Shown piece after piece: positions 1 to 60,856 of a DNA stretch of 60,856 nt. This stretch comes from Anaeromyxobacter soli (GTDB lineage Bacteria; Myxococcota; Myxococcia; Myxococcales; Anaeromyxobacteraceae), in NCBI RefSeq assembly GCF_022808855.1, contig NZ_JAKZLF010000032.1, positions 1 through 60,856 of the forward strand, written 5' to 3'. The first letter of the stretch is position 1. Every line of letters begins with the position of its first letter. The position numbers were made by a program, and so were the translations under genes. Below the pieces are notes generated by a model. The model searched no databases and was not told the DNA's origin. It saw only the letters and a program-made list of their open reading frames with translations.

Positions 1-69
1 GACGCCGCGGAAGCGGCGAAGCCGCTCGCGGCGTCGCACGGGACCCGGCGAGCAGGGGTGGGCCCCCGA

Positions 70-105
70 CGAGCTTTGCTCGGCGGGGCGGGGGCGCAGC
101 CCCCG
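70..105 (-). terminator. Tandem hairpins downstream of the 114-314 gene
   Basis: Two hairpins lie just past the stop codon at 114-116. One is CGAGC-TTT-GCTCG (70-82) and the other is CGGGGGC-GCA-GCCCCCG (89-105), both perfect. There is no U tract, as is common in very GC-rich genomes. The second hairpin shares its core with hairpins at 10103-10131 and 21322-21339, each also just beyond a minus-strand stop codon. A terminator role is inferred from this position. Confidence 0.5.
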
Positions 106-113
106 TTCGACGT

Positions 114-314
114 TCAGTGCAGCTTGTCGGCCTCGCTCTTCAGCTCGTTCCAGGCGGCGTCGAACTCCTTCTTCAGCGTCGGCTGGCGGTCGGCGCCCGC
201 GTCGACGATCTCGTCGATGCGGTGATCGAGCTCGTCGCGGAGCGCCGCGAGGCGCGCGGCCCGGGGTTGCGACGAGGCGGACGGCGTCTGCTGCGGCTCT
301 GCTGGGTTCGCCAT
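114..314 (-). CDS. Small charged helical protein, function unknown
   Basis: This 66-residue protein is not recognised. The first 20 residues are rich in Pro, Ser and Gln and look disordered. The rest is charged and predicted helical, with alternating acidic and basic residues (RDELDHRIDEIVD, KKEFDAAWNELKSEADK), which suggests an amphipathic helix pair. There is no signal peptide, membrane segment or cysteine. I chose the ATG at 314 because GAGGAG lies just upstream on the minus strand; the frame stays open nine codons further but with no ribosome binding site. It stands alone, with 221 bases of gene-free sequence to the next gene. Similar small hydrophilic proteins occur at 31517-31732 and 35069-35275. 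Confidence 0.7.
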   Translation of the reverse strand: MANPAEPQQTPSASSQPRAARLAALRDELDHRIDEIVDAGADRQPTLKKEFDAAWNELKSEADKLH

Positions 315-535
315 GGGAGCTCCTCTTCGTTTCCTGGTCACTGCTCAATTGCGCCGTGCGGGCAGGCGACGCTCGAACAAGGTGGGCGTCGCGGGGGGAA
401 GGATGGGATCGCCTGCACGGGCATGCCGCCGTCCGGGCGAGCGCCCGGTGGGTCCCGCGCGGTGCGTGGCGGCGCCGGCCTCGACAGGAAATGGAGTGGG
501 CCTCGCCGCCGAGGCTCGTCGAGGAGGGACAGCGC

Positions 536-1390
536 ATGGCCGAGGAGAGGATCGTGCTCGTCACGGGCGCCACCGGCAGGCAGGGCGGCGCCACGCTCCG
601 TCACCTCGCGGAGCGCGGCGGCTTCGCGCTCCGGGCGATGACGCGCAAGCCGGAGGGGGACGCTGCGAAGGCGGTCGCGGCGCTCGGGGCGGAGGTGGTC
701 CGGGGCGACCTCGACGACGCCGCGTCGCTCTCGCGCGCGCTCACAGGCGCGTGGGGCGTGTTCGCGGTGCAGAACACCTGGGAGGCGGGCGTCGAGCGGG
801 AGGAGCAGCAGGGGAAGCGCCTCGCGGAGCTGGCGCGGCGCCAGGGCGTGCAGCACTTCGTCTACAGCTCGGTGGGCTCGGCGCACCTCGCGACCCGGAT
901 CCCGCACTTCGACAGCAAGGCGCGGGTGGAGGAGTCCTTGCGGTCGCTCAGGTTCCCGTCGCACGTGATCCTGCGGCCGGTCTTCTTCATGGATAACCTC
1001 GTCTCGCCCGGGTTCCTGCAGGGAGACGCGCTCGTGAGCGCGCTCAGCCCGGCGACGAAGCTGCAGATGATCGCCTCCGACGACATCGGGCGGTTCGCGG
1101 CGCAGGCGTTCGCCGAGGCGGAGAAGTGGAGCGGCTCCGAGACGGACCTCGCGGGCGACGCCGTGACCCTGCCGGAGGCGGCGGAGGCGGTGAGCGGGTT
1201 CGTCGGGCGGAAGGTCGCCTACCGGCAGATCCCGATGGAGGCCGTGCGGGCGAACAGCGAGGACTTCGCGCTCATGCTGGAGTGGTTCGAGCGGGTCGGC
1301 TACTCGGCCGACATCCCGGCCCTCGAGGCGCGCTGGGGCATCCGGCCCCTGACGCTGCGGGAGTGGGCAAGCCAAAAGCGCCGCCGCTGA
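536..1390 (+). CDS. NmrA-like NAD(P)-binding protein
   Basis: This 284-residue protein is a Rossmann-fold member of the NmrA/HSCARG branch of atypical short-chain dehydrogenases. The N-terminus carries the dinucleotide motif GATGRQG (residues 11-17). Segments typical of the family follow: a GDLDD acidic stretch after strand 4, VYSSVGSA, and a PVFFMDNL block near residue 160. Members often bind NADP(H) as redox sensors or act as quinone reductases; the substrate here cannot be told. The ATG at 536 is preferred because GGAGGGA lies 8 bases upstream and the nucleotide-binding strand starts a few residues later. The gene stands alone, 105 bases before ettA. NmrA-family membership is firm; the role is not. 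Confidence 0.85.
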   Translation: MAEERIVLVTGATGRQGGATLRHLAERGGFALRAMTRKPEGDAAKAVAALGAEVVRGDLDDAASLSRALTGAWGVFAVQNTWEAGVEREEQQGKRLAELARRQGVQHFVYSSVGSAHLATRIPHFDSKARVEESLRSLRFPSHVILRPVFFMDNLVSPGFLQGDALVSALSPATKLQMIASDDIGRFAAQAFAEAEKWSGSETDLAGDAVTLPEAAEAVSGFVGRKVAYRQIPMEAVRANSEDFALMLEWFERVGYSADIPALEARWGIRPLTLREWASQKRRR

Positions 1391-1495
1391 GGCGAGAGGC
1401 CGCTCCCCGGAGCGTGGGGCCATCGCGCCCGGGCAACGGGGCGGGTTTTCGATTAGGCTCTCGCGCCTTCCACTCCACCTTCACCCCCGAGCGCC

Positions 1496-3158
<1,663 letters not shown>

Positions 3159-3160
<2 letters not shown>

Positions 3161-3180
3161 GCGCGCGGCGCGGCGCGCCT
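3159..3180. terminator. Hairpin between convergent ettA and lipoprotein genes
   Basis: The arms AGGCGCGC (3159-3166) and GCGCGCCT (3173-3180) form a perfect 8-bp stem around a 6-base loop. The stem begins inside the ettA stop codon. It lies between two convergent genes and could stop transcription from either side. There is no T tract. Confidence 0.45.
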
Positions 3181-3229
3181 CACCGCGCGGGCGGCCGCGC
3201 AGCGCCGGGCCGGCGGCCGGGGCGAGCCG

Positions 3230-3646
3230 CTACTGCTTCTGCGCCCGGAAGTTGATCGTCCCGGTGGTGTGCGTGAAGTCCACGACGATGGTCCAGTCGC
3301 CCGCGGCGCCGGCCACGGTCGACACCGAGCCGGTCGCGCCGTCGAGCGCGCCCTGGTAGACCTGCGCGCCGGCGGCGTCACGCAGCGTGAGCGTCACGCT
3401 GCCGGCGCTGACGGCGCTCGAGCGGTCGACGGAGGCCATCGTGCCGGTGTTGTGCCACGTGTACGAGAGCGTCCCGTCGCCGTTCGCCACGCCCGTGAGC
3501 TGGAAGCCGAAGCTGTCGGCGACGTTCGTGATCTGCGGCTGGTACTGAGGCTGGACCGGCGCCGAGCCGGAGTCCGACCCGCCGCAGGCCGCGAGCGAGA
3601 CCGCGAGGATCGTGGCGAGGGCGACGGACGGCAGGCGCAGGCGCAT
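3230..3646 (-). CDS. Exported lipoprotein of unknown function
   Basis: This 138-residue protein is a predicted lipoprotein. Basic residues at the N-terminus and a hydrophobic core lead to lipobox L18-A-A-C21, followed by GGSDSGS, so Cys21 should be lipidated. The mature part is about 115 residues and looks all-beta: YTWHNTGT, VTLTLRDAAGAQVYQGAL and WTIVVDFTHTTGTINFRAQ resemble a small Ig/beta-sandwich fold. No enzyme motif is seen. Pro-Gln-rich spacing after the cysteine suggests a tether. The ATG at 3646 follows a GGAGGTC ribosome binding site that lies inside a perfect hairpin (see 3651-3667). It converges with ettA. Confidence 0.85.
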   Translation of the reverse strand: MRLRLPSVALATILAVSLAACGGSDSGSAPVQPQYQPQITNVADSFGFQLTGVANGDGTLSYTWHNTGTMASVDRSSAVSAGSVTLTLRDAAGAQVYQGALDGATGSVSTVAGAAGDWTIVVDFTHTTGTINFRAQKQ

Positions 3647-3650
3647 GAGT

Positions 3651-3667
3651 GACCTCCAGTGGAGGTC
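3651..3667 (-). promoter_or_regulatory. Hairpin covering the ribosome binding site of the 3230-3646 lipoprotein
   Basis: On the minus strand the leader reads GACCTCC-ACT-GGAGGTC followed by ACTC and the ATG at 3646. The second arm is the Shine-Dalgarno sequence itself, so a perfect 7-bp stem with a 3-base loop would hide it. This suggests translation limited by leader folding, for instance by temperature or by a binding factor. The pairing is seen directly; the regulatory role is inferred. Confidence 0.5.
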
Positions 3668-3785
3668 CCACGCTAGCGGCTCGATTGACGGGCATCAAGG
3701 GAGCGGAGGTGCGCGGAGAGCGCACCTCGCCGGCGCCACCCGCGCCCCGTGACGTCGCGTCCCGCGGGGCGCCCCGCGCGGCCGC

Positions 3786-6125
3786 TCAGCTCCGCGCCGG
3801 ACCGACCGGCTGCGACGCGGAGTCCCCTCCGAAGACGTCGTGCACGTAGTCGTGCGACGAGAGCGCGGCCGGAGCGAGCGCGCCCGTGCGGACGCCCTCG
3901 ACGATCTCCGGGCGCTCGAGGTCGAAGATCGCGTCCAGGATCTGCCCGCGCTCCCGCGCGTTCGCCTGCCCGACCACGAACAGCACGCGCGCGCTGTGCT
4001 GGACGTAGCGGGGCGAGAGGAGCTGGCGCTTCAGGAGCTCCATGATCACGTCGGCCTTGGAGCGGTCGAAGCGCGGCGGGTCGCCCCGACGGTCCTGCTC
4101 CGCGAAGAACTCCCGCGTCCACTCGAAGTGGTAGTCCCAGACCTTCTGGAACAGGTCGCGGGTGAAGCGCGTCCCGGCCTTGATCGGCTCCGCGTTCGCG
4201 CCGATGACGACGCCGTCCTCGGTGAGGGTCTGCCGCTGCAGGTGGCCGTCCTTCGTGATCGGCGCCTGGTGCTGGACCAGCGTCCACAGCCACGACACGT
4301 AGATCCGGTACGTGGCGAGGTCGTTCATGAACCGCTGCCGGAGCTCGTAGTCGTCGATGGCCGCGGCGAAGTTGCCGTTCAGGATCTGGAAGCCGTAGTT
4401 CGCGGCCATGTAGAACGAGTGCTGCACGTGCTCGATCGTCACGTCGCCCCTGGGCGGCGCGTAGATCGCCTCCCAGCGCTCGGCCGAGAAGATCTTCTCC
4501 GGCGCGTCGAGCTGCTCCTTGCGGACGATCGACGGCGTGATCCTGCCCTGCGCGTCGAGGAGCCCGCGCGACTGGAAGAGCTGCCGCTCGGCCGCGTCGA
4601 GGCCGCTCGCCACCGTCGGCACCGCCTTCCCCTTCACGTCGATGGTCTCGAGCTTCGCCTCGACGAGCGCCTGGAGGCCGGACAGCTCGGCGCGGAGCGG
4701 GCCGTTGCCCGCGGCGACGTACTCCGCCTCCGGGCTCGCCACCCAGCTCTGCCGGAAGGCGTCGTGGAGCGTGCCCTTCACCTTGCCGGCGAGGATGTCG
4801 GCGAGCGTCGGCTGCGCGTCCGCCGCGAGCGGCGCCTCGGGCATGAACATGAGGCCCAGGATGCGCTCGCGGAGCTTGTCGATCGTGATGGCGCGCAGCG
4901 CCACCGGGTTGTAGCGGGAGCGCCCGTACGGATCGCCGCCCTGGTAGATCATGACGGCGGCCATCCCGCCGATGGGCGCCGCGTTCGTGAGCGCGCCGCC
5001 CTTCATTCCGGCCATGAGCATCATGAGCGCGGCGTAGCGCTGGTAGGCGATCATGATCGGCGTCGCCATCCCGATGCTCTGCGGGTCCGGGAAGATCCCG
5101 GCGGGATCGTCCTTCCAGAGCTCGATCATGCTGCCGAGGTAGTCCCAGCGGCCGACGTTCATGCCGAGCAGCCGCCGGCGCAGCACCCACGCGATGCCGG
5201 GGAGGTAGCGGCCCGCGTTCCCTTCCTCGTACAGCATCTTCACCTTGAGGGTGCCCGCGGGGACGCCGATGAGCCCCTCCAGGCGCGAGAGCAGCCGCTC
5301 GACGATGAGCGCCTCGCGCGGCGTCTGGAGCTTCGGGATGTAGTAGTAGACGCCGCTGCCGGCGCGGGTGAGGGCGTCGTAGTTGTTGAGGGCCCACAGC
5401 GTCGTGATGACCACGAGCCCGGGCGCCGGCTCGCCGTCCACGAGGACGTGGTCGTAGCGCAGGTGCAGGCTCGGCGGCCGGGCGAGCCGCGTCGGCCACT
5501 GCGCCGGCGGCTTCGTGATCTGGTACGCGCGCTTCTTGCCCTTCTTCACCACCTCGTACGGGCGGCCGGTCCAGCGGCCCTCGTGGATCTCCTTCGCGTT
5601 CGCCATCGCGGCGAAGATGCCCACCGGCTGGTTCGTGGGGGTGCCGTCGGGCTGGAAGTGCGGCGGCGACGCGTCCTCGAAGTCCGGCATGTTCATCGGC
5701 GCCGGCGAGTTGAGCGCGTTGAACGCCATGTCGAGCGGGTGCCATGGCCCGGTGAGCTCGAGCCCCGGGTTCTTCGTCGGGTGGACGTGGTCGGGGATGG
5801 GCACCTCGTCGTTGAGGCGCCAGCGCCGCTCGCTCTCGCGGCCGAGGAAGTTGTCCACGAGGCCCTGGACGATCTCGCGGTACGTCCAGGCCTTGCCGCT
5901 CACCGGATCCTCGAACGTCTCGTCCCAGCGCGGCCACGCGTACTTCGTGCGGGCCGGCGCCGGGTCCTGCAGGAGGGCCCGGCGCGCGGTGAGGGCGGCG
6001 GCGATCGCGGGGCGCAGCTCGCGGGTCAGCGTCGCGATCGTCTGCTCGACGTCGATCTCGCGGCCGTTCACGCGCTGGGTCCCGAAGAGCTGCGGGAACT
6101 GCTGGAGGATGTCCGGACGGATCAT
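3786..6125 (-). CDS. Large divergent malate synthase-like enzyme
   Basis: This 779-residue protein matches the malate synthase fold (glyoxylate + acetyl-CoA to malate) but is longer than form A (about 530) and form G (about 720). Landmarks shared with form A are VDGEPAPG, then YYYIPKLQTPREA (family: YFYLPKMESHLEA), LKVKMLYEE (family: VLIET), GMNVGRWDY (metal-binding GLNCGRWDY) and IGGMAA. Near the C-terminus, MNDLATYRI aligns with the catalytic-Asp block MEDAATAEI. The family block RPRGWH reads RPPSLH here, and the DGTWVAHP block is not seen. Extra N- and C-terminal segments are unassigned. The ATG at 6125 has an AGAGAGGA ribosome binding site. No isocitrate lyase gene is adjacent. Family is fairly sure; the reaction is not. 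Confidence 0.7.
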   Translation of the reverse strand: MIRPDILQQFPQLFGTQRVNGREIDVEQTIATLTRELRPAIAAALTARRALLQDPAPARTKYAWPRWDETFEDPVSGKAWTYREIVQGLVDNFLGRESERRWRLNDEVPIPDHVHPTKNPGLELTGPWHPLDMAFNALNSPAPMNMPDFEDASPPHFQPDGTPTNQPVGIFAAMANAKEIHEGRWTGRPYEVVKKGKKRAYQITKPPAQWPTRLARPPSLHLRYDHVLVDGEPAPGLVVITTLWALNNYDALTRAGSGVYYYIPKLQTPREALIVERLLSRLEGLIGVPAGTLKVKMLYEEGNAGRYLPGIAWVLRRRLLGMNVGRWDYLGSMIELWKDDPAGIFPDPQSIGMATPIMIAYQRYAALMMLMAGMKGGALTNAAPIGGMAAVMIYQGGDPYGRSRYNPVALRAITIDKLRERILGLMFMPEAPLAADAQPTLADILAGKVKGTLHDAFRQSWVASPEAEYVAAGNGPLRAELSGLQALVEAKLETIDVKGKAVPTVASGLDAAERQLFQSRGLLDAQGRITPSIVRKEQLDAPEKIFSAERWEAIYAPPRGDVTIEHVQHSFYMAANYGFQILNGNFAAAIDDYELRQRFMNDLATYRIYVSWLWTLVQHQAPITKDGHLQRQTLTEDGVVIGANAEPIKAGTRFTRDLFQKVWDYHFEWTREFFAEQDRRGDPPRFDRSKADVIMELLKRQLLSPRYVQHSARVLFVVGQANARERGQILDAIFDLERPEIVEGVRTGALAPAALSSHDYVHDVFGGDSASQPVGPARS

Positions 6126-6380
6126 GGGCTCTGGTCCTCTCTCTGCAGGCGCGCCTGCGCGATCAGGTGTAGTGGCACACACGCGCGCCATGGGCATGGA
6201 CCAGGAAGGTTGGGTCCCTCGCGCCACCCGCGGCGGAATCCGGCGAGACCCTTCCGGGCCCACCGGCCGGAGGCGCCGGGCTGCCAACGAGGTGGACTCC
6301 GCCCGCCCGCCGCCCCATTGCGCGCTGCGCGCGGCGATGGCCTCGTTACCTTCTGCCACCGTCGGGCGTGATCGCCCCCC

Positions 6381-7352
6381 ATGACCACCATGGCTGCGAA
6401 GGCCCCAGCTCTCGAACCGAAGAACCGCGCGCTCGGACAGGCGCTCGACGGGCACCGGCGTGCGGTGTGGGGCATCTGCTACCGCATGACCGGGGTCGCG
6501 GCGGACGCGGACGACCTCGTCCAGGAGACGTTCACGCGCGCGCTCACGGCGCGCCCCGATCGGTCGGGCGAGCCGCTGCGGCCCTGGCTCGCGCGGGTCG
6601 CCGTCCGGCTCGCGATCGATCACCTGCGCCGCCGCCGCGTCCGCGGGTACACGGGCCAGTGGCTGCCCGCCCCGGTCCCGACGGACACGCCGGACCTGGA
6701 GCCGACGCCGGACGCGCGCTACGACGCCGCGGAGTCGGCCTCCTACGCGTTCCTCGTCGCGCTCGAGCGGCTGACGCCGCTGCAGCGCGCGGTGCTCCTC
6801 CTCCGCGACGTGCTCGGCCACTCGGTGCGCGAGGCGGCGGCGGTGCTCTCCACCACGGAGGGGGCGGTGAAGGTCGCGCACCTCCGCGCGCGGCGCGCGA
6901 TGGAGGGCTACGACGCGGCGCGCCTGCCCGCGTCTCCGGCGCTGGAGGCGCGCACGCGGGCGGCGCTGGAGGCGTTCGTCGGGGCGATCCTTGCGGGCGA
7001 CCTGGCCCGGGCGGAGGCGCTCCTCGCCGCGGACGCGCGCGCCGTCTCGGACGGTGGCGGCGAGTACCTGGCGGCGCCGCGGGTGCTCGAGGGCGCGCGC
7101 AACGTCGCGCGGTTCTTCGTCGGGGTCACGCCGCGAGGCGGCGGCGAGCGGAGAGCGACCTGGGTCCGGCTCAACGGCCTCCCCGCGCTCGTCGTGGACC
7201 TGCCGGCGGGCGGGCCGCGGGTCGCGCCCCGCATCGTGCTGCGCGTCGATCTCGACGCCGAGGGCCGCATCGCGCGCATCCACGCCATCGCCGCGCCGCG
7301 CAAGCTCACGGCGCTGCCTCCAGCTCCGCCGGCGCAGCCGGCTGCTCGCTGA
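6381..7352 (+). CDS. ECF41-type RNA polymerase sigma factor with SnoaL-like extension
   Basis: This 323-residue ECF sigma factor carries region 2 near residues 25-90 (YRMTGVAADADDLVQETFTRAL, shown in part) and region 4 near 130-185 (RAVLLLRDVLGHSVREAAAV). A SnoaL-like domain of about 120 residues follows. Its DGGGEYLA segment matches the DGGGK hallmark of ECF41 factors, which lack a separate anti-sigma factor and are controlled by this extension. In known ECF41 loci the target is a neighbouring carboxymuconolactone decarboxylase, oxidoreductase or epimerase gene; here the neighbour is an epimerase (7306-8256). The 3' ends of the two genes overlap by 47 bases. No clear ribosome binding site precedes the ATG at 6381; the ATG at 6390 is an alternative. 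Confidence 0.88.
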   Translation: MTTMAAKAPALEPKNRALGQALDGHRRAVWGICYRMTGVAADADDLVQETFTRALTARPDRSGEPLRPWLARVAVRLAIDHLRRRRVRGYTGQWLPAPVPTDTPDLEPTPDARYDAAESASYAFLVALERLTPLQRAVLLLRDVLGHSVREAAAVLSTTEGAVKVAHLRARRAMEGYDAARLPASPALEARTRAALEAFVGAILAGDLARAEALLAADARAVSDGGGEYLAAPRVLEGARNVARFFVGVTPRGGGERRATWVRLNGLPALVVDLPAGGPRVAPRIVLRVDLDAEGRIARIHAIAAPRKLTALPPAPPAQPAAR

Positions 7353-8256
7353 GCGCGCCGATCGTCGCCGCCCAGCCCTCGCGCACGCTCGGATACCGGG
7401 GCGCCCACCCCGCGGCCTCGCGCAGCTTCCAGTTGGAGATCCTGAGCGAGCGCGCCAGGAGCTCGCCGAGCGAGCCGGAGACGAGCTTCACCCAGGGCGG
7501 AAGCAGGCGCGGCGGCGGGACGCCCAGGGCGGCCGCGAGCAGGTCGAAGTACTCGCGGCGGCGGACGGGCTCGTCGTCGGCGACGTCGTAGACGCCGGGG
7601 GGGACCCTCAGCGCCGCCACGACCGCCGACGCCGCGTCGTCGTGGGAGATCGACGAGATGAAGGCGTCGCCGGCGCCCGGCAGGGCGGCGAAGCCCCGCC
7701 GCGCCGCGGCCAGGAGCGGCCGCAGGTGGGAGGCGTCCGGGCCGTAGAACGCGGCGAAGCGGAGCACCACGCCCGCTCCCCCATGGCTCGCGAAGCGGGC
7801 CGCGGCGCGCTCGGCGTCCAGGACCGAGCGGTTGTAGCGGACCGGCCGGATGCGGGAGCGTTCGGCCACCCACGCGTCCCCGGCGTCCTCGTAGACGAGC
7901 GCGAAGGACTCCTGGACGAAGCGAGACGCCCCGCCGGCGAGCGCCGCCTCGCAGAGGTTCGCGGAGGCCTCGCGGCGGAGGCGGTCGTTCTCGCGCCACG
8001 CGAAGGGCAGGAGCATCCGCCCCGGCGACGGGATGTGCGTCGCGAGGTTCACGACGATCTCGTGGCCCGCGACGGCGCGCCGAACGGCGGCTGGGTCGAG
8101 CAGATCGAGCGCGATGGCGTTGGCCCCGGCGCGGACGAGCCGCTCGCGCGCCTCCGGCGCCCGCGCCACCGCGGTGACCTCGTGGCCGGCCGCGAGCAGC
8201 GCGGGGACCACCCGCCGGCCGATGACTCCCGTGGAACCCGTGATGAAGATCCTCAT
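7306..8256 (-). CDS. NAD-dependent epimerase/dehydratase family protein
   Basis: This 316-residue extended short-chain dehydrogenase has the nucleotide motif GSTGVIG (residues 7-13), an NLATHIP segment after strand 4, and a C-terminal substrate half ending in the family pattern WAPRYPSVREGWAAT. The active-site tyrosine is present in RYNRSVLDAE, but the usual lysine four residues on is valine, so classic YxxxK chemistry is doubtful. The ATG at 8256 is chosen because AAGGAGG lies just upstream. Its 3' end overlaps the convergent ECF41 sigma gene by 47 bases. The pairing makes it the likely target of that sigma factor, as in described ECF41 loci. The substrate is unknown. Confidence 0.87.
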   Translation of the reverse strand: MRIFITGSTGVIGRRVVPALLAAGHEVTAVARAPEARERLVRAGANAIALDLLDPAAVRRAVAGHEIVVNLATHIPSPGRMLLPFAWRENDRLRREASANLCEAALAGGASRFVQESFALVYEDAGDAWVAERSRIRPVRYNRSVLDAERAAARFASHGGAGVVLRFAAFYGPDASHLRPLLAAARRGFAALPGAGDAFISSISHDDAASAVVAALRVPPGVYDVADDEPVRRREYFDLLAAALGVPPPRLLPPWVKLVSGSLGELLARSLRISNWKLREAAGWAPRYPSVREGWAATIGALSEQPAAPAELEAAP

Positions 8257-8514
8257 CCTGCCTCCTTGCGCCACCTCACGAGCGAGGAGGCGCGAAGGTT
8301 ACGTGGGGCCCCGGCCGAGCCCCCGATCCGACCGGCCTCGGGGCCGTGCGGGATGAGAGCCCCGGGTCGCGGGACCGACGCGTCCGCGTGCTCGACCTCC
8401 GGCGAGCGCGCCGCAGGGCCGCGGGCGCGTACACGGAGGAAGGTGACGCGGGCGGGGCTGCGCGAGCGCCGCGGGCGGCCGTAACCTCCGGGGCCGCTCG
8501 CGCGTGGACACGGC

Positions 8515-9231
8515 ATGGCGAGCACGATCGAGGCGGAGCGGCCGGTCGGAGCCGGCGAGCGGCACGGGCAGCGGTCCGCTGCCGGCGCGCGTCCGGTTCG
8601 CGCCGGCGTCGTGGCGGGCACGTTCCTGGGCTCGAAGCTCGCGTCGCTCCTCGGGCTCCTGCCGGTGGGCGTCTGGACCGTGAACCACCTGTGGGACAAC
8701 CTCGCCGCGCTGCGCGGGGGGGCGGCGTGGGAGCGCGCGGTCACCGAGCACTCGAGCCCGGCAACGCAGGCGGTGACGCTCGCGGTCGTGCTCGTGCCGC
8801 TCCTGCTCCACTCGGGCTGGGGCCTCGCGCGGCTCCCGCGGACGCGCGTGCCGCGCCACGTGGGCCGGTTCGCGAGCCTGCGGCATGGCCTGCACCGCCT
8901 CTCCGCCCTGGGCCTCCTCCTGTTCCTGGGAGCTCACCTGTGGCTCGCGCTCATCCGGCCGCGCCTCCTCCAGGGCGGACCCGAGCCGTTCGAGCATCTG
9001 GCTCACCAGATGCGGTTCCACCTGCCGACACTCGTCGTGTACGTGCTCGGGGTGCTCGGGACGGCGTACCACCTCGCGAACGGCCTGCAGGCGGTCGGGG
9101 TCGGGTGGGGACTCCGCTTCGGGCGCGGGACGATGTCGCGCCTGAGCCTCACGTCGGGGGCGGCCTTCGTCGTGCTCCTCGCGATGGGGTGGACCGCAGT
9201 CTGGGCCCTGTGGCGGGCGGGGGGAGGGTGA
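8515..9231 (+). CDS. Orphan cytochrome b subunit like SdhC/FrdC
   Basis: This 238-residue membrane protein has five predicted membrane segments and resembles the single large di-haem cytochrome b of Bacillus/Wolinella-type succinate dehydrogenase or fumarate reductase. The first helix carries the family pattern KLASLLGLLPVGVWTVNH...N. Further candidate haem ligands lie in LLHSGWGL, LGAHLWLAL and AYHLANGL. The first 30 residues are polar. In a normal operon this subunit precedes the flavoprotein and iron-sulphur subunits, but neither lies nearby: the next gene is on the other strand. It could serve a complex encoded elsewhere, or act as a stand-alone haem protein. No strong ribosome binding site is visible. 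Confidence 0.8.
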   Translation: MASTIEAERPVGAGERHGQRSAAGARPVRAGVVAGTFLGSKLASLLGLLPVGVWTVNHLWDNLAALRGGAAWERAVTEHSSPATQAVTLAVVLVPLLLHSGWGLARLPRTRVPRHVGRFASLRHGLHRLSALGLLLFLGAHLWLALIRPRLLQGGPEPFEHLAHQMRFHLPTLVVYVLGVLGTAYHLANGLQAVGVGWGLRFGRGTMSRLSLTSGAAFVVLLAMGWTAVWALWRAGGG

Positions 9232-9250
9232 CGCTCCCGCCGTGCCCGCC

Positions 9251-10063
9251 TCACCGGCCTCGCCGCGAGCCCCTCGCACGCCGGCGCCGCGGGGCCGGCG
9301 CCGCGGGCCTCGCGCCTCGCCCGCGGGGGCGCGCGGGCCGGGAGAGCTCGAGCTCGATGCCGAAGATCTCCGCCAGCCGATCGTCCGCGACGAGCGCGGC
9401 GCCGGGCGGCGCCTCGGACGCGACCGTCCCGGCGGCGCCGGCTTCCTCGACGAGCTCGGCCATCTCCACGCCGCGCAGCGTGAAGAGCAGCTCCGGGGCC
9501 TGGTCGAGGCGCGCGCCGACGCCGTAGAGCACGGCCGCGAGGTGCTTGCAGAGCCGGGCCTCGTCGGGACACGAGCAGCGCAGGTCGAGCTCTGCGCTCG
9601 TCGGGAACAGCCCGCGCTCGCGGTCGCACAGCACCTCCATCACGGCGGAGGAGAGCCGCCCGGAGAGGAGCTCCACGACCGTGGCGATGCGGCCCGCGCA
9701 GGCCCGCCTCACGGCGCGCCAGCGCGCCGGCGACAGCGGGCGGATCCGCACCTCGGCCTCGTAGAGCTCGGTGCCGCTCACGAACGCGCTGACGAGCCCG
9801 CGCGAGATCGCGAGGTGCACGACCGAGCCGTTCCGCGCGTAGGCGCGGCCGCGCGGCAGGCGCGTCGCGAGATCGGCGAGAGACTCGAGCTGGTCGCACC
9901 AGGCCCTGCCCCAGAACGTGGTGGCGAGGTCGCGCCCCTCGATGGCGACGGGCTGCGGCACGATGCCCTTGCGCACGAGGCGCTTGCGCGCGAGCTCGGC
10001 GCGCAGCCGGCGCTCGGCCGCCGTCACGTACTCGGGGAACCGATCGCCGTCCTCGAACGCCAC
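9251..10063 (-). CDS. SWIM zinc-finger protein paired with SNF2 helicase
   Basis: This 270-residue protein has a SWIM zinc-binding motif CxCx6CxH (LRCSCPDEARLCKH, near residues 180-193). The N-terminal half has the WGRAWCDQLE and LPRGRAYARNGSV segments typical of bacterial SWIM proteins encoded beside SNF2 helicases. The last 35 residues are an Arg/Ala/Pro-rich tail, probably disordered and able to bind nucleic acid. The start is GTG at 10063. It lies 81 bases downstream of the SNF2 gene on the same strand, with a hairpin in between. The two are probably a co-functioning pair acting on DNA or on chromatin-like complexes; the exact role of such pairs is not established. Confidence 0.87.
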   Translation of the reverse strand: MAFEDGDRFPEYVTAAERRLRAELARKRLVRKGIVPQPVAIEGRDLATTFWGRAWCDQLESLADLATRLPRGRAYARNGSVVHLAISRGLVSAFVSGTELYEAEVRIRPLSPARWRAVRRACAGRIATVVELLSGRLSSAVMEVLCDRERGLFPTSAELDLRCSCPDEARLCKHLAAVLYGVGARLDQAPELLFTLRGVEMAELVEEAGAAGTVASEAPPGAALVADDRLAEIFGIELELSRPARPRGRGARPAAPAPRRRRARGSRRGR

Positions 10064-10102
10064 CGTGCGATCTTAAGCGGCGACCGGCGCGCGAGGCGAG
10101 TC

Positions 10103-10131
10103 CGCCGGGGCGGGGGGCGCAGCCCGGGGCG
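10103..10131 (-). terminator. GC hairpin after the SNF2 gene
   Basis: The segment contains GGGGCGGGGGGCGCAGCCC, the same core as at 85-102 and 21324-21339, and can fold around GGGC-GCA-GCCC. It lies 13 bases past the SNF2 stop codon. A partial terminator is inferred, since the SWIM gene follows on the same strand. Confidence 0.35.
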
Positions 10132-10144
10132 GCTCCCCTCACGA

Positions 10145-12892
10145 TCAGAACTCCGCGCTGCGCAGATCGAGCGACACGAGGCGGAGGAGCTCCCGGTCGT
10201 CGAGCTCCGTCAGGCGGATCTCGTCCGTCCCCTCGAGGAGCTCCTGCGAGAGCCTCCGCTTGTCCTCGAGCATCGCGTCGATGCGCTCCTCGATCGTGCC
10301 CCGGCAGACGAGCTTGTGCACGAGCACGGCCTTCCTCTGGCCGATGCGGAACGCGCGGTCGGTCGCCTGGGTCTCGACGGCGGGGTTCCACCACCTGTCG
10401 AAGTGGACGACGTGCGAGGCCGCCGTGAGGTTCAGGCCCGTGCCGCCGGCCTTGAGCGAGAGGACGAAGAACGAGACGGTCTCGTCCTCCTGGAACCGCC
10501 GCACGAGCGCCGCGCGGTCCTTCACGGGCGTCTGCCCGTGCAGCACGAGCCCGGGGCGCCCGAAGGCGCTCGCGAGGAAGCGCGCGAGCGGAGCGGTCAT
10601 CTCGCGGAACTGCGTGAAGACGAGCGCCTTCTCCTGGCGAGAAGCGACGGTCTCCGCGATCTCGGCGAGCCGCGCGAACTTCCCGCTCGCTCCGGGGGCG
10701 TACTCGCCGTCCCCGAGCCACTGCGAGGGGTGATTGCAGATCTGCTTCAGCCTGAGGAGGTACGCGAGGACGACGCCGCGCCGGCGCGCCCTGTCGCCGG
10801 AGGACACGGCCGCGAGCTCGCGCGCGAGCGCCTCGACCGACTCGACGTAGAGCGCGGCCTGCGCCCGCGAGAGGGCGCAGAAGGCCTTCACCTCCGTCTT
10901 GGCGGGCAGGTCGGCGATGACCGCGCGGTCCGTCTTGAGGCGGCGCAGGAGGTACGGGCGGACGAGGGCCCTGACCGCGGCGTACGGCGAGGGCTGCGCG
11001 GCGCCGTCCAGGGCCGGCGCCGGAGGCGGGGGCGGGGGCGCGGCGGCGGCCGACGCGGTGCGCTTCAGGAACGTCGCGAACTCCTTCGCCGAGCCGAGGA
11101 GCCCCGGGTTCACGAAGTCGAAGATGGACCACAGGTCGCCCGGGCGGTTCTCGACGGGCGTGCCGGTCAGGGCGAAGCGGACGCGCGCGCGGATCGCCTT
11201 CACGGCGCGCGACTGCCGCGCCGCCGGGTTCTTCACCGCCTGCGCCTCGTCGAGCACCGCGAGGCCGAAGTCGGCCTGCGTCGCCCACGGCAGACGGGCG
11301 ACCGCGCCGTACGTCACGACCACGAGGTCGTGCGCGGCGAGGGCGTCGGCGTCGAGGGCGGCGAGCGTCTCGCGCGGCGTGGCGGAGGGATGCGCGACGA
11401 GCACCCGGAGCGACGGGGCGAACCGCTCGGCCTCCGCCTTCCAGTTCGCGAGCAGCGACGCGGGCACGACGAGGAGGTGGGGCCCTTCGAGGAGGCGGCG
11501 CCGCTTCAGGAGCAGGAGCAGCGCCAGGATCTGGACGGTCTTGCCGAGCCCCATGTCGTCGGCGAGGCAACCGCCGAGGCCGAGCCGCGCGAGCGTCCAG
11601 AGCCAGCGGACGCCCTCGCGCTGGTAGGGGCGGAGCGTGGCGTGGAGCGCGGCGCCGGGGTCGGCCTCCTCGGTGCCGCGGGCGCCCCGGAGCGACGCGA
11701 GCGTCTCCTCGAGCCACGTGCCCGCGCGGACCCCCGTCCACTGCCGGTTCGGGTCGAGGAGGACCACCTCCGCGCCGAGCTCGGCGCCGGCCACGAGGCG
11801 CATCGCCTCCACGAAGGAGACGCCCTCGGCCGCGGTCCGCTGCGCGTCCTGGAAGCGCTTTAGGACCAGGTCGAGCTGCTCGCGATCGATCTCGACCCAG
11901 CGCCCCTTGAACAGGACGAGCCCGCTGCCGGCGGCCCGCAGCGCGCGCAGCTCCGCCTCCGTGAGCTCGGCCTCTCCGAGCGTCAGGCGGACGTCGAAGT
12001 CGAGGAGGGCGTCGAGCCCCAGCGCGGCGGGCTTCGTCTCGCCGACGCGCATCGTCACGCGAGGCCGCGGCGCGTGCCGTCCGCTCCACCACGCGGGGAC
12101 GCGCACGAGGACGCCGCTCTCCTCCAGGGCGGGCACCTCGCGCAGGAAGAGGTGCGCCTCGGCGGGGGTCCAGGCGAGGGGCTGGAAGAGCGCGCCGGAG
12201 TCGGCGAGGGCCTTCACGAGAGGGCTCCGCTCGGACGCGCGGTGGACGGGCTGGAGCAGCGCGAGGAGACGGCGCCGGTCGGCGGCGGAGGACGCCTCGC
12301 GGACGGCGTCGCCGAGGCGGCGGTGACGGGGCCTGCCGCTCGGGGCGAGGCCGGTCGTGTACGTCGCGAGGAACGCGAAGGGACGCTCGGGGTCCTGGCG
12401 GTTCTCGGCGAGGTGCAGGTGCACGCGGCCGACGACGCTCCAGGCCGGGTCACGCTCCGCGAGCCAGGCCTGCACCGTCCCCGCCGCGCGGGCGATCTCC
12501 TCGCGCCAGGCGGCGAGCGTGTCCGCCCAAAGCGAGCGCAGCACGGCGGGGGAGAGGTACTCGCCCCCGAGCAGCGGAGGCGCGGACGCGGCGAGCTGCT
12601 CGAGCTCGCCCGGGCTCGGCTCCGGATCGGCGTCCTCCCGCCGCTCCTCGAGGTCCGGGACGGCGCAGAGCGCGGCGACGAACGCGCGCGCGAAGTCGCG
12701 CCAGAACGCGAGCGCCGGCGGCAGCGCGGTGCGCGCCTCGCGGGCGCCGAGGTGAAGGAGGCCGGGGCCGTGACCCCGCTCGAGCGCGGCCCGGATGCGG
12801 CGGGCGACGGTCTCGCCCAGGGCGTCCACCGGCTCGCCCGGGCGCAGGACGAGATGACCTGACGGGGTCAGCGCGACGGTGAAGGGCTCCAC
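10145..12892 (-). CDS. SNF2-family DNA-dependent ATPase/helicase
   Basis: This 915-residue protein has the two RecA-like lobes of the SNF2 family in its C-terminal half. Lobe 1 holds LADDMGLGKT (motif I), LVVPASLLANW (Ia), LDEAQAVKN (II, DEAQ) and ALTGTPVENR (III). Lobe 2 holds FTQFREMT (IV), FFVLSLKAGGTGLNLT (V) and RAFRIGQ (VI). The first 400 residues are the bacterial SNF2-associated region, Leu- and Arg-rich with no catalytic motif. It should translocate on double-stranded DNA and remodel protein-DNA complexes. The start is taken as GTG at 12892, because upstream residues in the frame read as low-complexity antisense of the lipoprotein gene. A SWIM protein gene follows. Confidence 0.92.
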   Translation of the reverse strand: MEPFTVALTPSGHLVLRPGEPVDALGETVARRIRAALERGHGPGLLHLGAREARTALPPALAFWRDFARAFVAALCAVPDLEERREDADPEPSPGELEQLAASAPPLLGGEYLSPAVLRSLWADTLAAWREEIARAAGTVQAWLAERDPAWSVVGRVHLHLAENRQDPERPFAFLATYTTGLAPSGRPRHRRLGDAVREASSAADRRRLLALLQPVHRASERSPLVKALADSGALFQPLAWTPAEAHLFLREVPALEESGVLVRVPAWWSGRHAPRPRVTMRVGETKPAALGLDALLDFDVRLTLGEAELTEAELRALRAAGSGLVLFKGRWVEIDREQLDLVLKRFQDAQRTAAEGVSFVEAMRLVAGAELGAEVVLLDPNRQWTGVRAGTWLEETLASLRGARGTEEADPGAALHATLRPYQREGVRWLWTLARLGLGGCLADDMGLGKTVQILALLLLLKRRRLLEGPHLLVVPASLLANWKAEAERFAPSLRVLVAHPSATPRETLAALDADALAAHDLVVVTYGAVARLPWATQADFGLAVLDEAQAVKNPAARQSRAVKAIRARVRFALTGTPVENRPGDLWSIFDFVNPGLLGSAKEFATFLKRTASAAAAPPPPPPAPALDGAAQPSPYAAVRALVRPYLLRRLKTDRAVIADLPAKTEVKAFCALSRAQAALYVESVEALARELAAVSSGDRARRRGVVLAYLLRLKQICNHPSQWLGDGEYAPGASGKFARLAEIAETVASRQEKALVFTQFREMTAPLARFLASAFGRPGLVLHGQTPVKDRAALVRRFQEDETVSFFVLSLKAGGTGLNLTAASHVVHFDRWWNPAVETQATDRAFRIGQRKAVLVHKLVCRGTIEERIDAMLEDKRRLSQELLEGTDEIRLTELDDRELLRLVSLDLRSAEF

Positions 12893-12976
12893 GGCCGCGG
12901 AAGATAGCGCGCTCGGGGGCCGCTCGCGCCTTCGCCGCGCACGCGAGCGCTGCTCGCTCCCGAGCGCGGAGGTACG

Positions 12977-14200
12977 ATGCAGCGCATGCGGATCCCGGAC
13001 GCCGTGCGCCGCCTCCTCGCCGTCGCGCTCCTCACCGCGGCTGCCTGCGGAGGCGGAAACGACCCGGCTCCGGGCGGCGACGCCACGCCGCCGCCGCTGG
13101 GCGCGCCGATCTCGCGCACCGAGGGCGCTGCGATCGCGGGGGCCGCGGGGTGGACCTGGATCCCGTTCGAGGACGCGTTCTGCACCGACGCGGTGCTGCA
13201 GCCGTCGGGGGACTATCAGTTCGGGACGAGCACGACCGGACTCGCGCTGAGCTGGGGCTCGCCGGCGAGCACGGACCTCGTCGTGTTCCTCCAGGGCGGC
13301 GGCGCGTGCTGGGACTTCTTCACCTGCGGGGGTGCGCCGGAGCTCGTGCAGAAGACCGCGAGCAGCGGTCCGTTCGGGCCGGACGAGTTCGCGCGCGACA
13401 TCTACGCGAAGTACCCGCGCTCGTGGGTGAGACGGGAGAACCTCCCGGCCGCCCTGCGCGACGCGACGATCGTGTTCGTGCCGTACTGCACGGGCGACGT
13501 TCACAGCGGCGACGCGGTCGCGACATACGCCTCACCCATCCAAGGCCGGCCCTCGGTCACGTGGCACCACGTAGGGCACGCGAACGTGCTCGCGTTCCTG
13601 AAGCGGCTCGGGGCCACGTTCCCGAGCCCCGCGAAGCTCGTCGTGTCCGGCTCCTCGGCGGGCGGCTTCGGCTCGCTGTCGAGCTACTCCGCCGCTCGAC
13701 GCTACTGGCCGCACGCCAAGGGCTATCTCGTGGACGACTCCGGCCCGCCCCTCGCCGGCGCCGCGATCCCCGCGAGCACGCGCGACACCTGGTACGCGCG
13801 CTGGGGCATGGGCGCGTCGCTCGACGGCTTCTGCCCGGGGTGCCGGACGGACCTGTCGCAGGGCCTGCGCGAGCTCGCCGAGCGCTACCCGGGGGACCGC
13901 ATCGCGCTCCTCTCGCACCTCCAGGACCTCACCATCCGGGGCTTCTTCGGGACGTTCACGCTCCTGCCGAGCCCGGCGTTCACGCCGATGCCCGCGGACC
14001 GCTTCGAGGCGGAGCTCCGCCTGCTCGGCACGAGCGTCATGGATCCGGCCACCTCGAACGCGAAGTACTTCTTCACCACGGGAGACGCGCACCCCACGCT
14101 CGAGGATCCGACCGTCGTCACGACGCCGGCCCCCGGGCTCGAGGCCTGGCTCGAGCTCATGCTCGCGGACTCGGCGGCCTGGGTGAGCGAGACGGACTAG
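12977..14200 (+). CDS. Pectinacetylesterase/Notum-like lipoprotein hydrolase
   Basis: This 407-residue protein has a lipobox near residue 24 (TAAAC followed by GGG) and should be anchored in a membrane outside the cytoplasm. The body is an alpha/beta hydrolase of the pectinacetylesterase/Notum family: LQGGGACWDFFTCGG forms the oxyanion region, SGSSAGGFG (about residue 225) holds the nucleophile serine, and GDAHPT near the C-terminus supplies the probable histidine. Six or more cysteines in the mature part could form disulphides. The family removes acyl groups from polysaccharides or proteins; the substrate here is unknown. The ATG at 12977 has GCGGAGG 4 bases upstream. It is divergent from the SNF2 gene. 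Confidence 0.88.
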   Translation: MQRMRIPDAVRRLLAVALLTAAACGGGNDPAPGGDATPPPLGAPISRTEGAAIAGAAGWTWIPFEDAFCTDAVLQPSGDYQFGTSTTGLALSWGSPASTDLVVFLQGGGACWDFFTCGGAPELVQKTASSGPFGPDEFARDIYAKYPRSWVRRENLPAALRDATIVFVPYCTGDVHSGDAVATYASPIQGRPSVTWHHVGHANVLAFLKRLGATFPSPAKLVVSGSSAGGFGSLSSYSAARRYWPHAKGYLVDDSGPPLAGAAIPASTRDTWYARWGMGASLDGFCPGCRTDLSQGLRELAERYPGDRIALLSHLQDLTIRGFFGTFTLLPSPAFTPMPADRFEAELRLLGTSVMDPATSNAKYFFTTGDAHPTLEDPTVVTTPAPGLEAWLELMLADSAAWVSETD

Positions 14201-14218
14201 GGCTCAAAGGGGGGCGCG

Positions 14219-14244
14219 ACGCCGTGCTGCGCTGCCGACGGCGT
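14219..14244 (+). terminator. Weak hairpin after the pectinacetylesterase gene
   Basis: The arms ACGCCGT (14219-14225) and ACGGCGT (14238-14244) are perfect inverted repeats around a 12-base loop, starting 19 bases past the stop codon. The loop is long and no T tract follows, so termination is only a suggestion. Confidence 0.3.
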
Positions 14245-14342
14245 GCCGGTCCGGGGCCGCGTGCTCAAGCTCGCGTGGACCGGGCTCGCTCGCGCGTCAC
14301 CCGACCCCGGCGCCGTGCGTCTCTCCGGAGGAGGGCGAGGCG

Positions 14343-16193
14343 GTGGAGCGGATCGGCGATCACGCGGTCGTGGGGAACGGCCGGGCGGCCGCGCTCGTGT
14401 CGCGCGGCGGCACGGTCGACTGGCTGTGCTGGCCGCGATTCGACAGCCCTTCGATCTTCGCCGCGCTCGTCGACGACGGCGCCGGGCGCTGGACGCTCGC
14501 CCCGGCCGCGCCGTTCCGCTCGGAGCGCCACTACCTCCCGGAGACGAACGTCCTCGTGACGCGGTTCATCACGGCGACGGGCGCGCTGGCGGTGACGGAC
14601 TTCATGCCGGTCGCCTCGCAGGAGGAGCAGCGGCGGCTGCTCCTCCCGGACCACGAGCTCGTGCGGATGGCCACGTGCGAGCGCGGGACGGTGGAGCTCG
14701 AGACCGTCTTCGAGCCACGGCCCGACTACGGCCGCGTGGGGCCGCGGCTGCGCGACGCCGGCGGGCTCGGCCTCCGGGCCGAGACACGGGCGGGCCTCCT
14801 CACGCTCCGCGCGGATCTCCCGCTCGCGATCGAGCCCGCCGGGCGTGCGACCGGGAGAGCGGTCCTGCAGGCCGGCGAGACGCGGCACCTGTCGCTCTCC
14901 TACGCCGACGAGTGGCCCGCGATCCTGCCGCCGCTCGGAGCGCCCACGCGCGAGGCGCTCGCGCGCACCGTCCGCTGGTGGCGCGCCTGGGTCGGGCAGC
15001 TCCGCTACGACGGGCCCGGGCGCGACGCGGTGGTGCGGAGCGCGCTCGCGCTGAAGCTCCTCGTGTACGCGCCGTCGGGCGCGGTCGTCGCGGCGGCGAC
15101 GACGTCGCTCCCCGAGCGCGTGGGCGGCGATCTCAACTGGGACTACCGCTTCTGCTGGCTGCGCGACGCGGCGCTCACCGTGCGCGCGCTCTTCGGGCTC
15201 GGCTTCCGCGACGAGGCCGACGCCTTCGTGAGCTGGCTCCTCCACTCGACGCGGCTCACCCAGCCCGAGCTGCGGGTCCTCTACGACGTGCACGGCAACG
15301 CGCCCCCGCGCGAGCGCACGCTCGAGCACCTCGCGGGCCACCGCGGGTCGCGACCGGTGCGGGTCGGGAACGGCGCCGCGGATCAGCTCCAGCTCGACGT
15401 CTACGGCGAGGTGATCGACGCGGTGACCCACTTCGTCCGGAGCGGCGGGACGCTCGACCGGGAGACGCAGCGGATGCTCTGCGCGCTCGGGGACGAGGTG
15501 TGCCGGAGCTGGCAGGGCGCCGACGAGGGGATCTGGGAGCCGCGCTCCGGGAAGGGGCACAACACCCACTCGCGCGTGCTGTGCTGGACCGCGCTCGACC
15601 GGCTCCTCGAGCTGCACGCGAAGGGGCACCTCTGCAGCGCGCCGGTCGAGCTGTTCGAGCGGAACCGCGCCGCCATCAGGCGCGACGTGGAGGAGCACGC
15701 CTGGAACGCGCGGCTCGGGAGCTACACCGCACGGCTCGGCGGCGAGGAGCTCGACGCGGCGCTGCTGCTGCTCGCCTGGTACGGGTTCGAGGACGCGCGC
15801 TCGGCGCGCATGCGCGCGACGTTCGCGCGGATCCGCGAGCGGCTCGGCGCGCGCGACGGCCTCCTCTACCGCTACCGGAGCGGCGACTCTCCCGGCGAGG
15901 GCGCGTTCGGGATCTGCAGCTTCTGGGGCGCCGAGGTGCTGGCGCTCGGCGCGGGCAGCGCAGCGGAGGCGCGCGAGACCTTCGAGCGGCTCTGCCGGCT
16001 CTCGAACGACGTGGGGCTCTTCGCGGAGGAGCTCGACCCCGGGACGGGCGAGGCGCTCGGCAACTTCCCCCAGGCGTTCACGCACGTGGGGCTCATCAAC
16101 GCGGCGCTCTCGCTCGAGCAGCGGCTCCGGGGCGAGGCGCCGCTCACGCACGCGGTCCCGCCGCGCGCGGCGCTCGAGGAGGCGGACGCATGA
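14343..16193 (+). CDS. GH15 glucoamylase/trehalase-type glycoside hydrolase
   Basis: This 616-residue GH15 enzyme contains the N-terminal family signature IGDHAVVGNGRAAALVSRGG and DWLCWPRFDSPSIFA, a beta-sandwich, and then the (alpha/alpha)6 barrel with NWDYRFCWLRDAALTVRAL (shown in part). The second catalytic block is GEGAFGICSFWGAE near the C-terminus, and GIWEPR lies in the middle. There is no signal peptide, so it should act in the cytoplasm on trehalose, maltose-type or other alpha-glucosides. The start is GTG at 14343, preceded by GGAGGAGGG. The stop codon overlaps the next start (ATGA), indicating translational coupling to a small membrane protein. Confidence 0.92.
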   Translation: MERIGDHAVVGNGRAAALVSRGGTVDWLCWPRFDSPSIFAALVDDGAGRWTLAPAAPFRSERHYLPETNVLVTRFITATGALAVTDFMPVASQEEQRRLLLPDHELVRMATCERGTVELETVFEPRPDYGRVGPRLRDAGGLGLRAETRAGLLTLRADLPLAIEPAGRATGRAVLQAGETRHLSLSYADEWPAILPPLGAPTREALARTVRWWRAWVGQLRYDGPGRDAVVRSALALKLLVYAPSGAVVAAATTSLPERVGGDLNWDYRFCWLRDAALTVRALFGLGFRDEADAFVSWLLHSTRLTQPELRVLYDVHGNAPPRERTLEHLAGHRGSRPVRVGNGAADQLQLDVYGEVIDAVTHFVRSGGTLDRETQRMLCALGDEVCRSWQGADEGIWEPRSGKGHNTHSRVLCWTALDRLLELHAKGHLCSAPVELFERNRAAIRRDVEEHAWNARLGSYTARLGGEELDAALLLLAWYGFEDARSARMRATFARIRERLGARDGLLYRYRSGDSPGEGAFGICSFWGAEVLALGAGSAAEARETFERLCRLSNDVGLFAEELDPGTGEALGNFPQAFTHVGLINAALSLEQRLRGEAPLTHAVPPRAALEEADA

Positions 16194-16672
16194 GCGTCGG
16201 GAGCTGGCTGTTGTGGGGCTTCGTCGCGACGATCGTGCTCACGACGATCCTGGCGGGCACCCAGGGGCTGCGCCTCACGCGCATGAACCTCCCCTACATG
16301 CTCGGCACCATGTTCACCCCGAGCCGCGATCGCGCGAAGCTCCTCGGGTTCGCCGTCCACCTCGTGAACGGCTGGCTCTTCTCGCTCCTGTACGTGGCCG
16401 CCTTCGAGGCCTGGGGCCGGGCCACCTGGTGGCTCGGCGCGGCCATCGGCGTCGTGCACGCCGCCTTCGTCCTCACCGCCGGCATGCGGATCCTGCCCGG
16501 CCTGCACCCCAGGATGGCGAGCGAGACGCACGGCCCCACGGTGACGCGGCAGCTCGAGCCGCCCGGCTTCCTCGCGCTCAACTACGGGGTCCGGACGCCG
16601 CTCGGTGCGCTCGCGGCGCACGCGGTGTTCGGCGCGATCCTCGGGGCGTTCTACCGGCTCGCCGGCGGGTGA
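16190..16672 (+). CDS. Small membrane protein coupled to the GH15 enzyme
   Basis: This 160-residue protein is not recognised by family. It has about four hydrophobic segments: residues 4-25, a pair near 55-100 separated by a short charged loop, and one at the C-terminus (AHAVFGAILGAFYRL). A conserved-looking cytoplasmic stretch, GLHPRMASETHGPTVTRQLEPPGF, is shown here only in part as GLHPRMASE and RQLEPPGF. Its ATG overlaps the GH15 stop codon (ATGA at 16190-16193), so the two are translated together. A link to the product or substrate of the hydrolase, or simply to membrane stress, is possible but not shown by the sequence. Confidence 0.82.
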   Translation: MSVGSWLLWGFVATIVLTTILAGTQGLRLTRMNLPYMLGTMFTPSRDRAKLLGFAVHLVNGWLFSLLYVAAFEAWGRATWWLGAAIGVVHAAFVLTAGMRILPGLHPRMASETHGPTVTRQLEPPGFLALNYGVRTPLGALAAHAVFGAILGAFYRLAGG

Positions 16673-16712
16673 GCGCCCGCTGAGCGCGCGGGGACGCTCA
16701 GCGCGCGGGCGC
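16673..16712. terminator. Nested hairpin between convergent genes
   Basis: GCGCCCG (16673-16679) pairs with CGGGCGC (16706-16712), and CTGAGCG (16680-16686) pairs with CGCTCAG (16695-16701). This leaves an 8-base loop and a 4-base bulge. The structure starts directly after one stop codon and includes the stop codon of the opposing gene, as expected for a bidirectional terminator. Confidence 0.5.
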
Positions 16713-18431
16713 CTCCGGCGGGAGCGCGACGAACACGCCGAGCACGCCGATGAGGTTCCCGGCCTGGTCGCGCAGCGGCACCCGGCTCGCCAGGCAGTCG
16801 ATGTCCCCGCCCGACGCGTCGCGCAGGGTCTCGCGCGCGTCGAGCAGCGGCGCTCCGGCGTCCATGACGCCCCGGTCCCGCTCCAGGAGGCGCGCGCGCT
16901 GCTCGTCGCTCCAGCCGAGCTGCGCGTCGGTCTTCCCGACGATCGCCTCGGCGGAGGGGAGGCCGAACCGCTGCGCGAAGCGGTCGTTGCACCCGAGGTA
17001 AACGGAGCGCCGGTCCTTCCAGTAGATGGAGTGCGGGACGTTCGACAGGACGCTCTGGAGCAGCTCGCGCTGCTCGCGGACGTTGCGGAAGCTCGCCTCG
17101 ACCCGCTCGGCCATGTGATCGAACTCGGTGGCGAGCTGACCGATCTCGTCCTTCGAGCGCAGGCCGATGCGGCGCGACAGGTGCTTCTCGTCGTCCGCGA
17201 TGTCCCGGGACAGGCCGACCAGCGTGGCGAGGGGCCGCGTGAGGGTGGCGGCGAGGAAGCTCACCCCGGCCACCGCCAGGATCACCACCACGAGCGACGC
17301 CAGCATGATGCGCCGGACGAGGGCGCCGACCTGCGCCTCGGCGGCCGCGGTCTTCTCGGCGATGGCGACCTCGATGTCGTCCACGTACCGGCCCGTGCCG
17401 ATGATCCAGTCGAGCGGCCGGTAGCGCTTCACGAACGAGAGCTTCGGCGCCGCGGCGCCCGGGGTCCCCTCCGCCGTCGGCTTCGGCCAGGAGTACTCCA
17501 CGAAGCCCTCGCCGGTCTTCCAGGAGATGTCCCGGAACGCCGAGAACAGGTTCTGGGCGCGGCCGTTCACCGCGAGCTCGAACTCCTTCGCGTCCATCGT
17601 CCGGCCGTCGAGCTCGGGCCGGATCGGATGCATCACCATGCGCGGGACCGGCGTCTCGGCGGTGCTGATCCAGAAGTACTCCGAGCCGTAGCGGATCTTG
17701 CGGATGCCCGAGGTGATCTCGGCGAGCTTCTCCCGCACCGCCTCGTCCACGTAGATGCCGGTCCCCACCACCCAGCCCCACTCCTTGAACAGGCGGACAT
17801 AGGAGAACTTGGGCATGCGCGGCAGGAGCGCGTTCCCGTCCGGCTCGGGCCAGCTGTAGCGGATGAAGCCCGCCCCGCGCGCGGCGGTGAGCTCGACGGC
17901 GAGCTGGAACAGGTTACGGTCGTCGTCGCCCGCGCAGTCGAACTCGGGCGCGTCGAGGACCGTCCCCTCGAGCCTCGGGACGAGCGGGTGCATGAGCATC
18001 GTCGGGTAGGGCCGGCCGACGGTGTTGATCCACAGGTACCCCTTGCCGCCGTCGAACCGCATCGCGCGGAGCGTCTCGAGCGCGTCCGCCTGCGCGCGCG
18101 CGACCGACACCTCGCCCCGGCGCGCCCGCGCGAGGTGCTCGCGGAGGGTCGCGCCCGCGACGTCGAGGATCGCCTCGAGCCGCTGCCCGTACTTCTGCTC
18201 GAGGTAGCGCTCGTCCGCGGCCTCCCGGTACTGCGCGTCGATGAGCGCGTAGACGGTGTTCACCTTGTCGGTGAGGTCCTGCTTCACCTGCGCGGTCTTC
18301 TCGGCCCGGATGCGCGCGATGTCCTCCGCGGCCCGCGAGCGGATGCTCCCGACGGCGTAGCCCGCGAGGACACCCGCGGTGACCAGCACCGCGACGGAGA
18401 TGGCCAGCTGCAGCTTGAGCTTCAGGGTCAA
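16698..18431 (-). CDS. Double-Cache, HAMP and PAS receptor with no output domain
   Basis: This 577-residue protein has an N-terminal membrane anchor (residues 8-28), then two consecutive single-Cache domains. Each carries the family pattern of a YLWIN or YFWIS core, MLMHP or MVMHP, EGFVEYSWPKP-type strand and WVVGTGIYVDD-type end. A second membrane segment near residue 400 is followed by HAMP (RPLATLVGLSRD...) and a PAS domain (LLQSVLSNVPHSIYWKD...NDRFAQRFGL). The chain ends right after the PAS strand VLGVFVAL. There is no methyl-accepting, kinase, GGDEF or EAL domain, and no coding continuation before the next gene. It should sense small carboxylate-type ligands in the periplasm. The start is TTG at 18431 with GGAG upstream. 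Confidence 0.88.
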   Translation of the reverse strand: MTLKLKLQLAISVAVLVTAGVLAGYAVGSIRSRAAEDIARIRAEKTAQVKQDLTDKVNTVYALIDAQYREAADERYLEQKYGQRLEAILDVAGATLREHLARARRGEVSVARAQADALETLRAMRFDGGKGYLWINTVGRPYPTMLMHPLVPRLEGTVLDAPEFDCAGDDDRNLFQLAVELTAARGAGFIRYSWPEPDGNALLPRMPKFSYVRLFKEWGWVVGTGIYVDEAVREKLAEITSGIRKIRYGSEYFWISTAETPVPRMVMHPIRPELDGRTMDAKEFELAVNGRAQNLFSAFRDISWKTGEGFVEYSWPKPTAEGTPGAAAPKLSFVKRYRPLDWIIGTGRYVDDIEVAIAEKTAAAEAQVGALVRRIMLASLVVVILAVAGVSFLAATLTRPLATLVGLSRDIADDEKHLSRRIGLRSKDEIGQLATEFDHMAERVEASFRNVREQRELLQSVLSNVPHSIYWKDRRSVYLGCNDRFAQRFGLPSAEAIVGKTDAQLGWSDEQRARLLERDRGVMDAGAPLLDARETLRDASGGDIDCLASRVPLRDQAGNLIGVLGVFVALPPEAPAR

Positions 18432-18494
18432 GAGCGCTCCGGGACCGGCGGTGGCGGGATTCTGGCCGACCCGCGAAGGCGGATCAACGAGGGG

Positions 18495-18524
18495 TTGTGG
18501 AGGCGCGTCGGGGGCTGGGATAAT
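18495..18524 (+). promoter_or_regulatory. Sigma-70-like promoter for the 18635-21288 operon
   Basis: TTGTGG (18495-18500) and GATAAT (18519-18524) are separated by 18 bases and stand out in GC-rich sequence. They lie 110 bases upstream of the ATG at 18635, giving a leader of about 100 bases. This is the best housekeeping-type promoter seen in the window; it has not been tested. Confidence 0.5.
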
Positions 18525-18634
18525 CGCGGGCGCTCGACAGATCGTCGCAGGCCACGCACGCCACGAAGGACGGGGGCAGGCAGAGCTCGAAGGAATCGGG
18601 GAGCCGATTCGTTCACGGGCGCCGGGGACCGCCG

Positions 18635-20560
18635 ATGCTCGATCGCCTCCTCCACTTCGTGACGGGAAGCCCGGCGTTCCAGTTCTTGCGCTCGGTCACG
18701 CCGTTCGACTTCCTCCCGGACGCCGACCTCGAGCGCATCAGCGACGCGCTCTCCATCGAGTACCACCCGAGGGGGAGCACGCTCTTCGCCCAGGGGCAGT
18801 CGGCGGTGACCGACGTCTACGTCGTCATGAAGGGCTCGCTCGAGCTCCTCGACGACGCGGCCGCGCCCGGCTCCCAGGGGCGCGCCGCCGGCCTCGGCCA
18901 GACCTACGGCGGGGCGTGCGTCCTGACGAACGGCGGGATCGCCCTGTTCACGGTGCGTGCGGTGGAGGACACGTTCCTCTACGCGGTGCCGGGGGCGCTG
19001 TTCCTCGAGGCGTGCGCGAGGCACCGCGAGTTCCACGACTTCTTCGCCGAGAGCCTCGGGCCCCGCATGCTCGAGCGCGTGGGGGCGCGGCTGCGCCAGA
19101 AGTGGCTCCTCACCTCGCCCGATCCGGACTCCGTCGGCTTCAGCCGCACGGTCGGGGAGATCTGCGATCGGGAGGTGGCCTGGTGCTCGCGAGAGGAGTC
19201 GGTGCGGGAGGTCGCGCAGCGGATGGCCGTGCGGCGCTGCCACACGCTGCTCGTGCGCGACGCGGGCGGCGCGCTCGTGGGGCTCGTGAGCGAGCGGGAC
19301 CTCGTCACGCGGGCGCTGGCGAGCGGCCTCGACGCGGCGCGGCCCGTCTCGGAGGTCATGACCCCCGCCGGCGAGGCGATGGCGGCCGGGTTGCCGCTCG
19401 CCGCGGCGATGGAGGTGATGGTGCGCTCCGGCGTTCGCTCGCTGCCGGTCGCCGGAGAGGGTGGGGAGATCGTCGGGCTGCTCGCGGACGACGATCTGCT
19501 CGTCGCGCACGGGAGCTCTCCGCTCGAGTACCTGCGGGACATCGCGCAGACCCGGCTCCGCAAGGACCTCGCCGAGAAGCGGGCGCGCCTGCCCCGGCTG
19601 GTCCGCGCGCTCATGCTCGAGGGGGCGCGGGTGGACAGCCTCACCTGGCTCATCAGCGCCGTGTCCGACGCCACGGTGAGGCGCGTGCTCGACCTGGCGC
19701 TCGCCGAGATGGGCCCGCCCCCCGCGCCGTTCGTGTTCCTCGCCCTCGGCAGCGAGGGGCGGCGAGAGCAGACCCTCGTGACCGACCAGGACAACGCCCT
19801 GGTGTTCGCCGACGTCCCCGGGCGCGAGGCGGAGGCGGCGGAGTACTTCCCGCGGCTCGGCGAGCGCGTCTGCACCTGGCTGAAGGAGGTCGGGGTCGAG
19901 TACTGCGACGGGGAGGTGATGGCGAGCAACCGGGAGTGGTGCCAGCCGCTGTCCGTCTGGAAGGAGTACTTCCGCAAGTGGGTGAGGGTCCCGGAGCCGG
20001 AGGCGGTGCTCAACTCCAGCATCTTCTTCGACTTCCGGGAGGTGCACGGAGACCTCGCGCTCGCCGAGGAGCTCCGCGGCCACGTGACCCAGCTGCTCGC
20101 GCCAAGGCCCGGGATGTTCTTCAACCTCCTCGCGCAGGCGGTGGTGGACAAGGAGCTGCCCGTCGGCCTCTTCGGGCGGATCTCGGTGGAGACGCGCGGG
20201 AGCCGGGAGGACGTGTTCGACATCAAGCAGCCCATCGCGCGCATCTGCGAGCTGACGCGGCTGCAGGGCCTCTGGAACGGCATCGGCGCGACGAGCACGC
20301 TCGAGCGGCTGCGGAAGCTCTCGCAGCAGGGCGAGGTGGACGCGCGGGTCTGCCTCGACATGAAGCACGCGTACTCCTTCCTCATGCAGCTGCGGCTCGC
20401 CCGGCAGGTGGCGGCGCTCGGGAGCGGGGGCGTGCCGGCCGACAACCTCATCAGCACGCACGAGATCTCCACCCTCGAGCAGCGGTTCCTCGAGGAGACC
20501 TTCGGGCTCATCGGACGTGCCCAGGCGAGCGCGCGCAGGAAGTTCCTGCGCCAGGCGTGA
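18635..20560 (+). CDS. cNMP-binding, CBS and DUF294 nucleotidyltransferase protein
   Basis: This 641-residue cytoplasmic protein has three parts. Residues 15-130 form a cyclic-nucleotide-binding fold (HPRGSTLFAQGQSAVTDVYVV, shown in part). Residues 165-290 are a CBS pair (VREVAQRMAVRRCHTLLV, LVGLVSERDLVTRAL, GLLADDDLLVAHG). From about 300 on comes a DUF294-type nucleotidyltransferase with the GlnD-like motif GSEGRREQTLVTDQDNAL, whose DQD aspartates would bind metal, plus its helical C-terminal domain. Related proteins are thought to modify a partner under control of bound nucleotides, but no target is known. A DnaQ-like exonuclease follows after 11 bases, a widely conserved pairing. The ribosome binding site is weak. 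Confidence 0.92.
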   Translation: MLDRLLHFVTGSPAFQFLRSVTPFDFLPDADLERISDALSIEYHPRGSTLFAQGQSAVTDVYVVMKGSLELLDDAAAPGSQGRAAGLGQTYGGACVLTNGGIALFTVRAVEDTFLYAVPGALFLEACARHREFHDFFAESLGPRMLERVGARLRQKWLLTSPDPDSVGFSRTVGEICDREVAWCSREESVREVAQRMAVRRCHTLLVRDAGGALVGLVSERDLVTRALASGLDAARPVSEVMTPAGEAMAAGLPLAAAMEVMVRSGVRSLPVAGEGGEIVGLLADDDLLVAHGSSPLEYLRDIAQTRLRKDLAEKRARLPRLVRALMLEGARVDSLTWLISAVSDATVRRVLDLALAEMGPPPAPFVFLALGSEGRREQTLVTDQDNALVFADVPGREAEAAEYFPRLGERVCTWLKEVGVEYCDGEVMASNREWCQPLSVWKEYFRKWVRVPEPEAVLNSSIFFDFREVHGDLALAEELRGHVTQLLAPRPGMFFNLLAQAVVDKELPVGLFGRISVETRGSREDVFDIKQPIARICELTRLQGLWNGIGATSTLERLRKLSQQGEVDARVCLDMKHAYSFLMQLRLARQVAALGSGGVPADNLISTHEISTLEQRFLEETFGLIGRAQASARRKFLRQA

Positions 20561-20571
20561 AAGGGAGCGCA

Positions 20572-21288
20572 ATGAGCCGAACCACCGGGATCGCGGCGCT
20601 CCTCCGGCTCGTCCGGCGCAAGGCCACCGGCGCGGCCGCGGAGGTCCGCTACGCGCGGCGCAAGACGCTCGGCGCGGAGGAGTGGACGCAGCCGATCCGG
20701 ACGATGACGTTCACGGTGCTCGACTGCGAGATGACCGGGCTCGACCCCGCCAAGGACGAGATCCTCTCCATCGGCGCGGTGCGGATCCGCAACGGCCGGA
20801 TCGTGATGAGCGAGCGCTTCTACCAGGTGTTCAAGCCGACCGAGGCGGTCTCGCCGAAGGAGGTCATCCTCATCCACGGCCTCGGCCCCGACGAGGTCAG
20901 CCGCGGCATGCCGCTCCTCGACGCGCTCGACCGCCTGCTCGCCTTCATCGGCGACAGCGTCGTGATCGGCCACTTCACGGCGGTCGATCTCGGCTTCCTG
21001 AACGCGGCGCTCGCGTCGCGGAAGGAGCGATCGATCAAGAACCCCGCGCTCGACACGCGCCTCCTGTACGGCTGGTGGCGCCGGCGGACGTCGCCTGCGA
21101 GCCAGGCCTCGACCGACGCCGCCCTCGAGGACATCGTCATCGAGATGGGGCTGCCGCGCTACCCGGCGCACCACGCCTTCTACGACGCGCTCACCACCGG
21201 CATGGTGTTCCTGAAGCTGCTGGGCGACTTCGAGGCCTCGGGCGCCGTTCAGTTCCGGACGCTGTACCGGGAGGCGGGGGTGTACTGA
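20572..21288 (+). CDS. DnaQ-like 3'-5' exonuclease
   Basis: This 238-residue member of the DEDD exonuclease superfamily is like the polymerase III epsilon subunit. Motif I is LDCEMTGLDP (D and E), motif II lies around VVIGHFTAVDLGFLN, and motif III is HHAFYDALTTG, so it is of the DEDDh type. The first 45 residues are an Arg/Ala-rich lead-in. It starts 11 bases after the cNMP-CBS-nucleotidyltransferase gene, with GGGAG upstream, and must be in its operon. Proteins with this pairing may degrade or edit a nucleic acid or nucleotide product; they are distinct from the replicative proofreading subunit. It converges with ureG. Confidence 0.9.
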   Translation: MSRTTGIAALLRLVRRKATGAAAEVRYARRKTLGAEEWTQPIRTMTFTVLDCEMTGLDPAKDEILSIGAVRIRNGRIVMSERFYQVFKPTEAVSPKEVILIHGLGPDEVSRGMPLLDALDRLLAFIGDSVVIGHFTAVDLGFLNAALASRKERSIKNPALDTRLLYGWWRRRTSPASQASTDAALEDIVIEMGLPRYPAHHAFYDALTTGMVFLKLLGDFEASGAVQFRTLYREAGVY

Positions 21289-21321
21289 CGCGCGAGCGGG
21301 GAAGGATCACGTGCTGGCGAG

Positions 21322-21339
21322 CAGGGGCGGGGCGCAGCC
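21322..21339 (-). terminator. GC-rich element after ureG
   Basis: CAGGGGCGGGGCGCAGCC carries the core shared with 85-102 and 10107-10125. It lies about 20 bases past the ureG stop codon, between convergent genes. The stem is imperfect here. A terminator role is inferred from the repeated position. Confidence 0.35.
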
Positions 21340-21358
21340 AGCGCGGTCCCCGGCGAGA

Positions 21359-22063
21359 TCATCCGCCGATCGCGTGCCGGTATGCGTGGAGGACGTGCTC
21401 GGCGATCTCCGCGACGCCCACGCCCCGGGTGACCTGCGCGAAGACCACCGGGCCGTCGCCGCGCATCCGCGCGGCGTCGCGGGCCATGAGGCCGAGGTCG
21501 GCGCCGACCGCCTCGGCGAGATCCGTCTTGTTCACCACGAGGAGATCGGCCTGCGTGATGCCGGGGCCGCCCTTGCGCGGCACCTTGTCCCCGCCCGCGA
21601 CGTCGATGACGTAGATGGTGTAGTCGGCGAGCTCGCGGCTGAAGTGCGCGGCGAGGTTGTCGCCCCCCGACTCGCAGAACAGGATCTCGGGGTCGTGCGC
21701 CAGGGTGAGCTCCTCGAGCGCGAGCAGGTTCGCGGTCACGTCCTCGCGGATGGCCGCGTGCGGGCACCCTCCGGTCTCGACGGCGCGGATGCGCTCGGCG
21801 GGCAGCGCCTGGTTCCGGACCAGGAACTCGGCGTCCTCGCGGGTGAAGATGTCGTTCGTCACGACCGCGAGGGAGCGTGAGTGGCGCAGCGCGCGGCAGA
21901 GCGCGAGGACGAGCGCGGTCTTCCCGCTCCCGACCGGACCTCCCACTCCGACCGTGAAGGCGCGCCGCCGGAGGTCGCCGCGCGCGTGAGGGGCGCCGCG
22001 GTCCCGGAACGAGCCGGGCCCGGGGGCGTGATCGTGACCGGAGTGGAGCGAGAGCGCGTTCAT
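21359..22063 (-). CDS. ureG: Urease accessory GTPase UreG
   Basis: This 234-residue protein is a SIMIBI GTPase that delivers nickel to urease. The P-loop is [11 protein letters not shown]; the nickel-binding CPH motif is in [13 protein letters not shown]; the GTPase motifs ESGGDNL and VNKTDLA are present. A short His-containing tail precedes the GTPase domain ([10 protein letters not shown]), which could hold nickel in the absence of UreE. It starts 2 bases after ureF and is the last gene of the ureD-ureAB-ureC-ureF-ureG operon. A GC-rich element and a convergent exonuclease gene follow. Confidence 0.96.
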
Positions 22064-22065
22064 GG

Positions 22066-22721
22066 TCAGCTCTGGAAGAGCCTCGAGTAGAGGCGGTCCT
22101 GGTGGGACTGCAGGAGCTCGAGGAGCGGCGAGGCCGCCGCGGCCTCCTCGGGTGGCCGACCGGCCGTCGCGGCGAGGACCGCGTCCGCGACCGCGCCGGC
22201 GCGGACGAGGGCGGCCTGGGCCTCGAGCGGACCGCAGAGGCCGAGCCGCACGCCGGCGGAGACGATCCCCCGCGCCGCGAGGAACAGGTGCAGCCGCGCG
22301 GCCTCCTCCTCGGACGCGCCGAGGCGGCCGAGGACCACCCCCGACACCGGGGCGAGGTGCCCCGCGAGGCCGGCGTGCCGCACCTCCTCCTCGAGCTCCC
22401 GCGCGGCGGGCCCGAGGGAGACCGCGGCCCGGAGCAGCGCACGCCCCTGCGCGCGGCTCGCGCGGTTGGCGACGTGCCCGGGAATGGCGGCGTCGCAGCG
22501 GGCGTCGAGCTCGGCGAGCCGCTCCGGCGCGCGCAGCGCCGCGACGACGAAGGGGACCGCGAGCGAGCCCGCCTGCCAGAGCGACTCGACCACGAAGGCG
22601 TCGAGCCCCGCGACGCCGGCGCAGCGCCCGAGCTGCACGGCCGCCTCGAGCCCGCCGGAGTGGGCGAAGCCGCCGGTGGGGAACGCCGAGTCGGCGAGCT
22701 GCCAGGAGAGCCAGGGGGTCA

Positions 22722-22722
<1 letters not shown>
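22066..22722 (-). CDS. ureF: Urease accessory protein UreF
   Basis: This 218-residue all-helical protein joins UreD and UreG in the urease activation complex and gates GTP hydrolysis. The signature is at the N-terminus: [21 protein letters not shown], given in part as [12 protein letters not shown]. The helical core ends in the conserved [19 protein letters not shown] region. The ATG at 22722 shares one base with the ureC stop codon (TGATG), so translation is coupled. Length and start agree with the family. It sits between ureC and ureG in the usual order. Confidence 0.95.
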
Positions 22723-24437
<1,715 letters not shown>

Positions 24438-24438
24438 C

Positions 24439-25212
24439 TCAGCGCTCCTCCGCGTGGGCGAAGCCGCGCCGGCGGGCCTCCGCCACGACGCGCTCCCGGC
24501 CCTCCTCCGTGACCGGCCCCGGCGCGAGGGCGTTGCCGCCGCGGACCACGCGGCGCCCCCCGATCTCCACGAGCGCGACCGTGCGCGTCTCGCCGGGCTC
24601 GAAGCGGACCGCCATCCCGGCGGGCACGTCGAGCCGGCGGCCGTACGCGCGCGCCCGGTCGAAGCGCAGGAGCGGGTTCACCTCGGCGAAGTGGTAGTGG
24701 CTCCCCACCTGCACCGGGCGGTCGGCGAGGTTCGTCACGGCGAGCTGGATCGCCTCGCGTCCCTCGTTCAGCACCACCTCGCCGGGCGCCGGCAGCACCT
24801 CGCCCGGGCTCGCCTCCTCCGGTCCGCCGGGAGCTTCCTCCGCGAAGGCCGACAGGGGCGGGACCGGGAGGAAGGATCCGTAGAGCGCCAGCGCGAGGTC
24901 GCCGTCCTCCGCCGCGATGGGGTGGTGGACCGTGACGAGCTTCGTGCCGTCGGGGAACGTCCCCTCCACCTGCACCTCCGCGACGAGCTCGGGCACGCCC
25001 GGCAGCACCTGCCGCCGCCCGAGCATCCGCCGGCCGAGCGCCATCAGCTCGGCGACGCGCCGCCCGTCGCGCGCGAGCTCGAGGAGCTGGGTGGCGACGA
25101 GCGCGACCGCCTCGGGGTGGTTGAGGCGCAGGCCTCGCGCGAGCCGTTTCTGCGCGAGGACGCCGGCCTGGTGGAGCGTGAGCTTGTCGATCTCTCGTGG
25201 GGTCAGGTGCAT
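24439..25212 (-). CDS. ureAB: Fused urease gamma and beta subunit UreAB
   Basis: This 257-residue protein joins the two small urease subunits that most bacteria encode separately. Residues 1-100 are gamma ([34 protein letters not shown]). Residues 130-240 are beta ([27 protein letters not shown], shown in part as [15 protein letters not shown], and the [16 protein letters not shown] strand). An acidic Pro/Glu/Ala linker of about 30 residues joins them. Similar fusions are known in Helicobacter and some other bacteria. The ATG at 25212 has GGAGGCACG upstream and lies 13 bases after the ureD stop codon. The fusion would fix the 1:1 ratio of the two chains. Confidence 0.95.
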
Positions 25213-25225
25213 CGTGCCTCCGGGT

Positions 25226-26119
25226 TCACGGAATGTGCGTAAACGGATCCACGCCGGTGACGGCCGCGACGAATGCGAGGCGCTCGCGCACGAACGCGAG
25301 CCCGTCCTCGATGCTCCGGCTCGCGATGCGCACGAGGACGCCGTCGCCGAGCGGGCTCGCCGCCGCGAGGACGGGCGAGTCCGGGGTGGCCGGCGACGAC
25401 GCGAGCCGCTCCTGGAGCGCGCGGGCGTGGCGCGCGCTCGCCGGTCCGAGCGCGACCACCGTCGCGAGGAAGTCGACGCCGGAGAGCCGCTCGCCGAGGG
25501 GAGGACCTTCGCCGGGCACGAGGCGGAGCCCGTCCGCCAGGATCGTCCGGCCGCCCATCACGACCTCGACGCGCGAGCGGTACTCGTCGAAGGCCCAGCG
25601 CTCGCCGCGAGCGACGCGGCCCGCGACCAGGGCGTCGAGCCAGAGAAGGCTCGCGCCGGGCGCGAGCTCGAGCCGCTGCTCCTGGCGGTAGCGCGCGCTC
25701 GCGAAGCAGCTCACCGGCTGCGGCAGGACCGCGAGGACGGCGCCCGGGCCGACGCGCGCCCCGAGCCGCTGCGTCGCGATCGCCCCGCGCGAGCGGTAGA
25801 TCTTGGTCCCCGCCTGCGTGGAGAGGAGCGCGGTAGAGTCCCCTCCGACCTCGACCTCGAGCGACACCTCGTCCCCCGCGAGGAGCCCGCCGCCATGGCT
25901 CGCGGAGATGATCCAGGCGCAGCGCCCCCGCGGAGAGGGCGAGAGGAGCTGGAGAGGGCTCGACGCCATGCACGCGACGATGGCGCTCGCGCCGCCCACG
26001 CGCGCCGTCGCGACCCGTCCCGCGCCGGCGCGGAGCCCGTGTTCCGGGCGCGGCTGCCCGATGGACGTGCAGCGTGCCTCGGGGAGATCGAGGATCGGCT
26101 CGGGATCCAGGCAACGCAT
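25226..26119 (-). CDS. ureD: Urease accessory protein UreD (UreH)
   Basis: This 297-residue protein is the scaffold that binds apo-urease and recruits UreF and UreG. Family features are [27 protein letters not shown] and the later [23 protein letters not shown] strand pair. The first 35 residues (with [14 protein letters not shown]) are not typical and have no good ribosome binding site, so the true start may lie downstream, for instance at a GTG. It is the first gene of the operon; UreD upstream of the structural genes is a common order. No nickel transporter or NikR gene lies next to it. Confidence 0.9.
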
Positions 26120-26176
26120 CGGACACGGGCGGCATCGTGCAGGGCGCGCGCCAGTCCCCGGCCTCGCCAGGCGGGC

Positions 26177-27880
26177 TCACGCCAGGAGCCGCTCGATCAC
26201 CGCCGGGTCGGGCGGCTTCGCCACGTGCCCGTCGAAGCCGGCGTCCGCGGCGCGCCGCAGGTCGTCCGGCTGCGCGTAGCCGCTGACGGCGATGAGCCGC
26301 ACGCCGTCCGGGCCGGCGGCGCGGAGCGCGCGCGCGACGTCGTAGCCGCTCATCCCGGGGAGCCCGAGGTCGCACAGCACGACGTCCGGGGGGCTCGCCA
26401 GCGCCCTCGCGAGGGCGGTCGGGCCGTCGTAGGCCACCTCGGTGGTGTGGCCGAACAGCTGCACGATCTCCGCGAGCGAGTCCGCGGCGTCCGGGTTGTC
26501 GTCCACCACGAGGACGCGGAGGCCGTGGGGCACCGGAGTGATCCCGGCGGCCACCGCGACGGGCACGCTGGCCTCCGCGGCGAGCGGGAGGCGGACGACG
26601 AGCTCGGCGCCTCGTCCCGGCCCGGCGCTCTCGGCGCGGACCGTCCCACCGTGCAGCTCGGTGATGCCCTTGACGAGCGCGAGGCCGAGCCCGAGCCCGC
26701 CGTCGGTCCGCGCGAGCGAGCGCTCCGCCTGCACGAACGGCTCGAAGATCCGCTCGAGCTGGTCCGGCGCGATGCCGACGCCGGTGTCGCGGACGCGGAG
26801 CTCCGTCGCGTCCGCGCTCGCGCGAACCGAGACGGTGACGGCGCCGCCGCGGGGCGTGAACTTGGCCGCGTTCTGGAGGAGGTTCCCGAGCACCTGCCCG
26901 AGCCGCGTCGCGTCGCCGCTCACGAGGACCGGTCCGGCGGGGAGCTCCAGCGCGAGCTCGAGGCCTCGGCCCGCGAGGACGGAGCGAAGATCCTCGGCCG
27001 TCCGGCGCGCGATCCCGACGACGTCCACCCGATCGCAGCGCAGCTCGATCTTGCCCTTCGCGATGCGGGTCACGTCGAGCAGGTCGTCCACGAGCCTCGT
27101 GAGGTGCTCGGTCTGCCGCTCGATGACCGCCCGCGCCCGGCGCGCCTGCTCTCCGGCGGGGTCGGCGTGCTCGAGGATGTAGATCGAGTTGCGGATGGGG
27201 GCGAGGGGGTTCCGCAGCTCGTGCGACAGCACGCTCAGGAAGGCGTCCTTGCGCCGGTCCACGTCGCGCAGCGCCTCCTCCGCCTTCCGCTGGCGGAGCG
27301 CTCCCTCGGCGAGCTCGCCGATGAATCGCACGAGCGCCCGGTCATAGGCGACGATGTTCTCGACGGCGGCGTGGTCGAAGACCGGCACGCGATCGAGCGC
27401 GGCGAGGTACGCCGCCTCGTCGTACCCGAACTGCTTCGCCTGCTGGACGAAGAAGCCGCGGTCCGCCGACTCCTCCACGTAGAAGAACTGGCCCAGGAAG
27501 AGCGTCGCGAGGTGCTCGCCCGCGACGACGATGGGGACGCCGATGTCCCGCAGCCCGTTCTTGCACAGGTACTCGCAGGAGGAGCCCTCGGCGAGGTGGC
27601 CCTTGATGTAGTCGTCGCTCTCCCGGCAGCGCTCGAGCGAGCGGGGATCCGCCCGGTGGAAGTGGACGCAGATGTCCTGCCAGCCGCAGCCGACGAGGAC
27701 GGAGCCGTCGAAGGCGTCGATGATGCCGATGGGCATCCCCGTGGCGTTGTAGTTCGCCTCCGCGAGCCGCTGGACGACGGACATGTCCAGGAGCTCGGCC
27801 AGCCGGACGGAGGGTATTGAGGTTGGCGCCATCGGAGCATCAATCAAAAAAGGTGCGGTGATATTCGTACATTGCGACAT
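26177..27880 (-). CDS. PocR-domain hybrid histidine kinase with receiver
   Basis: This 567-residue cytoplasmic protein has a PocR sensory domain (residues 28-190, with cysteines in HRADPRSLERC and SSCEYLCKNG). A HisKA domain follows, with the phosphorylated His220 in LSVLSHELRNPLAPIR. The HATPase domain has N-box NLLQNAAKF, DTGVGIAP and GGLGLGLALV. A C-terminal receiver has acidic pocket VVDDN and phosphoacceptor Asp504 in VLCDLGLPG. PocR domains are thought to bind hydrocarbon-derived small molecules. No partner regulator or membrane segment is seen, so the output must be another protein. The ATG at 27880 follows GGAGATTAC; the first 25 codons and leader are unusually AT-rich. The 57 bases between it and ureD hold nothing recognisable. 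Confidence 0.92.
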   Translation of the reverse strand: MSQCTNITAPFLIDAPMAPTSIPSVRLAELLDMSVVQRLAEANYNATGMPIGIIDAFDGSVLVGCGWQDICVHFHRADPRSLERCRESDDYIKGHLAEGSSCEYLCKNGLRDIGVPIVVAGEHLATLFLGQFFYVEESADRGFFVQQAKQFGYDEAAYLAALDRVPVFDHAAVENIVAYDRALVRFIGELAEGALRQRKAEEALRDVDRRKDAFLSVLSHELRNPLAPIRNSIYILEHADPAGEQARRARAVIERQTEHLTRLVDDLLDVTRIAKGKIELRCDRVDVVGIARRTAEDLRSVLAGRGLELALELPAGPVLVSGDATRLGQVLGNLLQNAAKFTPRGGAVTVSVRASADATELRVRDTGVGIAPDQLERIFEPFVQAERSLARTDGGLGLGLALVKGITELHGGTVRAESAGPGRGAELVVRLPLAAEASVPVAVAAGITPVPHGLRVLVVDDNPDAADSLAEIVQLFGHTTEVAYDGPTALARALASPPDVVLCDLGLPGMSGYDVARALRAAGPDGVRLIAVSGYAQPDDLRRAADAGFDGHVAKPPDPAVIERLLA

Positions 27881-28081
27881 GTAATCTCCGTCCGTGCAAG
27901 CAGGCGGGTCACGGGCAAGCGGGGAAGGTCCTGCGGACGCGGGTCACGACGCGCAGCGTCATGGGGGTTGCCGCGCACGTCCGGGGGAGAAGCGCGCGCT
28001 CGGAGTGAAGCCCCTTGTAGGCTGGGGCGGAGCCTCGACCCGGGCGCATCGGGAGCTGCGAGCGCGGCCTAGCTTGCAGAC

Positions 28082-29383
28082 ATGAAGCGCGCGCTCGCGG
28101 CGGGGCTCGTGGTCGGGACGGGGTTGGGCGTGCTGGCGCGTCGCTTCTGGGACCGCCGGACCCGCTACGGCCCCTGGGGCTCGCTCGGGCTCGGCCTGCC
28201 CGGAGGGGTGGACGGGGTCGGCCTCGCCCTGACGCAGACGACCGCGACGTCGCTCGTCGACGGGAACCGCGTCGCGTGGAGGGACGACGCCGAGGTGTTC
28301 GACGCGCTGGAGGAGGCGATCGGCGACGCGCGCCGCAGCGTCCACGTGGACGTGTACATCTGGAAGCCGGGGGGCGCGGGAGATCGCCTGGCGGACCTCG
28401 CGTGCCGCAAGGCGCGCGAGGGCGTGCGGATGCGGATCCTCGTCGACCCCATGGGGAGCACCGGCTTCGACGAGGAGCTTCGCCCCCGGCTGAGCGAGGC
28501 CGGCTGCGAGGTGCGCTACTTCAGGCCGCTCAAGAAGCGGCCCTTCTCCCTGACGGGACGGAACCACCGCAAGCTCGTCGTGGTCGACGGGCGGGTGGGC
28601 TTCACCGGGGGTTTCGGCATCGCGCCCGAGTGGAGCAGCGGCGCGCCCGGCTCGCCCGTGTGGCGAGACTCGAACGCGGAGATCGAGGGGCCCGTCGTGC
28701 AGCAGATGCAGGTGGCGTTCGCGAACCACTGGATCGAGACGGGGGGCTGGATGCTCCCCGCGGTCGAGCTCGAGCGGCCGAGGCCGGCGGGGGAGGCGCG
28801 CGCCGCGTACGTGACGAGCACCGACGTCATCGGCCTCTCCCACGCGCGCTGGGTCACGCACATCGCGCTCGCGGCGGCGGAGCGGCGGGTGTGGATCGCG
28901 AACGCCTACTTCGTCCCGCCGCCGGCGGTGCTCGGCACGCTCTGCGCACGGCGCGAGATGGGGATCGACGTGCGGCTGCTCCTGCCCGGGCCGTACCAGG
29001 ATCATCGCAGCGTGACGTTCATCCAGCGCCGCCATTACCCGCGGCTCGAGGCGAGCGGGGTGACGGTCTACGAGTACCTCCCCGCGATGATGCACGCGAA
29101 GACCATGCTCGTCGACGACCGGCTCTCCCTGGTCGGCTCCATGAACCTCGACTTCATGTCGATGGAGTGGCTCGAGGAGGGCGCCCTGGTGGTGGACGAC
29201 CGCGCGTTCGCGCGCGCGTTCGAGGAGCGGTGGCAGGAGGACATGTCGCGCTCGCGGCAGGTGACCGGGCTGGGCGCGGAGGACGCGAACGGCCGCTTGC
29301 GACCCGCCGAGACCTCGACCTCGCCGCGCGCGCTGGTTAGCTCGACCACCTCGAACCAAGGAGGAGCGCCATGGCCACGGTGA
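28082..29383 (+). CDS. Phospholipase D family protein, cardiolipin synthase-like
   Basis: This 433-residue protein has two HKD half-sites: NHRKLVVVDGRVGFTGG (about residue 160) and MHAKTMLVDDRLSLVGSMN (about residue 337). These mark a phospholipase D superfamily enzyme, and the spacing and GGFGIAPEW segment fit ClsB-type cardiolipin synthases that join two phospholipids. A short hydrophobic N-terminus (LAAGLVVGTGLGVLARRFW) may attach it to the membrane. The last 40 residues are Ser/Thr-rich and look non-conserved; they overlap the next gene by 13 bases, so the true C-terminus may have drifted. The upstream 201 bases hold no clear promoter. Confidence 0.9.
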   Translation: MKRALAAGLVVGTGLGVLARRFWDRRTRYGPWGSLGLGLPGGVDGVGLALTQTTATSLVDGNRVAWRDDAEVFDALEEAIGDARRSVHVDVYIWKPGGAGDRLADLACRKAREGVRMRILVDPMGSTGFDEELRPRLSEAGCEVRYFRPLKKRPFSLTGRNHRKLVVVDGRVGFTGGFGIAPEWSSGAPGSPVWRDSNAEIEGPVVQQMQVAFANHWIETGGWMLPAVELERPRPAGEARAAYVTSTDVIGLSHARWVTHIALAAAERRVWIANAYFVPPPAVLGTLCARREMGIDVRLLLPGPYQDHRSVTFIQRRHYPRLEASGVTVYEYLPAMMHAKTMLVDDRLSLVGSMNLDFMSMEWLEEGALVVDDRAFARAFEERWQEDMSRSRQVTGLGAEDANGRLRPAETSTSPRALVSSTTSNQGGAPWPR

Positions 29384-29853
29384 GACCCATCCCGGAGGGG
29401 ATGCACACGCTCACGCCGAACCTCGTCATCCGGGGAGCGGCGCAGGCGATCGAGTTCTACAAGCGCGCGCTCGGGGCGCAGGAGGTGGCGCGCATGCCGG
29501 CGCCGGACGGGAAGAGCATCTGGCACGCCGAGCTGCGCATCGGCGACTCGATGTTCTTCCTGAACGACGAGATGCCGGGCATGGGCACCGGGGCGCCGAG
29601 CGCCGCCGTGCCGGTGCCGGTGACGATGTGGCTCTACGTGCCCGACACGGACGCGGCGTTCAAGCGCGCCGTCGACGCCGGCGGGAAGCCGACGATGCCG
29701 CCCGCCGACATGTTCTGGGGCGACCGCTGCGCGGGCGTCGCCGACCCGTTCGGCTACATGTGGTCGTTCGCGACGCACCAGAAGGACCTCACGCCGGAGG
29801 AGATGCGGCGGGCGGGCGAGGAGTTCGCGAGGTCGATGGGCGCGAACCGCTGA
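29371..29853 (+). CDS. VOC superfamily protein (PhnB/glyoxalase-like)
   Basis: This 160-residue protein has the paired beta-alpha-beta-beta-beta modules of the vicinal-oxygen-chelate fold: LTPNLVIRGAAQAIEFYKRALGA at the start, IWHAELRIGDSMFFLNDE in the middle, and VADPFGYMWSFATH at the end (shown in short pieces here). Ligand positions resemble the PhnB-like branch, whose members are usually uncharacterised dioxygenase or resistance-type proteins. The ATG at 29371 has AAGGAGG close upstream, inside the 3' end of the cardiolipin synthase gene, so the two are co-transcribed. It converges with tag. Confidence 0.9.
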   Translation: MATVRPIPEGMHTLTPNLVIRGAAQAIEFYKRALGAQEVARMPAPDGKSIWHAELRIGDSMFFLNDEMPGMGTGAPSAAVPVPVTMWLYVPDTDAAFKRAVDAGGKPTMPPADMFWGDRCAGVADPFGYMWSFATHQKDLTPEEMRRAGEEFARSMGANR

Positions 29854-29857
29854 GGCT

Positions 29858-29876
29858 CGGCGCGGCGCGGGCGCCG
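29858..29876. terminator. Hairpin between VOC gene and tag
   Basis: The arms CGGCGC (29858-29863) and GCGCCG (29871-29876) pair perfectly around a 7-base loop, 4 bases past the VOC stop codon and before the convergent tag stop. No T tract is seen. Confidence 0.35.
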
Positions 29877-29907
29877 CCGGGAGGGGCGCTCGCGCCGTGA
29901 CGGGACG

Positions 29908-30555
29908 TCAGCGCGGCCGCTCGAAGGCGCGACGCGCCCGCTCCGCCCGCGCGCGGAAGGCGCAGCCGTCGAGGTGATCGTTCACGATCCCGACCGCCTG
30001 CATGAAGGCGTAGAGGGTGGTCGGCCCGACGAAGGTCCAGCCCCGCTTCCGGAGGTCCTTCGACATCGCCACGGACTCGGGCGTCGTCGTCATCGCGCGG
30101 AGGTCCGCCCAGGCGAGCCGCTTCGGCCGCGAGGCGGGAGCGGGCTCGAAGCGCCAGAAGTAGGCGGCGAGGGAGCCGAGCTCGTCCCGGAGCGCGCAGG
30201 CGCGGCGGGCGTTGTTCACGGTGGACTCGATCTTGCCGCGGTGGCGCACGATGCCCGCGTCGGCGAGGAGCCGCGCCACGTCGCGCGCCCCGAAGCGCGC
30301 CACCGCCTCGAGGTCGAACCCGGCGAAGCCGCGCCGGAAGGCCTCGCGCTTGCGCAGGATGGTGAGCCAGGAGAGGCCGGCCTGGAAGCCCTCGAGGCAG
30401 ACCTTCTCGAAGAGGCGCACGTCGTCCGCGGTGGGCTGGCCCCACTCCTCGTCGTGGTAGGCCAGGTACTCCGGAGCGGAGGCGCCCCACACGCAGCGGA
30501 GCTTTCGATCGGGGCCGGGGGTCAGGCCTTCGGGAGGGGTGGGCATCGCGGGCAT
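29908..30555 (-). CDS. tag: DNA-3-methyladenine glycosylase I
   Basis: This 215-residue protein is Tag, which excises 3-methyladenine from alkylated DNA. It carries the zinc-binding snap ligands: Cys21 in LRCVWG, His34 in AYHDEEWG, and the His/Cys pair in VNDHLDGCAF near the C-terminus. The helix-hairpin-helix region lies around GLSWLTILRKREAFR, and the family block RKRGWTFVGPTTLYAFMQA is present (quoted in part as WTFVGPTTLYAF). The start is taken as the ATG at 30555; the ATG at 30546 is equally possible. The length is a little over the usual 190 because of a Pro-rich lead-in. Confidence 0.94.
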   Translation of the reverse strand: MPAMPTPPEGLTPGPDRKLRCVWGASAPEYLAYHDEEWGQPTADDVRLFEKVCLEGFQAGLSWLTILRKREAFRRGFAGFDLEAVARFGARDVARLLADAGIVRHRGKIESTVNNARRACALRDELGSLAAYFWRFEPAPASRPKRLAWADLRAMTTTPESVAMSKDLRKRGWTFVGPTTLYAFMQAVGIVNDHLDGCAFRARAERARRAFERPR

Positions 30556-30648
30556 GAGTCCTAGCGCGGAGGGAACGGACGGGCACGGCCCGGCGGCATC
30601 ATGGGTCGGTTCCCGGCGCCGCTCGTCGAAAGGTGTTACGAGAGGTAG

Positions 30649-30906
30649 ATGACCGCGTTCATCGCAGCCCTGCTGATGAACGCGATCCCCGGCTGGCGCG
30701 AGCTGTCGCGCCGTTCCTGGTGCACGAAGCAGCGAAGCCGCCTGCGCTCGCCCGATCGGAAGATCGTGTGGGTGCACGACGGCGAGAAGATGCCGTGGGC
30801 GCTCTGGGGCGTGGACCACGGCTTCTTCGAGCTCGAGTGGGCGGGCCGGCTGGCGTACCTGCGAGCGGTGGCGGCGGCGGTCGAAGCGCCGCTCGCGACG
30901 AGCTGA
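30649..30906 (+). CDS. Small protein of unknown function
   Basis: This 85-residue protein is not recognised. Codon third positions are nearly all G or C as in true genes here, and GAGAGGTAG precedes the ATG. The N-terminus is hydrophobic (FIAALLMNAIPGW), the centre is basic (RRSWCTKQRSRLRS), and the C-terminal half holds the pattern IVWVHDGEKMPWALWGVDHGFFELEW. A basic centre following a short hydrophobic stretch does not make a convincing signal peptide. It stands before the thioredoxin-like gene with a small hairpin in between. A real but orphan gene is likely. Confidence 0.55.
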   Translation: MTAFIAALLMNAIPGWRELSRRSWCTKQRSRLRSPDRKIVWVHDGEKMPWALWGVDHGFFELEWAGRLAYLRAVAAAVEAPLATS

Positions 30907-30961
30907 AAGCGGTCGCGATCCGCGGCCGTTCCTGGATCACCGCAGCACGCGCGACGAGCGT

Positions 30962-30977
30962 GGGCGCCTCTGCGCCC
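30962..30977. terminator. Small hairpin before the thioredoxin-like gene
   Basis: GGGCGC (30962-30967) and GCGCCC (30972-30977) pair around CTCT. The hairpin lies 56 bases past the 85-residue gene and 34 bases before the next ATG, so it may be a terminator or a leader hairpin. Confidence 0.35.
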
Positions 30978-31010
30978 GGCCTGGACCCGTCCGCGCCGAG
31001 AGGACGTCGA

Positions 31011-31448
31011 ATGGGAAGCCGATTCAGCAGCGGAAAGGGAAATCGCTTCAACGTGAAGCTCCCCGTGACCGAGGACCCGAACGGCAAGGAGACCGAGGCG
31101 CTGCACGTGAAGGAGATCGCCGAGAAGGACTACGAAACCGAGGTGGTCGCGACGGCGCTGCCGGTGGTGCTCGACTTCCACGGCGGCAAGGAGTCCAAGG
31201 CCTGCGAGACGCTCGCCCCCAGGTTCGCGGCGGTGGCGGAGCGTTACGCCGGGAAGGTCCGCTTCCTGAAGGTCAAGCGGGAGGCGAACCCGCGGCTCGC
31301 GGCGACGCTCGGCGTCACCGTCAGCCCGACGCTCGTCTTCCTCCAGGGCGGGAAGGAGAAGGGGGAGCGGTTGAGCGGCGAGGACATCCAGCGGACGGCG
31401 CTCAAGGCGCGCGTCGAGGCGATGCTGGGGACCTCGGCGGCGAAGTGA
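31011..31448 (+). CDS. Thioredoxin-fold protein with degenerate active site
   Basis: This 145-residue protein aligns with thioredoxin from about residue 30: VVLDFHGG (family: VLVDFWA), LAPRFAAVAERYAGKVRFLKVKREANPRLAATLGV, and the cis-proline strand VSPTLVFLQGG. The redox motif WCGPC is replaced by K-E-S62-K-A-C65, so only one cysteine is left (SxxC). Such proteins cannot do normal dithiol exchange; they may form mixed disulphides or act as binding or chaperone modules. The first 30 residues are charged with no signal peptide, so it is cytoplasmic. The ATG at 31011 has GAGAGGA upstream. Confidence 0.85.
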   Translation: MGSRFSSGKGNRFNVKLPVTEDPNGKETEALHVKEIAEKDYETEVVATALPVVLDFHGGKESKACETLAPRFAAVAERYAGKVRFLKVKREANPRLAATLGVTVSPTLVFLQGGKEKGERLSGEDIQRTALKARVEAMLGTSAAK

Positions 31449-31516
31449 CGGACGATCCGTCCGCCGTCTGCTTCGAGTCCCTCTGCAACGAAACCCGCGC
31501 ACCATCGAGGTGAACC

Positions 31517-31732
31517 ATGAGCTTCAAGGATCTGTCGAACAAGAGCGTCTCGCCGCACGTGGACACGCCGGCCCAGGCCGAGGCGAGGGCCCAGGCCGCC
31601 GCCGACCAGAAGACCAGGGCCGATGCCAAGGCCGCGAAGAACGCCACCCAGCGTGAGGCCAGGGCGCAGGAGGCCGCCGCGAAGCCGGCCCCCGCCGCGA
31701 ACGAGGCGAAGGGCGGGCCGACGCGCACGTAG
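31517..31732 (+). CDS. Small Ala/Lys-rich hydrophilic protein
   Basis: This 71-residue protein is not recognised. After a short start (MSFKDLSNKSVSPHVDT) it is an almost continuous Ala/Lys/Arg/Gln/Glu-rich helix without hydrophobic core, ending in a Pro/Gly tail. It is likely disordered or a lone helix, as in small stress or nucleic-acid-associated proteins. GAGGTGAACC precedes the ATG. It follows the thioredoxin-like gene after 68 bases on the same strand and is closed by a strong hairpin, so the two may share a transcript. Confidence 0.6.
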   Translation: MSFKDLSNKSVSPHVDTPAQAEARAQAAADQKTRADAKAAKNATQREARAQEAAAKPAPAANEAKGGPTRT

Positions 31733-31740
31733 CGCGGCGA

Positions 31741-31762
31741 GCGCCTCGCCACCGCGAGGCGC
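31741..31762. terminator. Strong hairpin between the small protein and MCP genes
   Basis: GCGCCTCGC (31741-31749) and GCGAGGCGC (31754-31762) form a perfect 9-bp stem with loop CACC. It begins 9 bases past the stop codon of the 71-residue gene and faces the convergent MCP gene. It is a good terminator candidate despite lacking a T tract. Confidence 0.55.
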
Positions 31763-31868
31763 GGCGCCTCGGGGCCGGCGGCTCTCGCGCTCGCGAGGGA
31801 TCGGAGGCCTCGGCGCGCTTCGTCCCGGACGAGCGCGTCCGGAGCCCCGGGGCTCTCGTCGCCGCGAG

Positions 31869-33422
31869 CTACCCCTCCGCGACCCGCAAAGCTCCCGTCC
31901 GCTCCGGCGCGAGCGCGAGACCGGGCTGCACCGGCCCGTCGCGGCCGTCCGTGCGGAAGAACCCGACGAGCTCGCGGAGCGCCTCGGCCTGCGCCGCCAT
32001 CTGCTCGGCGGTCGTGGCGAGCTCCTCCGCCGCGGAGGCGTTGCGCTGCGTCACCTGGTCCACCGAGGCCATCGCGCGGTTGATCTGTCCGACCGCCGAG
32101 GTCTGCTGGGTGGAGGCGGCCGCCACGTCCTGCACCAGCGCGGCCGTCCGCTGGATCGCGGGCACGAGGCGAGCGAGCCGCTCGCCCGAGCGCTCCGCCA
32201 CCTCCAGGCTGGTCGTGGCCACCCCGCCGATCTCCTTCGCGGCCTTCTGGGCGCGCTCGGCGAGCTTGCGCACCTCGCTCGCGACCACGCTGAACCCCCT
32301 GCCGTGATCGCCGGCGCGGGCGGCCTCGATCGCGGCGTTCAGCGCGAGCAGGTTCGTCTGGTAGGCGATCTCCTCGACGACGCCGATCCGCTCGGCGATG
32401 GAGCGCATCGCCGCGACGCTGTCGCGCACCGCGTCGCCGCTCTCGCGGGCGTCGCGCGCGGCGTCGAGCGCCACCCGCTCCGTCTCGCGGCTCCCGTCAG
32501 CGTTCTGCGCGATGGACGCGCTCATCTCCTCGAGGCTCGCGGTCGTCTCCTCGACGGACGCCGCCTGCTCTCCCGTGCCGTGCGAGAGCGCCTGCGACGT
32601 CGCGGCGACCTGCCCGGAGGCCGCGAGCAGCCCGTCGGCGCCGGCGCGCAGCTGCCCGAGGACGCGCCCCAGGTTCTCGGTCATCCCCTGCATGGCGCGC
32701 TGGAGGTCCGCGATCTCGTCATCCGACCGCGGCGCGTGGCCCGCGGCGGCGTCGCTCGCGAGGTCGCCGTCCGCGACGCGCCGGGCGAGCCTCGAGAGCT
32801 CGACGACCGGCGTCGCGACGCGGCGGTGCAGCAGGAACGCGAGCGCCGCCCCGACGGCGAGCGCCGCCGCGAGCGCGGCGGTGAACAGCGCGCCGCGCCG
32901 GTGCGCCGTGTCTCGCGTCGCCGCGAGCGTCTCCTGGACCGCCGCCGCCTCGTCCGTGCGGAGCCGCTCCAGGCCCGCGACGGCCGCGGCGGACGCCGCC
33001 TTGAACGCCTTCGTCCGCTGCCCCGCCTCGAGCCACTCCTGGTCGGCGGTGGCGCGCACCATGCGCTCTCCGTCCTCGACGACGCCGCCGAACAGCCGCT
33101 TCGCCTCGGCGGAGGCGGCCGTCGCGCCGCCCGCCGCCTCGAACCGGGAGAGCGCCTTCCCGAAGCCGTCGCGCGCGGGGCCGAGGTCCGCGAGGTCCGA
33201 GGTGCCGGCCGCGGCCTGGCCGGCGAGGAGCTGGAGCGCGGTCCGCGCGAACAGCTCCAGCTCGCTCGCCGCGACGGCGCGCTCCACGGCGGCGGGGACG
33301 GCCGCGCCGAGCTGCGTGGCGGTGGCCTGGTTCGAGGCGAGCCCGAACGTGCCGAGCCCCGCGACGACGAACAGGAGCCCGGCGAAGGTGGCGGCGACGC
33401 GTCTGCCGAGGGTGAGTCGCAA
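31869..33422 (-). CDS. Methyl-accepting chemotaxis protein
   Basis: This 517-residue transducer has an N-terminal membrane segment (residues 8-28), a helical periplasmic domain of about 140 residues of the four-helix-bundle type, and a second membrane segment ([18 protein letters not shown]). HAMP follows ([21 protein letters not shown]), then the long signalling coiled coil. The kinase-contact tip is intact ([28 protein letters not shown], given in part as [18 protein letters not shown]). No C-terminal CheR-tether pentapeptide is seen. The start is TTG at 33422 with GGGAGGAC upstream. No che genes lie nearby, so it must feed an array encoded elsewhere. Confidence 0.95.
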
Positions 33423-33435
33423 GGCGTCCTCCCGT

Positions 33436-34161
33436 TCAGCGCGCGACCGGCAGGCCGTCCGCCTGCCAGCGCAGCATCCCGCCGTCGAGCCGCTTCACCT
33501 CGGTGCGCCCGAGCTGCCGGAGCAGGCGGGCGGCGATCGGCGCCTGGTGCCCGGCGTGATCGACGATGACGATGGCGCGGCCGGGCTCGACCTGCTTCAG
33601 GCGCGCCTCGATGTCGTCGAGCGGGATGCTCACGGCGCCGTCGAGGTGGAACGCGCCGAACTCCTGCGCGTCGCGGATGTCCATCGCGAACGGCGGGCGG
33701 CTCGACGCGAGCGCCGCCTGGAGCGCGGCGGGCGCGATCGCGGGGGCGTCGAACGCCCGCATGCGCTTCCCCGCCGTCGGTCGGCCGGACTTCCCCCAGC
33801 CCGGCAGCCCATCCCTGTACTCGGCGACGTTGGTGTACCCCGCGGCGGCCGCGGCCTTCGCCGCCACCACGGTCTTCGTGCAGTTCGGGCCGTTGCAGTA
33901 GAAGACCACGAGCCGCGCGCGGTCCTTCACGAGGCGCGGCAGCTCGGCCTCCACCGCGCGCGCGGGCACGAGCACCGCGCCCGGGATGCGCGACTCCGAG
34001 AACTCGACGCGGGTCCGCGCGTCGACGAGCGTGAAGTCCCAGCTCGCGGGGGCGCCCTTCATCCGGGCGGCGAGCGCCTCGGTGGAGATCACGCGGTGCT
34101 CCTCCGCGCGCGCACCGGAGGCGAGCGCGGCGAGGACGGCGGCGAGGATTGCGATGCGCAT
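33436..34161 (-). CDS. Exported tandem rhodanese-domain protein
   Basis: This 241-residue protein has a signal peptide (about residues 1-19, ending ASGARA-E) and two rhodanese folds. Domain 1 keeps an active-site cysteine (Cys89 in VFYCNGPNC, with Cys94 nearby). Domain 2 has [12 protein letters not shown] where the cysteine loop should be and so looks inactive. Periplasmic rhodaneses move sulphane sulphur or bind thiols and metals; the natural donor is unknown. It lies 91 bases downstream of a second exported rhodanese on the same strand, and the pair is probably one operon. An MCP gene follows closely (13 bases), also on the same strand. Confidence 0.9.
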
Positions 34162-34252
34162 GGTGCGGCTCCGTGGGGAGGGGAGGCGGAACGAGGCGCC
34201 GCGGCCGTCCCTCGGGGCGGCCGCGGCGCGGGTGCGGCGAGGACGGCGAGGG

Positions 34253-34801
34253 CTACCGGACGAGCGGGCCGGCGAGCCCGAAGATCGTCTGGACCTGCGA
34301 CGGCGAGTAGATCTTCTGGTTGGAGCTCGCGTTCCAGCCCATCATCGAGAAGCGCAGCACGTAGGCGTTGTAGCCGAGCGACACGAGGCCGCCGAGCGCC
34401 ATGGAGGCGGTGTGGCCGGTGTGGCAGACGAGGATGAGCGGCGTGCCGTCGGTGGGAAGCTGCGCCAGGTTCTCCGAGCGGAAGAGCGCCGCGAGCGGCA
34501 TGCTGATCGCGCCGGGGATGTGGCCGGCCGCGTAGTCGGTGGCCGGCCGGACGTCGATGACGAGCTGGTTCGCGCCGGCGTCGATCCGCGCCTTGAGGTC
34601 GGTGGCGAAGACGGTGCGGGCGCCGCCCGTGGCCGCGAAGAACTCGGCCAGGCGCGCGGCGGTGTTCGCGTAGATGCCGGGCGGGACGTCGAGCGGGCGG
34701 CCCGCGGACACGGAGGACGCGTACTCGCCCGCCCCCACCTCCTGGGCGAGCACGGGAGCGGCGAACGCGAGGGCGGCGAGGACGGCGACGAGCTTTCTCA
34801 T
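34253..34801 (-). CDS. Exported single-domain rhodanese-like protein
   Basis: This 182-residue protein has a signal peptide (residues 1-19, ending PVLA-Q) and one rhodanese domain. The hallmark strands are QLVIDVRPATDYAAGHIPGAISM (in part DVRPATDYAAGHIPGA), and the active-site loop is LVCHTGHTAS, with the catalytic cysteine followed by a His-rich turn. The C-terminal 40 residues (MMGWNASSNQKIYSPSQVQ) are an extension. AGGAGATCGACC precedes the ATG at 34801. It heads a probable operon with the tandem rhodanese and perhaps the MCP. Its upstream region holds a palindrome and a cluster of four GTTAAC sites, suggesting dedicated regulation. Confidence 0.9.
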   Translation of the reverse strand: MRKLVAVLAALAFAAPVLAQEVGAGEYASSVSAGRPLDVPPGIYANTAARLAEFFAATGGARTVFATDLKARIDAGANQLVIDVRPATDYAAGHIPGAISMPLAALFRSENLAQLPTDGTPLILVCHTGHTASMALGGLVSLGYNAYVLRFSMMGWNASSNQKIYSPSQVQTIFGLAGPLVR

Positions 34802-34869
34802 GGGGTCGATCTCCTGGGCGCGGCTCGCCGCGACGGCGGGGATGAGCCGCGGTTCGCGCGGGAGTAGTG

Positions 34870-34884
34870 CACACGTCGCGTGTG
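34870..34884 (-). promoter_or_regulatory. Palindromic operator candidate upstream of rhodanese operon
   Basis: CACACG-TCG-CGTGTG is a perfect 6-bp inverted repeat with a 3-base spacer, 69-83 bases upstream of the rhodanese start at 34801. Its size fits a dimeric regulator site. Binding is inferred only. Confidence 0.4.
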
Positions 34885-34946
34885 GGTTGGAATGCGCGCC
34901 GGAGTGTTCATTTTCGGACGGTGAAAGACCCCGAAATCTGCGCAGC

Positions 34947-34977
34947 GTTAACGGGTTAACGGTTCGTTAACGTTAAC
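34947..34977. repeat. Cluster of four GTTAAC sites
   Basis: GTTAAC occurs at 34947, 34955, 34966 and 34972, all within 31 bases, in DNA where AT-rich words are rare. The last two form a continuous palindrome (CGTTAACGTTAACG, 34965-34978), and the whole cluster is roughly symmetrical. It lies about 150 bases upstream of the rhodanese operon and about 100 bases past the stop codon side of the 35069-35275 gene. A multi-site operator is the likeliest meaning. Confidence 0.5.
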
Positions 34978-35068
34978 GCGCGCAGCAGGAGCGGCGCCCG
35001 CGCGTGCTCGGGCGCGCTCACTCAGCGTGCAATCGGCGTAGAGGGCGCGGGGACGCGCCGGCCGCGCC

Positions 35069-35275
35069 TCAGCCCTCGTCGGGGAGGGCTCCCTTCTGCG
35101 CGGAGGACTCGGGCTGGCTCCAGCCCTCTTCCTCGCGGGGATCGATGTCCTCCCACCCCTCCGCGCGCTCGCTCCCGGGGCGGTCGCTCGCTCCGCGGCG
35201 CTGCTCCCGCTCGCGCTCCGGCTCCGGCTCCTGCCGGCTCGGAGTGGCCCTGTCGTTCTCCGGCGCCCCAGCCAT
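35069..35275 (-). CDS. Small acidic disordered protein
   Basis: This 68-residue protein is not recognised. It consists almost only of Glu, Arg, Asp, Pro, Ser and Gly (EPEPEREREQRRG, DPREEEGWSQPE) and must be intrinsically disordered. Two Trp residues in EGWEDIDPREEEGW form a short near-repeat. GGAGGTGAGCG before the ATG supports translation. It follows the LigC-type ligase on the same strand after 99 bases; whether it takes part in end joining is unknown. Confidence 0.65.
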   Translation of the reverse strand: MAGAPENDRATPSRQEPEPEREREQRRGASDRPGSERAEGWEDIDPREEEGWSQPESSAQKGALPDEG

Positions 35276-35374
35276 CGCTCACCTCCGCGAGCCGGCGCTC
35301 CGACCGCCGCCGGCTCCTGCCTCGTCTCGGCGCGCCGCGAGGTTCGCGGGCGCGAGACCCGTCCGCCTCGGGAT

Positions 35375-36475
35375 CTATCGCGGCGCCTGCGGCCGCACCC
35401 CGAAGATGCGGGAGAGCTCGAACGCCGGGGTCTCCTCGAGCTGGTCGTAGCGGCACTCGCGCGGCGAGCGGTCCGGACGCCAGCGCAGGAAGTGGGTCGC
35501 GTGCCGGAAGCGATCGCCCTGCAGGTGGTCGTAGGCGACCTCGCAGACGCGCTCCACCCGCAGCGGCTCCCAGGAGAGGTCCTTGCCGCGGTTCCAGCGG
35601 CTGCTCGCGCCAGGCATGCGCTGCGCGGGCTCGGCGTCCGCGTCGGCCCACTCCGCCCAGTCGCGCCAGGGGTGGCCCTCCATCGCGTTCTCGCGCAGGG
35701 GCGAGAGCTCCTCCACGAGCTCCTTGCGGCGCGCGGTGGTGAAGCTGCTGCAGATGCCGACGTGGTGCAGCTTGCCGGCCTCGTCGTAGAGCCCGAGCAG
35801 GAGCGAGCCCACCATCGTGCCGGGCCCGTTCTTGTGCCAGCGGAAGCCGGCCACCGCGCAGTCGGCGGTGCGCGCGTGCTTCACCTTCACCATCGCGCGG
35901 ACGCCGGGCTGGTACGTCGAGTCGAGCCGCTTCGCGACGACGCCGTCGAGCCCGGCCCCCTCGAAGCGCGCGAACCAGTCCTGCGCCACGGCGCGATCCC
36001 GCGTGGCGGGCGTCAGGTGCACCTGGGGCGCCGCGCCGGCGAGGCGCTGCTCGAGCAGCGCGCGCCGCTCGGAGAGCGGGGACGCGCGCAGGTCGCGGTC
36101 GCCCAGGGCGAGCAGGTCGAACAGCACGATGCCCGCGGGGCTCTCCTGCGAGAGGAGCTTCACCCGGGACGCCGCGGGGTGGATGCGGAGGAGGAGCGCC
36201 TCGAAGTCGAGGCCCGCCGGGCCGGCGATGACGATCTCGCCGTCCACCACGCACCGCTCGGGGAGGCTCGCGAGGAGCGGCTCGGCGAGCTCGGGGAAGT
36301 ACCGGTTCAGCGGCTTCAGCTCGCGGGACTGGAGGTACACCTCGGGACCGTCGCGAAAGACCAGCGCGCGGAAGCCGTCCCACTTCGGCTCGAAGAGCCA
36401 GCGGTCCCCCTCGGGCAGGCTCTCCGCGGCCTTCGCCAGCATCGGCTCGACGGGGGGCGCGATCGGATAGGCCAT
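35375..36475 (-). CDS. ATP-dependent DNA ligase, LigC/LigD-ligase type
   Basis: This 366-residue ligase seals nicks with ATP. Residues 1-210 are the adenylation domain, with nucleophile Lys31 in FEPKWDGFRAL, and VVDGEIV, FDLLAL, GLDGVVAKR and VKVKHARTADC as motifs III to V. Residues 220-350 are the OB-fold domain (GSLLLGLYDEAGKLHHVG). There is no polymerase or nuclease part, so it corresponds to the free-standing LigC or the ligase module of LigD. The polymerase module is encoded divergently 67 bases away. The start is the ATG at 36475; its ribosome binding site is weak. No ku gene is in the window. Confidence 0.93.
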   Translation of the reverse strand: MAYPIAPPVEPMLAKAAESLPEGDRWLFEPKWDGFRALVFRDGPEVYLQSRELKPLNRYFPELAEPLLASLPERCVVDGEIVIAGPAGLDFEALLLRIHPAASRVKLLSQESPAGIVLFDLLALGDRDLRASPLSERRALLEQRLAGAAPQVHLTPATRDRAVAQDWFARFEGAGLDGVVAKRLDSTYQPGVRAMVKVKHARTADCAVAGFRWHKNGPGTMVGSLLLGLYDEAGKLHHVGICSSFTTARRKELVEELSPLRENAMEGHPWRDWAEWADADAEPAQRMPGASSRWNRGKDLSWEPLRVERVCEVAYDHLQGDRFRHATHFLRWRPDRSPRECRYDQLEETPAFELSRIFGVRPQAPR

Positions 36476-36542
36476 CGCGGGGAGATAACGCCATGGGCGT
36501 GGCGAAGCGCGAGCCGCTCGAGCAAGAACACCCGCCAGAGCC

Positions 36543-37817
36543 ATGTCACCGCGCAAGAAAGAACACTTGCAGATCGCCGGACGGGAGGTCGCCATCTCCA
36601 ATCCGGACAAGCTCTACTTCCGCGAGGCGGGCGTCACCAAGCTCGAGCTCGTGCAGTACTACCTGAGCGTGGCCGAGGGAGCGCTGCGCGGCGTGCGCGG
36701 CCGGCCGATGGCGCTGAAGCGCTACGTCGACGGGGCCGAGGGCGAGTTCTTCTTCCAGAAGCGCGCGCCGGAGTCGCGGCCGCCCTGGGTCGAGGTCGTC
36801 GAGCTCAGGTTCCCCTCGGGTCGCAGCGCCGAGGAGATCGTGGTCCGGGACGCGGCGCAGCTCGCCTGGGTGGTGAACCTGGGCTGCATCGACCTCAACC
36901 CGCATCCGGTGCGCGCCGCCGATCTCGAGCACCCCGACGAGCTGCGCGTGGACCTCGACCCGATGCCGGGCGTGGAGTGGGACCAGCTCCGGCGCGTCGC
37001 GCTGCTCGTGGACGAGGTGCTGCGCGAGCACGGCCTCGTGGGCTGGCCGAAGACGAGCGGCTCGCGCGGCATCCACGTGAACGCGCGCCTCGAGCCGCGC
37101 TGGACCTTCACCGACGTTCGCCAGGCGGCGCTGGCGCTCGCCCGCGAGGTGGAGCGGCGCGCGCCGGAGCTCGCGACGAGCAAGTGGTGGAAGGAGGAAC
37201 GGCACGGCGTCTTCATCGACTACAACCAGAACGCGAAGGACCGCACCGTCGCCTCCGCGTACTCGGTGCGGCCCACGGCCGACGCGCGGGTGTCCGCGCC
37301 CATCACCTGGGCCGAGCTGCCCGCCTGCGACCCGGCCGACTTCACGCTGCGCACGGTCCCGGCGCGCTTCGCGCGGCTCGGGGACGTGGGGGCCGGCATC
37401 GACGACGCGGCAGGCTCGCTCGAGTCGCTGCTCGAGCTCGCGGCGCGCCAGCGTGCGGAGGGCCTCGGCGACGCGCCGTGGCCGCCGCACTACGCGAAGG
37501 GGGCCGAGGAGCCCGCGCGCGTCGCGCCCTCCCGGCGCAAGGGGGCGCCGCGCCGCCCGAGCCATCCGCTCGCCGTCGTCGCGCGCGCGGCGAGGAAGGA
37601 GGACGCGCTCGAAGGTCTCGAGCGCTGGAAGGCGCGCCACCCGGAGGCCGCCGCGCGCCTCGCGCCCGAGGACGTGCTCGTGGACGCGATGCGCGGCCGG
37701 TACACGACCTGGACCCGCGTGCGCGTGAATCTGAGGAACGTGCCGGAGGGCGAGCGGCCTCGCGACGAGCCGCCCGACCCGGACTTCGACCAGGCGATGT
37801 GGGATCCGCGCCAGTGA
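36543..37817 (+). CDS. LigD-type end-joining polymerase/primase
   Basis: This 424-residue protein is an archaeo-eukaryotic primase-superfamily polymerase like the POL module of LigD, which fills gaps with ribonucleotides during non-homologous end joining. The metal-binding motif is RVDLDP (Asp137, Asp139). Other landmarks are SNPDKLYF, GRPMALKRY, SGSRGIHVNARL and NAKDRTVASAYSVRP. A Lys/Arg/Pro-rich linker near residue 325 leads to a C-terminal 90 residues (RWKARHPEAA, YTTWTRVRVNLRNVP) found in stand-alone versions. It is divergent from the ligase gene, so the pair forms a split LigD. The ATG at 36543 lies just before the lysine-rich start. Confidence 0.93.
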   Translation: MSPRKKEHLQIAGREVAISNPDKLYFREAGVTKLELVQYYLSVAEGALRGVRGRPMALKRYVDGAEGEFFFQKRAPESRPPWVEVVELRFPSGRSAEEIVVRDAAQLAWVVNLGCIDLNPHPVRAADLEHPDELRVDLDPMPGVEWDQLRRVALLVDEVLREHGLVGWPKTSGSRGIHVNARLEPRWTFTDVRQAALALAREVERRAPELATSKWWKEERHGVFIDYNQNAKDRTVASAYSVRPTADARVSAPITWAELPACDPADFTLRTVPARFARLGDVGAGIDDAAGSLESLLELAARQRAEGLGDAPWPPHYAKGAEEPARVAPSRRKGAPRRPSHPLAVVARAARKEDALEGLERWKARHPEAAARLAPEDVLVDAMRGRYTTWTRVRVNLRNVPEGERPRDEPPDPDFDQAMWDPRQ

Positions 37818-38011
37818 GGCCCGGGCGATCCTCGCGAGCCGTGCCTAAGACGCGTCCTCGAGATCGCCCGCGCCCTGAGGCCGCGGTCGTCTCACCTGCC
37901 CGGGGCGAGCTCCCCCTTGCGGAGCGCGCCGGCCTGCGCCGAACCCCCCGCGCGGCGTCCGAGGCGCCGAGCGCACGGGCTCGCCTGGAGGTCCCCGTGC
38001 GCTCGTGCACG

Positions 38012-38029
38012 CCTTCACGCGTTCGTCAC
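38012..38029 (+). promoter_or_regulatory. Pho-box-like direct repeat upstream of ppk1
   Basis: CCTTCAC-GCGT-TCGTCAC has the 7-4-7 layout (11-bp period) of the PhoB box, whose consensus half is CTGTCAT. It lies 75-92 bases upstream of the ppk1 ATG. A related repeat with three units lies on the other side of ppk1 at 40634-40662. PhoB control of ppk1 is known in other bacteria; here it is inferred from the pattern. Confidence 0.4.
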
Positions 38030-38103
38030 CTGCGGTCGCGTGCACTCCCGCCGGCGCGGCGCTACGCTCGCCCGTCGAGGCGCGAGGTCATCGCGGAGGA
38101 CGG

Positions 38104-40338
38104 ATGGAGAGCCCGGCGCACGCCGTGCCCAAGGAGGTGCTCACCCCGCGCACCGGCGCCGACGTGGCGCCGGCCGGCGGAGCCGCGGGCGTGGCCGCCG
38201 ACGCCGCCGCGGCGGTCGCGCGCGAGCTCGCGGCCCCCACCGCCAAGCTCGACCCTGCGCTGCTCGTCAACCGCGAGCTCTCGCTCGTCGCGTTCCAGTG
38301 GCGCGTCTTCGACGAGGTCCGCGACCCCGCGAACCCGCTGCTCGAGCGGGTGCGCTTCCTCTCCATCGTGTCGTCGAACCTCGACGAGCTCTTCATGATC
38401 CGCGTCGCCGGCCTCGAGCAGCAGGTGGCCTCCGGGGTGACGGAGCCTTCGTCCGACGGGCTGACGCCGCTGCAGCAGCTCGCCGAGCTGCGCCGCGAGA
38501 CCTTGCGGCTCAACCGCGAGCTCGGCGTGGCGTGGCAGGACGAGCTCCTGCCCGCCCTCGACGCGGCCGGCCTCCACGTCCTCGATCACTCCCAGCTCGA
38601 CCCGAAGCAGGCCGCGTGGGCGCGCGCCTACTTCGACGAGATGGTGATGCCGGTCCTGACGCCGCTCGCCTTCGACCCCGGCCGTCCGTTCCCCCACATC
38701 TCGAACCTGAGCCTCAATCTCGCCGTGGTCGTGGAGGACGAGGGCGTCGCCCGGTTCGCCCGCATCAAGGTCCCGGACACGCTCCCGCGGCTCGTGCCGA
38801 TCGGCCGATCCAGCGCGGGCTTCGACGCGTCGGGGACGGCCCGCCGGCACCACGCGTTCGTCTGGCTCGAGCAGCTCGTCGCCGCGCACGTGGACCGGCT
38901 GTTCCCCGGGGTGCGCGTCAAGAGCGTGCACCCGTTCCGCGTCACCCGCGACGCGGAGATGGAGCTGCAGGAGCTGGAGGCAGCGGACCTGCTCGCCTCG
39001 GTCGAGCACGGGGTGCGCGAGCGCCGCTTCGGCTCGGTGGTGCGGCTCGTCGTGACGCCCGGCATGCCCGAGCCCGTCCGCGACCTCCTCGTCCAGAACC
39101 TCGAGATCCAGCCGCGGAACGTGCACGTCCTCGAGGGGCCGCTGGGGCTGTCCGGTGTGGGCGCGCTCGCCGCCGTGGAGCGCAGCGATCTCAAGTTCCC
39201 GCCGCTGTCCCCCGCCGTCCCGCCCGCCTTCGCGCGAGGCGACGAGGACGTGTTCGCCGCGATCCGGCGCCGGGACGTGCTCATCCACCATCCGTTCGAG
39301 TCGTTCGGGCCCGTCGTCGAGTTCCTGAGGGCCGCCGCGCGGGATCCCGACGTGCTCGCCATCAAGATGACGCTGTACCGCGTCGGGCGGAACTCGCCGG
39401 TCGTGGAGGCGCTCCTCGAGGCGAACCAGAACCGCAAGCAGGTGGCGGTGCTCGTGGAGCTGAAGGCGCGCTTCGACGAGGAGAGCAACATCGGGTGGGC
39501 GCGGGCGCTCGAGGCCGACGGCGTCCACGTCATCTACGGGCTCCTCGGGCTGAAGACGCACTCCAAGATCGCGCTCGTCGTCCGGCGCGAGGGCGACCGG
39601 CTCGCGCGCTACGTCCACCTGTCCACCGGGAACTACAACGCGGTCACCGCCACCGCGTACACGGACCTCGGGCTCTTCACGGCGGACCCCGAGATCGGCG
39701 AGGACGCGACGCAGCTCTTCAACTACCTCACGGGCTACGCGCACCCGAAGGTGTTCCAGCGCCTGCTCGTCGCGCCGGTGAACCTGCGCGAGCGGCTCGT
39801 CGAGCTCATCGACCGCGAGATCGCCCACGCGCGCGCCGGCCGCGGCGGGCACCTCGTGTTCAAGGTGAACGCGCTCGCCGACGAGCAGATGGCGGAGCCG
39901 CTCGTCCGCGCGGCCCAGGCGGGCGTCAAGGTGGACCTGCTCGTGCGCGGGATCTGCTGCCTGCGCCCGGAGGTCCCGGGCTACACCGAGAACGTGCGCG
40001 TCACGAGCATCGTGGGGAGGTTCCTCGAGCACAGCCGGATCTTCTGGTTCCGCAACGCCGGGGCGGAGGAGGTCTACCTCGGCAGCGCAGATCTCATGCG
40101 CCGGAACCTGTCGAGGCGGGTCGAGGTGCTGTTCCCGGTCAGGGATCCCGCGCTCGTGCGCCACCTGCGCGACGGCGTGCTGTCCCTCTACCTCGCCGAC
40201 AACTGCCGGACGCGCCGCATGCGGCCGGACGGTGAGTACGAGCGGCTCCGTCCGGCCGAGGGCGAGCCGCAGGTGGACGCGCAGGCGCGGCTGCTCGCCT
40301 CCCCGTCGGCCCCGGTCGCGCCGGACGCTCGCGACTGA
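38104..40338 (+). CDS. ppk1: Polyphosphate kinase 1
   Basis: This 744-residue enzyme makes polyphosphate from ATP at the membrane face. The four PPK1 domains are present: N domain (LVNRELSLVAFQWRVFDEV, SSNLDELFMIRVAGL), head (IKVPDTLPRLVPI), and C1/C2 with KMTLYRVGRNSPVV and the phosphorylated His486 in LKTHSKIALVV. VHLSTGNYN and GRFLEHSRIFWF are further family blocks. The N-terminus has about 50 extra Ala/Pro-rich residues, which makes it slightly longer than usual. The ATG at 38104 has GGAGGAC upstream. Pho-box-like repeats lie on both sides, and a small gene (40364-40552) converges. Confidence 0.97.
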   Translation: MESPAHAVPKEVLTPRTGADVAPAGGAAGVAADAAAAVARELAAPTAKLDPALLVNRELSLVAFQWRVFDEVRDPANPLLERVRFLSIVSSNLDELFMIRVAGLEQQVASGVTEPSSDGLTPLQQLAELRRETLRLNRELGVAWQDELLPALDAAGLHVLDHSQLDPKQAAWARAYFDEMVMPVLTPLAFDPGRPFPHISNLSLNLAVVVEDEGVARFARIKVPDTLPRLVPIGRSSAGFDASGTARRHHAFVWLEQLVAAHVDRLFPGVRVKSVHPFRVTRDAEMELQELEAADLLASVEHGVRERRFGSVVRLVVTPGMPEPVRDLLVQNLEIQPRNVHVLEGPLGLSGVGALAAVERSDLKFPPLSPAVPPAFARGDEDVFAAIRRRDVLIHHPFESFGPVVEFLRAAARDPDVLAIKMTLYRVGRNSPVVEALLEANQNRKQVAVLVELKARFDEESNIGWARALEADGVHVIYGLLGLKTHSKIALVVRREGDRLARYVHLSTGNYNAVTATAYTDLGLFTADPEIGEDATQLFNYLTGYAHPKVFQRLLVAPVNLRERLVELIDREIAHARAGRGGHLVFKVNALADEQMAEPLVRAAQAGVKVDLLVRGICCLRPEVPGYTENVRVTSIVGRFLEHSRIFWFRNAGAEEVYLGSADLMRRNLSRRVEVLFPVRDPALVRHLRDGVLSLYLADNCRTRRMRPDGEYERLRPAEGEPQVDAQARLLASPSAPVAPDARD

Positions 40339-40363
40339 TGCGCCCGGCGCTGCGCGGCGCGGA

Positions 40364-40552
40364 TCACTCACCCAGCGCGGCGCCGTCCACGGACTCCACG
40401 CGGATGTCCGCCACGCGCACTTCCCCCACGTCCGGCTCGAGCTCGCGCGCGAAGAGCTCGGCCGCCTCGCGATCATCCCAGGCCAGGACGTGACCGACGT
40501 GCTCTGCGCCTTCGGCGCCATACGAGCAGACGAAGACGGATTCGCGCAGCAT
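40364..40552 (-). CDS. Small conserved-looking protein next to ppk1
   Basis: This 62-residue protein is not recognised. It looks folded: a first strand (ESVFVCSYG), an acidic helix (WDDREAAELFARELEP) and a last strand (EVRVADIRVESV). CGAGGAGCTCGC before the ATG is a good ribosome binding site. It converges with ppk1, and a three-unit Pho-box-like repeat lies 82-110 bases upstream, so it may be phosphate controlled. No signal peptide, metal motif or catalytic signature is seen. Confidence 0.65.
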   Translation of the reverse strand: MLRESVFVCSYGAEGAEHVGHVLAWDDREAAELFARELEPDVGEVRVADIRVESVDGAALGE

Positions 40553-40633
40553 GCGAGCTCCTCGGGCGAGAACGAGGCCCGGTTCTAATCCGCGTCGCTC
40601 CGGGCGCGCCAGCCCTCGAGGTGTCCGCGCCGA

Positions 40634-40662
40634 CCGTCACGAGTTCGTCACGCGTCCGTCGC
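40634..40662. promoter_or_regulatory. Three-unit 11-bp-periodic Pho-box-like repeat
   Basis: The units CCGTCAC, TCGTCAC and CCGTCGC occur at 40634, 40645 and 40656, separated by 4-base spacers GAGT and GCGT. This is the spacing of tandem PhoB half-sites. It lies upstream of the 40364-40552 gene (minus strand). The periodicity is seen; PhoB binding is inferred. Confidence 0.4.
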
Positions 40663-40961
40663 ATCGTTGCCGTGCCAGCGGGCCGTCGGCCACGGGCGAG
40701 CGTGGGCTCCCCCGTTCTCGGAGCAACGATCGGGTCATCGCCCGGCCGGGTTCCCGTGCCGACCGCCGGCCGTGCTCCGCGCCGTCCGGCCATCGAGCGC
40801 CCCGCTCCGCCGATCGCAGCGAAGCGGCGCCGTGCCCGGCGTGAGACGGCCGAGGAGGTCGCGGCGCGCGCGGACCGCGTCGCGCGTGCGGGCCACCCGC
40901 GATGATCCTCTGCGATCGGCCGGCGCGCGTGATGTGTCGGGCTTATTCGCGAGGATCGCGC

Positions 40962-40967
40962 TACACT
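40962..40967 (+). promoter_or_regulatory. -10-like element giving a possible leaderless transcript
   Basis: TACACT ends 6 bases before the ATG at 40974, which has no Shine-Dalgarno sequence. Transcription would start at or next to the ATG. No clear -35 element is seen. Confidence 0.3.
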
Positions 40968-40973
40968 TCATAG

Positions 40974-41174
40974 ATGAATCCCCCGCGCGCCAGCTTCGCC
41001 GTTCGAGCGCACGTCGTAGGCATCGAGCAGATCGAGAAGAATCGCTACGTCGTCACGGTCGACGGGCAGCGGTTCGCGAGCTTCTGCTCCGAGAGCCGCG
41101 CGCGGGCGGCGGGCCGGCTCGAGGCGCGGCGGCTCGACTTCGTCGCCCACGAGGCGTCGGGCTCGCGGCGGTAG
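40974..41174 (+). CDS. Small protein of unknown function
   Basis: This 66-residue protein is not recognised. The centre has a regular beta pattern (VVGIEQIEKNRYVVTVDGQRFASFCSES, quoted in part as IEKNRYVVTVDGQRFASF), followed by a basic helix (RARAAGRLEARRLDF). This fits a small beta-hairpin plus helix fold, perhaps nucleic-acid binding. There is no Shine-Dalgarno sequence; a -10-like TACACT lies 6 bases upstream of the ATG, so the message may be leaderless. A hairpin separates it from the ECF sigma gene downstream. Confidence 0.55.
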   Translation: MNPPRASFAVRAHVVGIEQIEKNRYVVTVDGQRFASFCSESRARAAGRLEARRLDFVAHEASGSRR

Positions 41175-41197
41175 CGCAAGGGCGCGCGAGGCGAGCG

Positions 41198-41221
41198 GGG
41201 GAGAGCGGGGACGCGCTCCCC
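41198..41221 (+). terminator. Hairpin between small gene and ECF sigma gene
   Basis: GGGGAG (41198-41203) and CTCCCC (41216-41221) pair around a 12-base loop, 23 bases past the stop codon at 41174 and 16 bases before the sigma factor ATG. It may end the small gene's message or sit upstream of the sigma gene's own promoter (TTATGT at 41225-41230). Confidence 0.35.
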
Positions 41222-41237
41222 TCGTTATGTCCGGGCG

Positions 41238-42188
41238 ATGCCAGAGAGCGTCACCGAGCTCGAGGAGCACCGCGCGGCCGTCACCGGGCACTGCTACCGG
41301 ATGCTGGGCTCGGCCGTGGACGCCGACGACGCGGTCCAGGAGACGATGGTCCGGGCGTGGAGAGGCCTCGAGCGCTTCGACGGGCGCTCCTCGCTGCGCA
41401 CCTGGCTCTATCGCATCGCGACGAACGTCTGCCTCGACGCGCTCGCCGATCGCTCCCGGCGAGAGCGTCCCGTCGAGGAGGGTCCCGCCGGAACGGTGGA
41501 CGACCCGCTCGTCGAGCACCCTCGCACGCACTGGCTCGAGCCGGTCCCCGACGCGCACGTCGTGCCGTCGGACGCCGGCCCGGCGGAGCGGGCGGTGCTC
41601 CGCCAGAGCATCCGGCTCGCGTTCGTGGCGGCGCTCCAGCACCTTCCCCCGAGGCAGCGCGCCGCGCTCCTGCTCACGGAGGTGCTCGGCTGGTCCGCCG
41701 CGGAGGTGGCCGAGAGCCTCGACACCTCGATCCCGGCGGTGAACAGCGCGCTGCAGCGGGCGCGCGCCACGCTCGCCGCGCGCGACCTCGGCGAGTCGAG
41801 CGGCTCGCTCTCCGCAGCGCAGTCCGCGCTGCTCGCTCGCTACGTCGAGGCATTCGAGCGCTACGACGTGAACGCGCTCACCGCGCTCCTGCACGAGGAC
41901 GCGACCCTGTCCATGCCGCCCTACACGCTGTGGCTCCGCGGCCCGGCGGCGATCCGCGACTGGCTCCTCGGCCGGGGCTGTGGCTGCCGCGGGTCGCGAC
42001 TCGTCCCGACGGCGGCCTCCGGCTCGCCCGCGTTCGCGCAGTACCGTCCCGCCGAGCACGGGGGCCACGAGGCGTGGGGGCTCATCGTGCTCGAGCTCGA
42101 GGGCGATCGCGTCTCTGCCTGGACCTCGTTCCTCGACACCGCGACGCTCTTCCCGAGGTTCGGGCTTCCGCTCGTGCTCCCTCCGTAG
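41238..42188 (+). CDS. ECF sigma factor with SnoaL-like C-terminal domain
   Basis: This 316-residue protein has ECF region 2 ([22 protein letters not shown], in part [14 protein letters not shown]; then [14 protein letters not shown]) and region 4 ([24 protein letters not shown]). A SnoaL-like domain starts near residue 205 ([27 protein letters not shown], shown in part as [13 protein letters not shown]). The layout matches the TIGR02960-type factors, in which the extension replaces an anti-sigma factor. It differs from the ECF41 protein at 6381: there is no DGGG motif. Two VOC genes follow on the same strand and are likely targets. The ATG at 41238 has no ribosome binding site, but TTATGT lies 7 bases upstream, so a leaderless message is possible. 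Confidence 0.88.
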
Positions 42189-42210
42189 GAAGCGGCGCGG
42201 AAGGGCGGCT

Positions 42211-42247
42211 CGGTGCGGCGGGCGCTCGCCGGTAGCTTCGCGCACCG
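42211..42247 (+). terminator. Hairpin after the ECF sigma gene
   Basis: CGGTGCG (42211-42217) and CGCACCG (42241-42247) are perfect inverted repeats enclosing a 23-base loop that can itself pair (GGCG with CGCC). It lies 23 bases past the stop codon. The remaining 150 bases to the VOC gene hold nothing clear. Confidence 0.35.
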
Positions 42248-42405
42248 GCTCCTGCCCTGGCCGACGGCATGAAGGCCGATGTCTGCCGGAGGTGCCGATC
42301 GGGGTGCACCGATGAGTCGGCGGCGCGCACGCGGTCCAGGGATCAGACGACATCGGGGTCGAGCTCGACGCGACGCGCGACTCCGACGAACCCCTGGAGG
42401 CAGAC

Positions 42406-42822
42406 ATGGCAACGAGGCGTCCCCGCAAGCTCTTCGTGAACCTGGCCGTGCGCGACCTGGACCGCTCGAAGGAGTTCTTCACCAAGCTCGGCTTCGAGTT
42501 CGACCCGAGGTTCACGGACGAGAAGGCCACCTGCATGCTCGTCGGCGAGGACGCGTACGTGATGCTCCTCACCGAGCCGTTCTTCAAGACGTTCACGAAG
42601 AAGGGCCTCTGCGACACGCTCCTGCAGAACGAGGCGCTCTGCGCGCTCTCGTGCGAGAGCCGCGCCGAGGTGGACGAGCTCGTGAAGAAGGCGGTCGCGG
42701 CGGGAGGCAAGCACGCGATGGAGCCGCAGGATCACGGCTTCATGTACGGCTGGAGCTTCTACGACCCCGACGGCCACCACTGGGAAGTGCTGTGGATGGA
42801 CCCCAAGGCGCTCGAGCGCTGA
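42406..42822 (+). CDS. VOC superfamily (glyoxalase-like) protein
   Basis: This 138-residue VOC-fold protein has an N-terminal strand and helix (LFVNLAVRDLDRSKEFFTKLGF, in part VRDLDRSKEFFTKLGF), a middle YVMLLTEPFFKTF, and the C-terminal YGWSFYDPDGHHWEVLWMD, in which His and Glu fall at metal-ligand positions. Such proteins bind a divalent metal and act on glyoxal-type or aromatic substrates. CCTGGAGGCAGAC precedes the ATG. It lies 16 bases before a second VOC gene and downstream of the SnoaL-type ECF sigma gene, which probably controls both. Confidence 0.9.
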   Translation: MATRRPRKLFVNLAVRDLDRSKEFFTKLGFEFDPRFTDEKATCMLVGEDAYVMLLTEPFFKTFTKKGLCDTLLQNEALCALSCESRAEVDELVKKAVAAGGKHAMEPQDHGFMYGWSFYDPDGHHWEVLWMDPKALER

Positions 42823-42838
42823 GGAAAGGACGGATGCG

Positions 42839-43312
42839 ATGAAGGGAATCACCCCGTTCCTGTGGTTCGACGGTAAGGCCGAGGAGGCCGCGAGGTTCTA
42901 CACGTCCGTCTTCAAGGGCTCGAAGCTCGGAGCGATCACGCGCTACGGAGAGGCAGGCCCCGGGCCCAAGGGGTCGGTGATGACCGCGACGTTCGAGGTC
43001 GCCGGGCAGGAGTTCATCGCCTTGAACGGCGAACCGATCTTCAAGTTCACGCCGGCCATCTCGTTCGTCGTGAACTGCGAGACGCAGCAGGAGGTAGACG
43101 AGTACTGGGAGAAGCTCTCCGCGGGCGGCTCGACGAACCAGTGCGGCTGGCTCACCGACAGGTACGGGGTGTCCTGGCAGATCGTGCCGACCGCGATGGA
43201 GCGGCTCATGTCGGACCCGGATCCGGCGAAGGCGAACCGCGTGATGAAGGCGATGCTCCAGATGACGAAGCTCGACATCGCGGGGTTGGAGCGGGCTTAC
43301 CGGCAGGGATAG
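42839..43312 (+). CDS. VOC superfamily protein, PhnB/3-demethylubiquinone methyltransferase-like
   Basis: This 157-residue protein belongs to the PhnB-like VOC branch often labelled 3-demethylubiquinone 3-methyltransferase. The typical start ITPFLWFDGKAEEAARFYTSVF, the middle GSVMTATFEVAGQEFIALNG, the pair SFVVNCETQQEVDEYWEKLSAGG and the end YGVSWQIVPTAM (each shown in part) are all in place. Despite the label no methyltransferase motif is present, and activity is unknown for the group. It is the second of two VOC genes behind an ECF sigma gene and is closed by a very strong hairpin. Confidence 0.9.
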   Translation: MKGITPFLWFDGKAEEAARFYTSVFKGSKLGAITRYGEAGPGPKGSVMTATFEVAGQEFIALNGEPIFKFTPAISFVVNCETQQEVDEYWEKLSAGGSTNQCGWLTDRYGVSWQIVPTAMERLMSDPDPAKANRVMKAMLQMTKLDIAGLERAYRQG

Positions 43313-43327
43313 TCGAGCCCGGCTCAC

Positions 43328-43365
43328 GCCGTTGCTCGGAGAGTGGGAGCTCTCCGAGCAACGGC
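43328..43365. terminator. Perfect 16-bp hairpin between convergent genes
   Basis: GCCGTTGCTCGGAGAG (43328-43343) and CTCTCCGAGCAACGGC (43350-43365) form a perfect 16-bp stem with loop TGGGAG. It starts 16 bases past the VOC stop codon and faces the convergent secreted-protein gene. It is the strongest hairpin in the window. A near-copy of one arm occurs at 40715-40728, so it may belong to a dispersed repeat family. Confidence 0.65.
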
Positions 43366-43395
43366 GCACTCGAGCCCGAGCCGCACGAGCGCTGA

Positions 43396-44085
43396 CTAAC
43401 GGTGACGTGGCGGTGCGGCGTGAGGGCCCGCGGCGACACCGCCCCCGCGGTGCGGCGCGGGCGCGATACCGCGCGAGGGGAAGCTGCCGCCGGACGGGGG
43501 CGGGGCGGGGCGCGCACCGAAGTAGGGGCCGGGACGGCCACCGTACGAGGGCCAGACGCCGCGATGTGGCCCAGGCCCGTAGTGCCACTGCCCCGGGTAC
43601 CGCCACCAGCCATGCCCGTACCAGCCGAAGCGCGCCGCGCCGTAGAACCCGAAGTACGGCCACGGTCCGAAGCCCCAGACCCACGGTGCGACGACCCATG
43701 ACCAGCCGTATGACGGATAGTAAACGTACATGTACGGCGCGCCGTAACCGGAAGGCGGCACATAGGTGAAGGCGTCCGCGTACGGCATCCAGATCCAGCC
43801 GTACTGCGCCGTGTAGACCCATTGGCCTTCCGGAACCGAGGAGGGCGGCGGCGGAAGCTTCGACGGAGCGGGCGGAGGAGCCTCTTCGAGCGGGGCGGTC
43901 GGAGGAGAGGGCGATTCCTGCTCCGTCTGCAGGCCGGACTCACCAGCCTGCGCCAGCTCGGGGACCGTGGTGATGAGCGGACCCGCGCGTGCTGCGAGAA
44001 CCGCGCCGTCGTCGTTCCCACCGGCGAGGCCAGGTAACAGCGCGAGCGCCGCACTGAAGACGACAGCTCGAGGGTGCTTCGTCAT
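43396..44085 (-). CDS. Secreted Trp/Tyr/Gly/Pro-rich protein
   Basis: This 229-residue protein has a signal peptide (MTKHPRAVVFSAALALLPGLAGG), a Pro/Ala/Ser-rich spacer (residues 50-80), and then an aromatic-rich region with spaced WxW and YxxY patterns (GQWVYTAQYGWIWMP, YGWSWVVAPWVWGFGPWPY, YGHGWWRYPGQWHYG). The tail is basic and rich in Gly, Pro and His. There is no catalytic motif. The aromatic repeats suggest a surface or matrix protein, with beta-like aromatic stacking. The ATG at 44085 has GGTGGAGGTC upstream. It converges with the VOC pair and is divergent from the 44253 reductase. It is not assigned to a known function. Confidence 0.8.
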   Translation of the reverse strand: MTKHPRAVVFSAALALLPGLAGGNDDGAVLAARAGPLITTVPELAQAGESGLQTEQESPSPPTAPLEEAPPPAPSKLPPPPSSVPEGQWVYTAQYGWIWMPYADAFTYVPPSGYGAPYMYVYYPSYGWSWVVAPWVWGFGPWPYFGFYGAARFGWYGHGWWRYPGQWHYGPGPHRGVWPSYGGRPGPYFGARPAPPPSGGSFPSRGIAPAPHRGGGVAAGPHAAPPRHR

Positions 44086-44189
44086 GACCTCCACCCGCCT
44101 GGAAGCATAGCGGGCAGCTCCCCTCGATGCAGTCTCGTTTGGCCGATGAGAGGGCGTCACCGCGGCGGGCGTGGGCCGCGAGACCCGTG

Positions 44190-44200
44190 GCCAAGTTGGC
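44190..44200. promoter_or_regulatory. GCCAA-G-TTGGC palindrome
   Basis: This perfect 5-bp inverted repeat with a one-base centre lies 53 bases upstream of the reductase at 44253 and 105 bases upstream of the divergent secreted protein. It is a possible operator; the evidence is position and symmetry only. Confidence 0.25.
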
Positions 44201-44252
44201 TGTTGCGGGCAGGGCGCGCGCTTCGCATCTCTCCGCTCCGGGAGGGCGTGCC

Positions 44253-44921
44253 ATGCGGATCGGGATCATCGGCTCGGGGAACATCGGCGGGACGGCTGCG
44301 AGGCTGTTCACGGAGGCGGGCCACGAGGTGGCGCTCAGTCATGCGAGCGGTCCCCACTCGCTGCGCGACCAGGTCGCCGCGCTCGGACCGCGCGCGAGGG
44401 CGACGACCGTCGAGGAGGCGGCTGAGCTCGGCGAGGTCGTGCTCATCGCCATCCCATGGCGCAACCGGCGGGAGCTCCCCGCCGAGCGGCTGCGAGGCAA
44501 GATCGTCGTCGACGCGATGAACCCGTATCGCCCCGACTTCAAGCTCTACGAGCTGGGGGACTCGACGTCGAGCGAGGAGGTCGCGCGGGTCATCCCCGGC
44601 GCGCGGCTCGTCAAGGCGCTCAACCACCTGTACGCGAACGACCTCGCGACGCGTGGCAGGCGCGACCGTCCGCCCGAGGAGCGGGTCGCGCTGCTCATCG
44701 CCGGGGACGACCCGGACGCGAAGCGGGTGGTCGCGAACCTCGTCGAGGAGATGGGGTTCGCTCCGGTGGACACAGGCTCCCTCCGCTACGGCGGGCGCCT
44801 CCAGGAGCCGGGCAGCCCCCTCTATGGCCGCATCGTGTCCGGAACCGACGCCCAGGCGGCGCTCCGGCGGGGAGACGAGGCGCGCAGCGGGAGCAGATCG
44901 GGAGCCGCGCGGCAGCACTAG
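44253..44921 (+). CDS. F420-dependent NADP reductase-like oxidoreductase
   Basis: This 222-residue protein has an N-terminal Rossmann motif (GIIGSGNIGGTAARLF) and the following strand VALSHASGPHSL. Next come VVLIAIPWRN and KIVVDAMNPY, as in the NADPH-dependent F420 reductase/STEAP family. The middle ARLVKALNHLYANDL and IAGDDPDAKRVVANLVEEMGFAPVD are also family blocks. The last 15 residues are low-complexity (ARSGSRSGAARQH). It probably reduces or oxidises with NADP(H); the partner cofactor is unknown. GGGAGGG precedes the ATG at 44253. It is followed 69 bases later by a VOC gene of different base composition. Confidence 0.87.
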   Translation: MRIGIIGSGNIGGTAARLFTEAGHEVALSHASGPHSLRDQVAALGPRARATTVEEAAELGEVVLIAIPWRNRRELPAERLRGKIVVDAMNPYRPDFKLYELGDSTSSEEVARVIPGARLVKALNHLYANDLATRGRRDRPPEERVALLIAGDDPDAKRVVANLVEEMGFAPVDTGSLRYGGRLQEPGSPLYGRIVSGTDAQAALRRGDEARSGSRSGAARQH

Positions 44922-44990
44922 GTCTGGACTCGTCAGTGTCGCGGGAGCTGAGCACAGTGATCATGGAGACGGACCAGGAAGGAGACGCAC

Positions 44991-45395
44991 GTGGTCCAGG
45001 CCGCCACGAAGTCATTCGCCAAGAGCATTCACGGCGTTCGCTATCAGGTGAAAGACGTCGCTCGCTCTGTAGCGTTCTATACGCAACATCTCGGGTTCGA
45101 GCTGGAGCACCAGCAGCTCCCCGCGTTTGCGAGCGTCTCTCTGGGTGACGCGCAGCTTCTGCTCAGCGGTCCAGGCGCGTCAGGCTCGCGGCCGATGCCG
45201 AATGGGCAGCAGCAGGAGCCGGGCGGCTGGAACCGGGTAGTGCTGAAGGTCGCGGATCTTCCCGGATTCATCACTGAACTGAAGAAAGCAGGGGTTCACT
45301 TTCGCAACGAGATGGAAACAGGCCCTGGCGGTCGACAAATCCAAATCGAGGACGCAGATGGGAATCCCATCGAGCTCTTCGAGCCTGCTCGATGA
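44991..45395 (+). CDS. VOC superfamily protein of foreign base composition
   Basis: This 134-residue VOC-fold protein has the strands HGVRYQVKDVARSVAFYTQHLGFELE (in part VARSVAFYTQHLGF), ASVSLGDAQLLLSGPG and the closing IQIEDADGNPIELFEPA, with a glutamate at a metal-ligand position. The start is GTG at 44991 with AAGGAGACGC upstream. Its coding sequence is visibly lower in G+C than its neighbours (I estimate just under 60%), with many A- and T-ending codons, which suggests recent horizontal transfer. Its stop codon overlaps the start of the SDR gene (ATGATG at 45392), so the two are translated together. Confidence 0.9.
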   Translation: MVQAATKSFAKSIHGVRYQVKDVARSVAFYTQHLGFELEHQQLPAFASVSLGDAQLLLSGPGASGSRPMPNGQQQEPGGWNRVVLKVADLPGFITELKKAGVHFRNEMETGPGGRQIQIEDADGNPIELFEPAR

Positions 45396-46105
45396 TGCCG
45401 CGCGCGATCGTGATCAGCGGAGCGGTCGGAGCGCTCGGGACCGCTCTCTGTCGCTACCTCGTGGAGCGCGGGTACCGGGTGGCCGGCGTCGGGCTCGCCC
45501 GTCACGCGGAGCGCCTCCGCAAGCTCGAGCAGGAGCTCGGGGCGGGTTTCGCCGGCTTCCCGCTCCAGGAGGACTCGACCGCGGCCTGGGACGCGGCCCT
45601 CGGCGCGGTGAGCGCGCGCCTCGGCCCGATCTCCGGCGCGGCGCTGGTCGCGGGCGGCTGGCGCGGTGGCCGGCGCTTCCACGAGGAAGGCGACGAGGGC
45701 ACCTGGCGAAGCATGCTGGACGATAACCTCGAGTCGGCCCAGCGGGCGCTTCGCGCGCTGGTGCCGCGGCTGGTCGCGCAGCGCGCGGGCAGCGTGGTCG
45801 TGATCGGGTCCCGCAACGTCGAGCGGCCGTGGTCGGGCGCCGGCGCCGCCGCCTACACCGTCGCGAAGAGCGCCGTCGTCGCGCTCGCACGCGTGATCGC
45901 CGCGGAGGTACTGGACGCCGGCGTTCGGGTGAACGCTGTCCTCCCCAGCACGATCGACACGGCGGCGAACCGCGGCGCGATGCCGGACGCCGACGCGTCG
46001 CGCTGGGTGGAGCCGGAGTCGGTCGCCGCGGTCATCGAGTTCTTGCTCTCGGACGCGGCACGGGACGTGAGCGGCGCGGTCGTGCCGGTCTACGGGCGCG
46101 CCTGA
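45392..46105 (+). CDS. Short-chain dehydrogenase/reductase
   Basis: This 237-residue classical SDR has an altered cofactor motif (ISGAVGALGTALCRYL, for TGxxxGxG), NxxG-like VAGGW after strand 4, serine in VIGSRN and active-site Tyr and Lys in YTVAK. The C-terminus has the family block VRVNAVLPSTIDT and ends in SGAVVPVYGRA. The ATG at 45392 overlaps the stop codon of the VOC gene, indicating coupling. Base composition returns to the local GC-rich norm, so the VOC and SDR genes have different histories. The substrate is unknown. Confidence 0.9.
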   Translation: MMPRAIVISGAVGALGTALCRYLVERGYRVAGVGLARHAERLRKLEQELGAGFAGFPLQEDSTAAWDAALGAVSARLGPISGAALVAGGWRGGRRFHEEGDEGTWRSMLDDNLESAQRALRALVPRLVAQRAGSVVVIGSRNVERPWSGAGAAAYTVAKSAVVALARVIAAEVLDAGVRVNAVLPSTIDTAANRGAMPDADASRWVEPESVAAVIEFLLSDAARDVSGAVVPVYGRA

Positions 46106-46148
46106 GAAGTCAACGAGCACGCCGCCGGGAGGCAGCGCGAGAGCGCCG

Positions 46149-47384
46149 TCAGGAGGACAGCCAGGAGCGGAGCTTCGCGTACACCTCGGGTCGGCTCAGG
46201 AGGTCGAGGTGCTTCGTCCCGTGGGCGATCCACCGGTGCGCCTCCGGGAACCCGAGCGTCAGCTCCGGTCTCTCGTGCACGCCGAGCGCGCTGTCGACGG
46301 GGACGAGTCCGTCGGTCGGGCGCTTCCTCGCGGCGCCCTGCACGGCCGCGCTCCCGGCGATCGCGTAGCACCGCGCGCCCTGCGGCAGCGGGAGCGGGAC
46401 GCGGTCGTCGCGACCGTGCGCGAAGCGGTCGCGGCCTTCCCAGTGCGCGTCGAGGACGTTGCCGTGGCGCATGTCGGTGACGCCGGCGCTCCGGAGCTTG
46501 CCGAGCCGCGCGAGCGGCGCGCTGTACCGGCTGACGCCGAGCAACAGATCGATCCAGTGGCCGCCGCGCTCGAGCGGTGCGCCGTGATGAGGCGTGCCGA
46601 GGCAGACGAGCGCGCGCAGCTTTCGCCGCCACGCGTGGTCCTCCGCCTCGCCGAAGTGGCACGCGCTCCGCGCCACGAGCCCGCCCATGCTGTGCGCCAG
46701 GAGGACGAGGTCGTCGACGGGCGTGGGCCAGGCCGCGACGAGCTGCTCGAGCAGCCCGGCGAAGGCGCGCCCATTCACCGACACGTGCAGGCCGGAGTTG
46801 TAGTGGAGGTAGATCGGCGTGAACCCGAGATCGCGGGCGAGCGCCGCGCCGTGGTCGTGCCCGCGCCGGGTCCACTGGCGATCGTTCACGCACGAGCCGT
46901 GCACGAGGACGAGGAGCTTGCCGGTCGCCCGCGGGAACGCGAGCCGCAGCGCGTCGGGGTGGAGCTCCAGCGGGCGACCGTCGCTGCGGAGCCGCATCTC
47001 GATCGCGAGCGGGTTCCCGCTCGCCGCCAGGTAGTCGCCGAGGACACCGTTCAGCGCGGCCACCACCGCTTCACGTCCGAGCCCCGGCGGGCGGTCGCCG
47101 AGCAGCGGCGCGGCGAGGGGTTCGAGCCGGGCGAGGGCCGCGTCGATCCCGTCGCCGACCAGCCGTGTCACCCCGCGCACGCTCCCGTAGACCGGGCGGG
47201 TGAGGAGCTGGACGGGGCGCTCGAGCGGGCGGCCGAGGACGGCCGGGCCGGCGCCGATTCCGTGATGCATCGCCTCGACGACGTCCGCGATGCGGTTCGT
47301 CGCCTCGATCACGAGACGACTCGCGCCCCGCAGGTCGAGGATCGGGCTGCGCGGTGCCTTCGGGGATCGTTCGCGCGGCGGCAT
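46149..47384 (-). CDS. Alpha/beta hydrolase, PGAP1-like lipase
   Basis: This 411-residue protein has an N-terminal helical region of about 140 residues, then an alpha/beta hydrolase core: LLVLVHGSCVNDRQW (oxyanion), YLHYNSGLHVSVNG, VLLAHSMGGLVARSA (nucleophile serine) and LGTPHHGAPLERGG. The C-terminal RPTDGLVPVDSALG and THKLDLL-like GTKHLDLLSRPEV supply candidate acid and histidine. This pattern is close to GPI-deacylase/triacylglycerol lipase-like proteins. There is no signal peptide. It lies 76 bases downstream of the AraC regulator on the same strand and may be its target. Confidence 0.88.
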   Translation of the reverse strand: MPPRERSPKAPRSPILDLRGASRLVIEATNRIADVVEAMHHGIGAGPAVLGRPLERPVQLLTRPVYGSVRGVTRLVGDGIDAALARLEPLAAPLLGDRPPGLGREAVVAALNGVLGDYLAASGNPLAIEMRLRSDGRPLELHPDALRLAFPRATGKLLVLVHGSCVNDRQWTRRGHDHGAALARDLGFTPIYLHYNSGLHVSVNGRAFAGLLEQLVAAWPTPVDDLVLLAHSMGGLVARSACHFGEAEDHAWRRKLRALVCLGTPHHGAPLERGGHWIDLLLGVSRYSAPLARLGKLRSAGVTDMRHGNVLDAHWEGRDRFAHGRDDRVPLPLPQGARCYAIAGSAAVQGAARKRPTDGLVPVDSALGVHERPELTLGFPEAHRWIAHGTKHLDLLSRPEVYAKLRSWLSS

Positions 47385-47460
47385 CGCAAAGACGATAACG
47401 CCAGACCGAGAGGCTGCGTGGAGCGGCCCTACGAAGGCCCCCCACGAAGCGGCGGATGCC

Positions 47461-48483
47461 TCAGCGGGCGGGGCGCCGCCGTCCCGCGGCTTCGGCCCGG
47501 GTGCCGCGCCAGCGCGTCGGGGTCTCGCCCGTCCAGCGCCTGAACGCGCGGGCGAAGGCGCTCTGCTCGGCGAAGCCGAGGAGCCAGCTCACCTCCGCCA
47601 TCGAGACGTCGCGCGCCTCGAGGTAGACCCGGGCGCGCTCGCGCCTCACCTCGTCGACCACGGCCGCGAAGCTCGTCCCCTCGGCGCCGAGCCTCCGCTG
47701 CAGGGTCCGGGACGAAGTGCCCAGCGAGCGCGCCACGCGGGAGAGCGACGGCTCCTTCCCGGGCAGGTCGGCGGCGATGGCGTCCCGCGCCCGGGCCGCT
47801 GCGCTCTCCGGTGGCGACGCGCGGGCGAGGAGGGCGCGCGCGTGCTCGTCCAGGGCGGCGAACAGCGTACGGTCGCCCGTGCGCGTCGGCGCGTCCCAAG
47901 CCGCTCGCGGCAGCGAGAGCGCCGGGGCGGCGGCGCCGAAAGCGGGCTCGGCGCCGAAGACGCGCGCGTGCTCGCGCGTGTCCGGCGGGCGCGGGAACGC
48001 AAGGCGCACCGCCACGACCGCACCGGGCGCCACGTGGCGAACGCGCGAGGCCAGGATCGCGAGCGTGTATTCCTCCGCCTGCGGCGGCAGCGCCACGCGG
48101 GTGCCGCGGAAGACGAGCGCGACCGCGTCCTCCTCCTCGTCGACGGCGAGCGAGGCGCGCGGATCCACGAGCGGGAAGTACGCGGCGACGCGGCGAAGCC
48201 CCTCGCCCACCGTCGCGCCGCTCGCCCCAAGGTAGTCGAGGACGCGGAAGGCGCCGAACGGCGTCTGCTCGGCGGCGTGGAGCGACAGGGCCGGGTCCGC
48301 GGCTGCGCCGTACGCCTCCCGCCAGACGGCGTCCGCGCGCGCGGCGGGGATCCGCGCGTCCGGGTCGTCGAGGAGCGCGCGGCCCACCCCGGCGCGCGCG
48401 AGGAGGGCGTCGGTATCGAGCCCGAGCCGCGCGCATGCCTCCACGAGCGCGCGGGTCGCGACAGGGAGGACGGTGACGCTCAC
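47461..48483 (-). CDS. AraC-family transcriptional regulator
   Basis: This 340-residue regulator has an N-terminal arabinose-binding-like domain of the type seen in OruR/ArgR-like AraC proteins (LPVATRALVEACARLGLDTDALL, PFGAFRVLDYLGASGATVGEGL, both shown in part elsewhere). The C-terminal double helix-turn-helix has SLSRVARSLGTSSRTLQRRLG and MAEVSWLLGFAEQSAFARAFRRWTGETP, given here only by name and in short: SSRTLQRRL and FAEQSAFARAF. The start is GTG at 48483. It is divergent from the Lnt-like acyltransferase and is followed by the lipase, so it may control one or both. The effector is unknown. Confidence 0.92.
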   Translation of the reverse strand: MSVTVLPVATRALVEACARLGLDTDALLARAGVGRALLDDPDARIPAARADAVWREAYGAAADPALSLHAAEQTPFGAFRVLDYLGASGATVGEGLRRVAAYFPLVDPRASLAVDEEEDAVALVFRGTRVALPPQAEEYTLAILASRVRHVAPGAVVAVRLAFPRPPDTREHARVFGAEPAFGAAAPALSLPRAAWDAPTRTGDRTLFAALDEHARALLARASPPESAAARARDAIAADLPGKEPSLSRVARSLGTSSRTLQRRLGAEGTSFAAVVDEVRRERARVYLEARDVSMAEVSWLLGFAEQSAFARAFRRWTGETPTRWRGTRAEAAGRRRPAR

Positions 48484-48616
48484 GGCGCCGAGCCTAGCAC
48501 CGCGCCTGGCGCGCACGGCCGAACGGTTGGCGCCCTCGGTCGAGACGGTCGGCGCCCCTCGCGCGTAGGTTCCGCCCATGAAGCCGCGGCAACCGCCGCG
48601 AGAAAGGAGAAACCCC

Positions 48617-50125
48617 GTGACCAGCCTCGCCGCCTCCGGCCCCATCGCCATCGCGTCGCCTGCCGAGCGCGATGGCGACTCGCTCGCCGACCGCGTCCCC
48701 GCCTGGGCGCTGTCCCTCGCGGGCATCGTCCTCGTCTTCCTCGCCGGAAATCGCGGGGGGACGGCGCTCCTCGCCTGGGTCGCTCCGGTCCCGCTCGCTC
48801 TCGCCGCAGTGCGCCTCCGCGGCTGGCGCCGCCGACTCGTGCTCCTCGCGGTATGCGCCGCGGCCCTCTCGCTGCAATCGCTGAAGATGGTGACGCCTCC
48901 CGTCGCCGCGCCGTTCGCGCTCCTCTTCGGCGTGCCGCTCGGCGCCCTCGTCTGGCTCACCCTCGTCCTCTGGGACGCGATCCGCCGGCATGCCGGGGCG
49001 GCGTGGTCGATCCTCGCGTTCGCCGCGCTGACCGCCCTCGGGGACGTCATCGGCTTCGCGCTGTCGCCCGCGGGCCACTGGGCGGCCTTCGCGGCGAGCC
49101 AGTCCGACAACCTGCCGCTCCTTCAGCTCGCCTCACTCGGCGGCCTCGGTTTCGTCGGTTTCGTCATGGCCCTGCCCGCCGGCGCCGCCGCGGCGCTCCT
49201 CGCCTCTTCCGCGCCGGACCGACCCTGGCGGACCTCCATCGCCGCCGCCACGATCGTCGTCGCGGCGCATGTCTGGGGATCGCTGCGCCTCGATGCCGCG
49301 GACGCAGGGCCGACGGTGCGCGTCGCCGCAGTCACGGTCGACTTCCCCGAGCCGCTCACGAGCATGGAGGACCTTCGCGGGAACGTGGACGTGCTCTTCG
49401 CCCGCTCCGAGCTCGCCGCCCGCCGCGGCGCCGAGCTCGTCGTCTGGAACGAGGTCGCGACGCTCGTGGAACCGAGCCAGGAGGCGGCGCTCCTCGCGCG
49501 CGGCGCCGACTTCGCCCGCAGGGAAGGCGTCGACCTGGTCCTCGCCTACGGCGTCGTCGTGTCGAGCGCGCCGTTCGTCATCGACAACGCCTACGTGTGG
49601 CTCGGCACGAAGGGCGAGACCCTCGAGCGGTACCGCAAGCATGTCCTCCCACCCGGCGAGCCGTCGCTGCGCGGCGAGGAGCCGCTGCGCGTCCTGGATC
49701 GTTCGTGGGGCCGGGCCGCCGGCGCGATCTGCTACGACTATGACTTCCCGGCGCTCGCGCGCGCCCACGCCCGCGGAGGCGCCGGCGTGGTCGCCCTGCC
49801 GTCCTCGGATTGGCGCGGCATCGACCCGCAGCACACGCTCATGGCGCGCGTGCGCGCCATCGAGGGCGGGATGTCGGTGGTCCGCGCCGTACGCGCGGCC
49901 ACGTCGATGGCCTTCGACCCGTACGGCCGCGTGCGCGCGAGTCTGTCGGCCTGGGAGCGGAACGAGCGCGTCATGCTCGCGACGGTTCCCACTGCGCAGG
50001 TCAGGACCGTTTACGCGTCGCTCGGGGATGCGCCGGTGGTGTTCGCGGCGCTCGCGCTCCTGGGCGGAGCGGCGGCGGCGGGCGTGCGCCGCCGACTCGG
50101 CCGTCACGCAACCCGATCGAGCTAG
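48617..50125 (+). CDS. Apolipoprotein N-acyltransferase-like membrane nitrilase
   Basis: This 502-residue protein has about six N-terminal membrane segments followed by a nitrilase domain, the layout of Lnt, which adds the third acyl chain to lipoproteins. The triad is visible: Glu in VVWNEVATL, Lys in YRKHVLPPGE, Cys in GAICYDYDF. A C-terminal membrane segment closes it. The start is taken as GTG at 48617, because AAGGAG lies 6 bases upstream; the ATG at 48578 lacks a ribosome binding site. Its place opposite an AraC gene, rather than with housekeeping genes, suggests a regulated second copy or a specialised acyltransferase. No signal for coupling to other genes is seen. Confidence 0.85.
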   Translation: MTSLAASGPIAIASPAERDGDSLADRVPAWALSLAGIVLVFLAGNRGGTALLAWVAPVPLALAAVRLRGWRRRLVLLAVCAAALSLQSLKMVTPPVAAPFALLFGVPLGALVWLTLVLWDAIRRHAGAAWSILAFAALTALGDVIGFALSPAGHWAAFAASQSDNLPLLQLASLGGLGFVGFVMALPAGAAAALLASSAPDRPWRTSIAAATIVVAAHVWGSLRLDAADAGPTVRVAAVTVDFPEPLTSMEDLRGNVDVLFARSELAARRGAELVVWNEVATLVEPSQEAALLARGADFARREGVDLVLAYGVVVSSAPFVIDNAYVWLGTKGETLERYRKHVLPPGEPSLRGEEPLRVLDRSWGRAAGAICYDYDFPALARAHARGGAGVVALPSSDWRGIDPQHTLMARVRAIEGGMSVVRAVRAATSMAFDPYGRVRASLSAWERNERVMLATVPTAQVRTVYASLGDAPVVFAALALLGGAAAAGVRRRLGRHATRSS

Positions 50126-50173
50126 AGGTCAATGGTGACGGCAGCGGGTATCCGACGGCTTCTCGATTGGCGC

Positions 50174-50578
50174 TCAACTCGGCACGAGGTCGCGGCGAGC
50201 CGGCGGACGCAGGGCCCAAGACCCGCCGACGAGGCCGAGCTGGATGATCGGGTAGACGAGAGCGACGGCGCCATCGCCGACGGCCAGGTGGGAGACGACT
50301 GCTCCCGTGTAGTTGAAGACCGCGCCGGCGTATGCCCACTCCTTGAGCCGGGGAAAGCGCGGGACGAGCAGCGCCACCGCGCCGAGAACCTTCCAGACTC
50401 CGAGGATGACCAGGAAATAGGCCGGGTAGCCCAGGTGCTCGATGACGCCGCGGACGTACGGTATTCGCAGGATGTCCCACACTCCTGCCAACGCCAGCTC
50501 CATGGCGACGAGCAGGGTCGTGACCCAATACGCGATGGCGCGCCGTCGCGAGGCGGCGCGGCTGTCGAGGTCCGGCAT
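50174..50578 (-). CDS. DoxX-like membrane protein
   Basis: This 134-residue protein has four membrane segments and the DoxX pattern (YWVTTLLVAMELALAGVWDIL, then HLGYPAYFLVILGVWKVLGAVALLVPRFPRLKEWAYAGAVF, in part GVWKVLGAVALLVPRFPRLKEW). DoxX-like proteins are small redox-linked membrane components whose precise role varies. The ATG at 50578 is chosen over the one 29 codons upstream because GGAGGAGTC sits directly before it. The gene stands alone between the Lnt-like and TAXI genes; the 229 bases upstream hold a possible terminator for the TAXI gene. Confidence 0.85.
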   Translation of the reverse strand: MPDLDSRAASRRRAIAYWVTTLLVAMELALAGVWDILRIPYVRGVIEHLGYPAYFLVILGVWKVLGAVALLVPRFPRLKEWAYAGAVFNYTGAVVSHLAVGDGAVALVYPIIQLGLVGGSWALRPPARRDLVPS

Positions 50579-50712
50579 GACTCCTCCGACGTCAGGCGGA
50601 TGAACGCTTCGCTCGGCGTCCGCGCCGCCCTGGGCGCAAGGGGAGCATTGGGCGTGCCGGTCCACCTCCTCGCACCAGGCGTGGATGAGGGGCTGGCCTA
50701 CCGGCGTCGGGG

Positions 50713-50754
50713 GTCGGGAACGTCGCCTTTCCGACAGGGACGTAAAGAATCCCT
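50713..50754 (-). terminator. Hairpin pair downstream of the TAXI gene
   Basis: AGGGA (50736-50740) pairs with TCCCT (50750-50754), and GTCGG (50713-50717) pairs with CCGAC (50731-50735). On the minus strand they come 53 to 95 bases after the TAXI stop codon. The stems are short, so confidence is low. Confidence 0.3.
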
Positions 50755-50807
50755 ACGCGCCGAGAACGTGGATCACACGCTCGCCAACACGGTCGCCGAT
50801 GGCGTTC

Positions 50808-52196
50808 TCAGAGCGCTCGGCGCCGCTCGCCCGCGAGCGTGGTGAGCCGCCGCCGGACGAAGCCGATGTGCTCCCGCAGCACGTAGAACTGGTCGGCGAA
50901 GGCGACGGGGAGCTTGAGCGCGTCGGCACGACGCTCGATCGCGTCGAGCCGGTCGAGGAGCCCGGCCTGGTGCTCGGCCGCGTGGTCCAGCACGTCGCGC
51001 TCGAGCTCCAGGAGCGAGCCGTAGATCCGGTACAGGCGGGCCCGCACGCGCCAGGCGTAGACCTGGGGCACGAGCCGGAACACCGGGACGAGGAGGAGCA
51101 CGAGCGGCACCAGCACCATCAGGAAACGATCGGCGAGGCTCGCCGCCCAGAACGGCAGCATGCGGTAGAGCCAGCGCTTGCCGGACTCGTAGTAGCGCCG
51201 GGCATCGGCGCTGAGCGGCAGATCGTGCTCGCGGGCCACCGGGAACTCGCCCGCTCTCTGCAGCAGGAACGGACGGCCGTGGACCTCGCGCATCGTCTCG
51301 ATCAGCAGGTCCGAGATGGCCGGGTGCAGGTCGGCGCGCGCGACCAGCTCCACCGACGACGCGACCAGATCGAGGTCCGTGGCGGGCATGTTGTGGGCGA
51401 GATCGTAGGCGCCCATCGGGATGACGACGCGATCGAGGTCCTGGAACTTCCTCAGGTACGCCTCGACCTGCGAGAGCTGCAGCACGTGCACGCCCGGACG
51501 CTCGATGATGCTGCGGATCACCCGCGGCGACGCCGAGTCGCCCATGAGGAAGGCGGCGTCGACGTAGCCCTGCTCGAGCGCGTCTCCGACGAGGTCGTCG
51601 TCGAGGTCGAGCATCGTGGTGGGCCCTCCGGGCTCGATGCCGTTGGCCTTGAGCAGCGCGAGCGCGAGCACCCGGGTGCCGCTGCCCTCCGGCCCGATGA
51701 CGAGCCGCTTCCCGGCGAGCGCCGAGAGCCGGTCGGGCGGCGCCGCGCCGTGCACGAGGATGTAGAGCGGCTGGCGCGAGATGGTGCCGAGCGAGGCGAG
51801 CTCGCGTCGCCGCTCTCCGGGCTGCGGGTCGGGCAGCTTCACCCCCACCTGGACGAAGCCCACGTCCACGCCGGCGTCCGGATCGGCGAGCCGCCTGAGG
51901 TTCTCGAGCGAGCCGTTCGACGGCCTGACCTTCAGGGTGACGCCGTTCGCGGCGAACGCCTTCGAGTAGCGTTCTGCCGCGCGCTGGAAGCTCGAGCCGT
52001 CGGGCCCGGTCGAGATGGTGATCGTGGACGGCGCCGCCGGGCGGACGAAGTGCAGCACCGCCCAGATCGCCGCCGAGAGCGCGAGCGCGACCGGTACCAC
52101 GGTGACGAACAGGTCGCGCGACGAGACGCGCCGGAAGCGGGCCCAGCGGTGAGGCTTCTCGATCTTGTCCATGGCGGCTCTCGCGCGTTTTCTCAT
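50808..52196 (-). CDS. Orphan membrane-anchored TAXI-family binding protein
   Basis: This 462-residue protein is a TRAP-transporter solute receptor of the TAXI type (ISTGPDGSSFQRAAERYSKAF, LRRLADPDAGVDVGFVQVG, VIGPEGSGTRVLALALL, given in short). Unlike secreted receptors it has an uncleaved-looking N-terminal membrane segment (residues 29-50) and, after the binding domain, a second membrane segment (FLMVLVPLVLLLVPVFRLV). About 100 cytoplasmic helical residues follow (LYRIYGSLLELERDVLDHAAEH). No DctQ or DctM permease gene is near. It may be a sensor or a scaffold rather than a transporter subunit. The ATG at 52196 follows GAAGGTGAAGT; the ATG at 52172 is an alternative. Confidence 0.88.
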   Translation of the reverse strand: MRKRARAAMDKIEKPHRWARFRRVSSRDLFVTVVPVALALSAAIWAVLHFVRPAAPSTITISTGPDGSSFQRAAERYSKAFAANGVTLKVRPSNGSLENLRRLADPDAGVDVGFVQVGVKLPDPQPGERRRELASLGTISRQPLYILVHGAAPPDRLSALAGKRLVIGPEGSGTRVLALALLKANGIEPGGPTTMLDLDDDLVGDALEQGYVDAAFLMGDSASPRVIRSIIERPGVHVLQLSQVEAYLRKFQDLDRVVIPMGAYDLAHNMPATDLDLVASSVELVARADLHPAISDLLIETMREVHGRPFLLQRAGEFPVAREHDLPLSADARRYYESGKRWLYRMLPFWAASLADRFLMVLVPLVLLLVPVFRLVPQVYAWRVRARLYRIYGSLLELERDVLDHAAEHQAGLLDRLDAIERRADALKLPVAFADQFYVLREHIGFVRRRLTTLAGERRRAL

Positions 52197-52355
52197 ACTT
52201 CACCTTCGACCGGCAGTCGGACGCGCTCGCGTCGGGGCTCGCGTGCGTACTCCCGCGTCATCCCGATCTCGGACTCCGCTTCGTCGATGAGACGAGATCT
52301 CGAGCGGCAGCGGCTCGGGCATCGCCACCCCCGAGAGCGTAGATCAGATCTCTCG

Positions 52356-52385
52356 GATCAAGGCAGTGGGACACCGCCATGAGAC
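52356..52385. repeat. Left copy of a 30-base direct repeat
   Basis: From GATC to AGAC this segment matches 58611-58642 at 27 positions, with 3 mismatches and a 2-base gap; the longest exact block is AGGCAGTGGGAC. It covers the 3' end of the sulfatase-maturase gene. The two copies bracket the maturase-sulfatase-SulP-BASS block. Confidence 0.35.
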
Positions 52386-53593
52386 AGGCCGCAGCGAACG
52401 CGCCCAACCCTGTGGGAGGCGTCCGCGAACGCCTTCCGGACGTCCGACGCGGGCCGGCCGGCGCGGAGGAGCGCGGCCATCGCCCGCATCGGCCCGTTCA
52501 CGTGCCGGAAGAACGTCCGGTAGGCTGCGCAGAGGTAGTTGAGGCCGGGCTCCCCGTCCGGAGTCTCGATGAACCGGTCCTTGGGGCAGCCGCCGTGGCA
52601 GGCGAACCGGACGTCGCATCGGCGGCAATGTTCCGGCAGCGTGTCGCGCTTGTCCGTCCCGAACCTGCGCTGCCGATCCGATGCCACGAGCTCGGCGAGC
52701 CGCGTCTCCAGCACGTTCCCCAGACGGTGCGCGTCGTCGACGAAGTGATCGCACGAGTAGACGTCGCCACGGTGCTCGAGCACGACGGCGTCGCCGCACG
52801 TCTCCGCGAACACGCAGAGCGAGGAGCGGCCCAGGTACCAGGACTCGAGCGCCACGTCGAACGCCTGCACGTACACGTCCCCGACGTCCTCGCGGATCCA
52901 CTCGTCGAAGATCTCGACCAGGAACTGGCCGTAGTCCTCGGCGCGTACGGAGCGCGTGGTCACCGCGCCCGCGCCCCTCGTCTCGTCCCGCTCGACGATG
53001 GGGATGAGCTGGATGAACGGTGACACCTCCTCCTTGAGGAAGCGATAGACGTCGAGCGGGTACGGCGCGTTCGCGGCGTGCACCGCGGCGAGCGCGTTGA
53101 GACGGACCCCGTGCGAGCTCAGGAGCCTCACGCCGCGCATCACGCGATCGAAGGTCGGACGACCGCTCTTGTCCACGCGGAAGGCGTCGTGCAGGGCGCG
53201 CGGCCCGTCGACGGAGACCCCTACGAGGAAGTCGTGCTCGGCGAGGAACGCGCACCACTCTTCGTCGAGCAGCGTGGCGTTCGTCTGCAGCACGTGCTCG
53301 ACCGTGGTGCCGGCGCGCCGGTACTGCTGCTCGACCGCGATCGACCGCCGGAAGAAGTCGAGATCCAGCAGCGTCGGCTCGCCGCCCTGCCACGCGATCG
53401 TGACGGCGCCGCCCCGCCCCGCCTCGAGCCGCTGCCGCACGAACGCCTCGAGGACCTCGTCGGACATTCGAGACGTCGAGCCCGGATGGAGCCGCTCCTT
53501 CTCGAGGTAGAAGCAGTACTTGCAGTCGAGGTTGCAGATCGCGCCCGCCGGCTTGGCGAGGACGTGGAACGCCGCTGTCGGAGGCGCCGCCAT
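52358..53593 (-). CDS. Anaerobic sulfatase-maturating radical SAM enzyme
   Basis: This 411-residue radical SAM enzyme converts the active-site cysteine of sulfatases into formylglycine. The [4Fe-4S]-SAM cluster motif is C20-N-L-D-C24-K-Y-C27. WQGGEPTLL and VSVDGPRALHD follow as in anSME. The SPASM part has further cysteines (CVFAETCG, YSCDHFV, HCRRCDVRFACHGGCPKDRF) for two auxiliary clusters. Its ATG overlaps the sulfatase stop codon by one base (TGATG), so enzyme and substrate are made together. The sulfatase carries the cysteine form of the target motif, as expected. A short direct repeat covers its 3' end. Confidence 0.96.
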   Translation of the reverse strand: MAAPPTAAFHVLAKPAGAICNLDCKYCFYLEKERLHPGSTSRMSDEVLEAFVRQRLEAGRGGAVTIAWQGGEPTLLDLDFFRRSIAVEQQYRRAGTTVEHVLQTNATLLDEEWCAFLAEHDFLVGVSVDGPRALHDAFRVDKSGRPTFDRVMRGVRLLSSHGVRLNALAAVHAANAPYPLDVYRFLKEEVSPFIQLIPIVERDETRGAGAVTTRSVRAEDYGQFLVEIFDEWIREDVGDVYVQAFDVALESWYLGRSSLCVFAETCGDAVVLEHRGDVYSCDHFVDDAHRLGNVLETRLAELVASDRQRRFGTDKRDTLPEHCRRCDVRFACHGGCPKDRFIETPDGEPGLNYLCAAYRTFFRHVNGPMRAMAALLRAGRPASDVRKAFADASHRVGRVRCGLSHGGVPLP

Positions 53594-55956
53594 CAGTCGA
53601 ACCGGACCTGCTCCTCGAGCCGCTCGGCCGCGGTCAGCTCCACCGCCTCACCGAGATCGAGCTGGACGCGCTGGATGATCCCCGTGAACCGGAACGGGAG
53701 GCGATCGCGGTACCCGCCCCACACCGGCGAGAGCGAATCCTGGCCCACGTCGAAGCACTCCCCGAACCTGCCGGTCACCTGCTTCTCGACCCGCCCCTCG
53801 CCGACGACGCGGCCGTCACAGAGGAGCCGCACCGTCGCGCCGCCGCCGCGCTCGCGCGGATCGTCGCACCGGAACTCCAGGCGCAGCTCGACACGGCCGG
53901 CGGGGAGCGGTGCGTCGGAGACGACGTCGTACCGATCGTAGTCGAAGCGGTTGTAGTGGTAGCGGAGCCGGCCGCCGTCCACGAACAGCGTCCACCCGGA
54001 GCAGTCGCCGCCCATGCAGGCGATGACGCCCTCCGCGCCGCCCTCCGGGACCTCGGCCGTGACCGTGAGGACGTGATCCACGTTCGACGTCCGCGGCGCA
54101 CTCCCCTCCGGCAGCCGCACGAGGCCCGGGTCGAGCACGAGCCGGGTCCGCCCGGCGAAGAACCCCGGGCGCAGGGATGGATCGGCCCGCTCCACGAACC
54201 GGTCGTCGAGCGGCAGCACCCCGTGCTTCCCGGCCTCGGCGAGGAACAGGTCCCGGAGCTCGCGCAGCTTCTCCGGATGGCGCGCCGCGAGGTCCTCGGC
54301 CTGGCTGAAGTCGTCGCGCAGGTCGTAAAGCTCCCAGCGGTCCTCGGCGAAGTCGGCGCTGCCGCTCGTCTCCCACGGAAGCCGCCCGTGGCGGCAGGCC
54401 GCGAACCAGCCGTCGCGATAGATGCCGCGATTGCCGAGCATCTCGAAGTACTGCGTGTGCTTGCGGGTGGGCGCGTCCGCGTTCAGCCGGTCGAACGTGT
54501 ACGCCATGCTGACGCCTTCGATCGGCTTCTGCGTCACGCCGTTGAGCATCGTCGGCTCGGCGATCCCTGCCACCTCGAGGAGGGTCGGCACCACGTCCAC
54601 GACGTGGTGGAACTGGAACCGCTTCGCGCCGCGGTCCGCGATCCACGCTGGCCAGCTCACGATGAGGCCGTTGCGCGTCCCGCCGAGGTGCGAGGCGACC
54701 TGCTTCACCCACTGGAACGGCGTGTCGCCTGCCCAGGCCCAGCCCACGGCGTAGTGGGGCCAGGTCCCCGGGAGCCCGATCTCGTCGATCCGCGCGAGGG
54801 TCTGATCGAGCGGCGGCTCGACGCCGCTCATCGACGCCGTCTCGTTGATCGTGCCGTGGAGGCTCCCCTCCGCGCTCGAGCCGTTGTCGCCGAGGATGTA
54901 GAGGAAGAGCGTGTTCTCGAGCTCGCCGAGCTCCTCGAGCGTCTCGACGAGGCGACCGACCTCGAAGTCGGTGTGCTCCTGGAAATCGGCGAAGTTTTCC
55001 ATCTGGCGCGCGAAGAGCCGCTGCTCCTCCGGACCGAAGGAATCCCAGGCCGGCAGCTCCGCGGGGCGCAGCGTCAGCCGCGTGCCGGGGGGAACGACGC
55101 CGAGCTCGAGCTGGCGCGCGAGGACGAGCTCGCGGTAGCGGTCCCAGCCCATGTCGAACCGCCCCGCGTTGCGGCCGCGCCACGCGAGCGGCGGCTGGTG
55201 CGGGCCGTGGACGGCGCCGGGCGCGAAGTGCACGAACAGCGGCCGGGCCGGCGCGATCGTCTTCTGGCGACGCATCCACGCGATGCAGTCGTCCGCGAGG
55301 TCCGTGGTGAGGTGATACCCCTCCTCCGGCGTCCTCGGCGGCGCGACGGGCGTGGTGTCGCGATACAGCGCCGGGTAGAACTGATCCGTCTCCCCGCCGA
55401 GGAACCCGTAGAAGTAGTCGAAGCCGCGCCGGCTCGGCCAGTGGTCGAACGGCCCGGCCGCGCTCGTGTGCCCGTCGGGCACGTTGTGGTTCTTGCCCCA
55501 CCAGCCCGTCGACCAGCCGTTCTGGGACAGGATCTCGGAGATCATCGCGCAGCTCCGCGGGATCATCCCCGAGTAGCCCGGATAGCCGGTCGCCATCTCC
55601 GCCACGACGCCCGTCGCGGCAGAGTGGTGGTTGCGGCCGGTCAGCAGGGCCGCGCGCGTCGGTGCGCACAGCGCCGTCGTGTGGAACGCGCAGTACTGCA
55701 GCCCTTCGCGGGCGAGCCGCTCCGCCGTCGGCATGCGGCACAGCCCCCCGTACGCGCTCGACACCGCCCAGCCGGCGTCGTCCAGCAGCACGATCACCAC
55801 GTTCGCCGCGTGCGGCGGCGCCTGCGCGGGCGCCGGATAGTCGGGGCGCGAGTCCTCGTGCGTGAGGCCGATCTCCGCGCCCGCGAAGCGGTGCTCCGGC
55901 TTCGGGTAGACCTCGCGCTCGACGTGCCGCGGGAAACCCTCCTTCTCGCGCGCCAT
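53593..55956 (-). CDS. Arylsulfatase (Cys-type)
   Basis: This 787-residue sulfatase hydrolyses sulphate esters. The modification site is C97-A-P-T-R101 (consensus CxPxR), and metal-binding DD lies at 59-60 (VVIVLLDDAGW). TGWWGKNHNVPDG and LYILGDNGSSAEG complete the alkaline-phosphatase-fold site. The C-terminal 170 residues (HVLTVTAEVPEGGAEGVIACMGG, shown in part) form a beta-sandwich. There is no signal peptide, so it acts in the cytoplasm. The ATG at 55956 has GGGGAGGGGGGAGC upstream. It forms an operon with the maturase and is divergent from a SulP transporter, so the locus handles sulphate-ester use. Confidence 0.96.
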   Translation of the reverse strand: MAREKEGFPRHVEREVYPKPEHRFAGAEIGLTHEDSRPDYPAPAQAPPHAANVVIVLLDDAGWAVSSAYGGLCRMPTAERLAREGLQYCAFHTTALCAPTRAALLTGRNHHSAATGVVAEMATGYPGYSGMIPRSCAMISEILSQNGWSTGWWGKNHNVPDGHTSAAGPFDHWPSRRGFDYFYGFLGGETDQFYPALYRDTTPVAPPRTPEEGYHLTTDLADDCIAWMRRQKTIAPARPLFVHFAPGAVHGPHQPPLAWRGRNAGRFDMGWDRYRELVLARQLELGVVPPGTRLTLRPAELPAWDSFGPEEQRLFARQMENFADFQEHTDFEVGRLVETLEELGELENTLFLYILGDNGSSAEGSLHGTINETASMSGVEPPLDQTLARIDEIGLPGTWPHYAVGWAWAGDTPFQWVKQVASHLGGTRNGLIVSWPAWIADRGAKRFQFHHVVDVVPTLLEVAGIAEPTMLNGVTQKPIEGVSMAYTFDRLNADAPTRKHTQYFEMLGNRGIYRDGWFAACRHGRLPWETSGSADFAEDRWELYDLRDDFSQAEDLAARHPEKLRELRDLFLAEAGKHGVLPLDDRFVERADPSLRPGFFAGRTRLVLDPGLVRLPEGSAPRTSNVDHVLTVTAEVPEGGAEGVIACMGGDCSGWTLFVDGGRLRYHYNRFDYDRYDVVSDAPLPAGRVELRLEFRCDDPRERGGGATVRLLCDGRVVGEGRVEKQVTGRFGECFDVGQDSLSPVWGGYRDRLPFRFTGIIQRVQLDLGEAVELTAAERLEEQVRFD

Positions 55957-56014
55957 GCTCCCCCCTCCCCGCCGGCTCCCGCCGTGCCGAGAAGATAGGC
56001 TGGAGCGAGCCGCC

Positions 56015-57679
56015 ATGCGGAAGACGACGCTGCCCAGGGACACGCTCGCCGGCCTGGTGAACGCGGTGGTGAGCGTGCCCGACGGGCTCGCCTCCGCAGC
56101 GCTCGCGGGCGTGAACCCCGTGTACGGCCTATACACCAGCGTCGCCGCGCCGCTCGCCGGGAGCGCGCTCGTGAGCGCCCAGCTCATGCAGATCGCCACG
56201 ACGAGCGCCGCCGCGCTCGTTGCCCGCCAGGCGGTCGCCGCCCAACCCGCAGAGCGGCGTCCGGAGGCGATCTTCCTCCTTGCGGTCGTCGCAGGGCTCT
56301 TCCTCGTGGTGTTCGGCCTCCTGCGAATGGGCCGTCTCTCCCGCTTCGTCTCTCACGCGGTGATGACCGGGTTCCTGGGCGGCGTCTCGGTCGTGCTCGT
56401 CCTGGATCAGCTCGCGCCGCTCGTGGGGTTCGCGGCTCGGGGGCGCAATCCCGTGGCCGAGCTCGCGAACCTCCTCGCGAACGTCGGCCGGTTCGACCCT
56501 CGCACCATCGTGGCCGGCGTGCTGGCGCTCGGCCTCGCGTCGGGGCTCCGCCGCACGCGGCTCGCGACGTGGTCGTCCCTCGTCGCGCTCCTCGTGCCGA
56601 CGGTGCTCGTCCTCCTCGCGGGGTGGGAGGGCGTGCAGCAGGTCTCGGACGTCAGCCCCATCCCTCGCGGGTTCCCGCTCCCCGCGCTCCCGCATCTCGA
56701 TCTCCTGTCGCCCGAGCTGCTCGCCTCGGGGTTCGCGCTCGCGGTCGTCATCGCGGTCCAGGGTGTCGGCGTCAGCCAGACGGTCGAGAACCCCGATGGC
56801 CGGCCCGTCAATCCGTCGCGGGACCTGATCGCGCAGGGTGCCGCCAACGTGGCGAGCGGGCTGCTCTCCGGGATCCCCGCGGGTGCCTCGGTCGGGCAGA
56901 CCGCGCTCAACGTCGCCATGCGCGCTCGGAGCCGGTGGGCCGGGATCCTGTCGGGCGCGTGGATGCTCGTCATCGTGCTGCTCGTGCCCGGGCTGGTCGG
57001 CCTCGTCCCCATGGCCGTCCTGGCAGCCCTGATGATCATCGCGGGCCTCGGCGCGCTCGACCTGCGGGAGGCGCGCTCGATCTGGGCGACGGGCGGAGCG
57101 GCGCGCTGGGCGATCGCCGTGACCTTCGCCGCGACGCTCGTGCTGTCGGTGCCGGTCGCGGTCGGGGTCGGCGTCGTCCTGTCGATCATGATGCACCTCG
57201 CGTCGGCGAGCGACGTCACCGTGAGGGCGCTCGTGCGGCTCCCCGACGGCCGATTCGCGGAGGAGAAGCCGCCGCCGCGCCTCGCCAGCGAGGCGGTCAC
57301 CGTCCTGCACACGCAGGGCAGTCTCTTCTTCGCCGGCGCGCGCCGGCTCGAGGAGTCGCTTCCGAGCCCCGTGGGCGCCGTCCGGCCAGTGGTGGTGCTC
57401 CGGCTCCGCGGGCGGACGCGCGTCGGCGCGACGCTCATCGAGGTGCTCGATTCGTACGCCGACGAGCTCGAGGCGGTCGGCGGTCGACTCTACCTGAGCG
57501 GCGTGGAAGGCGCGGTCCGCGATCAGCTCCGGCGCACCGGGAAGCTCGATCTCGAGCGCGTGGTGCGCGTCGTTCCGGCGACGACGATCCTCGGCGATTC
57601 GACGGCGCAGGCCCTCGCGTCGGCGAGCGCATGGCTCGGGCGCCCCCGCGCCACGCGGCCGCGCGCGGGCAGCGCGTGA
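56015..57679 (+). CDS. SulP-family inorganic anion transporter
   Basis: This 554-residue protein has the SulP transmembrane core (GLVNAVVSVPDGLASAALAGVNPVYGLYTS in part VSVPDGLASAALAGVNPVYG, and MTGFLGGVSVVLVLDQL) and about 12 membrane segments. A cytoplasmic STAS domain is at the end (VTVLHTQGSLFFAGARRLEE, VVVLRLRGRTRVGATLIEVL). Such proteins take up sulphate or bicarbonate-type anions. It is divergent from the arylsulfatase (58 bases between starts) and may carry the released sulphate or the organic anion. The 8-base gap to the convergent BASS gene leaves no room for a terminator. Confidence 0.93.
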   Translation: MRKTTLPRDTLAGLVNAVVSVPDGLASAALAGVNPVYGLYTSVAAPLAGSALVSAQLMQIATTSAAALVARQAVAAQPAERRPEAIFLLAVVAGLFLVVFGLLRMGRLSRFVSHAVMTGFLGGVSVVLVLDQLAPLVGFAARGRNPVAELANLLANVGRFDPRTIVAGVLALGLASGLRRTRLATWSSLVALLVPTVLVLLAGWEGVQQVSDVSPIPRGFPLPALPHLDLLSPELLASGFALAVVIAVQGVGVSQTVENPDGRPVNPSRDLIAQGAANVASGLLSGIPAGASVGQTALNVAMRARSRWAGILSGAWMLVIVLLVPGLVGLVPMAVLAALMIIAGLGALDLREARSIWATGGAARWAIAVTFAATLVLSVPVAVGVGVVLSIMMHLASASDVTVRALVRLPDGRFAEEKPPPRLASEAVTVLHTQGSLFFAGARRLEESLPSPVGAVRPVVVLRLRGRTRVGATLIEVLDSYADELEAVGGRLYLSGVEGAVRDQLRRTGKLDLERVVRVVPATTILGDSTAQALASASAWLGRPRATRPRAGSA

Positions 57680-57687
57680 GCGGTGTC

Positions 57688-58569
57688 CTACGTGGTCCGC
57701 CGGCGCGGGATCCAGGTCCCCGCCTGTCCGCGGGCGCGTCTGCGCAGCACCTTGGCGACCGGGAACAGCACGCCGAGCGCCACGAGCGACGAGATCACCA
57801 CCATTACCAGCGTCCGCGGATCGTGGAAGCTCCCCGAGGCGACCACCGTCGCGGCCGCGATGTTGCGCTGCGCGGTTGCCAGGCCGAGCACCCCGCGGCT
57901 CTCGTCGCTCGGGCCGCCGAACCCGTAGCCGACGACGAACGCGAACGCGACGACCAGGAGCGCCGCGAGGATCGCGCCCGTCCCGAAGACGTCGAGGATC
58001 GCGCGCAGGTTCAGCATCACGACCGTCGCGACCATCACGATGAGCGCGAGGGTGGACAGCTTCCCGAGCGCCGGTCGGACGCGCGCCGCCCAGCGCGGCG
58101 ATCTCGCCCCGACGAGGAAGCCGACGGCCATCGGCAGGACCATCGTCACGACCAGCGGCCGCGCGATGGCGCCGGCGCCGACGTCGGCGGCGTCCGGCAC
58201 CGCGATGGGCACCGTGATCGTCATGAAGACGACGGTGGCCGGGATGAGGAGCAGGAGCAGCGTCGCGCTCAGCCCGACGTCGTGTTCGGCGTGCTCCGTG
58301 AGCTTGACGAGGAACGGCGCCCCCGCGGCCACGCCGATGAGGATGAGCCCGACCTCGAGGGAGCGGTCGAGCGACAGGTGTCTGGCCACCACGACGGCGA
58401 TCACCGGGACGAAGACGAAGTTCGGGACGAGCACGCGGAGGACGAGCCGCAGGTCGCGGAGCGGAGCGACGACCTCGCGCAGCGAGTGGCCGAGGCCGAG
58501 CGACAGCATGCTCGCGACCGCGAAGACGGCGACGCTGGCGCCCGAGAGGGCGGAGACGAGCTCGGTCAT
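57688..58569 (-). CDS. BASS-family (bile acid:sodium symporter-like) transporter
   Basis: This 293-residue membrane protein has about nine membrane segments and the BASS/ACR3-like fold. Helix 1 and 2 hold MLSLGLGHSLREV, and the central LGLATAQRNIAAATVVASGSFHD carries the crossover motif region of the family (shown in part as GLATAQRNIAAATVVA). Substrates of the family are organic anions such as bile acids, pantoate or keto acids; here unknown. The ATG at 58569 lacks a Shine-Dalgarno sequence. It converges with SulP after only 8 bases and lies downstream of the Cys-rich protein on the same strand. Confidence 0.9.
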   Translation of the reverse strand: MTELVSALSGASVAVFAVASMLSLGLGHSLREVVAPLRDLRLVLRVLVPNFVFVPVIAVVVARHLSLDRSLEVGLILIGVAAGAPFLVKLTEHAEHDVGLSATLLLLLIPATVVFMTITVPIAVPDAADVGAGAIARPLVVTMVLPMAVGFLVGARSPRWAARVRPALGKLSTLALIVMVATVVMLNLRAILDVFGTGAILAALLVVAFAFVVGYGFGGPSDESRGVLGLATAQRNIAAATVVASGSFHDPRTLVMVVISSLVALGVLFPVAKVLRRRARGQAGTWIPRRRTT

Positions 58570-58610
58570 GCGCCAAGGAGGTGCGCACCGGCGCGGCGGG
58601 GGACAAGGCA

Positions 58611-58642
58611 GATCGAGGCAGTGGGACGCCCGGCCATCAGAC
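58611..58642. repeat. Right copy of a 30-base direct repeat
   Basis: This segment matches 52356-52385 at 27 positions, with 3 mismatches and 2 extra bases, in the same orientation. It lies in the 124-base gap upstream of the BASS transporter. It could be a recombination footprint or the relic of a duplicated gene end. Confidence 0.35.
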
Positions 58643-58693
58643 CCGCGCGTCGCCCGCAAGCCCAGGGGCGCAGAGCGCGCCCCGGGCTCCCGC

Positions 58694-59077
58694 TCACCAT
58701 ACCGAGACGACGAACGCGGCGGCGGTGGCGAGCCAGCCCAGGAGGAGGATCGGGCCGAGCGGATAGACGTGCGGGATCTCCAGGCAGAGATCGCGGCGGG
58801 CGCAGGTGAGCCGCCGCCTGCCGAGGAGCTGGCACCGGAGGCACTGGAGCGCGCCCGGGCTCCGCTCCCGGGCCGTGCCGAGCGCCAGCCGCGTTCGAGC
58901 GAACGTCCCGGCTCCGCCGGGCACCCCCGTCGGCGCCACGCCGGCTCCGTCGACCGTGGGACCCGCGGTGCTCGCCACGAGCTCCACCCACGGCGTGCAA
59001 CCGTCCACCCCCGTCGGGGGACACATCCCGTCCGCCTCGCTCCAGCTGCCCCGATCCACCAGCACCCGTGTCGCCAT
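58694..59077 (-). CDS. Cys-rich tail-anchored protein of unknown function
   Basis: This 127-residue protein is not recognised. The first half is Gly/Thr/Val-rich (GVDGCTPWVELVASTAGPTVDG, in part), followed by a short Cys cluster (LQCLRCQLL...TCARRDLC) that could bind a metal. It ends in a membrane segment (GPILLLGWLATAAAFVVSVW), which makes it a tail-anchored protein. GAGGAGGCGACC precedes the ATG at 59077. It is divergent from the broken MocR regulator and upstream of the BASS transporter, so these may once have formed one regulated unit. Confidence 0.72.
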   Translation of the reverse strand: MATRVLVDRGSWSEADGMCPPTGVDGCTPWVELVASTAGPTVDGAGVAPTGVPGGAGTFARTRLALGTARERSPGALQCLRCQLLGRRRLTCARRDLCLEIPHVYPLGPILLLGWLATAAAFVVSVW

Positions 59078-59152
59078 GGTCGCCTCCTCGGTATGACGTG
59101 AGGATGCTGGGCGACTGGTCGTTGAAACAGGGCCGGATCCGACATTATCGAT

Positions 59153-60663
59153 GTGCCAGTGCGCACCTGGTCTCTCGCCCTCGCGATCGACCGCGCCGAC
59201 CCCGCGCCCGTGGTGCGCCAGGTCGCGCGCGGGATCGCCTCGCACGTCGCCGCGGGGCGGCTCCGCCCCGGCGAGCGGCTCCCCGGATCGCGCGAGCTCG
59301 CGCGCATCCTCGGCCTGCACCGCAACACGGTCTTGGCCGCCTACGCCGAGCTGCTCGCGGAGGGATGGGTGCAGTCGTCCGGCGGCCGCGGAACCTTCGT
59401 CTCTCCCGAGATCCCGGCCGCGCTCAGGCGGCGGGCCGGCGGCCCGGGAGCGGGAAGTCGGGCTCCAGGATTCGCGCTCGGGCCGGCCCCGTCGCCGCGG
59501 GGGGTGATCGCGGCGCAGCCCGGCGTGCTCAACCTCGTGAGCGGCATCCCGGATCTGCGGCTCGTGCCGGTGGACGCGATCGCGCGCGCCTACCGCCGGG
59601 CGCTGCGGCGCCCCGGGATCCTCGGCTATGGCGACCCCGCGGGCGAGGAACGCCTCCGGACGGCGATCGGCCAGATGCTCCGCTCGACCCGCGGCCTGGA
59701 GCCGGATCCCGCCGGGCTCCTCGTGACGCGCGGGAGCCAGCTTGCGCTCACCGTGACGGCGCGGGCGCTCTTCCGCCCCGGGGACATCGTCGCGGTGGAG
59801 GCGCCCGGGTACGCCGCGGCGTGGGACGTCTTCCGGGCCGCGGGCGCGCACGTGGTGCCGCTCCCGGTGGACGAGGAGGGGCTCCGGGTGGACGCGCTCG
59901 AGGCGCTGACCCGGCGCGGGAAGGTGCGCGCCGTCTACCTGACGCCGCACCACCAGTACCCGACCACGGTGACGCTCCCCGCCGCGCGCCGCATCGCGCT
60001 CCTCCGCCTCGCGGCCGTGGAGCGCCTCGCCGTCCTAGAGGACGACTACGACAGCGAGTTCCACTACGACGGCGCGCCGGTGCTGCCGCTCGCCGCGAAC
60101 GACCCGGCCGGCGTCGTCGTGCACGTCGGGACGCTATCCAAGATCCTCGCGCCCGGCCTGCGCATCGGCTACGTGCACGCGGCGCCCGAGGTGATCCGGT
60201 GCCTCGCCGAGCACCGCCGCTACGTCGACCGCCAGGGCGACCGGGCGCTCGAGGTCGCCGTCGCCGAGCTGATCGAGGACGGGGAGCTGCAGCAGCACGT
60301 CTGGCGGATGCGCCGCCGCTACGCCGCGCGCCGCGACGCGCTCGCCGAGGCGCTGCGCGCGCGGCTCGCCGGCGCGCCGAGTTCGCGGTGCCCGCCGGCG
60401 GCATGGCGCTGTGGTGCAGGACGGCGCCGGACCTCGACGCCGATCGCTGGGCCGAGGAGGGCCCGCGCGCGGGCGTGCTGTTCCACGCCGGGAGCGACTT
60501 CACGTTCGAGCGCGAGCCCTATCCCGCGCTGCAGCTCGGGTTCGCGCTGCTGGAGGAGCGAGAGCTCGGCGAGGCGGTGCGACGGATGGCGGTCGCGCTC
60601 GAGGCGGCGGGCAGGCCGGGACCGGCGGAGAGCGGCGGTCGCACAAAGGGGCGGCGGGCCTGA
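59153..60663 (+). pseudogene. MocR/PdxR-type regulator broken by a 1-base frameshift
   Basis: The intact part encodes a GntR-type winged helix (RPGERLPGSRELARILGLHRNT, in part SRELARILGLHRNTVLAAY) joined to an aminotransferase-I fold with the PLP lysine in GTLSKILAPGLRIGY. At about 60374-60378 the reading frame shifts by one base: before it the frame reads ...RARLAG, after it the match continues one base back as AEFAVPAGGMALWC...LQLGFALLEE. The unshifted frame reads into low-complexity sequence and stops at 60733. One missing base (GGCGCG|GCC reduced to GGCGCGCC) explains it. MocR proteins control vitamin B6, GABA or amino-acid genes. It is either a pseudogene or a sequencing error. The start is GTG at 59153. 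Confidence 0.85.
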
Positions 60664-60729
60664 CACGGAGGTCGGCCGGTCGATTCCGCTGCCGCGCCGC
60701 GCGTCCGGCACGACGGCGCCGGGGCCGCG

Positions 60730-60856
60730 CTAGTGTCCTGAGTCGGAAGTCCGTCGGCAGAATCGTTCAATGCTGGCGAGGATCTCGTCGGCGGACTTCG
60801 TCCAGACGAAGGGCTTAGGCGCCGCGTTCGTGATCGAGATGAACCGTTCGATCGCG
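60730..60856 (-). CDS. IS630-family transposase, C-terminal end (partial)
   Basis: The last 127 bases encode, on the minus strand, 41 residues ending in KPFVWTKSADEILASIERF and then CRRTSDSGH-stop. This tail is typical of IS630-family DDE transposases. The rest of the gene lies beyond the window edge. The stop codon TAG (60730-60732) sits at the likely end of the element. Confidence 0.85.
   Translation of the reverse strand, partial: AIERFISITNAAPKPFVWTKSADEILASIERFCRRTSDSGH
60731..60856 (-). mobile_element. End of an IS630-type insertion sequence
   Basis: The element begins at the TA dinucleotide 60731-60732, the target that IS630 elements duplicate, followed by GTGTCCTGAGTCGGAAGTCC, a plausible terminal inverted repeat. 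Only this end is in the window. The insertion lies 67 bases past the broken MocR gene. Confidence 0.7.

Follow-up and report, generated by a model that had tools for sequence, protein, structure and literature searches.

Described counterparts of the locus analysed here are known from Pseudomonas. In P. putida, the transferase PP_0354 and the exonuclease PP_0353 form a known pair that is a target of MxtR/ErdR (CrbS/R). Deletion of PP_0353 slows growth on pyruvate, as does deletion of actP-I, and the PP_0353 mutant has no growth phenotype on acetate; the PP_0354 mutant has none on succinate or acetate (PMC9927547). The P. aeruginosa cluster PA3232-PA3235 rises on propionate (PMC9765439), and nucleotidylation has previously been proposed for the Pseudomonas transferase (PMC5715377). 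Given these studies, the description of the locus in a first-pass annotation as the best candidate for an uncharacterised system is too strong. The same annotation stated that the substrate is undescribed, in keeping with the open-access literature, where no paper found reports a substrate, activity or interaction for the transferase-exonuclease pair.

The window, which is the whole stretch of 60,856 nucleotides of Anaeromyxobacter soli DNA that was analysed (contig NZ_JAKZLF010000032.1), holds such a pair together with a divergent receptor gene. Their features and flanks are:

16698-18431, minus strand: membrane receptor gene, 577 aa, divergent from the pair; no output domain (Pfam)
16731-17048, minus strand: receptor PAS domain (Pfam)
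17097-17258, minus strand: receptor HAMP domain (Pfam)
17370-18338, minus strand: receptor double Cache domain (Pfam)
18432-18634, no strand: intergenic region shared by receptor and transferase, with a weak promoter candidate
18635-20560, plus strand: nucleotidyltransferase gene, 641 aa; Pfam order cyclic-nucleotide-binding-like (CNBD-like), CBS pair, DUF294, DUF294_C
18761-19024, plus strand: cyclic-nucleotide-binding-like domain, aa 43-130 (PF00027), without the phosphate-binding cassette
19151-19504, plus strand: CBS pair, aa 173-290 (Pfam); AMP-bound CBS structures are among its structural matches
19586-20002, plus strand: DUF294 nucleotidyltransferase domain, aa 318-456 (PF03445, E 2e-50, 170.5 bits)
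19748-19795, plus strand: transferase active-site motif, aa 372-387, within DUF294
20114-20545, plus strand: DUF294_C helical domain, aa 494-637 (PF10335, E 1e-34, 120 bits)
20572-21288, plus strand: DEDDh exonuclease gene, 238 aa; RNase_T core at 20716-21207
21359-26119, minus strand: urease gene cluster, converging with the exonuclease gene

Domains and active sites of the two enzymes

Coordinates, Pfam matches and catalytic motifs all agree with the first-pass placement of a transferase gene followed, after a gap of exactly 11 bases (20561-20571), by an exonuclease gene. The starts of both genes are backed by conservation to residue 1 across four genomes. In the transferase, PF03445 is followed by PF10335, both above cut-off, which identifies it as a DUF294/DUF294_C protein. 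Its active site was compared in an alignment of 87 copies, comprising relatives from 80 loci and the copies in the window's genome; 70 of these are of the CNBD type and 17 are not. The GSEGRREQT..TDQDN motif is intact in the window transferase, and the general form GSxxRxEQ..[TS]DQDN is found in all 87 copies, with rare exceptions at Q379 and N387. Residues G372, S373, R376, E378, D384, Q385 and D386 are invariant across the sample, and D466 is likewise invariant in the alignment.

The transferase had been described as cNMP/CBS-regulated, a description of which the cyclic-nucleotide half is not supported. The PF00027 match scores 27.5 bits, exactly at the Pfam cut-off of 27.5, and the domain has Q89, A103 and L104 where the phosphate-binding cassette needs Glu, then Arg-Ser/Thr-Ala/Thr. 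The canonical cassette occurs in two of the 70 CNBD-type copies and is missing from the other 68, the window copy included. Because the domain lacks this cassette, control of the transferase by cAMP, which had been offered as an input, is unlikely. The adenosine (ribose)-binding Asp, on the other hand, is present in both CBS motifs of the window transferase (D222 and D287), and Asp occupies these positions in 82 and 65 of the 87 copies, respectively.

The predicted fold of the transferase bears on the nature of its target. In an AlphaFold model (pLDDT 87, pTM 0.80), the top structural match is the N-domain of GlnE (1v4a; Z 29.3, 327 aligned residues); the GlnE C-domain (3k7d) matches with Z 27.3 and the Rab AMPylase DrrA with Z 25.2. 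Pfam finds a single DUF294 domain and neither of the GlnD features HD and ACT, and the earlier term GlnD-like gives way to a fold predicted to be nearer to GlnE. Since both halves of GlnE, as well as DrrA, add AMP to or remove it from proteins, a protein target is favoured but unproven. We propose from this model that the window transferase is a single-unit relative of GlnE, with DUF294_C as a putative GlnE-like, substrate-binding part.

To compare the transferase with HEPN/MNT toxin-antitoxin systems, the C-terminal part was searched for the HEPN RNase motif with its conserved histidine, which was not found in the window transferase. Column 524 is the sole C-terminal column with His in over half of the copies, and the window transferase has Arg there. 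DUF294_C is listed as not conserving the HEPN motif (PMC3710099).

The exonuclease matches PF00929 (RNase_T) with 74.5 bits (E 2e-20) and keeps the five catalytic residues D51, E53, D139, H200 and D205. Its sequence relatives with structures are the PolC and DnaQ exonucleases; a single-sequence fold prediction reached a pLDDT of 36 and was discarded. Alphaproteobacterial exonucleases, which lie in acetate/symporter operons, carry an N-terminal extension with two transmembrane (TM) segments (L149 7664-9640; L151 7385-9070), and the HAMP- and PAS-like stretches in this extension were recognised by eye only.

The clear sigma-70-like promoter that had been placed ahead of the module was not recovered in a scan of 18300-21500. 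The best candidate found by eye, TTGTGG (18495-18500) and GATAAT (18519-18524) with an 18-base spacer, is weak; in a four-genome alignment, two close relatives share it, whereas a 64%-identical one lacks it. Matches to the sigma-54 promoter pattern are fewer in the window than expected by chance.

Pairing of transferase and exonuclease

Adjacency of the two genes is common and phylogenetically broad. The exonuclease lies directly downstream, on the same strand, in 45 of the 70 CNBD-type transferases, and this arrangement extends over eight named phyla (Myxococcota, Acidobacteriota, Nitrospirota, Chloroflexota, Deinococcota, Bacteroidota, Thermodesulfobacteriota and Pseudomonadota). The exonuclease was also searched genome-wide, regardless of the transferase, in the genome of the window and those of 40 relatives, 41 in all. 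This search gave 37 clear copies, all within the window's family, of which 34 lie no more than 5 kb from a separately searched transferase, always on the same strand, well above what chance would give; 24 of these 34 are within 250 bases downstream of it. The three unpaired copies come from draft assemblies, on contigs where no transferase was found. In the window's genome there are only two RNase_T matches, both near DUF294 genes. On the basis of these two matches and the 34 paired copies, the exonuclease is a dedicated partner of the transferase in the window's family. The counts and the eight phyla also bear out the first-pass statement that the pair is widespread and run counter to a refuting condition named there, a lack of co-conservation of the two genes across phyla.

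Adjacency to the exonuclease is absent from all 17 non-CNBD transferases, receptor-fused ones included. This difference (45/70 versus 0/17) is not significant after correction for kinship, and no claim is placed on a correlation between the CNBD layout and the exonuclease because independent pairs on the tree give no support beyond kinship. Exonuclease adjacency needs eight changes on the transferase tree, which groups the window transferase with receptor-fused and Desulfobacterales transferases; within that group, only the window copy and its closest relative have a directly downstream exonuclease. Two more DUF294 copies in the same genome (L009 6361-10187; L008 5356-10047) have no exonuclease nearby. 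These two copies and the receptor-fused transferases indicate that a transferase need not always have the exonuclease close by. One of the two copies follows DUF485 and an acetate-type symporter, and the other a symporter-histidine kinase fusion.

Variations on the pair were also observed. One relative has three tandem transferase copies beside a single exonuclease (L139 7530-12263). On Vibrio plasmids (L147, L150) and a Hymenobacter plasmid (L148), the pair lies beside pectin-related kdgR/kduD genes or GH43 enzymes; in the Hymenobacter plasmid the order is reversed, with the exonuclease first and overlapping the transferase. Viral contigs yielded no relatives of either gene.

The receptor gene and the genomic context

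The first-pass annotation missed both the receptor gene at 16698-18431 and the acetate/Na+ symporters and acetyl-CoA synthetase that surround related pairs elsewhere. In the receptor, TM segments lie near aa 11-29 and near aa 375-393. Receptor, transferase and exonuclease of the window type occur in exactly the same four of 24 family genomes, a raw count that ignores kinship, and the trio is conserved together in four genomes although the outer flanks differ. Elsewhere, an sCache-type domain is in frame with a CBS-DUF294 transferase at no fewer than 15 loci by similarity, six of them checked with Pfam. Phyla with such receptor-transferase fusions include Elusimicrobiota, Bacteroidota, Spirochaetota and Aminicenantota, and the fusions are the best reason for thinking that the window receptor signals to the transferase. 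Together with the TM-bearing alphaproteobacterial exonucleases, the fused transferases indicate that either partner is membrane-anchored in some lineage.

The best solved relative of the receptor is 4k08, an Anaeromyxobacter sensor domain (Adeh_3718) with acetate bound. The acetate is contacted by Tyr94, Trp96, His107, Tyr147, Trp149 and Lys160 and possibly came from the crystallisation buffer (PMC3831638). Each half of the window receptor retains all six contact residues, and the fused forms generally share the motif. By its sequence, the window receptor is probably of the carboxylate (sCache_2/dCache_2) type, with a small carboxylate as its presumed ligand.

The neighbours of related transferases point in the same metabolic direction. 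Within 4.5 kb, 62 of the 87 transferases have a transporter (sodium:solute or BCCT), an acetyl-CoA synthetase or a DUF485/DUF4212 gene; in this count, the labels Acs, BCCT, DUF485 and DUF4212 denote sequence clusters recognised by eye, and the sodium:solute symporters (SSS) were checked with Pfam. Annotated plasmid records agree with the symporter and Acs neighbours. For example, a Paracoccus plasmid is annotated in the order acs, DUF4212, symporter (SSS), DUF294, (small protein, response regulator), exonuclease, and the order in Rhizobium is similar. The window's own module is flanked by the urease cluster and a GH15 gene, and no solute symporter was found near it. Among the four genomes with the trio, only the most distant has a DUF4212-symporter pair beside it.

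In some relatives, a 142-aa protein with no Pfam match lies beside DUF294/exonuclease/symporter clusters (L141 8730-9155; L139 5655-6083; L100 2514-2939). It is a possible substrate or adaptor; as a universal substrate it is ruled out, being missing from the window's genome.

A possible carboxylate-controlled switch and its alternatives

The reading that we prefer, to which we give somewhat less than an even chance, is that the module is a carboxylate-controlled protein-nucleotidylation switch for small organic acids, with the exonuclease as its probable eraser. What suggests it at the level of sequence is the presence of all three genes, together with active sites that are intact, a pairing that is almost exclusive, co-inheritance of the receptor, fusions in other phyla, a predicted GlnE/DrrA-like fold and the symporter and acetyl-CoA synthetase context elsewhere. 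The Cache-HAMP-PAS receptor would sense extracellular acetate- or pyruvate-like carboxylates and, through a presumed contact, pass its state to the cytoplasmic transferase, which may also read adenine nucleotides via its CBS pair. The transferase would modify a protein with a nucleotide, most likely AMP, and the likeliest target would be part of the machinery that takes up or activates monocarboxylates, for instance a Na+/solute symporter or its small DUF485/DUF4212 partner. The DEDDh exonuclease would then reset the switch, cleaving the protein-O-P bond with release of 5'-NMP. Speaking against this reading are the transferases that have no exonuclease nearby, the P. putida mutants that grow normally on acetate (PMC9927547) and the failure to find a solute symporter near the window's module.

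The chemistry of the last step has some precedent. The bond between tyrosine and AMP is a phosphodiester, and DEDDh enzymes act on ends that have a free 3'-OH, from which they free 5'-NMP. To our knowledge, no DEDDh enzyme acts on a protein-nucleotide bond, and the role of the exonuclease as eraser is the most tentative part of the reading. Snake venom phosphodiesterase, a 3'-exonuclease-type enzyme, strips AMP from the tyrosine of adenylylated GlnK (PMC3612183). The first-pass idea that nucleotides are added and then removed is plausible, with the active sites of transferase and exonuclease both intact. The phenotype seen only for the exonuclease in P. putida would fit an eraser and a writer if permanent modification does harm.

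A broader version of the preferred reading, which we regard as doubtful, is that receptor-controlled reversible nucleotidylation governs the uptake of acetate-like acids in many phyla, with the DEDDh exonuclease as a new class of de-AMPylase. The receptor link, drawn from co-inheritance in the family and from fusion elsewhere, offers a testable signal, a place (the membrane) and a class of targets for a pair found in many phyla. If the exonuclease does reverse the modification, erasing protein AMPylation would become a further task of textbook nucleases, and a post-translational layer would be added to the control of carboxylate uptake, much as GlnE/GlnD provide in nitrogen metabolism.

Among the alternatives, the one that survives best makes the exonuclease an RNase that trims selected carbon-metabolism mRNAs or small RNAs, with the transferase regulating it or extending these RNAs with 3' nucleotides. 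The usual substrates of DEDDh nucleases are the 3' ends of nucleic acids, the structurally known relatives of the exonuclease are those of PolC and DnaQ, and mRNA decay is the subject of speculation by the authors of the P. putida study (PMC9927547). However, the transferase is predicted to fold like the protein-AMPylating GlnE and DrrA, an exonuclease that is almost never apart from the transferase in the family would be an odd general RNase, and the alphaproteobacterial form is membrane-anchored. We consider this alternative unlikely, though deserving of weight.

A two-protein switch, in which either the exonuclease or the receptor is the target of the transferase and exonuclease activity is the output, would suit the strict pairing and same-strand order, and the P. 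putida phenotype does belong to the exonuclease gene (PMC9927547). Such a switch is quite improbable, however, given that the exonuclease is missing next to many transferases, among them the sampled receptor-fused ones, and that none of the 84 loci analysed has transferase and exonuclease fused in one frame. It is very improbable that a small nucleotide messenger is produced by the transferase and degraded by the exonuclease. In favour of this idea, messenger synthases are found among polymerase-beta-type transferases, and defence systems have a DEDDh effector family, to which the exonuclease has a weak PADLOC match (E 0.003). Against it, the catalytic part has protein AMPylases as its listed structural matches, and the sole PADLOC match of the transferase (E 0.004) is to its CNBD part. 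A defence-system reading was rejected, as PADLOC returned nothing beyond a general DEDDh match and some weak ones. A role in nitrogen metabolism in the window's genome is scarcely credible: the module faces the minus-strand urease genes at 21359-26119, and some Bacillales have DUF294 and dnaQ genes within the amtB operon (PMC3412718), but urease genes were not found beside the trio in the other three genomes that carry it, and the receptor appears to be of the carboxylate type.

The preferred switch can be set against known systems. Like GlnE, the glutamine synthetase adenylyltransferase, the window transferase combines a catalytic and a helical domain in its predicted fold and has the Gly-Ser and double-Asp active-site motif. 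In contrast to GlnE, it has one catalytic unit instead of two and carries CBS and CNBD-like sensors, and the module includes a separate exonuclease where GlnE has a second, deadenylylating half. The predicted catalytic fold is shared with the Legionella Rab AMPylase DrrA, which differs in being an injected effector that acts on host Rab proteins and has no CBS domains, receptor or exonuclease partner.

The Pseudomonas loci PP_0354/PP_0353, PA3233/PA3232 and P. fluorescens Pflu5625 have the same arrangement of a CBS-type transferase followed by an exonuclease; the sampled Pseudomonas transferases share ~30% identity with that of the window. The Pseudomonas pair is linked to the use of acetate, propionate and pyruvate and adjoins actP in P. 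aeruginosa (PMC9927547, PMC9765439, PMC5715377), whereas no symporter was found next to the window pair; conversely, no dedicated Cache receptor gene is reported for Pseudomonas. The Cache domain of the window receptor shares six acetate-contact residues, in each half, with the Adeh_3718 sensor (4k08), which belongs to a chemotaxis receptor, whereas the window receptor has no output domain. The exonuclease, finally, has the RNase_T match and DEDDh residues of the DnaQ/PolC type but, unlike those enzymes, is nearly always found beside a DUF294 transferase in the window's bacterial family.
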